Part shown: positions 1 to 40,759 of the stretch, one piece after another
How positions within the stretch are numbered: position 1 is the stretch's first letter
How the letters are laid out: each line of letters opens with the position of its first letter
Made by a program: the position numbers and the translations under genes
Virus record (IMG/VR): IMGVR_UViG_3300015611_000015
Span: 1-40,759 of that record
Source of the DNA: a virus
DNA length: 40,759 nt
Reading direction: 5' to 3' (one strand)
The notes under the pieces: generated by a model
Told to the model about the DNA's origin: nothing
Databases searched by the model: none
Seen by the model: only the letters and a program-made list of their open reading frames with translations

Positions 1-99
1 TTATGATATAACAGAATATGAAATTGATAAACGTCTAGTACCAAGGGCTGAGAGGCTTAATGGTTACCGTAAAATGCCTAAAAGTAACGAAAAGGTAAC
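1..99. repeat. Terminal direct repeat, copy 1 (circular overlap)
   Basis: Bases 1-99 are identical to the last 99 bases of the window. The match runs exactly to both window edges, as expected when a circular molecule is written linearly with a fixed overlap. An attL/attR pair of an integrated prophage is the alternative, but it would need the window to be cut precisely at the repeat. The repeat lies just beyond the 3' end of the integrase gene. Confidence 0.95.
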
Positions 100-100
100 G
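83..100 (+). repeat. Paired GTAACG repeats, candidate integrase arm sites
   Basis: AGTAACG at 83-89 and GGTAACG at 94-100 are two direct repeats with an 11-bp period, one helical turn. A matching pair with the same period lies at 40516-40533, on the other side of the circular junction. GGTTACC at 62-68 is a further related copy. Paired direct repeats flanking a core beside the integrase gene are typical of arm-type binding sites of tyrosine integrases. The assignment is inference. Confidence 0.45.
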
Positions 101-119
101 CAATATAATAAAAGATATT

Positions 120-140
120 CCACATCTTATTGGGATGTGG
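120..140 (-). terminator. Terminator-like hairpin after integrase
   Basis: CCACATC (120-126) and GATGTGG (134-140) form a 7-bp stem with a 7-base loop. Read on the minus strand it starts 5 bases after the integrase stop codon and is followed by a U-rich stretch. It is a plausible but weak intrinsic terminator. Confidence 0.55.
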
Positions 141-145
141 ATCAG

Positions 146-1363
146 TTAGAGGGTTTTCATGAGTTCACTGAACTTTTGGGAAGCCTCTTTTTTCATTGCT
201 TTTGTGGTATGCATGTAGACTTGCTTTGTTATCTCATCGTCTTTGTGTCCCAACCTCTCCATGATCTCTGGGAGACTTACCCCTGCCTCGGCAAGTAATG
301 ATGTGTGAGTATGTCTCAGTGAGTGAGGTGTCAGATCCTCATTGAGCTTCGCTAGTTTCAAGAGCCGATACATTCTTCTTTCAATGGTGGGTGTGATTTC
401 TGGATAGCCATGATATCTTTCTTCCCTTGCGAAGATGAAACCATTTTCGTGATATGTCGCCCTGTATTTCATGCGGATAGCATTCTGCCGTATCTTATAT
501 TTACTCATTTCTTCGATTACGAGTTTATCGATTATGATTTTTCGCTTAGACGCTACCGTCTTGGGTGGCGTCAGTTTGTACTTCCTTGCGTTGCCTGTCG
601 GATTATAGTAAGTTTTTATGATGTTTACAGTACCTTCTTCAAAGTCTATATCCTTCCACTTGAGGGCACACATTTCTCCGACTCTCATACCAGAGTACGC
701 CAGGAGGAGAAAGGCGGGGTAATCGCTTCCGAGTCCATCCTCTTTGGCTATTTTCAGGAAGAGCGATAATTCCTCTTTCTCAAGGTACTTGACTATTTCT
801 TCTTCTTCCTCTAATTGCTCGATTGTTTTAATTGTGCTAGGAATGGTTACGTACTGAGTTGGATCGTTCTTTACAACTCCATACTCGATCGCTCGTTTGA
901 AAATCATTCTACCGGTCGCGTTCGCTCCGATGACAGCCGCATTTGAAAGGCCACGGTCCTTAATTGCATTGAGCGCGCCCTGGTATAGTTTACGCGTGAC
1001 GTTCTTTAGTTTAATTTTCGCCAAATTAAGACTAAGCCTTTTAATTTCGAATTTCCTCATCCTAATTGTGCTTTCTTTAACCCTGCCGGAGTTTCCATAA
1101 TTAACGAGCCATTCTTTGGCAAAATCCTCAAAGGTTATATCTGACTCTTGAATAAAGGTCCCTTGATCGAGTTCATGCGTCACGATAGCGGCGGCCAGGG
1201 TAACATCTTTTTTTGTCTTAAACCCGCCCCTTTTTTGCTGCTTACGCTTACCAGTTTTAGGGTCAATACCGATATCAAGGATATAAGACCACGTAGCTCC
1301 GCATTTACACTTTTTGGTTTTATCAGGACACTTACAATTTGGTTTAAAAAAATGTCCCTCCAT
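146..1363 (-). CDS. int: Tyrosine-type site-specific integrase
   Basis: Phage integrase of the tyrosine recombinase family, about 405 residues. It catalyses integration and excision at attP/attB. The N-terminus has a cysteine-containing, arm-binding-like segment (CKCPDK, KCKCG). A SAM-like core-binding domain covers roughly residues 75-170, and the C-terminal catalytic domain shows R227 (SGMRVGE), H347-x-x-R350 (HSLRH), H373 (LGHKDD) and the nucleophile Y383 (VYMH). I start at the ATG at 1363 because AGAGGGGG lies just upstream; a TTG at 1396 would extend it by 11 residues without a better ribosome site. It points away from the early genes and ends near the circular junction, next to paired repeats that could be its arm sites. 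Confidence 0.95.
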   Translation of the reverse strand: MEGHFFKPNCKCPDKTKKCKCGATWSYILDIGIDPKTGKRKQQKRGGFKTKKDVTLAAAIVTHELDQGTFIQESDITFEDFAKEWLVNYGNSGRVKESTIRMRKFEIKRLSLNLAKIKLKNVTRKLYQGALNAIKDRGLSNAAVIGANATGRMIFKRAIEYGVVKNDPTQYVTIPSTIKTIEQLEEEEEIVKYLEKEELSLFLKIAKEDGLGSDYPAFLLLAYSGMRVGEMCALKWKDIDFEEGTVNIIKTYYNPTGNARKYKLTPPKTVASKRKIIIDKLVIEEMSKYKIRQNAIRMKYRATYHENGFIFAREERYHGYPEITPTIERRMYRLLKLAKLNEDLTPHSLRHTHTSLLAEAGVSLPEIMERLGHKDDEITKQVYMHTTKAMKKEASQKFSELMKTL

Positions 1364-1426
1364 GATAAGTAACCCCCTCTTGTTATCTTCTCCCAAAATT
1401 TACGTATGTTACATTACCGTCCTTTA

Positions 1427-1816
1427 TTACTCCCCCGCCCTTTTAAGTAAGCCTTCAAATTCTTCTTTGGCTGCGGCTTCTTCATCAAACATAAATTCAA
1501 TTATGCCGGTGATTTTAATTTTGTTATCGTGGGATAGTTTGCGGTATGCGGTAATTAACCGCTTCTCATCTTTTGGCATCTCCAACGTGGGGGTGCTTTT
1601 GCTTTTTTTACCAAACATATCATCAAGGGATACATTTAGGTATTCGCATATTTGCATTAGTGAAAATGCATCAATGGAGTTTTTACCATTTTCCCACGTT
1701 GAAACGGTATTATGCTTTACTCCTAACACTTCGGCTAATTGCCTTTGTGTTATCTTTCTTTCTTCTCGAAAGAATTTTAAGTTTTTTGCTATGTTTTCCT
1801 TGATATCGTTCACCAT
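1427..1816 (-). CDS. HTH repressor (CI-like)
   Basis: 129-residue protein with an N-terminal XRE/Cro-CI helix-turn-helix (about residues 8-65, including ITQRQLAEVLGV and NTVSTWENG) and a short charged C-terminal tail without a peptidase domain. It is divergent from the Cro-like gene across a region with three operator copies, so it is most likely the lysogeny repressor. Because the S24 self-cleavage domain is missing, induction would need another route. The AntA-type antirepressor two genes away is the obvious candidate. AGAGGA precedes the ATG at 1816. Confidence 0.88.
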   Translation of the reverse strand: MVNDIKENIAKNLKFFREERKITQRQLAEVLGVKHNTVSTWENGKNSIDAFSLMQICEYLNVSLDDMFGKKSKSTPTLEMPKDEKRLITAYRKLSHDNKIKITGIIEFMFDEEAAAKEEFEGLLKRAGE

Positions 1817-1847
1817 TAAACCCCATTCCTCTGCATTTTATGAATTT

Positions 1848-1877
1848 ATTATACATCATATTCTTACCTAATATCAA
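1848..1877 (-). promoter_or_regulatory. Promoter for repressor gene
   Basis: On the minus strand TTGATA (1877-1872) and TATAAT (1853-1848) are separated by 18 bases, close to the sigma-A consensus, and point toward the repressor start at 1816. The -35 box overlaps the left arm of an 11-bp inverted repeat (1874-1884 / 1902-1912) that encloses operator 1. Confidence 0.75.
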
Positions 1878-1885
1878 GATAAATA

Positions 1886-1961
1886 TTCACAATCCATGAA
1901 CATTTATCTTGACACTTCATAAACCATGAAGTAATATTAAGATAACTTCACAAAACATGAA
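1886..1961. promoter_or_regulatory. Triple operator of the lysis-lysogeny switch
   Basis: Three 15-bp sites share the form TTCA-N7-TGAA: TTCACAATCCATGAA at 1886-1900, TTCATAAACCATGAA at 1916-1930 and TTCACAAAACATGAA at 1947-1961. Spacings are 30 and 31 bp, about three helical turns. Site 2 lies between the -35 and -10 boxes of the rightward promoter. Site 1 is beside the leftward promoter and enclosed by an 11-bp inverted repeat. The arrangement matches lambda-type OR regions bound by the repressor and Cro-like protein. Confidence 0.85.
1909..1937 (+). promoter_or_regulatory. Early rightward promoter
   Basis: TTGACA (1909-1914) and TAATAT (1932-1937) are separated by 17 bases and drive the Cro-like gene and the early operon. 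Operator 2 fills the spacer, so a bound repressor would block RNA polymerase. Confidence 0.85.
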
Positions 1962-1979
1962 CAACCGGAGGTGATTACA

Positions 1980-2213
1980 GTGGTCGTGAACACATCATCA
2001 AGCAAAACAGTGGGAGCAATGATTAAGCAATATATGTTAGATAGGGGCATTAACCAATCGTTTGTATCGTCAAAAACCAATATCCCAACAAATACATTAA
2101 ATTCCATTTTAAACTCAAAGAGAAGGTTGAACGCAGAGGAATATTTCTTAATTTGTGAAGTATTAGATGTTCCCCTACAAACCTTCAAGCCGGAATTAAC
2201 GAAAGTGGGTTAA
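1980..2213 (+). CDS. Cro-like HTH protein
   Basis: 77-residue XRE-family HTH protein covering little more than the DNA-binding domain (recognition region around NIPTNTLNSILN, followed by RRLNAEEYFLICEVLDV). It is the first gene of the rightward operon and sits directly behind the triple operator, as Cro does in lambdoid switches. The start is the GTG at 1980, eight bases after GGAGG (1967-1971); a GTG at 1971 would overlap that ribosome site. Confidence 0.85.
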   Translation: MVVNTSSSKTVGAMIKQYMLDRGINQSFVSSKTNIPTNTLNSILNSKRRLNAEEYFLICEVLDVPLQTFKPELTKVG

Positions 2214-2232
2214 TAGAAAGGGAGGGAAAATC

Positions 2233-3030
2233 ATGAATAATCTAACAATTATTGAAAATGGATTAATACCGATTTACAAGGGCGAAAGCGGTGGGGTTGT
2301 TGACGCAAGAGAATTGCATGAGTTTTTAGAGGTAGGCAAGGATTTTTCAACGTGGATAAAGGATAAGTTTGAAAAATACGGATTTGTTGAGGATGAAGAC
2401 TTTACCCCAATTCTGGGGAAAACCTCCGAACGTGGTGGTAGACCATCAATCGAATATTTTCTCACGATTAATACTGCCAAGGAAATTGCAATGGTTGAAA
2501 ACAATGAACAAGGGCGCATTGTTCGTAAATACTTTATTGAGGTTGAAAATAGAGCAAGGCAACCAAGGCAAATGTCACAAGCAGAAATACTGGCCGGGCT
2601 TGCCCAGGTTACCGTAGAGATTGAGCGCAAGGCAAATACAGCCATTGAAGTCGCAAACAGGGCGAGTAAGCAAATAACTAATGTCCTTGATATTTTCGCA
2701 GCTCCGGTTGACAAGGATTGGAGGCAGGCCATGAACGCCAAGATGCGCGGTATCTGTCAGGAATACGAACTAAGCTACCTTACATTTTACCATGACCTTT
2801 ACGAAGAGCTAGAGAACTTAGCAAGGGTAGACCTCAAGGCCCGCTTGGCACGGTTACGCACGAGATTACAAGCGCAGGGCGCAACTAAAACCGCCTGCAA
2901 AACTGTGACAAAGCTTGAGGTTATCGAACGCGATCCGAAGTTAAAGCCCATTTTTGAGGGAATTGTGAGGAAATATCAAGCGAAATATGCGGTCACTCAA
3001 GAAAACAGGGTGATCACAAATGTCAATTGA
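2233..3030 (+). CDS. AntA/AntB-type phage antirepressor
   Basis: 265-residue antirepressor. Residues 1-110 carry the AntA/AntB pattern: VDARELHEFLEVGKDFSTWI, then a D-D-F segment, then YFLTINTAKEIAMVEN and a GRIVRKYFIEVE helix. The C-terminal half (about 160-250, WRQAMNAKMRGICQ onward) resembles the ORF6C/KilA-C-like DNA-binding tails of such proteins. Antirepressors of this class bind the repressor and promote induction, which fits a repressor without a self-cleavage domain. It overlaps the next gene by 11 bases. A strong GGGAGGG precedes the ATG. Confidence 0.9.
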   Translation: MNNLTIIENGLIPIYKGESGGVVDARELHEFLEVGKDFSTWIKDKFEKYGFVEDEDFTPILGKTSERGGRPSIEYFLTINTAKEIAMVENNEQGRIVRKYFIEVENRARQPRQMSQAEILAGLAQVTVEIERKANTAIEVANRASKQITNVLDIFAAPVDKDWRQAMNAKMRGICQEYELSYLTFYHDLYEELENLARVDLKARLARLRTRLQAQGATKTACKTVTKLEVIERDPKLKPIFEGIVRKYQAKYAVTQENRVITNVN

Positions 3031-3235
3031 CGAATTCCCCGAAATACTCACGGCCCAGCACATTTCGGATTACTTAGGTATTTCTCGGGGGAAAATCTAC
3101 GAGCTATTTCAGATTAAGCCAAACTCTGGCGGTATACCGAATTTCGCCATCGGCACATCAAAACGGGTGGAGAAGAAAGACTTCGTGGCGTGGATTGAGG
3201 CACGGAAGGGGGAGAAGGCTGAACGAGTTAGTTAG
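3020..3235 (+). CDS. Excisionase-family HTH protein
   Basis: 71-residue winged-HTH protein of the MerR/excisionase-like family: ILTAQHISDYLGISRGKIYELF followed by a wing with FAIGTSKRVEKKDFVAWIE. It may act as excisionase (Xis) or as a small early regulator. It lies within the early operon rather than beside int, so either role is possible. Its ATG overlaps the end of the antirepressor gene, indicating translational coupling. Confidence 0.75.
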   Translation: MSIDEFPEILTAQHISDYLGISRGKIYELFQIKPNSGGIPNFAIGTSKRVEKKDFVAWIEARKGEKAERVS

Positions 3236-3271
3236 TTTGTGAAGAGATTAATTTAAGGAGGTGAAAAAACA

Positions 3272-3445
3272 ATGAATAAGCGAGTATGCCCTAAATGCGG
3301 CGAGCCAAGTGACTATAACTTTTGTACAGAATGTGGTGCTAAGATAACCCCAATTTGCCCGGTATGTTGGAGAAAGGGAAATAAACCAAATAATTGCCTT
3401 GAAGAAAAGTGTCCTGGCTTCGCATATAGACCGAGTTTGGTCTGA
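3272..3445 (+). CDS. Small zinc-ribbon protein
   Basis: 57-residue protein with CPKCG, CTECG and CPVC motifs, so two CxxC pairs typical of a zinc ribbon plus extra cysteines near the C-terminus (NNC, EKC). A strong ribosome site (AAGGAGGTG) lies 7 bases before the ATG. Function unknown; zinc ribbons of this size usually bind nucleic acid or a protein partner. Confidence 0.75.
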   Translation: MNKRVCPKCGEPSDYNFCTECGAKITPICPVCWRKGNKPNNCLEEKCPGFAYRPSLV

Positions 3446-3493
3446 GTTTATCCGGTTGAGGTCGCCGAGGATTCAGTAAGGAGGTTCTGTGAT

Positions 3494-3826
3494 ATGCGCA
3501 CTTGGGAAACGATTAAAGAACTGACGGAAAATCCAAATAAGGTATTTGAAAGAGTTAGCGATAAGAAAAGGTTTACGACATCCACCAAGGTTAACGGCGG
3601 ACAAGTCGTCGCACATTATGTCAGCGACTTGCACACTTCATTCGATTGCATCACTTTAACCGACGAATGGGAATTAGTCGGTGAGTCAGTTGATTTTATG
3701 ACGGCCATTAATAGTGGAAAACGCATAAAACCCTGCACTATTGCCGCTAAAAACCATGGTTTCCATTGCTGGGATTACTGGGAATTGTCACTCGATATCA
3801 TCAATGGCAAATGGCTAATCGAGTAA
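3494..3826 (+). CDS. Phage early protein of unknown function
   Basis: 110-residue soluble protein. The N-terminus resembles small early phage proteins that begin with a short helix (TWETIKELTENPNKVFE) followed by beta strands ending in TLTDEWELVGE. The C-terminal half contains NHGFHCWDYW and a terminal beta hairpin. AAGGAGG precedes the ATG. No catalytic motif is visible. It lies in the early operon with same-strand neighbours. Confidence 0.7.
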   Translation: MRTWETIKELTENPNKVFERVSDKKRFTTSTKVNGGQVVAHYVSDLHTSFDCITLTDEWELVGESVDFMTAINSGKRIKPCTIAAKNHGFHCWDYWELSLDIINGKWLIE

Positions 3827-3848
3827 AACAAAGAAAGGCGGGAACAAA

Positions 3849-4112
3849 ATGCTGAAAAGGATAATGAAGTCCATTCGCCGGAAGCTGCTTAAGGTCGATT
3901 GGATCAGGCACGAAGTGGAGGCATACCAAGCAAAACAAGGGAGAAAACGCGACAACCTACTTTTTGCCAAGTTCATCCACGTTGGAGGCACGGCTCGAAG
4001 TGTTAAGACATCAAGACCAAGCGACAACGACACATTGATGATTGTAGACGATTGCGGCATGGTGGAGGGAAAGTCCGGAAGGCCCGGTTACATTGACTCT
4101 TTAAATTGGTAA
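3849..4112 (+). CDS. Small basic hypothetical protein
   Basis: 87-residue protein with a lysine/arginine-rich N-terminus (MLKRIMKSIRRKLLK) and no recognised domain. The middle has a HVGGTAR turn and the end PGYIDSLNW. GAAAGGCGGG precedes the ATG. It could be nucleic-acid binding from its charge, but this is only suggestive. Confidence 0.6.
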   Translation: MLKRIMKSIRRKLLKVDWIRHEVEAYQAKQGRKRDNLLFAKFIHVGGTARSVKTSRPSDNDTLMIVDDCGMVEGKSGRPGYIDSLNW

Positions 4113-4130
4113 GGAGGGAAGATCAAAGCA

Positions 4131-4289
4131 TTGAAACAAGGCAAAAACCCCACGATGGAGCAAAAGCTCAAGCTCAAATCATTGAAACTGAATTCCAGAG
4201 CCTGGTTGATTGTCAAAGATCTCCCGTCATATTTTCTAGTTGAACATCGGGTATCAGGCGAAACAAGGTTACTGGAATTTGGGAGATAA
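4131..4289 (+). CDS. DUF6906-like small phage protein
   Basis: 52-residue protein starting at TTG 4131 behind AAGGAGGGA. It begins MKQGKNPTMEQKLKLKS and contains the pattern W-L-I-V-K-D...Y-F-L-V-E-H-R...G-E-T-R, which I recognise from the small DUF6906 family common in Firmicutes phages next to early genes. Function unknown. Confidence 0.7.
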   Translation: MKQGKNPTMEQKLKLKSLKLNSRAWLIVKDLPSYFLVEHRVSGETRLLEFGR

Positions 4290-4302
4290 GGAGGAAGGAC
4301 AA

Positions 4303-4623
4303 ATGAAATGTTGGGAATGTAAAAATCCAATTACTAGAGCTCGGGTAGTCCACTACTTTAGCCCATCTCAGGAAAAGGAAGCATCTAGGGACGTGTGCTT
4401 TGACTGTTTACCGTTGCTTACCTTCGATCCTTGCCATTATGTGAGAGTTAAAAAGCTCACCCAAGGAAGTTTAAGACGAAAGGAGAACCAAGATAACGCG
4501 AAAAAGGCCCCTGCTATAACAGAGGCCGTCGAGGAAAATACTCACCTAGATTGTACCATAGATATGTCAAAAGTCGAGTCTTTGATCTGGACACCTGAAC
4601 AAATATTAAGAAATGAGGCTTGA
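4303..4623 (+). CDS. Small zinc-binding protein
   Basis: 106-residue protein with CWECK at the N-terminus and CFDC about 30 residues later, giving a likely four-cysteine zinc site (residues 3-6 and about 34-37). The remainder is polar and probably flexible. The ATG at 4303 follows AAGGAGGAAGG; an upstream ATG at 4240 overlaps the preceding gene and is not needed. It lies directly before the methyltransferase gene. Confidence 0.7.
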   Translation: MKCWECKNPITRARVVHYFSPSQEKEASRDVCFDCLPLLTFDPCHYVRVKKLTQGSLRRKENQDNAKKAPAITEAVEENTHLDCTIDMSKVESLIWTPEQILRNEA

Positions 4624-4626
4624 GAT

Positions 4627-5391
4627 TTGAATGAGATATATAACTTAGACGCTATAAATTTCATGGAGAATGTATATGAAAATCTTGGGGATGAATCAAT
4701 TAACATGTTTTTGATAGACCTTCCATACACGTTTAAAGGCAAAAATCGAGTTACTGCTAATAAATGGGACTTACCCATAGATGACATGAAGCTATTTGAA
4801 CTAGCGACAAAAATGTTAACTCCTGATGGAGCAATAGCGTTAACTGCAACTAACCCGTTTGCGAGTTACTTGGTCATGAATCACCTAGATATGTTTAAGT
4901 ATGAGTGGATTTGGGAGAAAGATAATGGGAGTAATTTCGTACATGTAAAACACCAGCCATTTAAGGTTCATGAGCAGGTATTGATATTTGGGAAAGGACC
5001 GACAACCTACAACAAGTCTAACAAATACATGAAATATAATCCTCAATTTACATTAGGAAAACCGTACAAAGTAAAAAGGAAAGGCATGACGGAAAACCTA
5101 GCGTCTGGTGAAGGATATGAACGAACAAGCGGAGAGTATGACGGTAAACGATACCCAAGAAGCGTGCAAAAGGTGAACGTTGAAAAGGGTCTTCATCCAA
5201 CACAGAAACCTATTATTCTATTTGAACATTTGATAAACACCTATACAGATAAGGATGATATTGTCGTAGATTGTTGCGCAGGGAGCGGAACAACCGCCCT
5301 AGCGTGCAGGAACACAGGAAGACAATATATTGTGAATGATTTAGATTTTAAATATTCGGAACACATTAAATTGAGGATGGAAGAGGGTTAA
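4627..5391 (+). CDS. Beta-class DNA methyltransferase (orphan)
   Basis: 254-residue N6-adenine/N4-cytosine DNA methyltransferase. The catalytic motif IV appears as DLPY (31-34) instead of the usual DPPY, followed by a recognition region and then motif I CAGSG (217-221) preceded by HPTQKP (190-195). That order is typical of beta-class enzymes. A TTG at 4627 behind GAGG is the best start; the next ATG would cut off the first 12 residues just before the catalytic motif. No restriction endonuclease gene is nearby, so it probably protects phage DNA or marks sites for regulation. Confidence 0.88.
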   Translation: MNEIYNLDAINFMENVYENLGDESINMFLIDLPYTFKGKNRVTANKWDLPIDDMKLFELATKMLTPDGAIALTATNPFASYLVMNHLDMFKYEWIWEKDNGSNFVHVKHQPFKVHEQVLIFGKGPTTYNKSNKYMKYNPQFTLGKPYKVKRKGMTENLASGEGYERTSGEYDGKRYPRSVQKVNVEKGLHPTQKPIILFEHLINTYTDKDDIVVDCCAGSGTTALACRNTGRQYIVNDLDFKYSEHIKLRMEEG

Positions 5392-5394
5392 CAA

Positions 5395-7095
5395 ATGTTT
5401 ATAAAACACGTTGCAATCAATACCTTCTGTGGCATAACCGAGCGATCCATTGACCTTGGAAAAGTTAATTATATTTCAGGGCGCAAGGGTTGTGGCAAGT
5501 CGTCGTTTGTTGAAGCAGTTCAAAAAGCATTTACCAACAAATCTGAACGAACAGAAATAGTCAGGCATGGCGAAGAAGAGGCGACCATCTTTATCCAGAC
5601 AGACAACGGTATGGAGATTAGCCGAAAAATTAGAACTGGAAAAGCTGATTATCTAAAGGTGAGCAAACCCGGCGAAGCTGTCCCAAGCACGGAGAAATTC
5701 CTTAAGCAGTTTATTAATGGGGATGTGTTCAAGCCGTTAGAGTTCATTACTAAATCACCAACGGAGCAAGCAAAAATCATCCTAAATCTTTTAGACATCC
5801 CATGGACATTGGATGACATTTCAAATTGGTTCGGAGAATTGCCAGAGGTTAATTATCAATCTCATATCCTGCAAGTGCTAGGCCAGATCGTATCATTTTA
5901 TTTTGATCAAAGAGCATCCATTAACTCGGAAATCGTGGTATTAAAGGCGCAGATTGCCGGGTATCAAAATGAGTTGCCCGCGAACTATGACGGTAACGAA
6001 TGGCGCGATAAAAAGGTCGCTGAGTATTACAAAGCGGTTCATGATGCCGAGCAAGCGAACAAGTCGATAGATACTGCCAAGAATCTTATTGAAGGGCTTA
6101 ACGGGCGCATTGAGACTCTTAAGGCAGAGCTTGCAACGGACAGGGCGATTAAGAAAAACCAAATGGACCAGAAGCGAAATGAAATTCGGGAATTTAATCA
6201 ATTTTTGAATGAAAAGATCACGAAGTCCACGGACATCATCAACGGAATAGGTGAGAGACTCGCCGCTTCAAACAATGCCACAGATCAAGAGCTAGAACTT
6301 GCAATCGAGAAAGCCAATAGTGAATATCAGAACAAATTGCAAGGGTTGAAAGATCGGCATGAAGTTGGAATTGCAATGATAAAAACGGCAGCCACAATCA
6401 GAAAGGATTCTGCAAAGGAAAATTTAGACAATGAGCTATCCAATTCACAGGAAGACATAACTAAATACAAAAATTCCCTGGCCACCAAGGCTCAAGAGTT
6501 CGCAAACATCGACCAACTGGAAGAACAATCGCTGACTGCTCTTAATGAAAAAACCACTGAGCGAATCAAGACGGAGGACGCCAAAGTTGGTAACGCTAGA
6601 AAAACCCTTGATGAAACCAAACCCATCAACGTCGAACCCCTAACCCTGGCAGCCGATCAAGTGGCTCACATGCAAAGTTACTTACGTGACTTTGACCTCA
6701 TGGCTTCCATAATTCGCGAGAAATTAGCACCAAAAGAAGAATTGAGCAAAACCCTTACCGCCCGAATCGAAAAGGGCCGAGAAATGCCGAAGGAACTGCT
6801 CAAGATTGCAGCACTCCCGATCCCTGGAATAACCGTGGATTCAGATGGACTTATCCGGCAAGAAGAAACGCTTATCAATGGACTGAGCGAGGGCGAACAA
6901 CTAGAGCTGGCGTTCCGTGTTGCTAAGGCCCAGGCAGGAGAACTTAAACTGATATGCCTTGATGGCTGGGGAAAGATCAACCCTTCAGATCGCGAGTGGA
7001 TTGAGAAGGAAATCAACGAGGACGAGTTCCAGTACATTGTGCTTGAAACGACCGATGGCGAGCTAGAAGTAAAGATTGAGGGGGAAATCAAATAA
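5395..7095 (+). CDS. SbcC/Rad50-like coiled-coil ATPase
   Basis: 566-residue SMC-like ATPase. Walker A is GRKGCGKSS (29-37). A long helical, charged middle (about 200-420) is predicted coiled coil. The ABC signature LSEGEQ sits near 497-502, and the Walker B segment LICLDGW (519-525) has aspartate D523 but no following acidic residue. Compared with full-length SbcC (about 1000 residues) it is a compact version. It begins four bases after the methyltransferase stop and ends overlapping the next gene, so the ATPase, annealing protein and nuclease form one recombination operon. Confidence 0.82.
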   Translation: MFIKHVAINTFCGITERSIDLGKVNYISGRKGCGKSSFVEAVQKAFTNKSERTEIVRHGEEEATIFIQTDNGMEISRKIRTGKADYLKVSKPGEAVPSTEKFLKQFINGDVFKPLEFITKSPTEQAKIILNLLDIPWTLDDISNWFGELPEVNYQSHILQVLGQIVSFYFDQRASINSEIVVLKAQIAGYQNELPANYDGNEWRDKKVAEYYKAVHDAEQANKSIDTAKNLIEGLNGRIETLKAELATDRAIKKNQMDQKRNEIREFNQFLNEKITKSTDIINGIGERLAASNNATDQELELAIEKANSEYQNKLQGLKDRHEVGIAMIKTAATIRKDSAKENLDNELSNSQEDITKYKNSLATKAQEFANIDQLEEQSLTALNEKTTERIKTEDAKVGNARKTLDETKPINVEPLTLAADQVAHMQSYLRDFDLMASIIREKLAPKEELSKTLTARIEKGREMPKELLKIAALPIPGITVDSDGLIRQEETLINGLSEGEQLELAFRVAKAQAGELKLICLDGWGKINPSDREWIEKEINEDEFQYIVLETTDGELEVKIEGEIK

Positions 7096-7979
7096 TGAAT
7101 GATTTTGAATTAGCTCTACAAAAAACAAACGTACAACCACAAACGGCGGCAATTCAGACCACGAACGGACGTTATAACCAAGAGATTCAAGGCATGGTAT
7201 TTATGGCTAAGCAATACCCCAGAGACGTATTCGCCGCCTATCAGAAGATTAAACAATCATGTGAACGAAAATCACTTGCCATGATTGCAAGCTATGAATA
7301 TCCGAGGGGTGGACAAAAGGTTACTGGCCCATCCATCCGGTTAGCTGAAGTTGTTGCTCAGAATTGGGGGAACATGACCTTTGGAGTAACCGAACTTGAG
7401 CAGAAAAAAGGTGAATCAACTTGCATGGCCTATGCTTGGGACCTTGAGACAAATGTAAGATCTGAGAAGATATTCACTGTCAAACATGAGCGTTCAACTA
7501 AAAAAGGACTTCAAATACTGACCGACTCAAGAGATATTTATGAACTAGTGGCTAATATGGGGGCACGCAGGGAAAGGTCTTGCATCCTTGCAGTTATCCC
7601 GAAGGATGTAGTGGACGCTGCGGTTGAAGAGTGCGATAAAACTTTAGCTGGGCAGAATACAGAGCCAATCATTGACCGGCTGAAAAAGATGTTCGACAAG
7701 TTCAAGTCGTTTGGAGTTACTAGGGAAATGATCGAAAAGAAAATTGGGGTTAAGATTGACAGTTTTACAGAGAAAGATGTTCTGGCTTTGATTAAAGTTT
7801 TTAACAGCCTAAAGGATGGCATGGGCAAGCGTGAGGACTTCTTTGAGGAAGCAGTTACCCCAACACCCGAGAGCGGAATTGAGGCAGAATTCAAAGCGGA
7901 TCAAGCCAAGAAAAAGACTAACGCGGAATTAGACGCTGAGATCTTAGCCATGGAGGAAGCAGATGCTAAGGCTAAATAA
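7095..7979 (+). CDS. Putative phage recombination (annealing) protein
   Basis: 294-residue protein with a conserved phage-family core: GPSIRLAEVVAQNWGN, FGVTELEQ, AYAWDLETNVRS, and RDIYELVANMGARRERSCILAVIP, ending in a low-complexity acidic/lysine tail. I recognise this family from phage recombination loci, where it occupies the place of a RecT-like single-strand annealing protein. The biochemical role is inferred from position between an SbcC-like ATPase and a RecE-like nuclease. It overlaps both neighbours. Confidence 0.6.
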   Translation: MNDFELALQKTNVQPQTAAIQTTNGRYNQEIQGMVFMAKQYPRDVFAAYQKIKQSCERKSLAMIASYEYPRGGQKVTGPSIRLAEVVAQNWGNMTFGVTELEQKKGESTCMAYAWDLETNVRSEKIFTVKHERSTKKGLQILTDSRDIYELVANMGARRERSCILAVIPKDVVDAAVEECDKTLAGQNTEPIIDRLKKMFDKFKSFGVTREMIEKKIGVKIDSFTEKDVLALIKVFNSLKDGMGKREDFFEEAVTPTPESGIEAEFKADQAKKKTNAELDAEILAMEEADAKAK

Positions 7980-8754
7980 ATCAAATTACCACAGCAACGA
8001 AGCCAATTTTGAGTATATGAGTAGGGGGCAATATAAATCGTTTTTGGATTGCGAGGCCAAGGAAATCGCGAAGTTGTCTGGGGAATGGGTTGACGCCCCG
8101 TTCCTCCCCTTCCTGATCGGTCAATATGTCCATAGTTTTAATGACAATACTCGGAGCGAGTTTATTGCGACCCATCCAGAAATGTTTAAGCGTGATTTAT
8201 CCCTAAAGGCTGAATACGTTGGTGCAGACAAGATGATCGAGTGTCTAAAGAACGATGAGTTTGTTATGTATTGCTTGCAAGGATCTAAAGAAAAGGTTAT
8301 CACCTTCGAATTATTTGGTTGCCAATGGAAAATTATGTTGGACGTACAGAACAATGAGCGTCGAAGGATTGTCGATTTGAAGACAACCAAGAGCATCACA
8401 GAGAAGGTGTGGGACGAGGAAACACGCAAGAAGGTAAGTTTCATCGAGGCTTATCAATACCCGCTTCAAATGGCTATCTACAGCGAGGGCGAACGCATTT
8501 CGGAAGGTCGCGAACCAGGCGACTACTCAGAGTTTCTAATCGTGGCCGTGTCAAAAGAGAAACAGCCAGACAAGGCAATCATCAACATGACGGACAATGA
8601 ACGATTGATTAAGGAGTTGGCCCAGGTTGAAGCTAATATGCCGAGGATTTTAACGGTTAAGGCCGGAGTCGATGATCCGGTATTTTGTGGCCATTGCGAC
8701 TATTGCCGGTCTGTAAAACAGTTGTCTGGGGCAATCCATTATTCAGAGTTATGA
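7963..8754 (+). CDS. PD-(D/E)XK exonuclease (DUF3799/RecE-like)
   Basis: 263-residue nuclease. The active-site core is MLDV (D127) and IVDLKTT (D138-x-K140), the PD-(D/E)XK pattern seen in the DUF3799/exodeoxyribonuclease VIII group, followed by a QYPLQMAIYSE helix. A C-terminal C242-x2-C245-x2-C248 cluster plus C30 near the N-terminus resembles the iron-sulfur clasp of AddB/Cas4 nucleases; that reading is inference. It overlaps the annealing-protein gene by 17 bases, so the pair probably works like RecE/RecT on DNA ends. Confidence 0.82.
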   Translation: MLRLNKSNYHSNEANFEYMSRGQYKSFLDCEAKEIAKLSGEWVDAPFLPFLIGQYVHSFNDNTRSEFIATHPEMFKRDLSLKAEYVGADKMIECLKNDEFVMYCLQGSKEKVITFELFGCQWKIMLDVQNNERRRIVDLKTTKSITEKVWDEETRKKVSFIEAYQYPLQMAIYSEGERISEGREPGDYSEFLIVAVSKEKQPDKAIINMTDNERLIKELAQVEANMPRILTVKAGVDDPVFCGHCDYCRSVKQLSGAIHYSEL

Positions 8755-8820
8755 GTTGGCCCGGAAGACCCGGTCGTGGAATATACACAAACGGAGATGT
8801 TTGGGTGAGAGGGTGGAGAA

Positions 8821-9684
8821 TTGGCACGTTCAAGAAATATTAAACCCGGTTTTTTTCTTAACGATGAACTAGCCGAGACGGATCCATTAGGGAGATTATT
8901 GTTTGCTGGATTGTGGACGATAGCAGATAAGGCCGGTCGCCTCAAGGATAGTCCAAAGAAAATAAAGGCCTGTATACTCCCTTATGACGATTGTGACGTG
9001 AATGAATTACTTGATGAGTTGAGTTCATTAGGGTTCATAACACGCTATAAATCAGGCAATATGAGATATATCGCAGTTAACAACTGGACTAAACATCAGA
9101 ACCCACATGTTAAAGAACCTGCTAGTGAAATACCAGCACCAGACAAGAATAGTGTAAGTACAGTGCAAGAACAAGTCTTGTCTGGTTCTAAATGTCCTGA
9201 TTCCGGATTCCTGATTCCTGATTCCCTTAACCTGATTCCTGATTCCCTTAACCTCGAGTCGGGGATTGGGACGGACAACAACACGGATGAAAGTGAAGGG
9301 GTAATTATCAAAAAGGAAACGGGCGAGGTTGCCGCCATGGCAATCGGTACCCAAGCAATAAACTGGGCCGAAAAGAATTGGGGCCGAATGATACCCAAGG
9401 GCGAGGCTGATTCAATTATTGCCTGGTGTGATGAATTCGCATCAAAGGGATGCGAGGAACCAGATGCTGTGATCATCGAAGGGTTGAGATGTTGCCTTGA
9501 TGCAGATGCCCGTAAAATTCAGTATCTAAATGCTGTGCTTACTGATTGGAGGGAAGCTGGAGTTCTGACGGTTGATCAAATCAAAGTCCGTGAAGCCGAA
9601 CGTAAAAGCCAAAAAGATCACAAGCGGAATAAGGACCCGGTAAGCAAGCCACGATCAACCAAGTACGATAGTTTTTATCTTTAG
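8821..9684 (+). CDS. Replisome organiser / replication initiator
   Basis: 287-residue protein. The N-terminus (MARSRNIKPGFFLNDELAE, LLFAGLWTIADKAGRL) is the winged-helix domain typical of Firmicutes phage replisome organisers. A variable linker (about 110-165) contains two identical copies of the heptapeptide LIPDSLN, and the C-terminal part (175-265) is helical, ending in a basic tail. Such proteins bind the origin and load helicase. The start is TTG 8821, close behind GGTGGAG. The linker DNA carries 21-bp tandem repeats that may be the origin itself. Confidence 0.82.
   Translation: MARSRNIKPGFFLNDELAETDPLGRLLFAGLWTIADKAGRLKDSPKKIKACILPYDDCDVNELLDELSSLGFITRYKSGNMRYIAVNNWTKHQNPHVKEPASEIPAPDKNSVSTVQEQVLSGSKCPDSGFLIPDSLNLIPDSLNLESGIGTDNNTDESEGVIIKKETGEVAAMAIGTQAINWAEKNWGRMIPKGEADSIIAWCDEFASKGCEEPDAVIIEGLRCCLDADARKIQYLNAVLTDWREAGVLTVDQIKVREAERKSQKDHKRNKDPVSKPRSTKYDSFYL
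9211..9252 (+). repeat. 21-bp tandem repeats (candidate origin iterons)
   Basis: Two exact copies of a 21-bp unit (CTGATTCCTGATTCCCTTAAC) lie at 9211-9231 and 9232-9252, preceded by further CTGATTCC-like octamers from 9197. They fall in the linker of the replication protein, where lambda O and many phage initiators carry their origin iterons. Coding-repeat expansion alone is the alternative. Confidence 0.55.
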
Positions 9685-9696
9685 GAGGGGCAAGCC

Positions 9697-9915
9697 GTGG
9701 ACAATTCCCTATTTGATCTAACAAGCATTCCTGAAGTTATTCCAGATCCAAATCCAATGGTCAATATTCATGGAATAACAAAAGGTAAAAAGTGCAAAGA
9801 ATGTTCGTTGTTATTTGCTAGAGACTATCATAACCGAGTGTATTACAAATGCACTTGTCGCGGGGAAACGAGAGGGTCGGGAACTGACCACAGGGTAAAC
9901 TGGAATGCTTTGTAA
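9697..9915 (+). CDS. Small cysteine-containing phage protein
   Basis: 72-residue protein with KKCKECSLL and YYKCTCRG, a likely zinc-binding knuckle, and a polar N-terminus. The GTG at 9697 follows AGGAGGGG. Similar short proteins occur after replication genes in Firmicutes phages; function unknown. Confidence 0.7.
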   Translation: MDNSLFDLTSIPEVIPDPNPMVNIHGITKGKKCKECSLLFARDYHNRVYYKCTCRGETRGSGTDHRVNWNAL

Positions 9916-9936
9916 GTTTTACAAGGAGGAACCGCC

Positions 9937-10143
9937 ATGCTAACAAAAACAGCCCGCAAATTCAAAAAACCATATAAACCATACTCTGGCCTAACCCCAA
10001 GCCAATCAGACAGAGCAAAAGACTTCCTTGGATCCATGCTACTTGGTGCACTAATGGCGCAACACGCAGGGGTACAAATGAATATGACCAAGTGGATTCA
10101 AGCTTATCGGGGGCACGTAGGGAGGAAGACAAATGGCTTGTAA
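9937..10143 (+). CDS. Hypothetical protein
   Basis: 68-residue protein with a basic N-terminus (TARKFKKPYKPY) and an alanine/leucine-rich helix in the middle (DFLGSMLLGALMAQHAG). AAGGAGG precedes the ATG. No recognisable domain. Its end overlaps the next gene by 11 bases. Confidence 0.6.
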   Translation: MLTKTARKFKKPYKPYSGLTPSQSDRAKDFLGSMLLGALMAQHAGVQMNMTKWIQAYRGHVGRKTNGL

Positions 10144-10321
10144 GTTCACACGCAGCGGTAACGCCGTGTCGTTGATCGTATGCACCGACGGAGCAAGTGA
10201 AAAGGCCGAAATGAAGGATATGAGCGAGCTAAAGAAAGTGATGCATTGCAGGCGCTGGGAAATCTGCAAGAAGTGCGATGAGCATGAAAAGTGCCTGGGC
10301 AAAAGGAGGGGAATTAAGTGA
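10133..10321 (+). CDS. Small cysteine-rich protein
   Basis: 62-residue protein with a short beta-rich N-terminus and a C-terminal cysteine/histidine cluster (MHCRRWEICKKCDEHEKC) suited to zinc binding. It overlaps both neighbouring genes, so it is translationally coupled. Function unknown. Confidence 0.65.
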   Translation: MACKFTRSGNAVSLIVCTDGASEKAEMKDMSELKKVMHCRRWEICKKCDEHEKCLGKRRGIK

Positions 10322-10698
10322 GCGGAGAGATTAAGTTTAGGGCATGGAATTCTATGGCAAAGAAAATGCTTCACTTCGGCAATCCTATAGGGATCATGGA
10401 TAACGAAGATCGGTATGGAACGTTCTTTGAATCGCTTGAAGGGAAAATGTATTGTGGTGGAAATTATGAGCTAATGCAATTCACAGGGCTTGAGGATAAG
10501 AATGGCAAGGAAATCTATGAGGGAGATATCATCAGATATTCACTTGATACATTTGGGCAAAAAGGAACATTCATTTGTTCTGTGATGTTTGACCGAGGCC
10601 AGTTTAGAACAGAACGCGGGACTGTAAATGGTGTTCATCTTATCTGTGAGATCATCGGAAACATTTACGAAAATTCAGAACTCTTGGCAACAAAATGA
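10318..10698 (+). CDS. YopX family protein
   Basis: 126-residue protein with the YopX pattern: an IKFRAW start, ELMQFTGLEDKNGKEIYEGDII in the middle and a terminal strand GNIYENSELL. The family is common in phages of Firmicutes; its role is not established. The GTG at 10318 overlaps the end of the previous gene behind AAAGGAGGGG. Confidence 0.88.
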   Translation: MSGEIKFRAWNSMAKKMLHFGNPIGIMDNEDRYGTFFESLEGKMYCGGNYELMQFTGLEDKNGKEIYEGDIIRYSLDTFGQKGTFICSVMFDRGQFRTERGTVNGVHLICEIIGNIYENSELLATK

Positions 10699-11063
10699 AT
10701 CATAACGAATCCTACGAACAGCAAGCCCTATTCCAGTGGTCGAAACTATCGCAATCAAAATACCCTGAACTCTCACTACTCCATGCAATCGGCAACGGAA
10801 ACGCCAGAACAAGTGCAATACAGGGGGCCAGAATGAAGCGTGAGGGAGTCCTAGCAGGGGTTAGTGACATAATGCTGCCAGTTGCGCGGAATGGATGGCA
10901 TGGGCTGTATATCGAACTCAAGGTAAAGGGTGGACGATTGAGCGATAGTCAGAAATGGTGGATAGCAGAAATGTTCAAACAGAAGTATATGGCAGTTGTT
11001 TGTTATGGATGGGTTGAGGCGAAGGAAGTTATCGAGAAGTATTTGGAGGGGAAAACGCAATGA
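10695..11063 (+). CDS. VRR-NUC domain nuclease
   Basis: 122-residue single-domain VRR-NUC protein of the PD-(D/E)XK superfamily. The core is GVSDIMLPV with the catalytic aspartate, then YIELKVKGG with E-x-K, then LSDSQKWW and a C-terminal helix. Free-standing phage VRR-NUC proteins are proposed Holliday-junction or branch-specific nucleases. It overlaps both adjacent genes by 4 bases. Confidence 0.88.
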   Translation: MNHNESYEQQALFQWSKLSQSKYPELSLLHAIGNGNARTSAIQGARMKREGVLAGVSDIMLPVARNGWHGLYIELKVKGGRLSDSQKWWIAEMFKQKYMAVVCYGWVEAKEVIEKYLEGKTQ

Positions 11064-11224
11064 AGAGATTAAAAGTTAGATGTGGAAGTTGTAAACACAT
11101 AGTTGAAATATTTAGTTCGTATGAATATCAGCACTCAGTATGTAAATATGGAAAAGCAACATTTGATATTTGTACAAAGAAAATAGACGATTTCTATGTT
11201 AAGAAAGTTGAGGTAGCGAAATGA
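11060..11224 (+). CDS. Small zinc-ribbon-like protein
   Basis: 54-residue protein with CGSCK near the N-terminus and two later single cysteines (HSVC, DIC), giving a possible four-cysteine zinc site. Its ATG overlaps the nuclease stop codon by 4 bases and its own stop overlaps the next start. Function unknown. Confidence 0.65.
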   Translation: MKRLKVRCGSCKHIVEIFSSYEYQHSVCKYGKATFDICTKKIDDFYVKKVEVAK

Positions 11225-11313
11225 TAAAAATAGAGTGTAGCGATTGCTCATTCCGTTTCAACAATAAGGAATTACTGCCATGCATAACTTGTGTAAATAA
11301 AGGGAGGGCTTAG
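11221..11313 (+). CDS. Very small CxxC protein (30 aa)
   Basis: 30-residue ORF with two CxxC motifs (CSDC, CITC), enough to fold around one zinc ion. It starts in an ATGA overlap with the upstream gene, and its end contains the ribosome site (AAAGGGAGGG) of the next gene. Both features support it being a real gene of the operon. Confidence 0.6.
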   Translation: MIKIECSDCSFRFNNKELLPCITCVNKGRA

Positions 11314-11316
11314 GGG

Positions 11317-11709
11317 ATGGAAAGAGATTGCGAAGATTGCGTATATGAACTAGTTGATCCTGATGAGAATCCCTGTACTGGTTGTATCGGGACTGCCGAG
11401 AAGTGTAACTGGGTAAGGGAAAATGGAATGTGGCACACAAGAGCAACGGCTATTAATCTAGTCGATGCAGAGCGAGACAGACAGGACAAGAAATGGGGCG
11501 TCCAAAACCACGCACAACAATCATGGGTAGGGATACTAGGAGAAGAGTTCGGTGAGTATTGCCAGGCGGTAAATGAGACATACCTCAACAACGCAACAAA
11601 GAAGCACGAAGGCGGAATCGACAACATAATGACCGAATTAACCCATGTTGCAGCGGTGGCCGTGGGGGCCATGGAGAGTCTTATGAGAAATAGGGAGGAA
11701 GAAAAATGA
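11317..11709 (+). CDS. MazG-like NTP pyrophosphohydrolase with cysteine-rich N-terminus
   Basis: 130-residue protein. Residues 1-38 carry a CEDC...CTGC...C cluster like those of the small neighbours. The C-terminal two thirds resembles phage MazG-like proteins: AERDRQDKKWG, then GILGEEFGEYCQAV with the E-E-x-x-E metal-binding pattern, then MTELTHVAAVAVGAMES. Members hydrolyse nucleotide triphosphates or modulate alarmones. The cysteine-rich head may be a fusion of a neighbouring small zinc-binding module. Confidence 0.72.
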   Translation: MERDCEDCVYELVDPDENPCTGCIGTAEKCNWVRENGMWHTRATAINLVDAERDRQDKKWGVQNHAQQSWVGILGEEFGEYCQAVNETYLNNATKKHEGGIDNIMTELTHVAAVAVGAMESLMRNREEEK

Positions 11710-11918
11710 CGGAATATAATCCATTAACAGACACTTACTACCACGTTAAATTAGTTCCCAATAGGTGTACGTTGAGGAAGTACGATAATGATATAGATGT
11801 TTACCTGAAAGGCGAAAACTTGGCATTGTTTATATCGGATGTATTCCCATTATTCAACGTAAAAATAGTTACCGTAAACCATGAGGGATTCTACTTTATA
11901 GAGAGTACGCCTTCATAA
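11706..11918 (+). CDS. Hypothetical protein
   Basis: 70-residue beta-rich protein (YYHVKLVPNRCTLRKY, IDVYLKGENLALF, VKIVTVNHEGFYFIE). The ATG overlaps the previous stop by 4 bases and follows GGGAGGAAGAA. No recognised domain. Confidence 0.6.
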   Translation: MTEYNPLTDTYYHVKLVPNRCTLRKYDNDIDVYLKGENLALFISDVFPLFNVKIVTVNHEGFYFIESTPS

Positions 11919-11942
11919 AATTAATAGGGAGGAAAACAAATA

Positions 11943-12203
11943 ATGTTCTTAGATTTATTTTCAACGATGGTTGGATCATTCGGAACAATAATAATTGAAG
12001 CGATAGTAATAGGGTTGATTATGCTATGGGCGTTAATGGATACCGGGAAGAAAGCAGATGAACAGATGGAAGAGTGGGATTGTAAGGGGTGTCCCTCCTA
12101 TCCTAGGTGTGAAGAAGAATGTAAACATGAGTGCGAATATTTCCACGATGATTGCCAACTAGACTGTGATGGATGGAAAGAATGTGATGAGTGGGAAGGA
12201 TGA
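11943..12203 (+). CDS. Membrane-anchored cysteine-rich small protein
   Basis: 86-residue protein with a hydrophobic N-terminal segment (about residues 10-31, one membrane span) and a strongly acidic, cysteine-rich tail with about nine cysteines (CKGCPSYPRC, CKHEC, CQLDC, KEC). The tail could bind metal. The layout, one transmembrane helix plus a compact cysteine-rich domain, is uncommon for an early phage gene. GGGAGG lies before the ATG. Function unknown. Confidence 0.65.
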   Translation: MFLDLFSTMVGSFGTIIIEAIVIGLIMLWALMDTGKKADEQMEEWDCKGCPSYPRCEEECKHECEYFHDDCQLDCDGWKECDEWEG

Positions 12204-12263
12204 CAACAGCAGAGATAAAAGCAATAGTAACTATGTTATGGATGGGATACAGGAGGGGATAGC

Positions 12264-12644
12264 GTGAAGTTACCGGAAGATAGAGTATGTCCGAACGGCT
12301 GGATCTGTATAGATTGCAACTATGAGCAAGAGTGCATGACTGGTAATTATCACATTGAGACTGACCTAGAAGTTGTCGTGAGGGCCGCTGAGGTATCGGA
12401 GAGGGTAACGCAGGGGGATGCAGTGGAGAGTGCCGCTAAGTGCCGAGGGACTTGGTTCGATGGGTTCAGCAAGATGACGGCAAGACAGAGGTGGGAGGAT
12501 TATCGGAGGTATCATGTGGCCGACTTAACATATAAGGAGCCACTCAAGGCAGGACCATCGGAGCCGGGTGGGGGGGGTAAGAGTCGAGTACCTAAGAAGC
12601 CAGCAAAGAAGATGCCTGAATATATGAAGATTTTGGGAATGTAA
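12264..12644 (+). CDS. Hypothetical protein with N-terminal cysteines
   Basis: 126-residue protein; the first 25 residues contain four cysteines (CPNGWICIDCNYEQEC), again suggesting a zinc knuckle. A helical middle is followed by a glycine/proline/lysine-rich tail (GPSEPGGGGKSRVPKKP). The GTG at 12264 follows AGGAGGGG. It ends just before a promoter and terminator-like hairpin and seems to be the last gene of the early operon. Confidence 0.6.
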   Translation: MKLPEDRVCPNGWICIDCNYEQECMTGNYHIETDLEVVVRAAEVSERVTQGDAVESAAKCRGTWFDGFSKMTARQRWEDYRRYHVADLTYKEPLKAGPSEPGGGGKSRVPKKPAKKMPEYMKILGM

Positions 12645-12654
12645 TATAGCACTA

Positions 12655-12683
12655 TTGATACGCTTGACAAGGTGTAGTATAAT
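12655..12683 (+). promoter_or_regulatory. Promoter upstream of HNH operon
   Basis: TTGATA (12655-12660) and TATAAT (12678-12683) are separated by 17 bases, a near-consensus sigma-A promoter. Transcription would begin near 12690 and immediately meet the hairpin at 12722-12743. Confidence 0.75.
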
Positions 12684-12721
12684 TCCTTGTAAAGGCACGC
12701 TCAATTTTAAAATACACAACC

Positions 12722-12747
12722 AGACGTTCCAGAAGGAGCGTCTTTTC
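12722..12747 (+). terminator. Attenuator-like hairpin in leader
   Basis: AGACGTTCC (12722-12730) and GGAGCGTCT (12735-12743) form a 9-bp stem with one G-T pair, a 4-base loop and a following TTTTCTT run. It lies only about 30 bases after the predicted transcription start. ACGCTC at 12697-12702 can pair with GAGCGT (12736-12741) in the 3' arm, giving an alternative antiterminator fold. Confidence 0.65.
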
Positions 12748-12773
12748 TTATGCCCAAATATAGGAGGTGCAAC

Positions 12774-12959
12774 ATGGCGATACTATGTAAAGACTATAAG
12801 CCAAGGGACTCAGGAGCTAAACAGAACTGTCCTAATTGCTATAGATGGGTTGGGGTTGGGTGTGAGAATCATTCAGTATTGACAGAGGATTGGCAGACGA
12901 GGAAGTCTGATGCAATAGATAAGGTTATGAGGACTAATAGGGCTGTATGGATAGGGTAG
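12774..12959 (+). CDS. Small cysteine-containing protein
   Basis: 61-residue protein with CPNCYRWVGVGC, a probable zinc site with an upstream C (AILCKDY). The ATG at 12774 follows TAGGAGGTG; an in-frame ATG at 12750 lies within the terminator tail and has no ribosome site. First gene after the attenuator, overlapping the HNH gene by 13 bases. Confidence 0.65.
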   Translation: MAILCKDYKPRDSGAKQNCPNCYRWVGVGCENHSVLTEDWQTRKSDAIDKVMRTNRAVWIG

Positions 12960-13267
12960 GCAAGGAATTTGTTACTAAGTTCTATGAGTCAAAGGAGTGG
13001 CGAAGGCTCAGGAAATTGGTACTGACTGAGGACAAGGGCGAGTGTCAGGCGTGTAAAGCAAAGGGTAAGTATACCAAGGCCAACACGGTCCATCATGTTA
13101 ACTACCTCAAGCTACATCCGGAGCTGGCACTTGAGACACATTACAAGGACGATGATGGAGTAGTCAAGAGGAACCTGATAAGTCTTTGTCATGATCACCA
13201 TGAAGAGATTCATAAGTGGGTACAGAAAGAGAAGGCTGAGCCGTTGACTGTTGAGAGGTGGGATTGA
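12947..13267 (+). CDS. HNH endonuclease
   Basis: 106-residue HNH nuclease. It shows CQAC for zinc binding, VHHVNYLK with the catalytic histidine pair, and NLISLCHDHHEEIH as the alpha/metal finger. In HK97-like phages an HNH protein of this size near the terminase genes works with terminase in cos cleavage (established for several such phages). Here about 2.7 kb of other genes lie between it and the terminase small subunit. Confidence 0.92.
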   Translation: MDRVGKEFVTKFYESKEWRRLRKLVLTEDKGECQACKAKGKYTKANTVHHVNYLKLHPELALETHYKDDDGVVKRNLISLCHDHHEEIHKWVQKEKAEPLTVERWD

Positions 13268-13268
13268 T

Positions 13269-13442
13269 ATGGACGACATGATAAAGATGAGAGACGTATT
13301 CAGGCAAACAGCAGACATAATAGACGAGTTTGTTGCATTGAAGCCAAGGGAAGACGCAGGGGAAGACATCACAAAAGAATCTGAATCTATCTTAGGCAGA
13401 TTTATGTTTAAGATGATTGAGCTGGAAGCAATGCAAAAATAG
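13269..13442 (+). CDS. Small helical phage protein
   Basis: 57-residue acidic, alpha-helical protein (IKMRDVFRQTADIIDEFVAL, SILGRFMFKMIELEAMQ). It resembles short phage proteins annotated only as hypothetical. The ATG at 13269 follows GAGAGGTGGG; an earlier in-frame start would overlap the HNH gene. Confidence 0.65.
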   Translation: MDDMIKMRDVFRQTADIIDEFVALKPREDAGEDITKESESILGRFMFKMIELEAMQK

Positions 13443-13475
13443 ATACCCCCGGTCAAATAAATAGTGATATTAACC

Positions 13476-13502
13476 TGAACCCTTCTCTCTCAGCTGGGTT
13501 CA
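13476..13502 (+). promoter_or_regulatory. Hairpin upstream of ParB-methyltransferase
   Basis: TGAACCC (13476-13482) and GGGTTCA (13496-13502) form a 7-bp stem, not followed by a T-run. The same arm sequences form the inner part of the hairpin at 14827-14867, so they may be a shared recognition motif. Otherwise the 116-base gap at 13443-13558 holds only the ribosome site GGAAAGGAG. Confidence 0.4.
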
Positions 13503-13558
13503 AGACAAAAGATCTAAAAATAGAATGTGAAGTTTTTTGGAAAGGAGATTGATGAAAA

Positions 13559-14761
13559 ATGGAAATGAGCGAGGAATTAAAACTCGTTAATATAGACGAA
13601 CTTGTGCCGTATGCAAGGAACGCTCGCACACATAGCCCTGAACAAATCAAGCAGATACAAGCAAGTATTAGGGAGTTTGGCTTTGTTAACCCTGTGTTGA
13701 TCGACGGAAAGTTTAATATCATAGCTGGGCATGGCCGGATATTGGCGGCCAAGGCAGAAGGGCTTAAAGAAGTGCCTTGCGTACTGGTCGAACATCTAAC
13801 CGAGGCACAAAAGAAAGCATACATTCTCGCAGATAATAAACTCGCCTTAAATGCTGGATGGGACATGGAAATGTTAAAGATCGAAATCGAGGAATTAAAG
13901 GGCCTCGACTTTGATATAGGTCTAATTGGTTTCGATAGTGATGAAATAGAGTTAATTTTTCAGCAGGACGAAGAAGTTAATGAGGATGATTTTGACTTAG
14001 ACAAGGCACTTGATGATATTGCCGAACCAATAACAAAACTCGGAGATATTTGGGAGCTTGGAAATCACAGGTTAATGTGCGGAGACAGCACGGATAAGGA
14101 AACCGTTGAAAAATTAATGGGTGGCATGAAGGCGGACCTATATCTGACAGACCCCCCCTACAACGTAAACTATGTCGGCAAGACAAAGGATGCTCTAACA
14201 ATCGAGAACGACTCAATGGCAGACGACGAATTCAGATGTTTCCTGGGAGGTGCGTTTACTGCAGCGGATAACGTCATGAAACAAGGGGCCGTTTTCTATA
14301 TATGGCATGCAGACTCAGAGGGGTATAACTTTAGAGGGGCATGCCATGACATAGGATGGCAAGTGCGCCAGTGCTTGATTTGGAACAAAAACTCCTTAGT
14401 CATGGGCCGACAGGATTATCATTGGAAACACGAGCCTTGCCTTTATGGATGGAAGTCAGGGGCATCCCACTTGTGGGCAACGGATAGAAAGCAAACCACA
14501 ATACTCAACTTCGACAGACCGAGCAAAAGCCCAGACCATCCAACTATGAAGCCAATCCTGCTTTTTGATTATCAAATACAGAACAACACTAAAGGCGAGG
14601 ATATTGTACTCGATACATTCGCGGGGAGCGGGACAACACTGATCGCGTGTGAGCAAAACGGGAGAACAGCATACGTGATGGAATTGGACCCAAAATATGT
14701 CGACGTAATAATAAAACGTTGGGAAGAACTAACGGGGTTGAAAGCAAATTTGGTCAATTAG
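13559..14761 (+). CDS. ParB-N/DNA methyltransferase fusion protein
   Basis: 400-residue two-domain protein. Residues 5-95 are a ParB/Srx-like domain (VNIDELVPYARNAR, PVLIDGK, AGHGRILAA). Residues 160-400 are a beta-class DNA methyltransferase with DPPY (198-201) and FAGSG (354-358) preceded by HPTMKP. This fusion is common in phages and mobile elements. No cognate restriction enzyme is visible. Together with the enzyme at 4.6-5.4 kb the phage encodes two DNA methyltransferases, likely with different specificities. The ATG at 13559 follows GGAAAGGAG. Confidence 0.93.
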   Translation: MEMSEELKLVNIDELVPYARNARTHSPEQIKQIQASIREFGFVNPVLIDGKFNIIAGHGRILAAKAEGLKEVPCVLVEHLTEAQKKAYILADNKLALNAGWDMEMLKIEIEELKGLDFDIGLIGFDSDEIELIFQQDEEVNEDDFDLDKALDDIAEPITKLGDIWELGNHRLMCGDSTDKETVEKLMGGMKADLYLTDPPYNVNYVGKTKDALTIENDSMADDEFRCFLGGAFTAADNVMKQGAVFYIWHADSEGYNFRGACHDIGWQVRQCLIWNKNSLVMGRQDYHWKHEPCLYGWKSGASHLWATDRKQTTILNFDRPSKSPDHPTMKPILLFDYQIQNNTKGEDIVLDTFAGSGTTLIACEQNGRTAYVMELDPKYVDVIIKRWEELTGLKANLVN

Positions 14762-14826
14762 AAGATTGAGCACGTGTCCCGCCGAGAGGTTAATTAAATC
14801 GTTGACTTGTGTTTGCAATTGAGTGA

Positions 14827-14867
14827 TGAATGAACCCACAAAATATTAATATAAGGGGGTTCATTCA
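14827..14867 (+). promoter_or_regulatory. 11-bp hairpin over the ribosome binding site
   Basis: TGAATGAACCC (14827-14837) and GGGTTCATTCA (14857-14867) pair perfectly over 11 bp with a 19-base AT-rich loop. The right arm ends directly before the ATG at 14868 and includes part of the ribosome site AAGGGGG (14853-14859). As RNA it would hide the site; as DNA it is a perfect inverted repeat suited to a dimeric regulator. Confidence 0.65.
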
Positions 14868-15647
14868 ATGTCAAAGTTACTCATAAATCAACCACCACTG
14901 CAGGTGTTACCTGATCTCGCCGTAAAGATTGGACTTAACGAAGCAATCATCTTACAACAATTGCACTATTGGGTAGAGCGTTCCGTTAATATAATTGAGG
15001 ATAAGAAGTGGGTCTACAACGACTACGCCGCATGGCGAGAACAGTTTCCATTTTGGAGTGAAAAAACAATCCAGCGCTCTTTTTTAGCGCTGGAAAAGCT
15101 AGGCATTGTTACATCGAAACAGTTTGAGAAGTACACGTCGAATTATACAAAGCGTAATAGGCGCAAATGGTACACGATTGACTATGCGAGATTTGCAGAA
15201 TTTGAGAAGGAAGAACCACTGGAAACCAAGCCGGCCAGCGAACAGGACAATATGGGCCATACGAAAGATCCCGAAGAGGACAAAGTGTCCCGTTCAGGTG
15301 AAGAGGACAAAGTGTCCCGTTCAACGTATACAGAGAATACTATCACAGAGAATACATCTGACTGGACTGAAAGCGACTGGCCTTTAATAAAAGTATTAGG
15401 AGACGAAGGGTACGACCCGGACAGTGCCTCGGCGGTCAACCTTGGGCGGATAGCAAAGGCTGAAAACTCGAACCCAGACCAACTACGCGAAGCTCTTTTA
15501 GAAATGGATAAGCAAGAATCTTATATCAAAAATCAGTTTGGATGGATTAGAGCTAAGCTTAGGGAACTAAAAGTTCGGGACGAACTATACTTTCAGAGGG
15601 TGCCGCAAAAAGTTAAAAAAACCTACCAAATGTACTCAGCCAAATAA
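14868..15647 (+). CDS. Second replication-initiator-like (wHTH) protein
   Basis: 259-residue protein starting MSKLLINQPPLQVLPDLAV with IGLNEAIILQQLHYW and KTIQRSFLALEKLGIV, the winged-helix N-terminal domain found in Firmicutes phage and plasmid replication proteins. The linker (about 125-160) holds two copies of the octapeptide EEDKVSRS; the C-terminal part is helical. It is separate from the replisome organiser at 8.8 kb, so the phage appears to carry two such proteins. A hairpin covers its ribosome site. Confidence 0.75.
   Translation: MSKLLINQPPLQVLPDLAVKIGLNEAIILQQLHYWVERSVNIIEDKKWVYNDYAAWREQFPFWSEKTIQRSFLALEKLGIVTSKQFEKYTSNYTKRNRRKWYTIDYARFAEFEKEEPLETKPASEQDNMGHTKDPEEDKVSRSGEEDKVSRSTYTENTITENTSDWTESDWPLIKVLGDEGYDPDSASAVNLGRIAKAENSNPDQLREALLEMDKQESYIKNQFGWIRAKLRELKVRDELYFQRVPQKVKKTYQMYSAK
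15273..15323 (+). repeat. Two 24-bp repeats with palindromic core (candidate iterons)
   Basis: Identical 24-bp units occupy 15273-15296 and 15300-15323. Each contains GGACAAAGTGTCC, a palindrome with 5-bp arms. They lie in the linker of the second replication-like protein. GTGTCCCG, part of the unit, also occurs at 14774-14781 upstream of the gene. A replication origin or autoregulatory site is possible. Confidence 0.5.
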
Positions 15648-15781
15648 GAATAATAAATAGACCGAGGAAAGATAGGGTGAAGACTGGAATGGATTGCAAC
15701 GTGTCGCACGACGTTGGCGCGTGCGGGGATAAAGATATAGGGGGTAAGCAAACACCCCTTGAATAGAAAGGAACGGCGCTG

Positions 15782-16015
15782 ATGGATTGGTCTATATCAA
15801 TAACAGCCTTAAGTATCATAGGGGTTATCGCCAATATCTATAAAAAGAAGTGGTGCTTTGTTATTTGGTTGTTTACCAATGCATCATGGTGCGTTTATGA
15901 TTTCTCCAAGGGGCTGTACTCGCAGAGCTTCTTATTCTTTATTTACACCCTCCTTGCAATATGGGGGTTAATTAAGTGGGTAGGTGATGAAAATGGCTTT
16001 AATAGATTTAAATAA
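15782..16015 (+). CDS. Small membrane protein (PnuC-like)
   Basis: 77-residue protein with two to three hydrophobic segments (SISITALSIIGVIANIY, CFVIWLFTNASWCVYDF, FLFFIYTLLAIWGLIKW). It resembles short PnuC-related membrane proteins found in Firmicutes phages; full PnuC transports nicotinamide riboside, but this short form may not be a transporter. It overlaps the terminase small subunit gene. The 134-base gap before it holds no clear gene, only a possible GGGGT/ACCCC hairpin near 15739-15757. Confidence 0.6.
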   Translation: MDWSISITALSIIGVIANIYKKKWCFVIWLFTNASWCVYDFSKGLYSQSFLFFIYTLLAIWGLIKWVGDENGFNRFK

Positions 16016-16325
16016 ACAGGCAAACAAAATCATAGAGATGGCGCAAAAAAGTGGTGCAGAGCAAAACTTTTTATTTATAACAACATTCAAACGGTACCAG
16101 GTCCAATTAAAAATATTGGGTGACTTAGAAAAAGAGCTTATGGAAAGCGGAACACTTATCACTAAAGAATACGTAAAAGGCAGGGAAAACGTTTACTCCC
16201 ATCCCGCAATTAACGCCTACAACAGGACAGCCGATAGCGCAAACCGCACGGCATCGACTCTCATGAAGGTGATCACATCCCTTAAGGACGTGAGTATGGA
16301 TGTCGAACCAGACGAGGAACTCTAA
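15993..16325 (+). CDS. Terminase small subunit (P27 family)
   Basis: 110-residue P27-type terminase small subunit: a helical protein with TTFKRYQVQLKILGDLEKEL, a SGTLI turn and HPAINAYNRTADSANRTAS, all typical of the family. It recognises phage DNA and recruits the large subunit. Among three close in-frame starts I prefer ATG 15993, five bases after AGGTGA. It overlaps the large subunit gene by 26 bases. Confidence 0.88.
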   Translation: MALIDLNKQANKIIEMAQKSGAEQNFLFITTFKRYQVQLKILGDLEKELMESGTLITKEYVKGRENVYSHPAINAYNRTADSANRTASTLMKVITSLKDVSMDVEPDEEL

Positions 16326-17982
16326 TATAAACCCGCATATCCTTAGGCACATGGAGATGGTAGAAAACGGAGAGATCAATTCCTGCATAGAGCAGCATGA
16401 TTTAATGGCTCACATTCGCAAGTGCTTTGCAACCGAGGATATTTATATCAATGACGAACAACTTGAAAAATATCTAGGGCTTTCCAAGTATTTCCCATAC
16501 GAAAAAATATTTGAGTGGGAAGAATTTGTTTTAGCTTTGCATTGCTGCACATATCGATCTAAAGACGATATGCCACGCTGGCCTGATCTGTTTATGCTCG
16601 TTGGCAGAGGAGCCGGGAAAGATGGGTATATAGCCTATGAGTCTTTTTGCTTGTCGAGCGAACACAACGGAATAAAAAGCTATGACGTTGATATTTGTGC
16701 CAACAATGAGGACCAGGCAATGCGGCCCTTGAAAGATGTTATCGAAGCATTAGAACAGCCCCGCCAGATCTCGAAGATGCGTAAGCATTTTTACTGGAAC
16801 AAAGAAGAGGTAGTCAATTTAAAAACCAAGTCAATCATAAAAGGCCGCACCAATTCTCCAAAAGGAAAAGACGGCCTGAGATCAGGCATAGTTATTTTCA
16901 ACGAGATCCACCAGTACCAGGATTACGAAAACATTAACGTATTCACAACCGGACTAGGGAAAAAGAAACACCCGCGCCGAACATACGCAACCACAAATGG
17001 TGACGTGAGGGACGGCCCCCTGGACGATAAAATAAAAGATTCCCTCGAAATTCTAAAAGGTGATGTGCCAGATAACGGCATGTTACCTTTTATTTGCAGG
17101 TTGGACAGCAAGGAGGAGGTTAACGAACCAACTTGCTGGGAGAAGGCGAACCCGTCATTAAGGCATTTACCAAACCTGCAGGAAGAAGTCTCTAAGGAAT
17201 ATCTGGACTGGAAAGCTAACCCGAATCAGTTTACCGCCTTCATGACCAAGCGCATGAATCTTCCGGAGGGTAATAAGGAGGTAATCGTTGCCGATTGGGA
17301 AAACATTATCGCCACGAATAAGGAAATGCCTGACCTTGCAGGGTGTGATGCTGTAGTCGGGATTGACTATTCAATGCTTAGGGATTTAACAAGTGCGGTT
17401 GTTCACATTAGGAAAGGAAATATGAGATATGACATAGGACATTCATGGCTATGTTTGCAATCAGCCGACATTGCAAGAATGAAAATGCCTTATAGGGAAT
17501 TAGCGAATGAAGGGCTCCTTACTCTTGTGGAGGATGTTGAAATTAATCCTGATCTAATCACAAATTGGATAGCAGAGCAGGGACAGACATACAACATCAA
17601 AAAAATTGCACTTGATAACTTTAGGTATTCGCTCCTTACCGACTCACTTAAAAGCATTGGATTTGATGCAAAAGAAAAGAATGTCTATCTCGTTAGACCA
17701 TCCGACATCATGAAAGTTGTGCCGGTAATTGATAGTTGTTTCATTAATCAGTATTTTATATGGGGCGAAAATCGATTGATGCGGTCAGCGGTAAACAATA
17801 CCAAGCTAATACGATCAAGCCGAAATATAGGAAGCGATACAGGAAATTTCGTATATGGAAAAATTGAGGCCAAGAGCCGGAAAAACGACCCATTTATGGC
17901 CGTAGTGGCGGCGATGACAATAGAAAGCGAACTAAGTAGCGAAGAAGTAGGCGTGCCAGATCTACCGGTATTCACGTATTAA
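16300..17982 (+). CDS. Terminase large subunit
   Basis: 560-residue packaging ATPase/nuclease. The ATPase has Walker A GRGAGKDG (102-109) and a Walker B IVIFNE (197-202), with asparagine in place of the usual aspartate before the catalytic glutamate. The RNase H-like nuclease begins at GIDYS (D356) and ends with KNDPFMA near 540. This is the HK97/phi-SLT type that normally works with P27 small subunits. The portal gene follows 14 bases later. Confidence 0.95.
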   Translation: MSNQTRNSNINPHILRHMEMVENGEINSCIEQHDLMAHIRKCFATEDIYINDEQLEKYLGLSKYFPYEKIFEWEEFVLALHCCTYRSKDDMPRWPDLFMLVGRGAGKDGYIAYESFCLSSEHNGIKSYDVDICANNEDQAMRPLKDVIEALEQPRQISKMRKHFYWNKEEVVNLKTKSIIKGRTNSPKGKDGLRSGIVIFNEIHQYQDYENINVFTTGLGKKKHPRRTYATTNGDVRDGPLDDKIKDSLEILKGDVPDNGMLPFICRLDSKEEVNEPTCWEKANPSLRHLPNLQEEVSKEYLDWKANPNQFTAFMTKRMNLPEGNKEVIVADWENIIATNKEMPDLAGCDAVVGIDYSMLRDLTSAVVHIRKGNMRYDIGHSWLCLQSADIARMKMPYRELANEGLLTLVEDVEINPDLITNWIAEQGQTYNIKKIALDNFRYSLLTDSLKSIGFDAKEKNVYLVRPSDIMKVVPVIDSCFINQYFIWGENRLMRSAVNNTKLIRSSRNIGSDTGNFVYGKIEAKSRKNDPFMAVVAAMTIESELSSEEVGVPDLPVFTY

Positions 17983-17996
17983 GGAGGTGAGAAAAT

Positions 17997-19160
17997 TTGG
18001 GATTGATAACGTGGGTTCGTGACTTCTTATCCGGAGAAATCCTAACGACAACACAAGTAACCGATGAAGAATTCTATAACATCGTAGCCGAGATCCACAT
18101 CCGCGAGCTGGCCTTCTGGTCCTCGGTCAACATGATTGCAAACAGTATCAGTAAATGTGAGCTGAAAACCTTCAAAAACAACAAAGAAATCAAGGGCCAA
18201 GAGTATTATCTCTGGAACATTTCCCCAAATAAGAACCAAAATTCCTCAGCATTTACTCACAAACTAATATCCCAGCTTTACAGGTTTAATGAATGCCTGG
18301 TGATTGAGGAAAACGGACAACTCCTGGTGGCTGACAGTTTTCAGCAAACGGAATACGCGATGGTGGACAATCTCTTCGAGGGCGTTACCGTTGGCAACTA
18401 CACATTTGCCAAGAAATACAATATGTCCGAAGTGATGTATTTTAAACTATCTGAAAAGGATATGCGAAAGGTCACGAACGGAATTTATGAGGGCTATGGA
18501 AAGCTTATCGCCTACGGCATGAAGGCTTATCAGAAGTCGCGGGGGAATCGAGGGGTACTAAACTACGAAACCATAGCGCAAGGCAATGAGAAGGCCAAGG
18601 AAGCTTTTGACGACCTAATGAATAACCGGTTTAAAAAGTTCTTCACTGCTGAAAACGCCGTCCTTCCTCTGCCGAAGGGATATGTGTATACCGACATTGG
18701 AAGCAAGACATACAGCAACGAAGGAACCCGAGACATTCGAGCTATGGCTGATGATATATCAGACTTCACTGCGAAGGGTTTTGGCATCCCTCCAGCACTT
18801 GCCAAGGGCGATATCGCGGGAATTAAAGACGCAGTCAAGAGCTACCTTACTTTTTGCATTTCACCGTTGACGGATATGTTGAGCGAAGAAATCAATAGAA
18901 AACGTAACGGCTACTCTGGATTCTCTCAAGGAAATTATCTAAAAATTGATATTCGTGCCATCGAACACATCGACTTGCTCAGCATGGCATCAAGTGTTGA
19001 CAAGTTGATAGCTTCTGGTTGTTATTCAATCAATGAAATTCGTGAAGTGATCGGCGACACACGGATTGAGGAACCTTTTGCTGATGCTCACTACATCACT
19101 AAGAATTATTCTACAGTGGAGGATGTTCTGAACGCTTTAAACGCGGGAACGCCCGCGTAA
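17997..19160 (+). CDS. Portal protein (HK97 family)
   Basis: 387-residue HK97-type portal protein, the dodecameric channel at the capsid vertex. Recognisable parts are the N-terminal FWSSVNMIANSISKCEL helix, PNKNQNSSAF with the following helix, and the C-terminal DISDFTAKGFGIPPALA followed by SINEIREVIG. The length is usual for the family. The start is TTG 17997 behind AAGGAGGTGAG. Confidence 0.93.
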   Translation: MGLITWVRDFLSGEILTTTQVTDEEFYNIVAEIHIRELAFWSSVNMIANSISKCELKTFKNNKEIKGQEYYLWNISPNKNQNSSAFTHKLISQLYRFNECLVIEENGQLLVADSFQQTEYAMVDNLFEGVTVGNYTFAKKYNMSEVMYFKLSEKDMRKVTNGIYEGYGKLIAYGMKAYQKSRGNRGVLNYETIAQGNEKAKEAFDDLMNNRFKKFFTAENAVLPLPKGYVYTDIGSKTYSNEGTRDIRAMADDISDFTAKGFGIPPALAKGDIAGIKDAVKSYLTFCISPLTDMLSEEINRKRNGYSGFSQGNYLKIDIRAIEHIDLLSMASSVDKLIASGCYSINEIREVIGDTRIEEPFADAHYITKNYSTVEDVLNALNAGTPA

Positions 19161-19178
19161 TTGAAAGGAGGTGAGAAT

Positions 19179-19943
19179 GTGAAAAATAAAAAATTCTATG
19201 AGTTTAAAGCCTTGGCTAATAACGAGGGCGAGCTGTTTATCTATGGGGAAATAGCGAGCTCGGGCGGTGGAATTTGGAGCGATGGGACAGAAATAACCCC
19301 AAAGGGCTTTAAGACAGAGTTGGACGCGCTTGGGGACATAAGCGTACTAAATGTATATATATTCTCACCAGGTGGCGATGTCTTTGCGGGAAGCGCTATT
19401 TACTCTATGCTGAAAAGACACAAAGCAACGATCAACGTACATGTTGACGGAATAGCAGCTTCCATCGCAAGTGTAATCGCCATGGCAGGAGATACGATTT
19501 ACATGCCATCTAACGCCATGATGCTAGTTCATAATCCGTGGAACATTGCTATGGGCAATGCTAGTGAATTTAGAAGAATGGCTGACGACTTGGAGAAAAT
19601 CGGTTTAAGTATCCAAGAAGCCTATCTTGCAAAGGCAACTAGTATGAAACAGGAAGACTTAGTGAAGTTATTAGATGCCGAATCTTGGTTATCTGCACAA
19701 GAATGTTTTGATTTGGGATTTTGTGACGTGATCGACGAAGAGAAAGCGATTGCCGCAAGCGTCCAAACCCTTGAATTATTGGCAAAATATAAAAACTCAC
19801 CGAAATTTGTGCAAGTAATCGCCCCCGAACCTGAGACTGAGCCTGAACTGGAACCTATTCCTGAGCCGATCCCTGAACCAACACCCGATCCAGAACCCCA
19901 AGAAAACAAAACACTAAAATTAATGGCGGCATTATTCCGCTAA
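19179..19943 (+). CDS. ClpP-type prohead protease
   Basis: 254-residue ClpP-like head maturation protease. The catalytic serine is S95 in GIAASIA and the histidine is H118 in MLVHNP. The oxyanion segment IFSPGGDV precedes them and the acid residue is probably in the CDVID region. The C-terminus (about 213-247) is a proline/glutamate repeat (EPIPEP, EPTPDPEP), an extended linker or scaffolding extension. I start at GTG 19179 behind AGGAGGTGAG rather than at an upstream TTG. Confidence 0.93.
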   Translation: MKNKKFYEFKALANNEGELFIYGEIASSGGGIWSDGTEITPKGFKTELDALGDISVLNVYIFSPGGDVFAGSAIYSMLKRHKATINVHVDGIAASIASVIAMAGDTIYMPSNAMMLVHNPWNIAMGNASEFRRMADDLEKIGLSIQEAYLAKATSMKQEDLVKLLDAESWLSAQECFDLGFCDVIDEEKAIAASVQTLELLAKYKNSPKFVQVIAPEPETEPELEPIPEPIPEPTPDPEPQENKTLKLMAALFR

Positions 19944-19962
19944 AAAAAGGAGAGAAAGACAA

Positions 19963-21156
19963 ATGAAAAACAAAGACACATTACAAACTGAGAAAACCGC
20001 AATCCTCCAAAAACTGAACCAGGCAATCAAAGATGGTAACGAGGAATCATTCGCCCAAGCTTTTACTGAGTTTTCCATGAACATTCAGGAGTCCGTTATG
20101 GCCGAAGCGCACTTAATGGTTCAAACAGCAGACAGCACAGTCCTAGCTTCTCGCGGCGTTCGTCAGCTTACCAGTGAAGAAAACAAATACTACACTGCCG
20201 TTATCGAGGCCATGCGCTCCAATAGTCCGAAACAGGCGCTTGCTGATCTTACGCCTGTGCTGCCGATTACCACGATTGACGCAGTGTTCGATATGCTTAT
20301 CGCAAATCACCCGCTCTTGAATGTTATCAACTTCCAAAACACCAGCGGCTTGATCGAGTTTATTGTAAACACAAACACCAAACAGCTCGCAACATGGGGT
20401 GCATTGACCGCCGCAATCGTAACTGAGCTCACGAGTGGATTCAAGAAAATTAACATGACACTAATGAAGCTCTCCGCGTTCCTCCCAGTCGCTAAATCAA
20501 TGCTAGATCTTGGACCTGCATGGTTAGATCGTTATGTTCGCGCCATCTTGTCTGAAGCAATCGCCTTTGGACTTGAAGCGGCCATCATCAACGGTACCGG
20601 GCTCAATATGCCAATCGGCATGAATCGCCAAGTGCAAGAGGGTGTTGTTGTCACCGGTGGGGTTTATCCTCTCAAGGCTACAGTGCCAGTGTTAAAACTT
20701 GACCCTGTAACATATGGCGCTTTAATTGGCGGGATGGCCGTGGACCCAATGGGAAATGCGCGGGTTGTGAATGGGGTAATCCTTATAGTTAATCCTGCGG
20801 ATTATCTGACTAAGATAATGCCTGCAACAACCGTAAGAAGCGCAGACGGCACATACAAAAACGATGTGTTCCCTTTCCCAACTACGGTTATCCAGTCCAC
20901 AGAAGTTCCCGCAGGTAAGGCTATTTTCGGTCTAGCCGACCGTTACTTTATGGGCATTGGTACTGCTAAATCGGGCAAAATTGAGTTTTCCGATGAGTAC
21001 CATTTCCTTGAGGACGAAAGAGTTTACCTCGTTAAGCTGTATGGCTATGGTATGGCACTCGACAATAACGCATTCGTGTATGCCGACATCTCCGGGCTTG
21101 TTCCAACAATTCTACAGGTATATGTAAGTAATATCGCTGATACTCCGGTAATCTAA
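19963..21156 (+). CDS. Major capsid protein (HK97 fold)
   Basis: 397-residue HK97-fold major capsid protein. The first ~80 residues are a helical delta-like domain, cleaved or internal. The body contains VLPITTIDAVFDML, the E-loop and the P-domain helix DRYVRAILSEAIAFGLEAAIING, then VFPFPTTVIQSTEVPAGKAIFG. It follows the protease and is followed by connectors, the standard HK97 order. Confidence 0.93.
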   Translation: MKNKDTLQTEKTAILQKLNQAIKDGNEESFAQAFTEFSMNIQESVMAEAHLMVQTADSTVLASRGVRQLTSEENKYYTAVIEAMRSNSPKQALADLTPVLPITTIDAVFDMLIANHPLLNVINFQNTSGLIEFIVNTNTKQLATWGALTAAIVTELTSGFKKINMTLMKLSAFLPVAKSMLDLGPAWLDRYVRAILSEAIAFGLEAAIINGTGLNMPIGMNRQVQEGVVVTGGVYPLKATVPVLKLDPVTYGALIGGMAVDPMGNARVVNGVILIVNPADYLTKIMPATTVRSADGTYKNDVFPFPTTVIQSTEVPAGKAIFGLADRYFMGIGTAKSGKIEFSDEYHFLEDERVYLVKLYGYGMALDNNAFVYADISGLVPTILQVYVSNIADTPVI

Positions 21157-21323
21157 TGTTAAAAGTGAAGGTGCTAAAAAGGTACCGAGATAAAGAAACG
21201 CTAGTCCTTCACGGAAAGAACACAGAAGTTGAAATGACTAAAGAGCGGTTTGATGAAATCGCTCTTTCTGGTCTTTTTGTGGAGGAAATCAAGGCAGCGG
21301 ACAAAAAGAAGAAGGTGAGGTAA
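21156..21323 (+). CDS. Small head-region protein
   Basis: 55-residue basic protein (MLKVKVLKRYRDKETLVLHG ... KERFDEIALSGLFVEEI) whose ATG overlaps the capsid stop codon by one base. A protein with this arrangement often sits between the capsid and the first connector in Firmicutes siphophages. The exact role is unknown. Confidence 0.75.
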   Translation: MLKVKVLKRYRDKETLVLHGKNTEVEMTKERFDEIALSGLFVEEIKAADKKKKVR

Positions 21324-21635
21324 ATGTTACCATCTGAATTGCTAGAAGCAACGAAAAATTACCTCGACATAACCTGGACCGGAGACATTGAGACAGATCA
21401 GAAACTCACGGGAATAATTAGCAGGGGAATGTCTCGCCTAGATAATCTGGCGGGCGTTCCCCTTGACTATTCCATTGAAGACTTGCCACGCGCCTTGCTG
21501 ATGGATTATTGCTTTTACGCCAGGGCAAACGCGTTAAGTGACTTTGAGGTTAATTACTTGCCCATGCTCTTGTCCCTTCAGCAACGTGGGGAGGTTGACG
21601 CGTATGTCGCGAGTCAAATTCCAATCGTACCCTGA
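21324..21635 (+). CDS. Head-tail connector (gp6/DNA-packaging adaptor)
   Basis: 103-residue helical protein of the HK97 gp6 / phage DNA-packaging adaptor type: SELLEATKNYLDITW, SRGMSRLDNLAGVPLDY, ALLMDYCFYARANALSDFE. It forms the ring below the portal. Directly after the small head protein, overlapping the next gene by 32 bases. Confidence 0.85.
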   Translation: MLPSELLEATKNYLDITWTGDIETDQKLTGIISRGMSRLDNLAGVPLDYSIEDLPRALLMDYCFYARANALSDFEVNYLPMLLSLQQRGEVDAYVASQIPIVP

Positions 21636-21972
21636 TGGCGTGGTTAGTATCTACAAAGTAGGCGACGTCGCTCTGCCTGGCGATATGCCAATAGACGGTC
21701 TAGTGCTAAAGCAATCCCTACGCTATAAAGAGCGCACGGTCGGGTTAAATCGTTTTTATCAGGCTATGCAAAACAACATCAAGGTTGACTTTGTGATCCG
21801 CTGTCCAGAGGTTAGGGGGTTGTCCGAAAAACCAACCGATATTCTAGTGGCAGTCTTAATTGACGGCCAGCAGTATCAAGTGATGCAAATACAATATATT
21901 GAAGATGCACAACCAGCCAGTATGGACATCACTTTAGAACGTTTGGGGGATGAACCATATGCAATTAGCTGA
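21604..21972 (+). CDS. Head closure protein
   Basis: 122-residue beta-rich protein beginning MSRVKFQSYPDGVVSIYKV, consistent with a head-closure / SPP1 gp16-like stopper that seals the capsid after packaging. The ATG at 21604 lies within the end of the adaptor gene and is preceded by GGGGAGG. Confidence 0.8.
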   Translation: MSRVKFQSYPDGVVSIYKVGDVALPGDMPIDGLVLKQSLRYKERTVGLNRFYQAMQNNIKVDFVIRCPEVRGLSEKPTDILVAVLIDGQQYQVMQIQYIEDAQPASMDITLERLGDEPYAIS

Positions 21973-22282
21973 TATTAAGACAGCCCTCCTAACGGTCACA
22001 AGCTCAGTCCGTAAGTTTGATGGTACAGGAATGGCCTGCCCTTATATTGTGTGGTCTGAGGATGGACAACAGGACGCGGTATGGGCAAATAGCAGGATGC
22101 AAGCGCAGGCCATTACTGGGACCATTGACTACTTCACCCTAATTGATGCCGATCCTAATTGCGTGAAGATACAGGACGCTCTGAATAACGCAGGAATATC
22201 ATTCAGGCTTGAGTCTGTTCAGTACGAGCCAGACCGAAAAATAATTCACCATGAATGGGTGTGGTCAATTTGGCTAGGATGA
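21959..22282 (+). CDS. Tail completion/connector protein
   Basis: 107-residue protein (ADIKTALLTVTSSVRKFDG, CPYIVWSEDGQQDAVWA, IDADPNCVKIQDALNNAGI). By position and pattern it is a tail-terminator or minor tail protein of the gp17/neck type. The ATG at 21959 is chosen because GGGGG lies eight bases upstream; the ATG at 21950 has no room for a ribosome site. Confidence 0.78.
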   Translation: MQLADIKTALLTVTSSVRKFDGTGMACPYIVWSEDGQQDAVWANSRMQAQAITGTIDYFTLIDADPNCVKIQDALNNAGISFRLESVQYEPDRKIIHHEWVWSIWLG

Positions 22283-22689
22283 CCATGATGGCCGGGGATA
22301 ATTTTGCACTAGCCCTCTCACGCCTTGCCACAAATTCAGAGGAGATCGCCAAGAAAGCCATCTACGAGGGCGCAAATATCATAGCCGACAAGATTAAAAG
22401 CAATCTTCAAGGGGTTTTATCGGAAGAGGCGACAGGCGAAATGTTAGCCTCTTTTGGCGTTACCCCAATTACAAAAGATGCCTCCGGTAATTGGAACGCT
22501 CATGTCGGATTTGATGGGTATGACAGCAAAGGTGTGCCGAACCAGTTGAAGGCTAGGACACTTGAGAGTGGATCTTCCCGACAGCGCAAAAGGCCCTTTG
22601 TTAGACCGGCAGTAAACGCAACCAAGAACACGGCAGTTGAGAAAATGGGCCAGGTTATCGATCAAGAGATCCAAAGATTAAATTTATAG
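22279..22689 (+). CDS. HK97 gp10-like tail-completion protein
   Basis: About 136-residue protein of the HK97 gp10 family: SEEIAKKAIYEGANIIADKIKSN, a beta region with AHVGFDGYD, and RKRPFVRPAVNATKNTAVE. It helps join the tail to the head. The ATG at 22279 overlaps the previous stop in an ATGA arrangement. ATG 22285 is also possible. Confidence 0.85.
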   Translation: MTMMAGDNFALALSRLATNSEEIAKKAIYEGANIIADKIKSNLQGVLSEEATGEMLASFGVTPITKDASGNWNAHVGFDGYDSKGVPNQLKARTLESGSSRQRKRPFVRPAVNATKNTAVEKMGQVIDQEIQRLNL

Positions 22690-22701
22690 GAGGTAAATAG
22701 T

Positions 22702-23586
22702 ATGGATGGTGAAATCGTAAACAGTGCATCAACAGGCGTTAAGAAATTAGTCTATGCAACCATGACAGATGAGATTCTCGAAACTTACGGGGCAGTAAAG
22801 GAGGCTCCACCGCTGATTAATATCAAGGTGGCTCCTAAGTCCGATACTGCAAAACTTTATGCAAACAATGAAGTTGTGGAAGTAGCAACCACATTGGGCG
22901 ATATTGCCCTAGATTTTGAAACACAAGACATGCCCTTGGAAGTCCAAGCCGATTTCTTTGGACATACCCTTGACCCTTTAACGGGTGTCATGGTTTACAA
23001 CGCGAGCGATATAGCACCTTACATGGCGATCGGGTATGAGCGCACAAAGGCTAACGGAAAGAGCCGCTGTGTATGGCTAATGAAAGCGAAGTTTGAGGAA
23101 ATTTCTGAGGAAGCCAAAACGCAGGAAGACAAAGTTTCATTCCAAACTCCAAAGACAACAGGAACCGCAATTGCAAACAAAGCGGGAGATTGGAAGCAAA
23201 CGTCTGATAGTGATTCTGGCACGACCCCTGAGACCGATTTCTTAGCAACGGTACCGGGCACCGGGCCTTTTGATGCAGTCGCGCCAACGGTAACAAGTGT
23301 TCCAATTGACGCTGCAGTAGGAGTCCTGGCAGCGGCTGATTTAGTGCTAACATTCGACAAGGCAATTCAGCCTTCGACGATGACTGCGGCTAATGTGTTT
23401 GTTATGAAAGCTGATGGGGCTGCGGTAGCTACAACATTGACCATTAGTGCCCTTAACACAATTGTAACAGTACATCCTACTATCGCTTTGGCAGTAGGAG
23501 CCTATATCCTCGTTGCAACCACCAACGTCAAGAGCGCGTCCGGGATTGCGCTTGCTACTAATTACGTGGTTAATTTCACAGTTTAA
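22702..23586 (+). CDS. Major tail tube protein with Ig-like domain
   Basis: 294-residue tail tube subunit. Residues 1-165 match siphophage major tail proteins (GVKKLVYATMTDE, FETQDMPLEVQADFFGHTLD, YMAIGYERTKANGKSRCVW). After a short linker, residues about 195-294 form a bacterial Ig-like domain (APTVTSVPIDAAVGV, LVLTFDKAIQPSTMTAANV, GAYILVATTNVKSASG, of the Big_5 kind). Such domains project from the tail tube and can bind cell-surface sugars. AGGAGG precedes the ATG and a terminator follows. Confidence 0.9.
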   Translation: MDGEIVNSASTGVKKLVYATMTDEILETYGAVKEAPPLINIKVAPKSDTAKLYANNEVVEVATTLGDIALDFETQDMPLEVQADFFGHTLDPLTGVMVYNASDIAPYMAIGYERTKANGKSRCVWLMKAKFEEISEEAKTQEDKVSFQTPKTTGTAIANKAGDWKQTSDSDSGTTPETDFLATVPGTGPFDAVAPTVTSVPIDAAVGVLAAADLVLTFDKAIQPSTMTAANVFVMKADGAAVATTLTISALNTIVTVHPTIALAVGAYILVATTNVKSASGIALATNYVVNFTV

Positions 23587-23590
23587 TTAG

Positions 23591-23616
23591 AGAGGGCTGA
23601 GACGCCCTCTTTTTAT
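23591..23616 (+). terminator. Terminator after tail tube gene
   Basis: AGAGGGC (23591-23597) and GCCCTCT (23604-23610) form a 7-bp stem followed by TTTTTATTT. Partial termination here would lower expression of the tail chaperones relative to the tube, as is common in siphophages. Confidence 0.85.
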
Positions 23617-23643
23617 TTAAAGAATTTCAGGGAGGAATTATAT

Positions 23644-23970
23644 ATGGAATTAAAGCTAGAATTTATAACCGGACAGGATAAAGACGGTGAAGATGTTGTT
23701 GAGACGAAAACATTCGTAACCAACAAAATAAAAGCGCGATTTGCAAGGAGAGCGTTAGAAGTAAAAAAAGAAGTTAATTTTAATGATATTACGCCTGAAT
23801 CCTTGGACATTCTTGCAGATTTCGCTTGTGAAGTCTATAAAAACAAATTTACAAGGGACGAATTCTACGATGGACTTGAGTCAGAACTCCTGTATCCAAC
23901 TTTAGTAAATATTTTAGACAGGATATCCAACGGTGTGTCTGATAGGCTTGATACGTTTCCCGAAAAGTAA
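23644..23970 (+). CDS. Tail assembly chaperone (gpG-like)
   Basis: 108-residue chaperone-like protein between tail tube and tape measure: a beta-strand N-terminus (KLEFITGQDKDGED), then ARFARRALEVKKEV and helical TPESLDILADFACEVY. It fits the gpG position, binding the tape measure during tail assembly. Its end contains TTTCCCG at 23956-23962, which permits +1 slippage into the following frame. Confidence 0.85.
   Translation: MELKLEFITGQDKDGEDVVETKTFVTNKIKARFARRALEVKKEVNFNDITPESLDILADFACEVYKNKFTRDEFYDGLESELLYPTLVNILDRISNGVSDRLDTFPEK
23956..23962 (+). other. Candidate +1 frameshift site TTTCCCG
   Basis: In the upstream frame the bases read TTT CCC GAA AAG TAA; shifted by +1 they read TTC CCG AAA. 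Both frames decode Phe-Pro at the site, so the two tRNAs can re-pair after slipping, three codons before the stop. A +1 frameshift on a proline codon has been described for structural genes of Listeria phage PSA. Confidence 0.6.
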
Positions 23971-24157
23971 CGGAAAAGGCGCAAAGTTAACCATGCTCGA
24001 ATGGATGAAAGAGACATACTTAGGGTTATTAGCCGATGGCTGGACGCTTGATCAGATCGATTCCATGGATATATTCTATTACCTCGATTTATTGAGTTAT
24101 GAAGCCAATAAAAAAGTTATCAAACAATCTAACGCTCTTGATGATGCTGGGCTGTAA
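23957..24157 (+). CDS. Frameshift extension of tail chaperone (gpGT-like)
   Basis: This frame is read as a +1 extension of the chaperone gene, giving a fusion of about 170 residues (106 plus 64). The extension (MLEWMKETYLGLLADGWTLD, DSMDIFYYLDLLSYEANK) has the helical pattern of the second tail-assembly chaperone. An independent start at ATG 23993 is possible but its ribosome site is weak. In most siphophages the longer form is made in small amounts by frameshifting. Confidence 0.65.
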   Translation, partial: FPKSNGKGAKLTMLEWMKETYLGLLADGWTLDQIDSMDIFYYLDLLSYEANKKVIKQSNALDDAGL

Positions 24158-24175
24158 AGGAAAGGAGGAAAATAC

Positions 24176-26803
24176 ATGGCTTATGACATCGGCCCCAGAA
24201 TTGGAATCGAAGGGGAGGCACAGTTCAGACAGGCAATCAATGCACTAAATACCAGCTTTAGAACATTAGGCACTGAGATGTCAGCAGTAACGTCTCAATT
24301 CGATAGAAACGACAGAAGTAGCCGCGCACTAACTGCTCAAAGCGGAGTCTTAAATAGACAGATCGAAACACAAAGAGAACGACTAGTACAATTAAATTCA
24401 GGCCTAGCACAAGCCACGGCAAGATATGGAGAGAACCACCGGGTCACTCAAGGATGGCAACAAGCGGTTAATAGGGCCAATGCCGAACTAAACAACCTAG
24501 AACGAACGCTTGATGCTAACACGAGAAGCATAGCCATCCAAAACAGCAGTTGGACTAGGCTGGGGCAAACATTAGATTCTGTCGGGACACGAATGAAAAC
24601 TGTAGGCGCAGGAATGAGTAGCCTTGGTCAAAAAATGGCTATGGGGCTAACGGCTCCAATCGTGGGAGCCGGGGTAGCAGCCGCAAAACTGGCCAGTGAC
24701 TTATCAGAAAACATGAATAAAGTCGATGTTGCATTTGGTAAAAATTCCGGGGAAGTAAAATCCTGGTCAAAGACTACGCTTCAATCGTTTGGCATATCTC
24801 AGGGGTCTGCGCTCGAAATGGCGTCCCTGTTTGGTGACATGGGAACGGCAATGGGCCAATCAACGGCCGAAGCGTCCAAAATGTCAACCGGGTTAGTTGG
24901 ATTAGCCGGAGATTTAGCATCGTTTAAAAATATTGGGATAGATCAAGCTCAGGATGCATTGAAGGGTATCTTTACCGGTGAAGGAGAAAGTCTTAAAAGC
25001 CTTGGCATAATTATGCAGGACAGCACCTTGAAAGCGTTTGCCCTAGCTACCGGTCAAAAGAAATCCTATGAGGAAATGAACCAAGCTGAAAAGGTTGCAC
25101 TTCGTTATGCCTTTGTTATGGACGCGACTAAAAACAGTCAAGGTGACTTTGCCCGAACTAGCGAAGGGACGGCAAACCAAACACGGATATTCGGCGAAAC
25201 TATGAAAGAACTAGGCGCGAATATTGGTCAATATATATTGCCTGTTGTTACGCCATTAATTACTAAGTTGTCTGAAATGGCCAAAGGATTTGGAGAACTC
25301 GGCGAGGGAACGAAGAAAACTATCCTTGTCGTAGCTGGAGTTGTAGCGGTTGTAGGACCGGTATTAATCGTGGCTGGGTCACTAATTACAGCACTGGGAA
25401 CAATATCAAGCTTTCTTGGACTAGCAAGCACGGCGGCGGGAGTAGCTAGTGTAGCAACGGCAGGAGTCGGCACAGCCGTAGCAGGAACGGCAGCAAGCGC
25501 AGGAGCAGCGGCATTATTATTTAACCCTGTAACCTTGGCAATAGCCGGAATTGGCCTGGCGGCGGTAGGAGTTGGAATAGCGCTCAATCAAAAGGTTATT
25601 CCAGCAGTGGATCTCTTTGGAGGCCAAGTAAGCAAAGCCACAGAAAAAGCTGTAACCGCATATATGGACCTGAATACTAAAGTTGGGGTTAGTCTCTTAT
25701 CATTGCAAGCGAACAACACCACGATCACCGCGGCAATAGCAAAGGATATGGTTACAACTTTTGAAACCATGGGCACACAGATAAAAGCTGGCAGAGATAA
25801 GCATTACACCGAGGATTTAGCTAATCTCACCAAATTTTACACGGATCAAGGCACGCTAAATACAGCCGATGCTCAGAACACTCTTGCTAAAATGAGGGAA
25901 AATAACGCTTTAAGTAATCTTGTTACGGATCAGGGCCTGCAGCAAATTAAGGATATAACAGCGAAGGCTACGGCCGCAAATAGGTCAGCAACGCAGGCAG
26001 AACTTGACCAAATTGCCGCGATAAAAGCAAATATGGAAAGGCAGGCAATCGGAGCATTAACGGCATCCGTTGCAGAGCAGGACGTAATTCTCGAAAGAGC
26101 ACATATCCAGGCAAAGAACATAACGCTTGAGCAAGCTAGTGACGTAATCGCCGCTAGTGCAAAGCAAAGGGACGAAACCATCAACCAAGCCAATGCTGAG
26201 TATCAAGGGGTCGTAAATTCTATAGCACGACAGAGATCTGAAGGCGTGGTTATAGCCGACGATGAAGCAGCCAGGCTGATTGATGCGGCCGAAAGGAAAA
26301 GATCCCTGTCTATTTCAAAAGCTCAGGAAATGCACTATGCCGTGGTCGATGAGTTGGGAAAACAGAATGCCGAGGTAAAGACTAAGCTCGATGAAGGTGA
26401 TGGACACATAAAGAGACAGTGGGAAGCTCTAAAAGCTTGGTTTAGCGGGAATCCCATAAGACCGGTGATAATAACGCCTAACGTTAAAGAGGGTGGTGCC
26501 CACTCAGGTGGAGGAACTTATTCAAGGGCCACTGGGGATAACAACTTCCCGGGCGGCCTTACGACCATGCATGAACGGGGATATGAAGTCTACAACCTCC
26601 CGAGAGGATCTCAGATCTACAACCATGAAGCGAGCGAAGACATGGTACTGAAAACGGCTCAGGAAGTCGCTAGGGGCGTGTTAAATAACAGCCAACAACG
26701 CCCCACGGTTATTAACTTCAACGGTAACTACGCATTTAGCGGCCAAGATGACATGGATTATTTTATGAACAGATCTGCGCAACTCATCCAAAGGAGGTTA
26801 TGA
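24176..26803 (+). CDS. Tape measure protein
   Basis: 875-residue tail-length ruler. The N-terminus is a long coiled coil (about 1-130). A conserved tape-measure core follows (about 170-330: SENMNKVDVAFGKNSGEVKSW, DMGTAMGQSTAEASKMSTGL). Hydrophobic, alanine/glycine-rich segments lie at about 380-475, likely membrane-inserting during DNA entry, and a second helical region runs to about 750. The C-terminus (GGLTTMHERGYEVYNLPRG) resembles the usual hub-binding end. AAAGGAGG precedes the ATG. Confidence 0.93.
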   Translation: MAYDIGPRIGIEGEAQFRQAINALNTSFRTLGTEMSAVTSQFDRNDRSSRALTAQSGVLNRQIETQRERLVQLNSGLAQATARYGENHRVTQGWQQAVNRANAELNNLERTLDANTRSIAIQNSSWTRLGQTLDSVGTRMKTVGAGMSSLGQKMAMGLTAPIVGAGVAAAKLASDLSENMNKVDVAFGKNSGEVKSWSKTTLQSFGISQGSALEMASLFGDMGTAMGQSTAEASKMSTGLVGLAGDLASFKNIGIDQAQDALKGIFTGEGESLKSLGIIMQDSTLKAFALATGQKKSYEEMNQAEKVALRYAFVMDATKNSQGDFARTSEGTANQTRIFGETMKELGANIGQYILPVVTPLITKLSEMAKGFGELGEGTKKTILVVAGVVAVVGPVLIVAGSLITALGTISSFLGLASTAAGVASVATAGVGTAVAGTAASAGAAALLFNPVTLAIAGIGLAAVGVGIALNQKVIPAVDLFGGQVSKATEKAVTAYMDLNTKVGVSLLSLQANNTTITAAIAKDMVTTFETMGTQIKAGRDKHYTEDLANLTKFYTDQGTLNTADAQNTLAKMRENNALSNLVTDQGLQQIKDITAKATAANRSATQAELDQIAAIKANMERQAIGALTASVAEQDVILERAHIQAKNITLEQASDVIAASAKQRDETINQANAEYQGVVNSIARQRSEGVVIADDEAARLIDAAERKRSLSISKAQEMHYAVVDELGKQNAEVKTKLDEGDGHIKRQWEALKAWFSGNPIRPVIITPNVKEGGAHSGGGTYSRATGDNNFPGGLTTMHERGYEVYNLPRGSQIYNHEASEDMVLKTAQEVARGVLNNSQQRPTVINFNGNYAFSGQDDMDYFMNRSAQLIQRRL

Positions 26804-26807
26804 TTCC

Positions 26808-28016
26808 GTGCTGATTAACGGTGTTGATATAAATAACTACGGCGCGACGCTATTGGACAAGGACATACAAACTGCCGAAGTCATTACCTACCAAGATTGG
26901 CTTAGAAACGCACCAAGCTTTATCACTCTGGGCCAAAAAGAAAAGTATAAAGCCATTACCTGTGAGTTAATGATAAAGGGCAATAATGATGACGATATCC
27001 TAGAAAAGATTAGTAATCTAATTAAGCAAGCTGAAAAATGCACTATTCAGTTTGACGACACAGCTTTTATTTATGACGCAATCCTCAATACTAAAGATCA
27101 CAAGAGGCTCGGCAATAGTCACAAGATCTATGCACTCAACATTGAGTGGCAATCAGGATACGCTTATAAGTCGGAAATTACTGAGACGATGAACAACGTC
27201 ACAAGTAAAACCATAACCGTCCCCGGCAATCTCCCCACCCCCGCAGTGATAACGATCACACCGTCAATTGACACAATATCGGCAACATTAACAGGATTGA
27301 GTAAAAATCCGATTATAATTAGTAATCTCCATGCCAACACGCCGGTCACCATCGATGGAGAAAAGTGCACCGTTACAGAGGCTGATATTGACACGACATT
27401 GACCGTGGAAGCCGGCTTGAATAAATGGAATTTCCGGAAGTACAATATCGTTAATTTTGCTAATCCAGATAGTGGAATTGTAGACATAGCTCCGAAATAC
27501 GCTACTATCCCCCCAGGATCCTCTTACTCTCAACAACTTATCGCGGACGGTACTGACCTGCTCATGAATATAGGCTATGACTATTTAGGTTATCTTAAGA
27601 CTGGGGTATATGTAGCAGCCCCTAAAACTATCACCTTTAATTTTTATCACGATGATGGGTGCGGTATTTATTTAAACGGAGTGCTGGCATATACAAAAAC
27701 TGGTCCCAAATGGTCTTTAAATGGCGCCGCTACTGCTATTCTTAATTTAGTAGTAGGCTGGAATATAATCGAGATAATCTGGATACAGCATATTGGCACA
27801 GATGGTATCTGGAATATCATACCAACTATTGGGTTTCAAGTGACTACTCTAAACTGCTTCTACTCCAAAAGCGCGGGGGTTGTTCCGGGCATTGTCAACA
27901 AGTTTGCAGATGCTGATATGTGGGCCTTCCCCTCACTTCAACCTGGGACGAATATTTTGGGGATTAATATTTCCACTGCTGACTTGCAAGTATCTTATAA
28001 ACCAAAATTTATTTAA
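26808..28016 (+). CDS. Distal tail protein (Dit) with PA14-like insertion
   Basis: 402-residue Dit. Residues 1-140 form the family core (MLINGVDINNYGATLLD, FITLGQKEKYKAITCELMIKG, YALNIEWQSGYAY). Residues about 145-220 are beta-rich. Residues about 225-345 resemble a PA14 domain (IGYDYLGYLKTGVY, FNFYHDDGCGIYLNGVL, VVGWNIIEIIWI). The end (LQPGTNILGINI) returns to the Dit C-terminal pattern. Insertions in Dit are the feature of evolved Dits, which carry carbohydrate-binding modules and take part in host recognition. The start is GTG 26808. Confidence 0.85.
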   Translation: MLINGVDINNYGATLLDKDIQTAEVITYQDWLRNAPSFITLGQKEKYKAITCELMIKGNNDDDILEKISNLIKQAEKCTIQFDDTAFIYDAILNTKDHKRLGNSHKIYALNIEWQSGYAYKSEITETMNNVTSKTITVPGNLPTPAVITITPSIDTISATLTGLSKNPIIISNLHANTPVTIDGEKCTVTEADIDTTLTVEAGLNKWNFRKYNIVNFANPDSGIVDIAPKYATIPPGSSYSQQLIADGTDLLMNIGYDYLGYLKTGVYVAAPKTITFNFYHDDGCGIYLNGVLAYTKTGPKWSLNGAATAILNLVVGWNIIEIIWIQHIGTDGIWNIIPTIGFQVTTLNCFYSKSAGVVPGIVNKFADADMWAFPSLQPGTNILGINISTADLQVSYKPKFI

Positions 28017-28033
28017 GAGGAGAATGATTAACA

Positions 28034-28411
28034 ATGAAACTAACCAATGAGGTAATCTTGAACAGCTCAAGTAAATTGTCTGATCTATCCCAGAGAGAAT
28101 TTCCAGTGAAGGTCTCATATGCTTTGTCTAAAAACATAACAAAGCTGAATGCTGAGCTTGTCATCTATAACTCTGAGAGGGCTAAACTGATTGAAAAATA
28201 CTCTATCAAGGATGAGGGCGGCAAGACACTAGAGGAAAATGGTCAGATTAACATCCAACCTGAGTGCTTGGAAGGCTGGAACAAGGACATCAGGGAACTC
28301 CTAGCCATTGAAAACGAGATAGACATTCATCAGTTTTCCATTGAAGCGTTGAACGACTATTCAATGTCTGCTAATGATTTAATGGTAATTGACTACATGA
28401 TTGCTGAGTGA
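28034..28411 (+). CDS. DUF1617-like phage protein
   Basis: 125-residue helical protein (MKLTNEVILNSSSKLSDLSQ, FPVKVSYALSKNITKLNAEL, YNSERAKLIEKYSIKDEGG). The pattern matches the DUF1617 family, found in the tail module of Firmicutes siphophages. Function unknown. AGAGGAG precedes the ATG. Confidence 0.8.
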   Translation: MKLTNEVILNSSSKLSDLSQREFPVKVSYALSKNITKLNAELVIYNSERAKLIEKYSIKDEGGKTLEENGQINIQPECLEGWNKDIRELLAIENEIDIHQFSIEALNDYSMSANDLMVIDYMIAE

Positions 28412-28435
28412 TTTGCAAAGGGAGGGGGCGTTTAA

Positions 28436-31400
28436 ATGTTGTTATTATATAATACTAATCACGGCAAAATAGGCGCCTTGATTGACTATAAAGACTATCA
28501 CGTGGAGCAAGCTATTAATATTGATGATTTGCTTCATTTCTCCTACCCCGTCGGCGGGCTTAATTATTCTCAAATAGCTTTTGAGTGTTATATCCAAGAC
28601 GGGGTAGACGAGTACGTCATCAAGGAAATAAACATTCAAAGCGCCGAAAATGGCATAGAATGGGCGCAGATTGTCTGCAAAATTAACCTGGAAGATCTTA
28701 AGGGACACACCGTTGCATCTTTTGTAACAGTCGGGCAAAAGGCTGAGGATGCTGCAAACCTCGCCTTGACCGGTACTGGTTGGACAGTTGGGTATTGCGA
28801 CGTTACCAAACTGCGCACGGTGCGAAAGGCTCAGTGCTCGGCGTACGACGTATTGATGGAGATCACAAAATCCTATACTTGCGAGATAACCTATAACGCT
28901 ATCTTAAAAACTGTCATAATCCACCAAAAGCAAGGTGCGGACCGAGGTACCTATTTCGCCGAGCAACTCAACCTAAAACAGTTGCAGTCGCAAGGTAACT
29001 CTAATGGTTACATTACACGCATTATCCCTGTTGGCAAAGACGGGCTTGATATCACATCTGTCAATGCTGCAAATGGCGGAGTTAACTACGTGTCCAATTA
29101 TCAATACAGCAACAAGATAATAACTGGATATTGGGTTGATAACCGTTATACAGTTGCTCAAGATTTAAAGGATGATGCCATAGAGCGTCTCGCCTATCTG
29201 TCCAAGCCCACCCGTGCCTATGCCGCAAGTATTATCGACCTTGCTAATGTTTCCCCTGAGTGGGGGATACTCGACTTCGGCCTAGGTGATTTTATAACCC
29301 TTCTAAGCGAGAGCAAAAACATCCGTGAACAGCAAAGAATAGTTAAAATTGACCGCTACCCAGAAGAGCCAGAACGATCTACTATCCAAATTGCCAATCG
29401 TATTGTAAGTCTTGAAGACATTATTTTGCGAATGTCTGACGCTACGGATACGGTGGAAATGACAACAGATACCGCTGGATCGGTTGTGGCGTCCTCAGTA
29501 GCAGGCAACCTTAACAATGCTTACATTGCAATGGCTAATGTTGGCGATCTAAATGTCACTATAGCTGATATTGGTACATTGATTGCTACTAAAGCCACTA
29601 TAACAAGTCTCAATGCGGTAGATGCCCGAATAGATACTATAACTGCGGGTACCGTAACCACCGAAGACTTAAATGCTACCAATGCAAGAGTAGGAACGCT
29701 TGAAGTTAACAGTGCAACAATAACTCAGTTGAATGCTACGAACGCGAGTATTACTAATATCGTCATAACTACCGCAAAAATACAAGACTTAGCGGTAACT
29801 ACGGCGAAGATCGGCCTATTGCAAGTGACCTCTGCTGTCATTGCTGACTTGGCAGTTGGCACCGCAAAGATTGCCAACCTAGCTGTGACGGCAGCTCAAA
29901 TAGGAAACGCCGCCATCGAGAATGCCAAAATTGACCGAGCATCAATAAACAAACTTGTGGTAGTATCGGGAGATATCGGTCTTTTGGCAGTTGGAACCGC
30001 CCAAATACAAACCGCGGCCATCACGACGGCACTGATTGGAACGTCTGCCGTTGGTACGACTCAGATTGCTGACGGTAGTATAACTGACGCAAAAGTTGTG
30101 AGTTTGACGGCTAATAAGTTGACTGCCGGTACTATCGACGCGGCGCTTATCACTGTGACGAACCTTAATGCCGCCAACATAACAGTTGGAACAATTAACG
30201 GTGTACAGATAGCTGAGGGTGCTATCGGAACTGCGAACATTGCTTTGTTAGCAGTCACAAATACTCTAATCGCTGCAAACACTATTACAGGTGATAAACT
30301 TGTCGTAGACGCAATCACAGCGAGAGAGATTGCAGCGGCAACTATCACTGCAAATGAAATAGCGGCATTAACCATCACTGCAGCAAAGATAGCCGCAGGA
30401 ACGATCACGGCAGATAAACTGACCGTTGGAACTATCACAGCAGCTTCAGGAATTATTGGATCCATCGATGCTAGTAAAATAACAACGGGTACTTTGTCAG
30501 CGAACTTCATCTCAGGGGGCACTTTAATTCTTGGCGGATCAGCAAATGTTAATGGTGTGTTTAATATTAAAAATGCGCTAGGTGCAACGGTTGTTACAGG
30601 TGATAATACTGGCTTAGTGGTAGATGGTGGTTCTTATTACATCGTAGAACCTGGTACTCAAGCATTAAAAACAACTGTGTATTCTTTGCCGAATCTTTTA
30701 GCAGATTCCTCTTTTGAGGGAATATTGAATTATGATATAAATCCTGCTGATGTCTTAGGTCAACCGCCTAATCTAACCTACTATGACTATAATCCTGAAT
30801 TGCGTGGGAATTGGTTTGGATGGAACACATATGTATGGAGTGGAAGTGCTGAAACCACAAAAATGATTCCGCATTGGGATACTTCAAGGCATACTTTTGA
30901 GAAAAAGGAAGCGTCAAGCGGTCAAAGTATGGCTGTGGTAAATTCTGCTAATCACTATAGTCAAGGAGTCGATTTGGCTCCTGGTCAAACTTATTTCTTA
31001 TCAGCTTCTCATCGTCAAATGATAGGGACTGGTAGGCGTTCTATAGCCGCATCTAAACTAAGATTGGAAGTTGCATGGAGCAGTGGGTGGACAGTAACTG
31101 GCGTTGTAGTGACACAAGACTTTGTTTCGACCACCGCATGGCAACGTAGTGGATTTCTGATTACAGTGCCCGCAACTGGTGTCAATGGTGCTAGGATTAG
31201 AATTAAATCTCCTGATGGTAACTGGATTTACGTTGATGGGGTCCAATTAGTTCAAGGTAGTGTTCCGGGTAAGTTTGAACCTAATGATGATTTGTGGTCA
31301 CACATTAATGGTGAAACAGGATTTAATACGGGAGTTACGTACCAAGATGGTCTAACAGGTAACTTAAACGTTTTGACAAATCTAACAGCTATTGCCACGA

Positions 31401-31582
31401 TTGTTTTTCCACTTCCTTATAAAACGGGAAAGGTTCCACACGTTCAATTACAGCTAAACGGTATGTCCACAGCCTCACAAGTAACGTTAAATGCTTCTAG
31501 TATCACTAACACAGGTTTCAACATCAATGGTTCCGGCAGTGTTGCTCTGATAGTAACGGTTGGTTGGTCAGCGATCGGGTAA
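28436..31582 (+). CDS. Tail-associated protein with repeat shaft and lectin-like tip
   Basis: 1048-residue Tal/tailspike protein. Residues 1-330 match the prophage endopeptidase/Tal hub domain (LHFSYPVGGLNYSQIAFE, YDVLMEITKSYTCEITY, AYLSKPTRAYAASIIDLANV). Residues about 360-690 are degenerate repeats of the form TAKIxxLAVTTAKI and ITADKLTVGTI, a probable beta-helical shaft. Residues about 750-920 look like a beta-sandwich carbohydrate-binding module starting at LADSSFEG. The last ~75 residues (FPLPYKTGKVPHVQLQLNG to TVGWSAIG) resemble an H-type lectin domain. It is the likely receptor-binding protein and tail hub. Confidence 0.85.
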   Translation: MLLLYNTNHGKIGALIDYKDYHVEQAINIDDLLHFSYPVGGLNYSQIAFECYIQDGVDEYVIKEINIQSAENGIEWAQIVCKINLEDLKGHTVASFVTVGQKAEDAANLALTGTGWTVGYCDVTKLRTVRKAQCSAYDVLMEITKSYTCEITYNAILKTVIIHQKQGADRGTYFAEQLNLKQLQSQGNSNGYITRIIPVGKDGLDITSVNAANGGVNYVSNYQYSNKIITGYWVDNRYTVAQDLKDDAIERLAYLSKPTRAYAASIIDLANVSPEWGILDFGLGDFITLLSESKNIREQQRIVKIDRYPEEPERSTIQIANRIVSLEDIILRMSDATDTVEMTTDTAGSVVASSVAGNLNNAYIAMANVGDLNVTIADIGTLIATKATITSLNAVDARIDTITAGTVTTEDLNATNARVGTLEVNSATITQLNATNASITNIVITTAKIQDLAVTTAKIGLLQVTSAVIADLAVGTAKIANLAVTAAQIGNAAIENAKIDRASINKLVVVSGDIGLLAVGTAQIQTAAITTALIGTSAVGTTQIADGSITDAKVVSLTANKLTAGTIDAALITVTNLNAANITVGTINGVQIAEGAIGTANIALLAVTNTLIAANTITGDKLVVDAITAREIAAATITANEIAALTITAAKIAAGTITADKLTVGTITAASGIIGSIDASKITTGTLSANFISGGTLILGGSANVNGVFNIKNALGATVVTGDNTGLVVDGGSYYIVEPGTQALKTTVYSLPNLLADSSFEGILNYDINPADVLGQPPNLTYYDYNPELRGNWFGWNTYVWSGSAETTKMIPHWDTSRHTFEKKEASSGQSMAVVNSANHYSQGVDLAPGQTYFLSASHRQMIGTGRRSIAASKLRLEVAWSSGWTVTGVVVTQDFVSTTAWQRSGFLITVPATGVNGARIRIKSPDGNWIYVDGVQLVQGSVPGKFEPNDDLWSHINGETGFNTGVTYQDGLTGNLNVLTNLTAIATIVFPLPYKTGKVPHVQLQLNGMSTASQVTLNASSITNTGFNINGSGSVALIVTVGWSAIG

Positions 31583-31649
31583 TGTGTTGACGCAATGCTG
31601 ATGACTGATGGGTTTCAAGACTTGATCGTACCAATAGTTTAATTTAAGA

Positions 31650-31716
31650 GGGCAAAGCAGGGACTAGGATGGTCTTTTTTCTTTGCCCATCTTTTAAGCC
31701 AAGTGGCTTATTTTTT
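31650..31716 (+). terminator. Double terminator after tail genes
   Basis: Two hairpins lie in the 164-base gap 31583-31746. GGGCAAAG (31650-31657) pairs with CTTTGCCC (31681-31688) around a loop holding its own GGTCTTTTTT. AAGCCA (31696-31701) pairs with TGGCTT (31704-31709), followed by ATTTTTT. They separate the tail operon from the lysis genes. Confidence 0.8.
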
Positions 31717-31746
31717 ATGAGGAAAAGGGAGGAAGGAGTGGGTTAA

Positions 31747-31974
31747 ATGGAGAGTAATTTAGGCACAAGTATGCAATGGCTTCAATTAGCAATAACTATT
31801 ATAGGATTAATTACGCTTTTTATTCAGATTGGTAATAAACAGGGAAAACAAGAAGAAAAGAATAAGAATTTTGAAGAGAATCAAAAAAATCAACGCGAAG
31901 AGATCGATGTAATTAAGAATGATATCAGTACGATTAAGACGGACATTGCATTTATCAGAGGTAAATTGCTGTAA
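31747..31974 (+). CDS. Holin-associated membrane protein (XhlA/BhlA-like)
   Basis: 75-residue protein with one hydrophobic segment near the N-terminus (MQWLQLAITIIGLITLFIQI) followed by a charged coiled coil (QEEKNKNFEENQKNQREEID). This layout fits the XhlA/BhlA-like proteins encoded before phage amidases. It probably helps lyse the host or anchors lysis proteins. Confidence 0.75.
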   Translation: MESNLGTSMQWLQLAITIIGLITLFIQIGNKQGKQEEKNKNFEENQKNQREEIDVIKNDISTIKTDIAFIRGKLL

Positions 31975-32035
31975 TTTACAAAGGGATGTAGATGATCTAA
32001 GATCAAAGATAAATTCTTTTAGGAGGTATTCAGCA

Positions 32036-32836
32036 ATGACATATCCAATATCGGAACAGCTCCTATCCTTCAATCGGTCTAAGAAATCGCTTATCCCTCA
32101 GGGGTTTGTCGTGCATAGCACAGCTACGCCAAACGCAACGGCACAAAATGAGCATGATTACTTCAATGGTGGGGATCGTCAAGCTAGTGTGCATTATTTC
32201 GTAGACTGGGGATATATCATCCGGACAATTCCAGAGAATGAACAATGCTGGGGATGCGGTCAAACTGGCAACAGTAAATTCCTGCAGGTCGAAATGTGTG
32301 AACCAAGTGACGCTTCTAAGTTTCAAGAAGTGTGGAATAGAACCGTTTGGCTAGTAGCCAGTGCTTGCGTAAAACGTGGATGGTCTACTGGTCCTAATGT
32401 CTATTCTCATCGTGGCATATCTGGAATATACAAGGAAACAAACCACACTGACCCGATACAATTCCTCGCTAATCACGGCAAAACATGGGATCAACTTCTT
32501 TCCGCTATAGATGCTGAGATAGCACGTTTAAAGACTCCTGTTGTAGTTGTTCCACCTGTCGTAGTTGTGCCCGTCACGCCCCCTCCTGTGCCCTCTGTGA
32601 TGTATCGGATCATCCTAGACAACAAGCAGATCATGGCGATAGCTGATCAAGAGAAGGCCATTGCACAAGTTAAGAATTCCGTAGATGCAGGACCATATAT
32701 CAAGGGAATGGTTCAACGTAACGATGGTCAAACAGTTTTTGAGTATTATAAGCCAGTGGTGGTTGTACCTGTCGTGGATAACGACGCTCTAGCCGTGGAC
32801 CTTCTCAATCAGGCAATAGAATTAATTAACAAATAG
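32036..32836 (+). CDS. N-acetylmuramoyl-L-alanine amidase (endolysin)
   Basis: 266-residue endolysin of the Amidase_2 type. Zinc ligands are H27 (FVVHST), H137 and D139 (NHTDP), with SVHYFV at 51-56. A proline/valine linker (PVVVVPPVV, PVTPPPVP, about 168-190) leads to a C-terminal domain of about 75 residues, probably for cell-wall binding. It cleaves the stem-peptide amide bond. The ATG at 32036 follows AGGAGG; an upstream in-frame ATG at 31919 lies inside the preceding gene. Confidence 0.92.
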   Translation: MTYPISEQLLSFNRSKKSLIPQGFVVHSTATPNATAQNEHDYFNGGDRQASVHYFVDWGYIIRTIPENEQCWGCGQTGNSKFLQVEMCEPSDASKFQEVWNRTVWLVASACVKRGWSTGPNVYSHRGISGIYKETNHTDPIQFLANHGKTWDQLLSAIDAEIARLKTPVVVVPPVVVVPVTPPPVPSVMYRIILDNKQIMAIADQEKAIAQVKNSVDAGPYIKGMVQRNDGQTVFEYYKPVVVVPVVDNDALAVDLLNQAIELINK

Positions 32837-32851
32837 AAGGAGGAAAATATT

Positions 32852-33070
32852 ATGGATGAAACAAAAGTATGGTGGCAATCATTAACTTTATGGGGTGCAA
32901 TCATAACTGTTCTTGCGGCCGTAGCTGGGATATTTGGATTCACTATTGATATTCAGACGCAAAAGGAGATCGTAGAATATATTATGGTTGGTGGTAGTGC
33001 CGTGGGTGGTTTAATGGCGGCCTATGGCCGGATCAGAGCATCTAAGATAATCGTTAAGACAATTAAATAA
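32852..33070 (+). CDS. Holin
   Basis: 72-residue protein with two membrane segments (LTLWGAIITVLAAVAGIFGF and IMVGGSAVGGLMAAYG) and a basic C-terminus, as in small Firmicutes phage holins. It would form pores letting the amidase reach the wall. AGAAGGAGG precedes the ATG. The strong terminator after it closes the late region. Confidence 0.8.
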   Translation: MDETKVWWQSLTLWGAIITVLAAVAGIFGFTIDIQTQKEIVEYIMVGGSAVGGLMAAYGRIRASKIIVKTIK

Positions 33071-33079
33071 GTGCATAGC

Positions 33080-33117
33080 AAACGCCCTCAGCATTAATTT
33101 GCTGAGGGCGTTTTGTG
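33080..33117 (+). terminator. Strong terminator after lysis module
   Basis: AACGCCCTCAGCA (33081-33093) pairs with TGCTGAGGGCGTT (33100-33112) over 13 bp with loop TTAATT, followed by a TTTTGTGTTT tail. It ends the late operon and marks the border to the accessory region. Confidence 0.92.
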
Positions 33118-33119
33118 TT

Positions 33120-33368
33120 TATCGGATGTATTTGGCCATTCGTTTATTATTGAGTTTGACAAGGCATATCTATATCTAACGCTTCCACTTGAGTTTACCA
33201 CTAGATATAGTATAACGCTTACTTTGAGCTATATATTTGACGTTTTTGCCTAGATTTCTATGCTTTTATAGAAAATTTATGCTATAATTGCCTGTAAACA
33301 GGTAATATTCATTGGTGTATTGATTATACTATACCATATCAAGAACCTTTGAAAGGGGTAATAATAAT
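33120..33368 (+). promoter_or_regulatory. AT-rich control region of the acetyltransferase pair
   Basis: The 249-base gap has several control signals. TTGAGT (33189-33194) and TATAAC (33211-33216) at 16-bp spacing form one promoter candidate. AACGCTT followed by an ACTT(T)GAG-like sequence occurs at 33178 and 33214, a 36-bp direct repeat. An inverted repeat TTTCTAT/ATAGAAA lies at 33255-33261 and 33268-33274. TGCTATAAT at 33280-33288 is an extended -10 element followed by the palindrome CCTGTAAACAGG (33291-33302) at the likely transcription start, a probable autoregulatory operator. Confidence 0.6.
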
Positions 33369-33539
33369 ATGGCAACAAATAGCATCTATAAAGAAATGCG
33401 GGTTAAGAATACAGGATATTGCCGTAATTTTGTTGCTGCCCTTGAAAACGCAGAAAAGAAATCCAGCAAGGATGTTGTTCTTTCAAAGCGAATTCAAGAA
33501 TTAAGAGGCGATATCCTAAAAAAGATGTTTGGAGATTGA
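33369..33539 (+). CDS. Small protein preceding the acetyltransferase (possible antitoxin)
   Basis: 56-residue basic protein (YKEMRVKNTGYCRNFVAALEN, LSKRIQELRGDILKKMFGD). It has no obvious DNA-binding motif. It begins after AAAGGGG and ends three bases before the next gene, so the two are coupled. The small-gene-first order and the palindromic site at the promoter suggest an antitoxin, but the pairing is inference. Confidence 0.6.
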   Translation: MATNSIYKEMRVKNTGYCRNFVAALENAEKKSSKDVVLSKRIQELRGDILKKMFGD

Positions 33540-33541
33540 AA

Positions 33542-34222
33542 ATGTCTGGATACAGCCTAATTAATATAAGTGACATGCTCCAAGAACTTGGAGAGGATAA
33601 ATTAAAAAATATCCTCTCCAATTATATGTGTCCGCATAATGAGGATTTAGAGTATTTCTTGCGTGATAAGGCTATAGAGTTTTCAAAGCAGGGAATAGCT
33701 GCAACCCATTTAGTTTTTACGTCATATAAGGACAAGCCTGTACTTATCGGCTATTTTTCGCTGGCCAATAAATTTATTTTTATACCAAAAAAGCTTTTAA
33801 GCCAAACATTGAAAAAGCGCGTCTCAAAATTTGGAACGCGGGAGGAAAATGGGTATAGTTTGGGCACTCCTTTAATCGCTCAATTAGGGAAAAACTACAC
33901 AAATGATTATAACACCCTAATTACCGGTGATGAGCTACTAGCCATGGCTATCAATAAAGTAAAACAAATTCAATCTGATCTTGGCGGCAGAATCGTTTAT
34001 TTAGAATGTGAAGATGTCCCGTACCTTATTGAATTCTATTCTTCAAACGGCTTTTTAAATTTTGGTAAACGTAATTTAGACCCCGATGAAAGAAATCGGT
34101 TAAAAGGTACATATCTAGTACAAATGTTAAAATATTTACGCATTGATCAAGGCCAAGGAGGAAAAATCAAAACTCTAATTAACATGGATGCTTATGAGAA
34201 AGTTCAGGAAATCAAGGTTTAG
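33542..34222 (+). CDS. GNAT-type acetyltransferase (possible toxin)
   Basis: 226-residue protein whose second half has GNAT features: PLIAQLGKNYTNDYN, ITGDELLAMAINKVKQIQ, GRIVYLECEDVPYLIEFYSSNGF and a terminal strand VQMLKYLR. The order VYLECE followed by LIEFY-x-x-NGF is the GNAT acetyl-CoA fold ending. The N-terminal half (MLQELGEDKLKNILSNYMCP) is family-specific. I know similar proteins from Firmicutes phages and mobile elements, always with a small upstream gene. Substrate unknown; tRNA- or peptide-acetylating toxins are one possibility. GGAG precedes ATG 33542. Confidence 0.72.
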   Translation: MSGYSLINISDMLQELGEDKLKNILSNYMCPHNEDLEYFLRDKAIEFSKQGIAATHLVFTSYKDKPVLIGYFSLANKFIFIPKKLLSQTLKKRVSKFGTREENGYSLGTPLIAQLGKNYTNDYNTLITGDELLAMAINKVKQIQSDLGGRIVYLECEDVPYLIEFYSSNGFLNFGKRNLDPDERNRLKGTYLVQMLKYLRIDQGQGGKIKTLINMDAYEKVQEIKV

Positions 34223-34265
34223 CCTGGTTTTCTGAAAATCGGTCACCAAAGGGAGCACAACACCA

Positions 34266-34601
34266 ATGAAAATCCAAATGACACCAATAGAAGTTATAGC
34301 ACACTTCAAGGACGACGGGAATAAATATGTGGCATTTTCTCTACCCAAGACATATAATGGTGATATAAACGATGTGGAGGGGGAAGCGATCGTGGAACAT
34401 AAAAATCACGTTGTGCTTGCAATCGTCTATGGTTTCCTTGGCATAGTTGGATTTATCATTACTGCTAGCGCTGTAATATCCTCGTTTATATTTCCTTTGT
34501 ATGACCAGGGTACGGCAATAATTCTGTTACCGCTTTCAATAGCTTTCCTTTTTATGATTGGTATAAGGTACTATTTTAGGAGGGAACACAATGCTGCCTG
34601 A
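34266..34601 (+). CDS. Membrane protein of unknown function
   Basis: 111-residue protein with a soluble N-terminus (1-50) and two transmembrane segments (HVVLAIVYGFLGIVGFIITA, and LPLSIAFLFMIGIRYYF). It overlaps the next small gene by 11 bases. No domain recognised. It lies in the accessory region downstream of the acetyltransferase gene and may belong to that operon. Confidence 0.6.
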   Translation: MKIQMTPIEVIAHFKDDGNKYVAFSLPKTYNGDINDVEGEAIVEHKNHVVLAIVYGFLGIVGFIITASAVISSFIFPLYDQGTAIILLPLSIAFLFMIGIRYYFRREHNAA

Positions 34602-34761
34602 AACTCCACCGGAGTTGCCAGACGGCAATTCGAATCCTTGGGTAGATGGCATTAACTCTATAGTAAAGGGTCTGCCATGGAGCCGATTGACATTACATAT
34701 GGTTCCAGTTATTGTAATTATTCTACTGCTAGGGAATTGGCTAATGCTGTTTCGTTTCTAA
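34591..34761 (+). CDS. Small single-span membrane protein
   Basis: 56-residue protein with an acidic/proline-rich N-terminus (LPETPPELPDG) and one C-terminal membrane helix (HMVPVIVIILLLGNWLMLF). Its ATG follows TAGGAGGGA and overlaps the upstream membrane gene, so the two are probably made together. Function unknown. Confidence 0.6.
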   Translation: MLPETPPELPDGNSNPWVDGINSIVKGLPWSRLTLHMVPVIVIILLLGNWLMLFRF

Positions 34762-34788
34762 TCTTAAACTAGAGGAGGAAAATTGATT

Positions 34789-36015
34789 ATGAAAAATCTA
34801 ATGAACAAGTGGAATCAATTGAGCCTCGTGAAACAAATAATTATAGGTTTGATCATTGGAATTATCTTGGCTGTAACGATTCCAGACGTAGCAAAACCGA
34901 TCGCAATTTTTGGTACTTTATTTGTAGGTGCTTTGAAAGCGATTGCGCCTATATTGGTCTTCTTCTTGGTCATGTCGGCCATCTCTCAACACAAGAGTGG
35001 TCATCAAACCAATATGAAATCCATTATCGTTCTTTATCTTTTAGGAACCTTCTTGGCTGGACTCGTGGCGGTTGTTGCAAGCTTTATTTTCCCGGTAACC
35101 TTAACCCTTGCAGCGGGCGCTGAGAATGTGACGCCTCCTGGAGGTGTGGTAGAGGTTCTTAAAGCATTACTGATGAATGTTGTTGATAACCCAGTCAAAG
35201 CACTTTTTAATGCTAACTATATCGGTATATTGTCCTGGGCATTACTTCTTGGCTTTGCTTTAAAAAATGCGGCTGATTCTACAAAATTAATGATTTCTAA
35301 TTTTTCCGATGCAGTCACCTCGATGGTCAGATGGGTCATAAAATTAGCGCCATTAGGCATCATGGGTCTCGTATTTGATGCTATTGCTACCAATGGAATC
35401 GGTGCTTTACTCAGCTATGGACAATTACTAGCCCTTCTGCTTGGTTGCATGGTCTTTGTAGCTCTAGTTGTCAATCCAATCATTGTGTACGTAAATATTC
35501 GTAAAAACCCATACCCACTAGTGTTTAAGTGCTTAAAGGAAAGTGGCATTACAGCTTTCTTTACACGTAGCTCTGCTGCAAACATTCCTGTAAATATGAC
35601 CTTGTGTGAAAATCTAGGGTTAGATAAGGATACGTATTCGGTATCCATTCCATTAGGCGCCACCATTAATATGGCGGGTGCAGCTGTTACCATTTCTGTG
35701 ATGACCCTTGCAGCGGTTCACACGCTTGGTATTCAAGTGGATATAGCGACGGCATTAATCCTCAGTGTATTGTCGGCTGTATGCGCTTGTGGTGCTTCAG
35801 GCGTAGCTGGTGGTTCGCTATTACTGATTCCTCTAGCGTGTAGCTTATTCGGGATCCCCAATGAGATTGCTATGCAGGTCGTTGGTGTAGGCTTTATCGT
35901 AGGTGTTTTACAAGACTCTTGCGAAACGGCACTGAACTCATCCACAGACGTACTTTTCACAGCAACCGCTGAATTCGCTAAGTTGCTTAAAGAAGGAAAA
36001 GAAATCATTATCTAA
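34789..36015 (+). CDS. sstT: Serine/threonine:Na+ symporter (SstT-like)
   Basis: 408-residue dicarboxylate/amino acid:cation symporter family transporter of the SstT type, importing serine or threonine with sodium. Key features are several membrane helices beginning [16 protein letters not shown], the serine-rich re-entrant loop [11 protein letters not shown], the helix motif [11 protein letters not shown] and the second hairpin [14 protein letters not shown]. Full family length, so probably intact. ATG 34789 follows GAGGAGG. It is an uncommon phage cargo and is followed by a very strong terminator. Confidence 0.9.
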
Positions 36016-36050
36016 ATAGGAACTCTATAAGGTGTTATTTTTCGCTATTA

Positions 36051-36099
36051 AAGACCCGTATCGCAGTTTATGATTGAAACTGCGATACGGGTCTTCTCT
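36051..36099 (+). terminator. Terminator after sstT
   Basis: A perfect 19-bp stem (36051-36069 with 36077-36095), loop ATGATTG, followed by a pyrimidine-rich tail CTCTC. It is the longest hairpin I found in the window and is likely to work on both strands, since the other arm is preceded by AATAGCG and AAAAAT. Confidence 0.85.
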
Positions 36100-36185
36100 C
36101 TAAGACCACAAAAAAGTTCTGATTTTTTCCCAAGAAGGAAATTATCAGAAACCTTAATATATGAGCGTTTTACTAAAGTCTAAAA

Positions 36186-36237
36186 TGGTGCCTCAGGACG
36201 GAATCGAACCGCCGACACGAGGATTTTCAGTCCTTTA
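36186..36237 (-). pseudogene. 3' fragment of tRNA-Phe (GAA), possible att site
   Basis: On the minus strand the sequence from the anticodon stem through loop CTGAAAATC (anticodon GAA), the variable loop, the T-arm with GGTTCGATTCC and the acceptor strand CTGAGGCACCA matches a bacterial tRNA-Phe 3' half. The matching acceptor 5' strand and D-arm are absent from the neighbourhood, and identity ends in the anticodon stem. That is the usual extent of overlap between a tRNA gene and a phage attP. It is either attP, a remnant of an earlier integration, or a captured host fragment. Confidence 0.75.
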
Positions 36238-36439
36238 AGACCATCAGACTCCCTTTTCCCAACAAAGAGAATTATAAGCGTAGCGATCTAATATGTCAAT
36301 GAATTTGCATTAGTTTGAGGTGATATGGAGATAAGTAAAAACACAATATTTTAATAAAGTGTATTTTAAATGTCTTCATAGGGTGTACATTTCGTTGGAA
36401 TAGTGGTATTTTAAAGGAAATAACTGAACATTTAGGCTT
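36238..36439. other. Gene-free AT-rich stretch
   Basis: No credible ORF, promoter or repeat could be identified here. It separates the tRNA fragment from the hairpin-rich segment. Confidence 0.6.
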
Positions 36440-36600
36440 AACATGTGGCTAGTGTCCCTATAGGAAGGACATTTGACTTCAGATGCTGGGGAAGCTTCAA
36501 CAAAGTTAAGACAGAATTTCGGCTAGTGATAAAAACTGTTTAAGAGGTCTGCCGATATGGCAGACCTCAGTAGCAAGCGGAAGACGCTAACAGGTGGCTT
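36440..36600 (+). other. Hairpin-rich non-coding segment
   Basis: About 160 bases without a credible ORF contain several inverted repeats: TGTCC/GGACA near 36453-36471, GAAGCTTC at 36491, and a 10-bp stem GAGGTCTGCC/GGCAGACCTC at 36544-36568 with a five-base loop GATAT. The octamer GGCTAGTG occurs twice. It could be a structured leader or small RNA. I do not recognise a known riboswitch or RNA family. It lies directly before the ORF at 36601. Confidence 0.4.
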
Positions 36601-36810
36601 GTGAAGTATCTCCAAAATGACTGTGTGGGTTTATACACAGTTAACGTCCAAAATGGTATATTAGGAGCATTTCCGACACCGCAGTACCTTCAGATTTACT
36701 TCAATGTCGCAATAGGCGTTTTAGTTATTAACGCAGGGCTGGATGTCCTAGATTTCTTCTTTCCAGTAAATAAACAAGGCTCAAGGCGAAAAAAGAAAAA
36801 GTCTACTTAA
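36601..36810 (+). CDS. Hypothetical protein with hydrophobic segment
   Basis: 69-residue ORF starting with GTG behind AGGTGG. A hydrophobic stretch (about residues 29-55, IYFNVAIGVLVINAGLDVLDFF) is followed by a strongly basic end (GSRRKKKKST). It may be a small membrane protein. No family recognised; it could also be a fragment of a larger gene. Confidence 0.45.
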   Translation: MKYLQNDCVGLYTVNVQNGILGAFPTPQYLQIYFNVAIGVLVINAGLDVLDFFFPVNKQGSRRKKKKST

Positions 36811-36834
36811 CATTATTGAAAGGGCGAAAAAATA

Positions 36835-37104
36835 TTGAAAACTCCTTCTGAGACTCTAGACTTTGTAACAATGCTACTTATAAAAGATTTTAATATGTTA
36901 ACAGTGGAACTGCGTCACGGAACTGCTATGATGCTAGACAATACGGAAAAACGTCTCCCCATAATTGAGATTAACTTTAAAGACAATAGCAAATCGAACT
37001 ACTGGGTTGATATTCTTAATGTGAGATTAAAGGATTTCCTTGAAGGGCAAAAATTCCTTGTAACTGGATGTGATAAAGACTCGTTAATAATAGCTTTATT
37101 CTAA
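36835..37104 (+). CDS. Hypothetical protein
   Basis: 89-residue ORF from a TTG start behind AAAGGGCG. A helical N-terminus (ETLDFVTMLLIKDFNMLTVEL) is followed by beta segments (PIIEINFKDNSKSNYWVD, FLVTGCDKDSLIIALF). No domain recognised. A strong terminator 10 bases downstream supports that this is a transcribed gene. Confidence 0.55.
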   Translation: MKTPSETLDFVTMLLIKDFNMLTVELRHGTAMMLDNTEKRLPIIEINFKDNSKSNYWVDILNVRLKDFLEGQKFLVTGCDKDSLIIALF

Positions 37105-37113
37105 GGACATGAC

Positions 37114-37148
37114 AAAAAGCCCGGCTATTAATTTAGTCGGGCTTTTTT
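37114..37148 (+). terminator. Terminator
   Basis: AAAAAGCCCGGCTA (37114-37127) pairs with TAGTCGGGCTTTTTT (37134-37148) around a short loop; one G-T pair. A classic bidirectional intrinsic terminator. Confidence 0.9.
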
Positions 37149-37235
37149 GGTTTATTGGGCATACTATACATAAATCCTTAACATGCAATCTGACAAATTG
37201 TCACAACCTTTTCCTGCCTTTTATTCAGTAGGGAC

Positions 37236-37318
37236 TTGTTATTACCTAAAAGTGTGGTATAACATATGAGTGTAAGTGAATTTCCCCTCGCTCTCGCCGA
37301 AAGGTGGGGGCTTTTTTT
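37236..37318 (+). ncRNA. Promoter and short terminated transcript
   Basis: TTGTTA (37236-37241) and TATAAC (37258-37263) at 16-bp spacing form a promoter. Transcription from about 37270 would meet a hairpin (CCCC at 37284-37287 with GGGG at 37306-37309, inner CGCC-GAAA-GGTG) and a run of seven T at 37312-37318. The product would be an RNA of about 50 bases without an ORF. Confidence 0.55.
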
Positions 37319-37330
37319 ATTCTAATAATT

Positions 37331-37365
37331 AGAGAGCCCCTGCACTTTTAGCACAAGGACTCTCT
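37331..37365 (-). terminator. Imperfect hairpin downstream of UroD operon
   Basis: AGAGAG (37331-37336) and CTCTCT (37360-37365) with inner TGC/GCA pairs form an interrupted stem. It lies after the end of the minus-strand UroD operon and may terminate it, although the following bases are only AT-rich. Confidence 0.4.
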
Positions 37366-37397
37366 GCTTGGTTTGCTAATTGGTTATGGGATAGAAG

Positions 37398-37499
37398 TTA
37401 AATTGCGGCCTTATGATTGATTGTAACTTTCAGCCAAGTACCATCAGTTTTTTGATGAACATACAAGGTGTAGGTTCCATCTGCCATTAACACAAGCAT
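37398..37499 (-). CDS. Small ORF coupled to the UroD gene
   Basis: 33-residue ORF (begins MLVLMADGTYTLYVHQKTDG, ends VTINHKAAI) whose ATG is one base after the UroD stop codon and is preceded by AAAGGAAAA. Two beta strands are likely. It may be a real accessory peptide or the head of a truncated protein. No family recognised. Confidence 0.4.
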   Translation of the reverse strand: MLVLMADGTYTLYVHQKTDGTWLKVTINHKAAI

Positions 37500-37500
37500 T

Positions 37501-38481
37501 TCAATATTTTCCTTTACTCATTTTGTCGATTGCTTCACTGGCGCATTCATATACACCGGGGAAGGAACTGAAATTCAAACCTTGAGTTAAATTAGGAATA
37601 AAGTATAATTTCCCGCAATTTTTGCAGGCCCTCTCTACTTCTTTGGCCATGATTTCAGGAGTCCATGCCGGGATATCGACGACGCCGCTGTCGATATCCC
37701 CCATAAAGCTGATTTGGCCGCCGTATTTCTTGATCAGTTCGGGAGTGTTGTTAGTAGTCATAACACCCTGCCAAATATCTACTCCCATTTCAATCATGTA
37801 GGGAACCAGGTTAGCCGCATAGGAATCGCTGTGATGCACGATCAACTCGACACCGTTGGCTTTGTAGAATCCATAGATTTTCTTATAAGCTGGTAAATAG
37901 AACTCTTCAAACATTGCCGGTGAAATGAAGGAAGATTTTTGGCTGCCCCAGTCGTCATGATGGAAAAGTGCATCCGGATGCAGACGATCGATCAGAATTC
38001 TCGCATAGCTTATCTCAGCTTCCGTAAGATAATCAATAAGCTCATGCATTGCTTCAGGTTCTTCACAGAGAGCCATTAATGCATCTTCCATACTCATAAG
38101 GTGATGACACATTTCAAAGACACCAGGTAGAGCTATCGCAGTTACAAATTGTTCAGTGCGATTGATTGAATTAGCATGCGCGATAGCTGCAGCCCATGCC
38201 TCATCAGAATTATCAATTACAGGCGCTTTCACGTATTTTTTCCAATCTGTAATATCCTTTAATACTTTGTGTTCTTCGTCATGTACAGGGAACTGACCAA
38301 GCTGACCTTCTGGCCATCTGAAGGTAATTCCCCAATTATTTTTGAACTCCTTACCGGGGTCGCACATAAGCTTGACTGGAACTTCTAGTATTATGTCCAT
38401 AAATTCGTACTGATTTACAAATCGATCTGGATTACCACCTTTGATCGTTTCCATTAAATTTTGCCTCTTCGTTAACATCAT
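37501..38481 (-). CDS. UroD-family corrinoid methyltransferase (MtaA-like)
   Basis: 326-residue protein of the uroporphyrinogen decarboxylase fold in the branch of cobalamin methyltransferases (MtaA/CmuA-like). Visible elements are a QYEFMDI start, HHDDWGSQ (174-181), ELIVHHSDSYAANLVPYM (213-229), then MGDIDSG. Members transfer a methyl group between a methyl-corrinoid protein and a second acceptor, or act directly on a methyl donor. The classical zinc motif HxC is replaced here by HHSDS, so chemistry may differ. It follows the corrinoid protein gene by 55 bases, with AGGAGG before the ATG. Confidence 0.8.
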   Translation of the reverse strand: MMLTKRQNLMETIKGGNPDRFVNQYEFMDIILEVPVKLMCDPGKEFKNNWGITFRWPEGQLGQFPVHDEEHKVLKDITDWKKYVKAPVIDNSDEAWAAAIAHANSINRTEQFVTAIALPGVFEMCHHLMSMEDALMALCEEPEAMHELIDYLTEAEISYARILIDRLHPDALFHHDDWGSQKSSFISPAMFEEFYLPAYKKIYGFYKANGVELIVHHSDSYAANLVPYMIEMGVDIWQGVMTTNNTPELIKKYGGQISFMGDIDSGVVDIPAWTPEIMAKEVERACKNCGKLYFIPNLTQGLNFSSFPGVYECASEAIDKMSKGKY

Positions 38482-38536
38482 TTATGGCCTCCTTTTATTT
38501 AGTTCTAAGTTTTTAAGCACTAAACCAATCTGGCGA

Positions 38537-39169
38537 TTAAGCGCTTACCAATTCTTTAGCTTTTACTGCGGCACTCCCCGCATCAGGAGCAAAACCGTCT
38601 GCTCCGATTTCATCCGCCATCTCTTGGGATACAGGCGCACCACCGACAATGATCTTGAACCCTGTTAATCCGCTCGCTTTAAGCGCTTGAACGGTTTCCT
38701 TCATTGACGGCAAGGTTGTCGTAAGAAGCCCTGAGCATGCCACTATGGTTACATTTTCATGTTCTTTAATGGCCTTAATAAATTTTTCTGTAGAAATATC
38801 TACGCCAAGGTCTACCACTTTAAATCCAGCACTTTCGATCATCATGGCAACGAGATTTTTGCCGATGTCATGAAGATCGCCTTGAACTGTACCGATAATG
38901 CATGTGCCTAAATAAGAAGTACTGGTCTCTGTGAGAAGAGGTTTGAGTACATCAACGCCCTTGGACATAGCTTTAGCGGCCATCAGCATTTCAGGTACGA
39001 AAACCTCTCCTACAGAGAATTTGTCTCCTACGACACCCATAGATTCGACCATACCCTGGAGAATATCTCCCGCTGCGTTTCCTTCATCAAGTGCTTCCTG
39101 CACTAAACCCGGGACGAGTTTAGCTTTACCTGCCTCTACCATAGCTTTTACTTCTGCGATCTTTGTCAT
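38537..39169 (-). CDS. Corrinoid (B12-binding) methyltransfer protein
   Basis: About 210-residue two-domain corrinoid protein. The N-terminal helical cap (about 1-85, VQEALDEGNAAGDILQGMVE, EVFVPEMLMAAKAMSKG) is followed by the B12-binding Rossmann domain with D98-x-H100-x-x-G103 (GDLHDIGKN), where His is the lower cobalt ligand, then SGLLTTTLPSM and a GGAPV turn. It is the methyl carrier in MtaC/MtbC-type systems. No substrate-specific methyltransferase of the MtaB/MttB type is present. The ATG at 39169 is preceded by GGAGG. Confidence 0.9.
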   Translation of the reverse strand: MTKIAEVKAMVEAGKAKLVPGLVQEALDEGNAAGDILQGMVESMGVVGDKFSVGEVFVPEMLMAAKAMSKGVDVLKPLLTETSTSYLGTCIIGTVQGDLHDIGKNLVAMMIESAGFKVVDLGVDISTEKFIKAIKEHENVTIVACSGLLTTTLPSMKETVQALKASGLTGFKIIVGGAPVSQEMADEIGADGFAPDAGSAAVKAKELVSA

Positions 39170-39231
39170 TTTCAATTCCTCCTAGTGCTTATGTTTTTTA
39201 TTTTTTGATCAATTTTGTCTTCCCAATATCC

Positions 39232-39288
39232 TCAGATGATACCGAAGATACCTGCGACTAGAGAAATGATTCCACCTGCTTTTTTCAT
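39232..39288 (-). pseudogene. Truncated small membrane-type gene
   Basis: Behind AAGGAGAGA an ATG starts MKKAGGIISLVAGIFGII, which looks like the first membrane segment of a small conserved protein (compare MKKAGGIIALIAGIFG starts), but an in-frame TGA follows after 18 codons. Reading on would give GYWEDKIDQKIKNIS until the next stop at 39172-39174, just before the corrinoid gene. It is probably a broken gene, or an 18-residue peptide. Confidence 0.5.
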
Positions 39289-39309
39289 TTCAAATCTCTC
39301 CTTCTAATT

Positions 39310-39870
39310 TTATTTAATACTTTCAACCTTTATAGTGTAACCTAACATTTCTCCAACATCAGTTATGGTTCCCGTTACGGTAAGTTTCTGCTTACTCGTA
39401 AATTTTGATACAGTAGCTTTTTGTTCCTGAGTAATGTTACACAAAATAGTAGTAAAGGAAAGATCGTCGTTCATGGGAGCAATCGAAAAATATTTCCCAT
39501 TGCTGTCGATGCTTGATAATTGACCAGTCACTTCAACGTATTTACCCTTATAAGCTTCACTGGCATTTAATGCGTTGCCCTTCAAGTCTTCAACAAGTTT
39601 ATCCGCTGTTACCACCACGGGGGCTGCTTTCGGCTGTTGCGTGGCGACGCTCGATGCAGCTGGCGCCGTAGTTATTGCTGGTGCTTGAGCAGGGCTAGAT
39701 TCCCCCCCACTACCCATAGCCGATCCGATACCACCAATAATAACGAGTGCGAGTATGCCAGTTATTATTTTGTGTCTGCTAAAAAAGTTCCTCTGATCAG
39801 TTCCACAATGGACACATTTCTTTACACCTTTACCGATCTCCTTACCACAAGATTTACAATTTGCTAACAT
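39310..39870 (-). CDS. Zinc-ribbon membrane protein with OB-fold domain
   Basis: 186-residue protein. The N-terminal zinc ribbon (ANCKSCGKEI, CVHCGTDQR) is cytoplasmic. One membrane helix follows (about 35-50, IITGILALVIIGGIGSAMG), then an alanine/proline linker. The extracellular C-terminal domain (about 85-186) is like tRNA_anti-like/OB-fold proteins: YKGKYVEVTGQLSSID, FTTILCNITQEQ, KLTVTGTITDVGEMLGY. It probably binds a small molecule or peptide at the surface. Typical of Firmicutes chromosomes rather than phages. Confidence 0.75.
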   Translation of the reverse strand: MLANCKSCGKEIGKGVKKCVHCGTDQRNFFSRHKIITGILALVIIGGIGSAMGSGGESSPAQAPAITTAPAASSVATQQPKAAPVVVTADKLVEDLKGNALNASEAYKGKYVEVTGQLSSIDSNGKYFSIAPMNDDLSFTTILCNITQEQKATVSKFTSKQKLTVTGTITDVGEMLGYTIKVESIK

Positions 39871-39956
39871 TTCTCATTCCACTCCTTTAAAATTTGATTA
39901 TAAATACCCTTTAGGCATTCAACGTGTTATCGGTCTTTTTTTTTTGCGTGGATGGC

Positions 39957-40409
39957 CTATTTCTTTTCCACAATAGAACACCATATTACAGGACCATCAC
40001 AGGCTGCTGGGGTTAGTTTGGTGTCAGACACATAGCCATATACCTTAACTGTATCTCCACTCTTTAAATCAACTATACTAGATGTATTGACTATGTAATA
40101 TATACCCCAGCCAGATCCTTCTTTTTGACTTAATAAGAAGCTTGGTATTCCACTATTGCTGACGGCTGAAACTTTGCCTTCTGCGAATACAGCTTTATGC
40201 TTAACTTGATCATAGTGCCCGTTAATTTCAACAAAGTCCGCCTTGACCGCATTTGTTCTTAGGTCGTCAATTGCCTTCTTGCCGTCTGCTTCTTGCTTTG
40301 CTACTTGATCTACTACGGGGGTTGTCGATTCAGGAGCATTAACTGTAGTTCCACATCCTAGTAACGAGACCATAAGGCCGATAGACAATAAATACAGTAT
40401 CTTTTTCAT
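39957..40409 (-). CDS. Lipoprotein with OB-like domain
   Basis: 150-residue predicted lipoprotein. The signal peptide ends in a lipobox LLGC (C19). The mature part has a charged helix (VAKQEADGKKAIDDLRTN) and beta strands (KHKAVFAEGKVSAVS, GDTVKVYGYVSDTKL) of OB-fold type similar to the upstream neighbour, so the two may be related surface proteins. GAGAGG precedes the ATG. Confidence 0.75.
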   Translation of the reverse strand: MKKILYLLSIGLMVSLLGCGTTVNAPESTTPVVDQVAKQEADGKKAIDDLRTNAVKADFVEINGHYDQVKHKAVFAEGKVSAVSNSGIPSFLLSQKEGSGWGIYYIVNTSSIVDLKSGDTVKVYGYVSDTKLTPAACDGPVIWCSIVEKK

Positions 40410-40660
40410 TCATTCAAGTCCTCTCATAATTTGCTAAAACAGTTATTCAGTTCTATGCACTATGGGGTTTTTCCTGCTATGAGATAATATTAATTATTCT
40501 AAGCATACCCGTTTGGGTAACATTTAGGTAACGTAATCAGAATAAAGGGGATGAAACAAGCTAAAGATGTTACAATGATAAAAAGGAGAAACCCTTACTG
40601 TACACTCCCTGTGATACATAAACTAAGATATTACAGCATAAATTTCTTAATAAGAGTTAC
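40410..40660. other. Non-coding region before the circular junction
   Basis: No convincing ORF. It contains the 11-bp-period GGTAAC pair, scattered GTTAC motifs on the other strand (40569-40573 and 40656-40660) and an imperfect inverted repeat around TGTACACTCCC-TGTGATACA (40599-40618). Because it continues across the circular junction to the integrase gene, it is a good candidate for the attP region. Confidence 0.5.
40516..40533 (+). repeat. Paired GGTAAC repeats, candidate integrase arm sites
   Basis: GGTAAC at 40516-40521 and GGTAACG at 40527-40533 repeat with the same 11-bp period as the pair at 83-100 (equivalent to 40743-40760 on the circle). The two pairs are 227 bp apart and flank a non-coding stretch beside the integrase, as arm sites flank a phage att core. 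Confidence 0.45.
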
Positions 40661-40759
40661 TTATGATATAACAGAATATGAAATTGATAAACGTCTAGTA
40701 CCAAGGGCTGAGAGGCTTAATGGTTACCGTAAAATGCCTAAAAGTAACGAAAAGGTAAC
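40661..40759. repeat. Terminal direct repeat, copy 2 (circular overlap)
   Basis: Exact copy of bases 1-99, ending at the window edge. It indicates a circular molecule of 40,660 bp. A length of 99 is a common k-mer size in assemblers, which supports an assembly overlap rather than a biological repeat. Confidence 0.95.

Follow-up and report, generated by a model that had tools for sequence, protein, structure and literature searches.

The DNA analysed here, referred to as the window, is the whole of IMG/VR virus record IMGVR_UViG_3300015611_000015, 40,759 bases in length. Its first and last 99 bases are identical (1-99 = 40661-40759), so the contig is circular, with a circle of 40,660 bp. Searches against Pfam and PHROGs find the genes of a temperate phage: integrase, antirepressor, terminase, portal, capsid, tape measure, endolysin and a holin-like protein. 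The tyrosine integrase gene, int (146-1396, minus strand; Pfam Phage_integrase, PHROG 1), is the only integrase gene found, as the first-pass annotation had stated. The lysis genes, encoding an amidase endolysin and the holin-like protein (31919-33070, plus strand; Pfam, PHROGs), form the phage-side border of a region of cargo that extends towards attP. From the holin gene to the attP arm this region measures 7.4 kb in this phage, while in one relative (L002) the cargo is absent and the amidase (Amidase_3) gene lies about 1.3 kb from attP. Between the lysis genes and the cargo we also note an acetyltransferase-like gene (PHROG 1758) following a short open reading frame (33340-34222), perhaps a toxin-antitoxin-like pair.

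Within the cargo region lies the 3' half of a tRNA-Phe(GAA) gene (36186-36234, minus strand), comprising the anticodon stem-loop, variable loop, T arm, the 3' strand of the acceptor stem and CCA. By sequence comparison its 49 nt are the same as those of full tRNA-Phe genes of the presumed host order, without a substitution, and they are letter-perfect in 56 of the loci compared, some of which overlap at one place. The presumed order is that of Paradesulfitobacterium ferrireducens (NCBI family Peptococcaceae), a presumption that rests on the captured DNA itself; 73 of its genomes were searched. When 36096-36620 was used as a BLAST query, 66 of these 73 genomes gave matches, mostly at the tRNA-Phe half, a result far beyond chance. 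An extent from the anticodon stem to CCA, which had been read from the letters alone, is borne out by this comparison. The half that had been placed at 36186-36237 is real and its 5' part is missing, but the end given for it is a few nucleotides overlong, as identity to the host genes stops at 36234-36236. Judged as an attP-like core, 49-50 nt are identical to the 3' end of the host tRNA-Phe. A complete tRNA or tmRNA at 36.2 kb is ruled out by both ARAGORN and the Rfam covariance scores. The 5' half of tRNA-Phe is absent, with ARAGORN calling only a defective 'tRNA-???' at 36186-36269, and the Rfam tRNA model scores 18.1 bits at the half against a gathering score of 29 (E = 1.5), so that there is no match at gathering level. 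The half does not form the complete cloverleaf of a functional tRNA gene.

Both flanks of the half match DNA of host tRNA loci. On its 5' side, and running into it, are the promoter and leader of a host tRNA-Gly(CCC) gene (36225-36299, minus strand; 79-93% identity to 13 host genomes and to G020). The promoter (TTGACA-17-TATAAT, 36299-36271) matches the consensus at 12 of 12 positions, promoter and leader together account for 36299-36235, and the leader and tRNA homologies overlap at about 36225-36234. By BLAST the promoter and leader are matched in 13 of the 73 genomes, each time near a tRNA-Phe and upstream of a tRNA-Gly(CCC); the further match in G020 came from a separate search. ARAGORN identified the tRNA-Gly in 12 of the 13, the start of the gene in G028 being seen by pattern only. 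The tRNA-Gly follows tRNA-Phe on the same strand in 11 of the 13 and is inverted in the other two (G033, G016). In an alignment of ten host leaders, the leader of the window matches as far as positions 59-77, with the tRNA block beginning at position 66, and six of the ten (G024, G021, G032, G022, G019, G041) show the two homologies touching or overlapping. The joint therefore lies in AGG(A)CTGAAA, in the anticodon stem and loop. On the 3' side is the terminator of a host tRNA-Lys/Glu/Phe operon (36104-36177, minus strand), with 76-82% identity to sequence downstream of tRNA-Phe in 4 of the 73 genomes (G002, G031, G033, G041). The host order is purA-(Lys-Glu)-Phe-(0.05-1.5 kb)-Gly, and the interval between Phe and Gly varies between hosts in both length and content. 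An exact 24-mer spanning the chimeric junction of leader and tRNA had no occurrence in viral contigs, and a leader pattern allowing up to 3 mismatches had none in the 73 genomes.

The remainder of the cargo is likewise of host type. A serine/threonine transporter gene, sstT, with its Shine-Dalgarno region and terminator, occupies 34746-36101 on the plus strand (coding sequence 34783-36015; NCBIfam SstT, 660 bits against a cut-off of 308). It reaches 92% amino acid and 89% nucleotide identity to chromosomal copies, the similarity including the Shine-Dalgarno region and, in G018, the terminator too. On the other side of the half is the upstream region of a host kbl-type gene, of the glycine C-acetyltransferase family (36323-36475, plus strand), with 74% identity to sequence upstream of kbl in G030 and 68% to sequence upstream of sstT in G042. 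Next to it lies the 3' end, together with the terminator, of an epimerase-family gene located ahead of sstT in hosts (36473-36569, plus strand; 82-85% to G018 and G030). The epimerase-family gene falls under every NCBIfam cut-off, and we give it no enzyme name. In G018 and G030 the order is kbl-type gene, epimerase-family gene, then sstT; in the window the kbl upstream region is fused directly to the epimerase 3' end, and both gene bodies are missing. The kbl/sstT upstream region contains two similar TGTC..CATA..GGACATTTG-like motifs (window 36323-36475; G030:C51:920-1081; G042:C158:24249-24383). These are possibly an operator or an RNA leader of a threonine/serine regulon, and an Rfam search of the motif region gave no convincing match.

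Further along, on the minus strand, a host-type corrinoid protein gene (38537-39175) and a URO-D/MtaA-type methyltransferase gene (37501-38481) occupy 37498-39238; across 1.7 kb this stretch shares 78-89% nucleotide identity with ten host loci. In hosts the cluster has a third gene, for a methyl-THF:corrinoid methyltransferase, which is cut off in the phage. Thus sstT, the kbl and epimerase remnants and the corrinoid pair are all orthologous to host chromosomal DNA, as expected of captured cargo. Compared with hosts, sstT has a dN/dS of 0.08-0.14, the corrinoid gene 0.08-0.16 and the methyltransferase gene 0.04-0.11. As these values set the window against hosts, selection acting in the phage cannot be told apart in them from selection acting in the host. 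No corrinoid protein was found in viral contigs; in the phage collection, relatives of sstT and of the corrinoid gene are distant, or sit in records that in our judgement look bacterial. The intact sstT and corrinoid/methyltransferase pair may benefit the lysogen, and the tRNA scrap probably does nothing.

Measured on the circle, the half lies 4.57 kb from int, in agreement with the first-pass estimate of about 4.6 kb. The same annotation counted six minus-strand coding features in between. We count four sizeable minus-strand open reading frames (37501-38481, 38537-39175, 39310-39870 and 39957-40409) and two small ones on the plus strand. The annotation had also offered, as one of two readings, that the phage carries cargo between its attP, at the half, and int. 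This is not supported, given that an attP of the layout typical of this integrase family adjoins int itself, and that relatives integrate beside int, at the 3' ends of groEL or cupin genes. The layout consists of two direct GTTACY pairs, the two sites of a pair being separated by 11 bp; counted from the int stop, one pair falls at about +16 to +62 and the other at about +235 to +300. In the window, the int-proximal arm sites are at 83/94 (attP part 1-105, no strand assigned) and the distal arm sites at 40516/40527, which with the core side make up 40516-40660 (no strand assigned; 92% identity to L002 over 40490-40648). They are the only GTTACY pairs in the circle, and flank a core beside int, across the contig joint; the contig ends, with their 99-bp repeat, fall within the attP region. 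Single-base shuffles of the circle gave one GTTACY pair in 3 of 20 trials and two pairs in none of the 20. Both pairs occur at the same distances in five of seven relatives checked (L002, L003, L005, L006, L007), and the int-proximal pair alone in the other two (L034, which is integrated at groEL, and L134). For about 400 bp on either side of the tRNA half there is no GTTACY arm site.

Relatives of the integrase do not support the expectation that this family targets tRNA genes. In seven loci (L009, L019, L020, L029, L034, L137, L138) the DNA downstream of int enters a chaperonin gene at its 3' end; the gene is recognised as Cpn60 by Pfam in L019 and L034 and was read by eye in the other five. 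In L139 int sits at the 3' end of a cupin gene. The integrases at groEL or cupin 3' ends share 47% identity or more with that of the window. A tRNA scan around 35 int loci found a tRNA-Met 10 kb away in L032 and a tmRNA gene beside int in L036, a distant relative (30% identity) about 160 bp from the tmRNA gene. The close int family appears from these loci to integrate at the 3' ends of protein genes beside int; the wider family, given L036, is not limited to protein genes. That the border of an integrated copy might lie elsewhere than at the half, an outcome which the first-pass annotation had allowed for, is seen for the relatives, whose borders are beside int, but for this phage neither an integrated copy, and with it borders at a tRNA, nor an attB was found. 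BLAST of the attP core against 20 genomes returned E values of 0.004-0.7 in unrelated places, at chance level, and the core had no match in groEL. Integration of this phage probably uses the ordinary attP beside int.

Our preferred reading, which we hold to be probable, is that the half is a captured piece of host chromosome within the cargo region between the lysis genes and attP, acquired by circle or tandem-duplication capture, and is not the attachment site of this phage, which would integrate through the attP beside int. It is the order of the pieces that leads us to such a capture. Hosts have tRNA-Phe, terminator, interval, promoter and tRNA-Gly, in that order; the window has the promoter and leader directly before the Phe half and terminator. 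Similarly, hosts have the kbl upstream region, kbl, the epimerase gene and sstT, and the window has sstT first, with the kbl region and epimerase end after it. As judged from gene order, then, the tRNA set and the kbl/sstT set are both circularly permuted around the same place with respect to the host. One event would account for both permutations if in the donor kbl-epimerase-sstT lay in the interval between tRNA-Phe and tRNA-Gly. We infer that this interval was captured across a single circle or tandem-duplication junction, that the junction would have formed at AGG(A)CTGAAA, the short homology common to the leader and the tRNA-Phe anticodon arm, and that later deletions would have removed kbl and most of the epimerase gene. 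Several separate captures, rather than one event, are possible. Against the donor arrangement, the host genomes yielded no case of kbl-sstT lying between tRNA-Phe and tRNA-Gly, none of 12 stretches of about 20 kb around sstT contains a tRNA gene, and in G026, G022 and G013, each a single contig, a long distance separates sstT from tRNA-Phe. Also weighing against capture of host DNA is that the half has the extent of an anticodon-type attachment site. The lack of matches to the chimeric junction in viral contigs and to the leader pattern in the 73 genomes, the negative attB search and the tmRNA neighbour of L036 count on the same side.

A second orphan half bears on how such a breakpoint arises. 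Among 20 further tRNA-Phe matches in host genomes, 19 are complete genes and one is an orphan 3' half, on G046:C58 (L218/L223; 32193-32249). It has decayed to 86% identity, supplies the stop codon of purA, and lies upstream of tRNA-Gly(CCC), the tRNA-Lys, tRNA-Glu and 5' half having gone; G046 keeps another complete tRNA-Phe. In 14 further loci purA lies beside a tRNA-Phe match; with L076 (Neobacillus, outside the order) set aside and the duplicate pair L190/L101 counted once, these represent 12 distinct places. It follows that the deletion in G046 extended from the end of purA as far as the anticodon arm. This half thus comes from the same tRNA gene as that of the phage, and has likewise lost its 5' part at a breakpoint within about 1-2 nt of the phage breakpoint, but it is chromosomal, was made by deletion between purA and tRNA-Phe, and has decayed. 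The near-coincidence could be due to a short homology present by chance or to the action of a recombinase. Two breaks so close together could point to a site-specific recombinase, which would count against the reading as captured host DNA. This closeness is the feature that leaves a site-specific origin possible, and it points to the tRNA-Phe anticodon arm as a testable recombination-prone spot.

A site-specific origin would take the form of an attP, or a displaced attachment site, of some other tRNA-Phe-integrating element of the anticodon-loop type, which recombined with the phage and whose integrase was lost. We regard this as unlikely. The span from anticodon stem to CCA is the usual extent of anticodon-centred sites, in the excerpted account of PMC4383910; the breakpoint is in the anticodon arm, which the leader homology overlaps, and the G046 orphan half breaks about 1-2 nt from it. 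However, no second integrase was found among the proteins searched between 33 and 40.7 kb, and both flanks are DNA of the host tRNA locus rather than element DNA. In particular, the 5' side, where a displaced site should show element DNA, is the host tRNA-Gly promoter and leader. Nor do the other host tRNA-Phe matches reveal such an element, 19 of the 20 being full genes and the orphan half abutting purA with no integrase. The alternative offered in the first-pass annotation, a scar of another element captured in the accessory region, is therefore supported as to capture, but not as to a source in another element, since both flanks derive from the host tRNA locus and there is no sign of another element with an integrase.

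Still less probable is that the joins are artefacts of assembly or amplification, in which host pieces became linked with the phage, or with one another, in vitro or in silico. Such a suspicion is fed by the nature of the record, which is of metagenome type and has at its ends a 99-bp repeat of the kind that k-mer assemblers typically leave, by the presence of several joins within 2 kb, and by the absence of the same junction from any relative. The homologies at the joins, however, are far under 99 bp, so that such joins would be hard to obtain by misjoining of k-mers. The pieces stop close to natural borders (Shine-Dalgarno regions, terminators), and sstT and the methyltransferase pair are intact, with about 11% nucleotide difference from their closest host copies.

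We give equally little credence to a functional chimeric RNA. On this view the phage would transcribe, from the promoter of tRNA-Gly and through its leader, an RNA ending in the tRNA-Phe anticodon arm, T arm and CCA, which would serve as a decoy or regulator. The promoter, with its 12 of 12 consensus positions, is on the right strand, the half-tRNA has no substitution, and the stem of the terminator region folds better than shuffled sequences (z -2.55). Yet folding of the half plus leader shows no advantage over shuffled sequences (z 0.15, or z -1.2 when more 3' sequence is included), the chimera was not found in other viral contigs, and the host tRNA-Gly genes already own this promoter, so that no selection in the phage is needed to explain it. 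A fold of 139 nt hints at pairing between leader and downstream sequence, and is equalled by 24 of 200 shuffles. Were such an RNA real, it would be a decoy for host enzymes that recognise tRNA-Phe, anticodon nucleases for example, or a regulator, and the fusion would be an adaptation rather than scrap.

Least credible of all is that the half is the working attP of this phage, with int acting from 4.6 kb away: its extent and perfect identity to tRNA-Phe, the status of int as sole integrase found, and the position of the distant relative L036 next to a tmRNA gene would suit it, but the family attP layout is beside int and not near 36.2 kb, where arm sites are absent, and in close relatives the integration site adjoins int, at the 3' end of groEL or of a cupin gene, so that we reject the half as the attP of int and consider it very unlikely on these sequence grounds to be an attP of this phage. 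Half a tRNA in a phage genome is often read as attP, and this case shows how that rule can mislead.

Cargo genes carried by phages are known as morons. The window resembles such genes, and the products of specialised transduction, in that host genes, together with the terminators belonging to them, lie between the lysis module and attP, and differs in that several host loci are combined, with a junction of the circle or duplication type and with internal deletions. Here, a phage has been caught with several host loci, among them intact genes for amino-acid transport and corrinoid methyl transfer, while the joints can still be read. As far as the excerpted text of PMC4383910 goes, fragments of tRNA genes centred on the anticodon are the standard mark of tRNA islands, and the phage half shares with tRNA-integrating prophages and islands (Islander) a 3' fragment that runs from the anticodon arm to CCA. 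Compared with the islands of that account, the phage half has no adjacent integrase, its flanks are the promoter of another host tRNA and the terminator of a host operon, and a separate attP lies beside int. Phages carrying whole tRNAs needed for lysogeny have been described too (PMC10865867, in excerpt), and here the likeness is of a temperate phage with tRNA sequence of a host isotype. Set against that description, our phage has half a gene, unable to replace the host tRNA, and close relatives of its integrase target sites other than tRNA genes. The mark of a tRNA island is thus present in the phage and the integrase logic is absent, and the finding is one of host-DNA capture with an instructive joint, otherwise ordinary. 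Searches of the open-access literature listed no earlier report of this arrangement. Elsewhere in the window, a 24-nt direct repeat is present as two exact copies 27 nt apart (15273-15323), within a coding frame.

Follow-up and report, generated by a model that had tools for sequence, protein, structure and literature searches.

Why would a bacterial virus carry genes for a cobalamin-dependent methyl transfer, and do the two such genes found side by side in virus record IMGVR_UViG_3300015611_000015 belong to the virus at all? The window analysed here is the whole of that record (40,759 bases). Host metabolic genes on phages are well documented in photosynthesis and in carbon, sulfur and nucleotide metabolism. 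We assign a probability of about 0.62 to the reading that two genes of a three-component corrinoid methyltransferase system of the O-demethylase type were captured as a module and are carried by a temperate siphophage of Desulfosporosinus.

Phage genome and host

The ends of the window are identical over 99 bp, as expected for a circular assembly, here of ~40.66 kb. The features first needed are as follows.

1-99, no strand: first copy of an exact 99-bp terminal direct repeat
146-1396, minus strand: tyrosine integrase (phrog_1, 8.9e-79; 63% identity in D. acididurans)
16300-17982, plus strand: terminase large subunit (phrog_9, 3e-104; 71% identity to a D. nitroreducens prophage)
37501-38481, minus strand: UroD-superfamily methyltransferase of 326 aa, probable MT I (substrate:corrinoid protein methyltransferase; Pfam URO-D, 2.3e-17)
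38537-39175, minus strand: corrinoid (B12-carrying) protein, 212 aa from a TTG start, with an ATG start at 39169 (B12-binding, 4.8e-25; B12-binding_2, 6.6e-15)
39310-39870, minus strand: superinfection-exclusion-like (Sie-like) protein with a zinc ribbon and a tRNA_anti-like part (phrog_8545, 1.4e-15; 70% identity in viral contig L142)
39957-40409, minus strand: small lipoprotein (phrog_9170, 1.4e-22)
40661-40759, no strand: second copy of the repeat, identical to the first

Besides the integrase and terminase, the contig encodes an anti-repressor, portal, head protease, major head protein, tape measure, Dit, tail protein and endolysin, and by this gene content it is the genome of a temperate tailed phage, a temperate siphophage. 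According to the preliminary description, a phage here carries two parts of a cobalamin-dependent methyl-transfer system. Both elements of that statement hold: the URO-D, B12-binding and B12-binding_2 domains are recognized in the two products, and the phage gene set surrounds the pair on the repeat-ended contig. The pair lies between the lysis genes and the integrase, in a head-to-tail row on the minus strand that begins with the lipoprotein and continues through the Sie-like protein and the corrinoid protein to the UroD protein. The first two of these, on the integrase side, belong to phage families, and the pair thus has phage genes on both flanks within a closed phage genome, as is required of an auxiliary metabolic gene.

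The terminase large subunit was used for placing the phage. Relatives of both terminase and integrase are held by Desulfosporosinus prophages, which identifies the host, at the level of these comparisons, as this genus of sulfate-reducing bacteria. Because the pair also nests within the genus (below), the host of the phage and the source of the genes agree.

Host origin of the two genes

Amino acid identity to proteins encoded on Desulfosporosinus chromosomes reaches 92% for the UroD protein and is 87–90% for the corrinoid protein. Trees of both proteins, a check that the preliminary description had proposed, place each inside Desulfosporosinus, alongside D. metallidurans, D. nitroreducens, D. 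lacus and D. hippei, so that by phylogeny both genes are of host origin. In 18 of the host loci examined, the operon order is MT II, corrinoid protein, UroD protein. The host MT II (267 aa) belongs to the pterin-binding methyltransferase family (Pfam/NCBIfam) and scores 373 bits against the methyltetrahydrofolate:corrinoid methyltransferase model (cut-off 259). Most Desulfosporosinus operons also have a divergent PucR/CdaR-type regulator before MT II and a DUF2284 gene after UroD. The phage matches these operons (L003, L007, L041 and others) in its 87–92% identical proteins, gene order and intergenic DNA, but has only the middle two genes, whereas the hosts have MT II, the regulator and the DUF2284 gene as well. 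In at least four host loci whose upstream flanks are long (L015, L016, L018 and L019), the pair occurs with no MT II recognized nearby, which indicates that the pair can plausibly work with an MT II supplied in trans.

Classification of the two proteins

Both open reading frames are free of internal stops, each has a Shine-Dalgarno-like sequence just 5' of it, and all family-invariant residues are retained in both phage proteins. Superfamily membership of the UroD protein is clear (63.5 bits against Pfam URO-D, gathering score 23.9), and its AF2 model (pLDDT 93) has the UroD TIM-barrel fold, matching both uroporphyrinogen decarboxylases and a methyltransferase of Methanosarcina mazei (4ay7, the top PDB match) with a probability of 1.00. 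It is not HemE by the TIGR01464 test (23.6 bits, cut-off 302.95). The MtaA/CmuA models match it at 1e-11 to 1e-12, and its scores fall short of the cut-offs of the MtaA/CmuA/MtbA models (TIGR01463, 44.1 against 235.4 bits; NF040654, 32 against 400; NF041608, 23.3 against 600).

The corrinoid protein contains both expected domains and the DxHxxG cobalamin motif, in the form GDLHDIG that is invariant in its family. It likewise stays below the NCBIfam cut-offs for named types (MtgC, 185.4 against 370 bits; MtbC, 163.5 against 350; pyl_corrinoid, 163.8 against 215.3), and its nearest PDB entries are 1y80, a predicted cobalamin binding protein (2e-50), and 4jgi (1.7e-37). A PDB profile search with the family alignment gave no match at E < 0.001.

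The UroD protein had been described as lacking the HxC zinc pattern, with HHSDS in its place. HHSDS is indeed present (residues 216–220), yet it is no anomaly: none of H216, H217 and D219 varies among 54 close relatives, which makes the motif a family trait. The zinc motif E-x14-E-x20-H occurs once in the phage protein (E132-E147-H168); it was set aside, as H168 is variable (30 H and 23 K in 56 alignment rows) and no literature source for the motif was found. In O-type members, one or both zinc cysteines of the S-type His-Cys-Cys site are replaced by carboxylates or other residues (PMC10418091), and zinc is neither needed in Cdm nor present in the Moorella enzyme (PMC13222342).

Comparison with O-demethylases

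An O-demethylase system comprises MT-I, a corrinoid protein, MT-II and an activating enzyme, with specificity set by MT-I (PMC12915777), and the O-demethylase MT I proteins MtvB, OdmB, VdmB and MtoB lie in the UroD superfamily (PMC13222342, PMC8630106). It had been claimed that the usual substrate methyltransferase is missing from the phage. This finds no support: in acetogen-type O-demethylases the UroD protein is itself the substrate-specific MT I (PMC13222342, PMC8630106, PMC12915777). What the phage lacks is MT II, of which there is a 3' stub upstream of the pair, and the reductive activase, none being recognized among the phage genes; the expectation that the pair would need host partners is therefore upheld.

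The closest functional parallels are the three-component O-demethylases of acetogens (MtvABC of Moorella thermoacetica, Odm/Vdm of Acetobacterium dehalogenans) and the O-demethylase of Desulfitobacterium hafniense, which like the phage pair combine a UroD-superfamily MT I with a separate corrinoid protein (PMC13222342, PMC8630106, PMC12915777). MT I and corrinoid protein are encoded together on the phage, as in these systems, and the tree of UroD relatives includes acetogens. In the host operons the two genes stand beside a pterin-binding MT II, the full acetogen O-demethylase layout with MT II in the same cluster; in the phage, by contrast, MT II has decayed to a stub, no activase is recognized and the substrate is putative. 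The chloromethane dehalogenase CdmBCA of Acetobacterium dehalogenans shares the three-part layout and the UroD-superfamily MT I (PMC13222342) but is specific for haloalkanes, and the phage protein is likened to it by layout and superfamily.

The best reading of these comparisons is that the pair represents the MT I and carrier protein of an O-demethylase-type system that would depend on MT II and activase of the host; a methoxy-aromatic or other substrate class is one that we infer. Against this reading stand the sub-cut-off MtaA/CmuA scores, the haloalkane-using relatives in the same superfamily and the fact that only one phage is known to carry the pair. A further point against it comes from a paper that did not test O-demethylation, according to which no degradation of aromatics had been reported for Desulfosporosinus up to 2015 (PMC4585845).

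Junctions and age of the capture

DNA similarity between phage and host operons begins in the last UroD codons (37498-37512), runs past the start of the corrinoid gene and reaches the 3' end of MT II (~39233-39238). Three features mark the edges.

37395-37500, minus strand: C-terminal remnant of another open reading frame, ...LMADGTYTLYVHQKTDGTWLKVTINHKAAI-stop, at the downstream junction, where host homology ends (37498-37512)
39190-39238, minus strand: decayed 3' stub of the MT II gene (methyltetrahydrofolate:corrinoid methyltransferase), recognized by DNA homology to host operons
39233-39290, minus strand: truncated small open reading frame, MKKAGGIISLVAGIFGII-stop, recipient sequence at the upstream junction beyond the MT II stub

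Where MT II of the closest host species ends in I-G-A-Y-R-E-D-K-F-G-Q-K-K-stop, the phage reads I-stop-G-Y-W-E-D-K-I-D-Q-K, with an in-frame stop. Over 11 codons the stub differs by five substitutions that alter the amino acid, where the rate of the two intact genes would predict ~0.8 (P ~0.002; P ~0.03 with only the nine safest codons). Together, the decayed stub and the open reading frame remnants at the junctions point to a capture that was imprecise and happened long enough ago for useless flanks to decay. The capture is thus probably old and not an assembly join. Among related viral contigs (L119-L146) no clean empty insertion site was found; L142-L144 share the Sie-like gene and not the junction genes.

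Selection on the captured genes

Counting only sites at which two host species agree, we find 27 nonsynonymous and 42 synonymous changes on the phage branch across the two genes, against a neutral expectation of ~51–54 nonsynonymous (P < 1e-8). The omega of this branch is 0.17–0.23 for the two genes together, whereas the host branches give ~0.07–0.14 (three-point differences). By these counts, the two genes have evolved under purifying selection, and constraint on the phage branch is somewhat relaxed but clear. This branch also covers evolution in the host prior to the capture, and part of the constraint may be that old. The case for selection on the phage itself combines the omega of ~0.2 with the decayed MT II stub, from a single phage and a short stub, and suggests that the captured pair is probably functional.

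Other host-derived DNA in the same region

The lysis-to-integrase region contains a second piece of host-derived cargo.

34783-36015, plus strand: SstT serine/threonine transporter (NCBIfam SstT, 660 bits, cut-off 308)

SstT is 92% identical at the amino acid level to proteins of Desulfosporosinus chromosomes (dN/dS ~0.10), whereas its nearest relatives on viral contigs are just 60–65% identical. Downstream, at 36176-36299, a perfect sigma-70-type promoter segment is fused to the 3' half of a host tRNA-Phe (50 bp identical across the family). Each of these two segments also occurs separately near tRNA-Phe in Desulfosporosinus chromosomes, and the chimera is possibly an old attachment site. A tRNA-like match at 36186-36269 was rejected as a gene, being part of this chimera with the tRNA-Phe 3' half. 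Two further short segments (36323-36569) are fused and lie downstream of sstT in the phage, with counterparts upstream of sstT in Desulfosporosinus chromosomes, 2.2 kb apart in L111. SstT, the tRNA-Phe 3' half and these segments show that host DNA accumulates between the lysis genes and the integrase, a finding that supports both the cargo reading of the pair and the passenger one.

Role of the pair and competing explanations

The strongest competitor, which we consider improbable without dismissing it, is that the pair is passenger DNA, a fragment of host chromosome acquired by chance through faulty excision or illegitimate recombination, functionless for the phage and soon to be lost. It would account for the pair being known from one phage only, for the second, unrelated host piece adjoining it (SstT, the tRNA-Phe 3' half and the small host segments), for the two rubble-like gene fragments at the junctions and for a phage-branch omega of UroD (~0.2) that exceeds the host-branch value roughly two- to threefold. 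What it explains poorly is that the MT II stub decayed near-neutrally while both neighbouring reading frames remained open and constrained. Neutrally evolving genes would require a capture within about the last tenth of the branch, and this is contradicted by the divergence of the stub (11 codons only).

Much less probable is a role within the infection, in which the pair would furnish methyl groups for methyl-tetrahydrofolate (for nucleotide or methionine supply, or for DNA methylation by phage methyltransferases) rather than for growth of the lysogen. Many phage auxiliary metabolic genes serve one-carbon or nucleotide supply, and from reading the translations the phage encodes two DNA methyltransferase-like proteins (4627-5391 and 13559-14761). 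However, the pair lies in a reverse-strand block beside the integrase, apart from the plus-strand early and late genes, and the adjoining Sie-like gene points to expression from the prophage.

Misassembly, the wrongful joining of host chromosome to a phage contig, we regard as the least probable of the three: several host-like segments do lie within 34.7–39.2 kb, but the contig is joined into a circle by its exact 99-bp end repeat, leaving the pair flanked by phage genes in both directions, and an assembly error would yield host sequence matching the operon at the junction instead of a decayed MT II stub.

Lysogenic conversion is thus the preferred role, the pair being most likely a module that extends the methyl-donor range of the host and probably enables the infected cell to demethylate methoxylated compounds of plant origin. 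The pair would be transcribed from the prophage along with the lipoprotein and Sie-like genes, host MT II would transfer the methyl group to tetrahydrofolate, and host activase would re-reduce the cobalt. The lysogen would in this way acquire an extra or changed methyl-donor specificity that feeds the methyl branch of the Wood-Ljungdahl pathway. As a broader and only tentative proposal, temperate phages of anaerobes might move methyl-donor specificity modules (MT I plus its corrinoid protein) between hosts, such that lysogeny changes which methoxylated compounds are usable; a phage would then need only the substrate-specific half, since MT II and activase are generic and host-encoded.

Distribution among viruses

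That the pair would be exceptional on a phage, as first suggested, is borne out by the viral database searches proposed at the time, in which no other genuine phage with the pair was found. No full relative of the pair turned up in 2.9 million viral contigs, in scans, based on short conserved peptides, that distant relatives could escape. In IMG/VR, a direct search returned no relative of either gene, and a family-profile search returned no UroD relative and a single corrinoid match, partial and located at the end of a contig (L118), which was set aside. The predicted viral structure library held no convincing match, and a literature search found no phage-borne corrinoid methyltransferase. Corrinoid matches in INPHARED were unverified fecal scaffolds and methionine synthase genes. 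Its sole UroD match, MT838495, which was also hit in the corrinoid search, was rejected as a phage precedent: it carries a UroD–corrinoid fusion by an activase-like gene, has no recognizable phage gene and looks like mislabelled bacterial DNA. The fusion (583 aa; 1516-3267 of L149, MT838495.1) adjoins the activase-like gene in a setting that resembles gut bacterial DNA.

With auxiliary metabolic and lysogenic conversion genes of other phages, the pair shares its nature as host metabolic genes in the accessory region of a temperate phage; it differs in that the collections searched hold no such corrinoid carrier or UroD-type methyltransferase on a genuine phage. If the pair works, the phage would control how methyl groups of lignin-derived compounds enter the Wood-Ljungdahl pathway in sulfate reducers, and would exhibit the portable half of a modular system. 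Retention of MT I and carrier with loss of MT II amounts to a testable prediction on how such systems split.

Attachment sites

A 97-bp non-coding stretch near the integrase (40560-40656; 84% match to genome G030) is a candidate attachment region. The 3' end of groEL directly follows relatives of the phage integrase in L102 (13650-14200) and L109 (9950-10400), and the integrase group of this phage appears to target groEL; a search of the phage for the groEL 3'-end attachment site that related integrases use was negative. In D. metallidurans, a C-terminal integrase remnant and a groEL-end fragment (L003 1346-1607, equal to L108 18889-19150) lie a few kb from that species' own MT II–corrinoid–UroD operon; a related prophage may once have resided near such an operon there, which would provide a possible route of capture.
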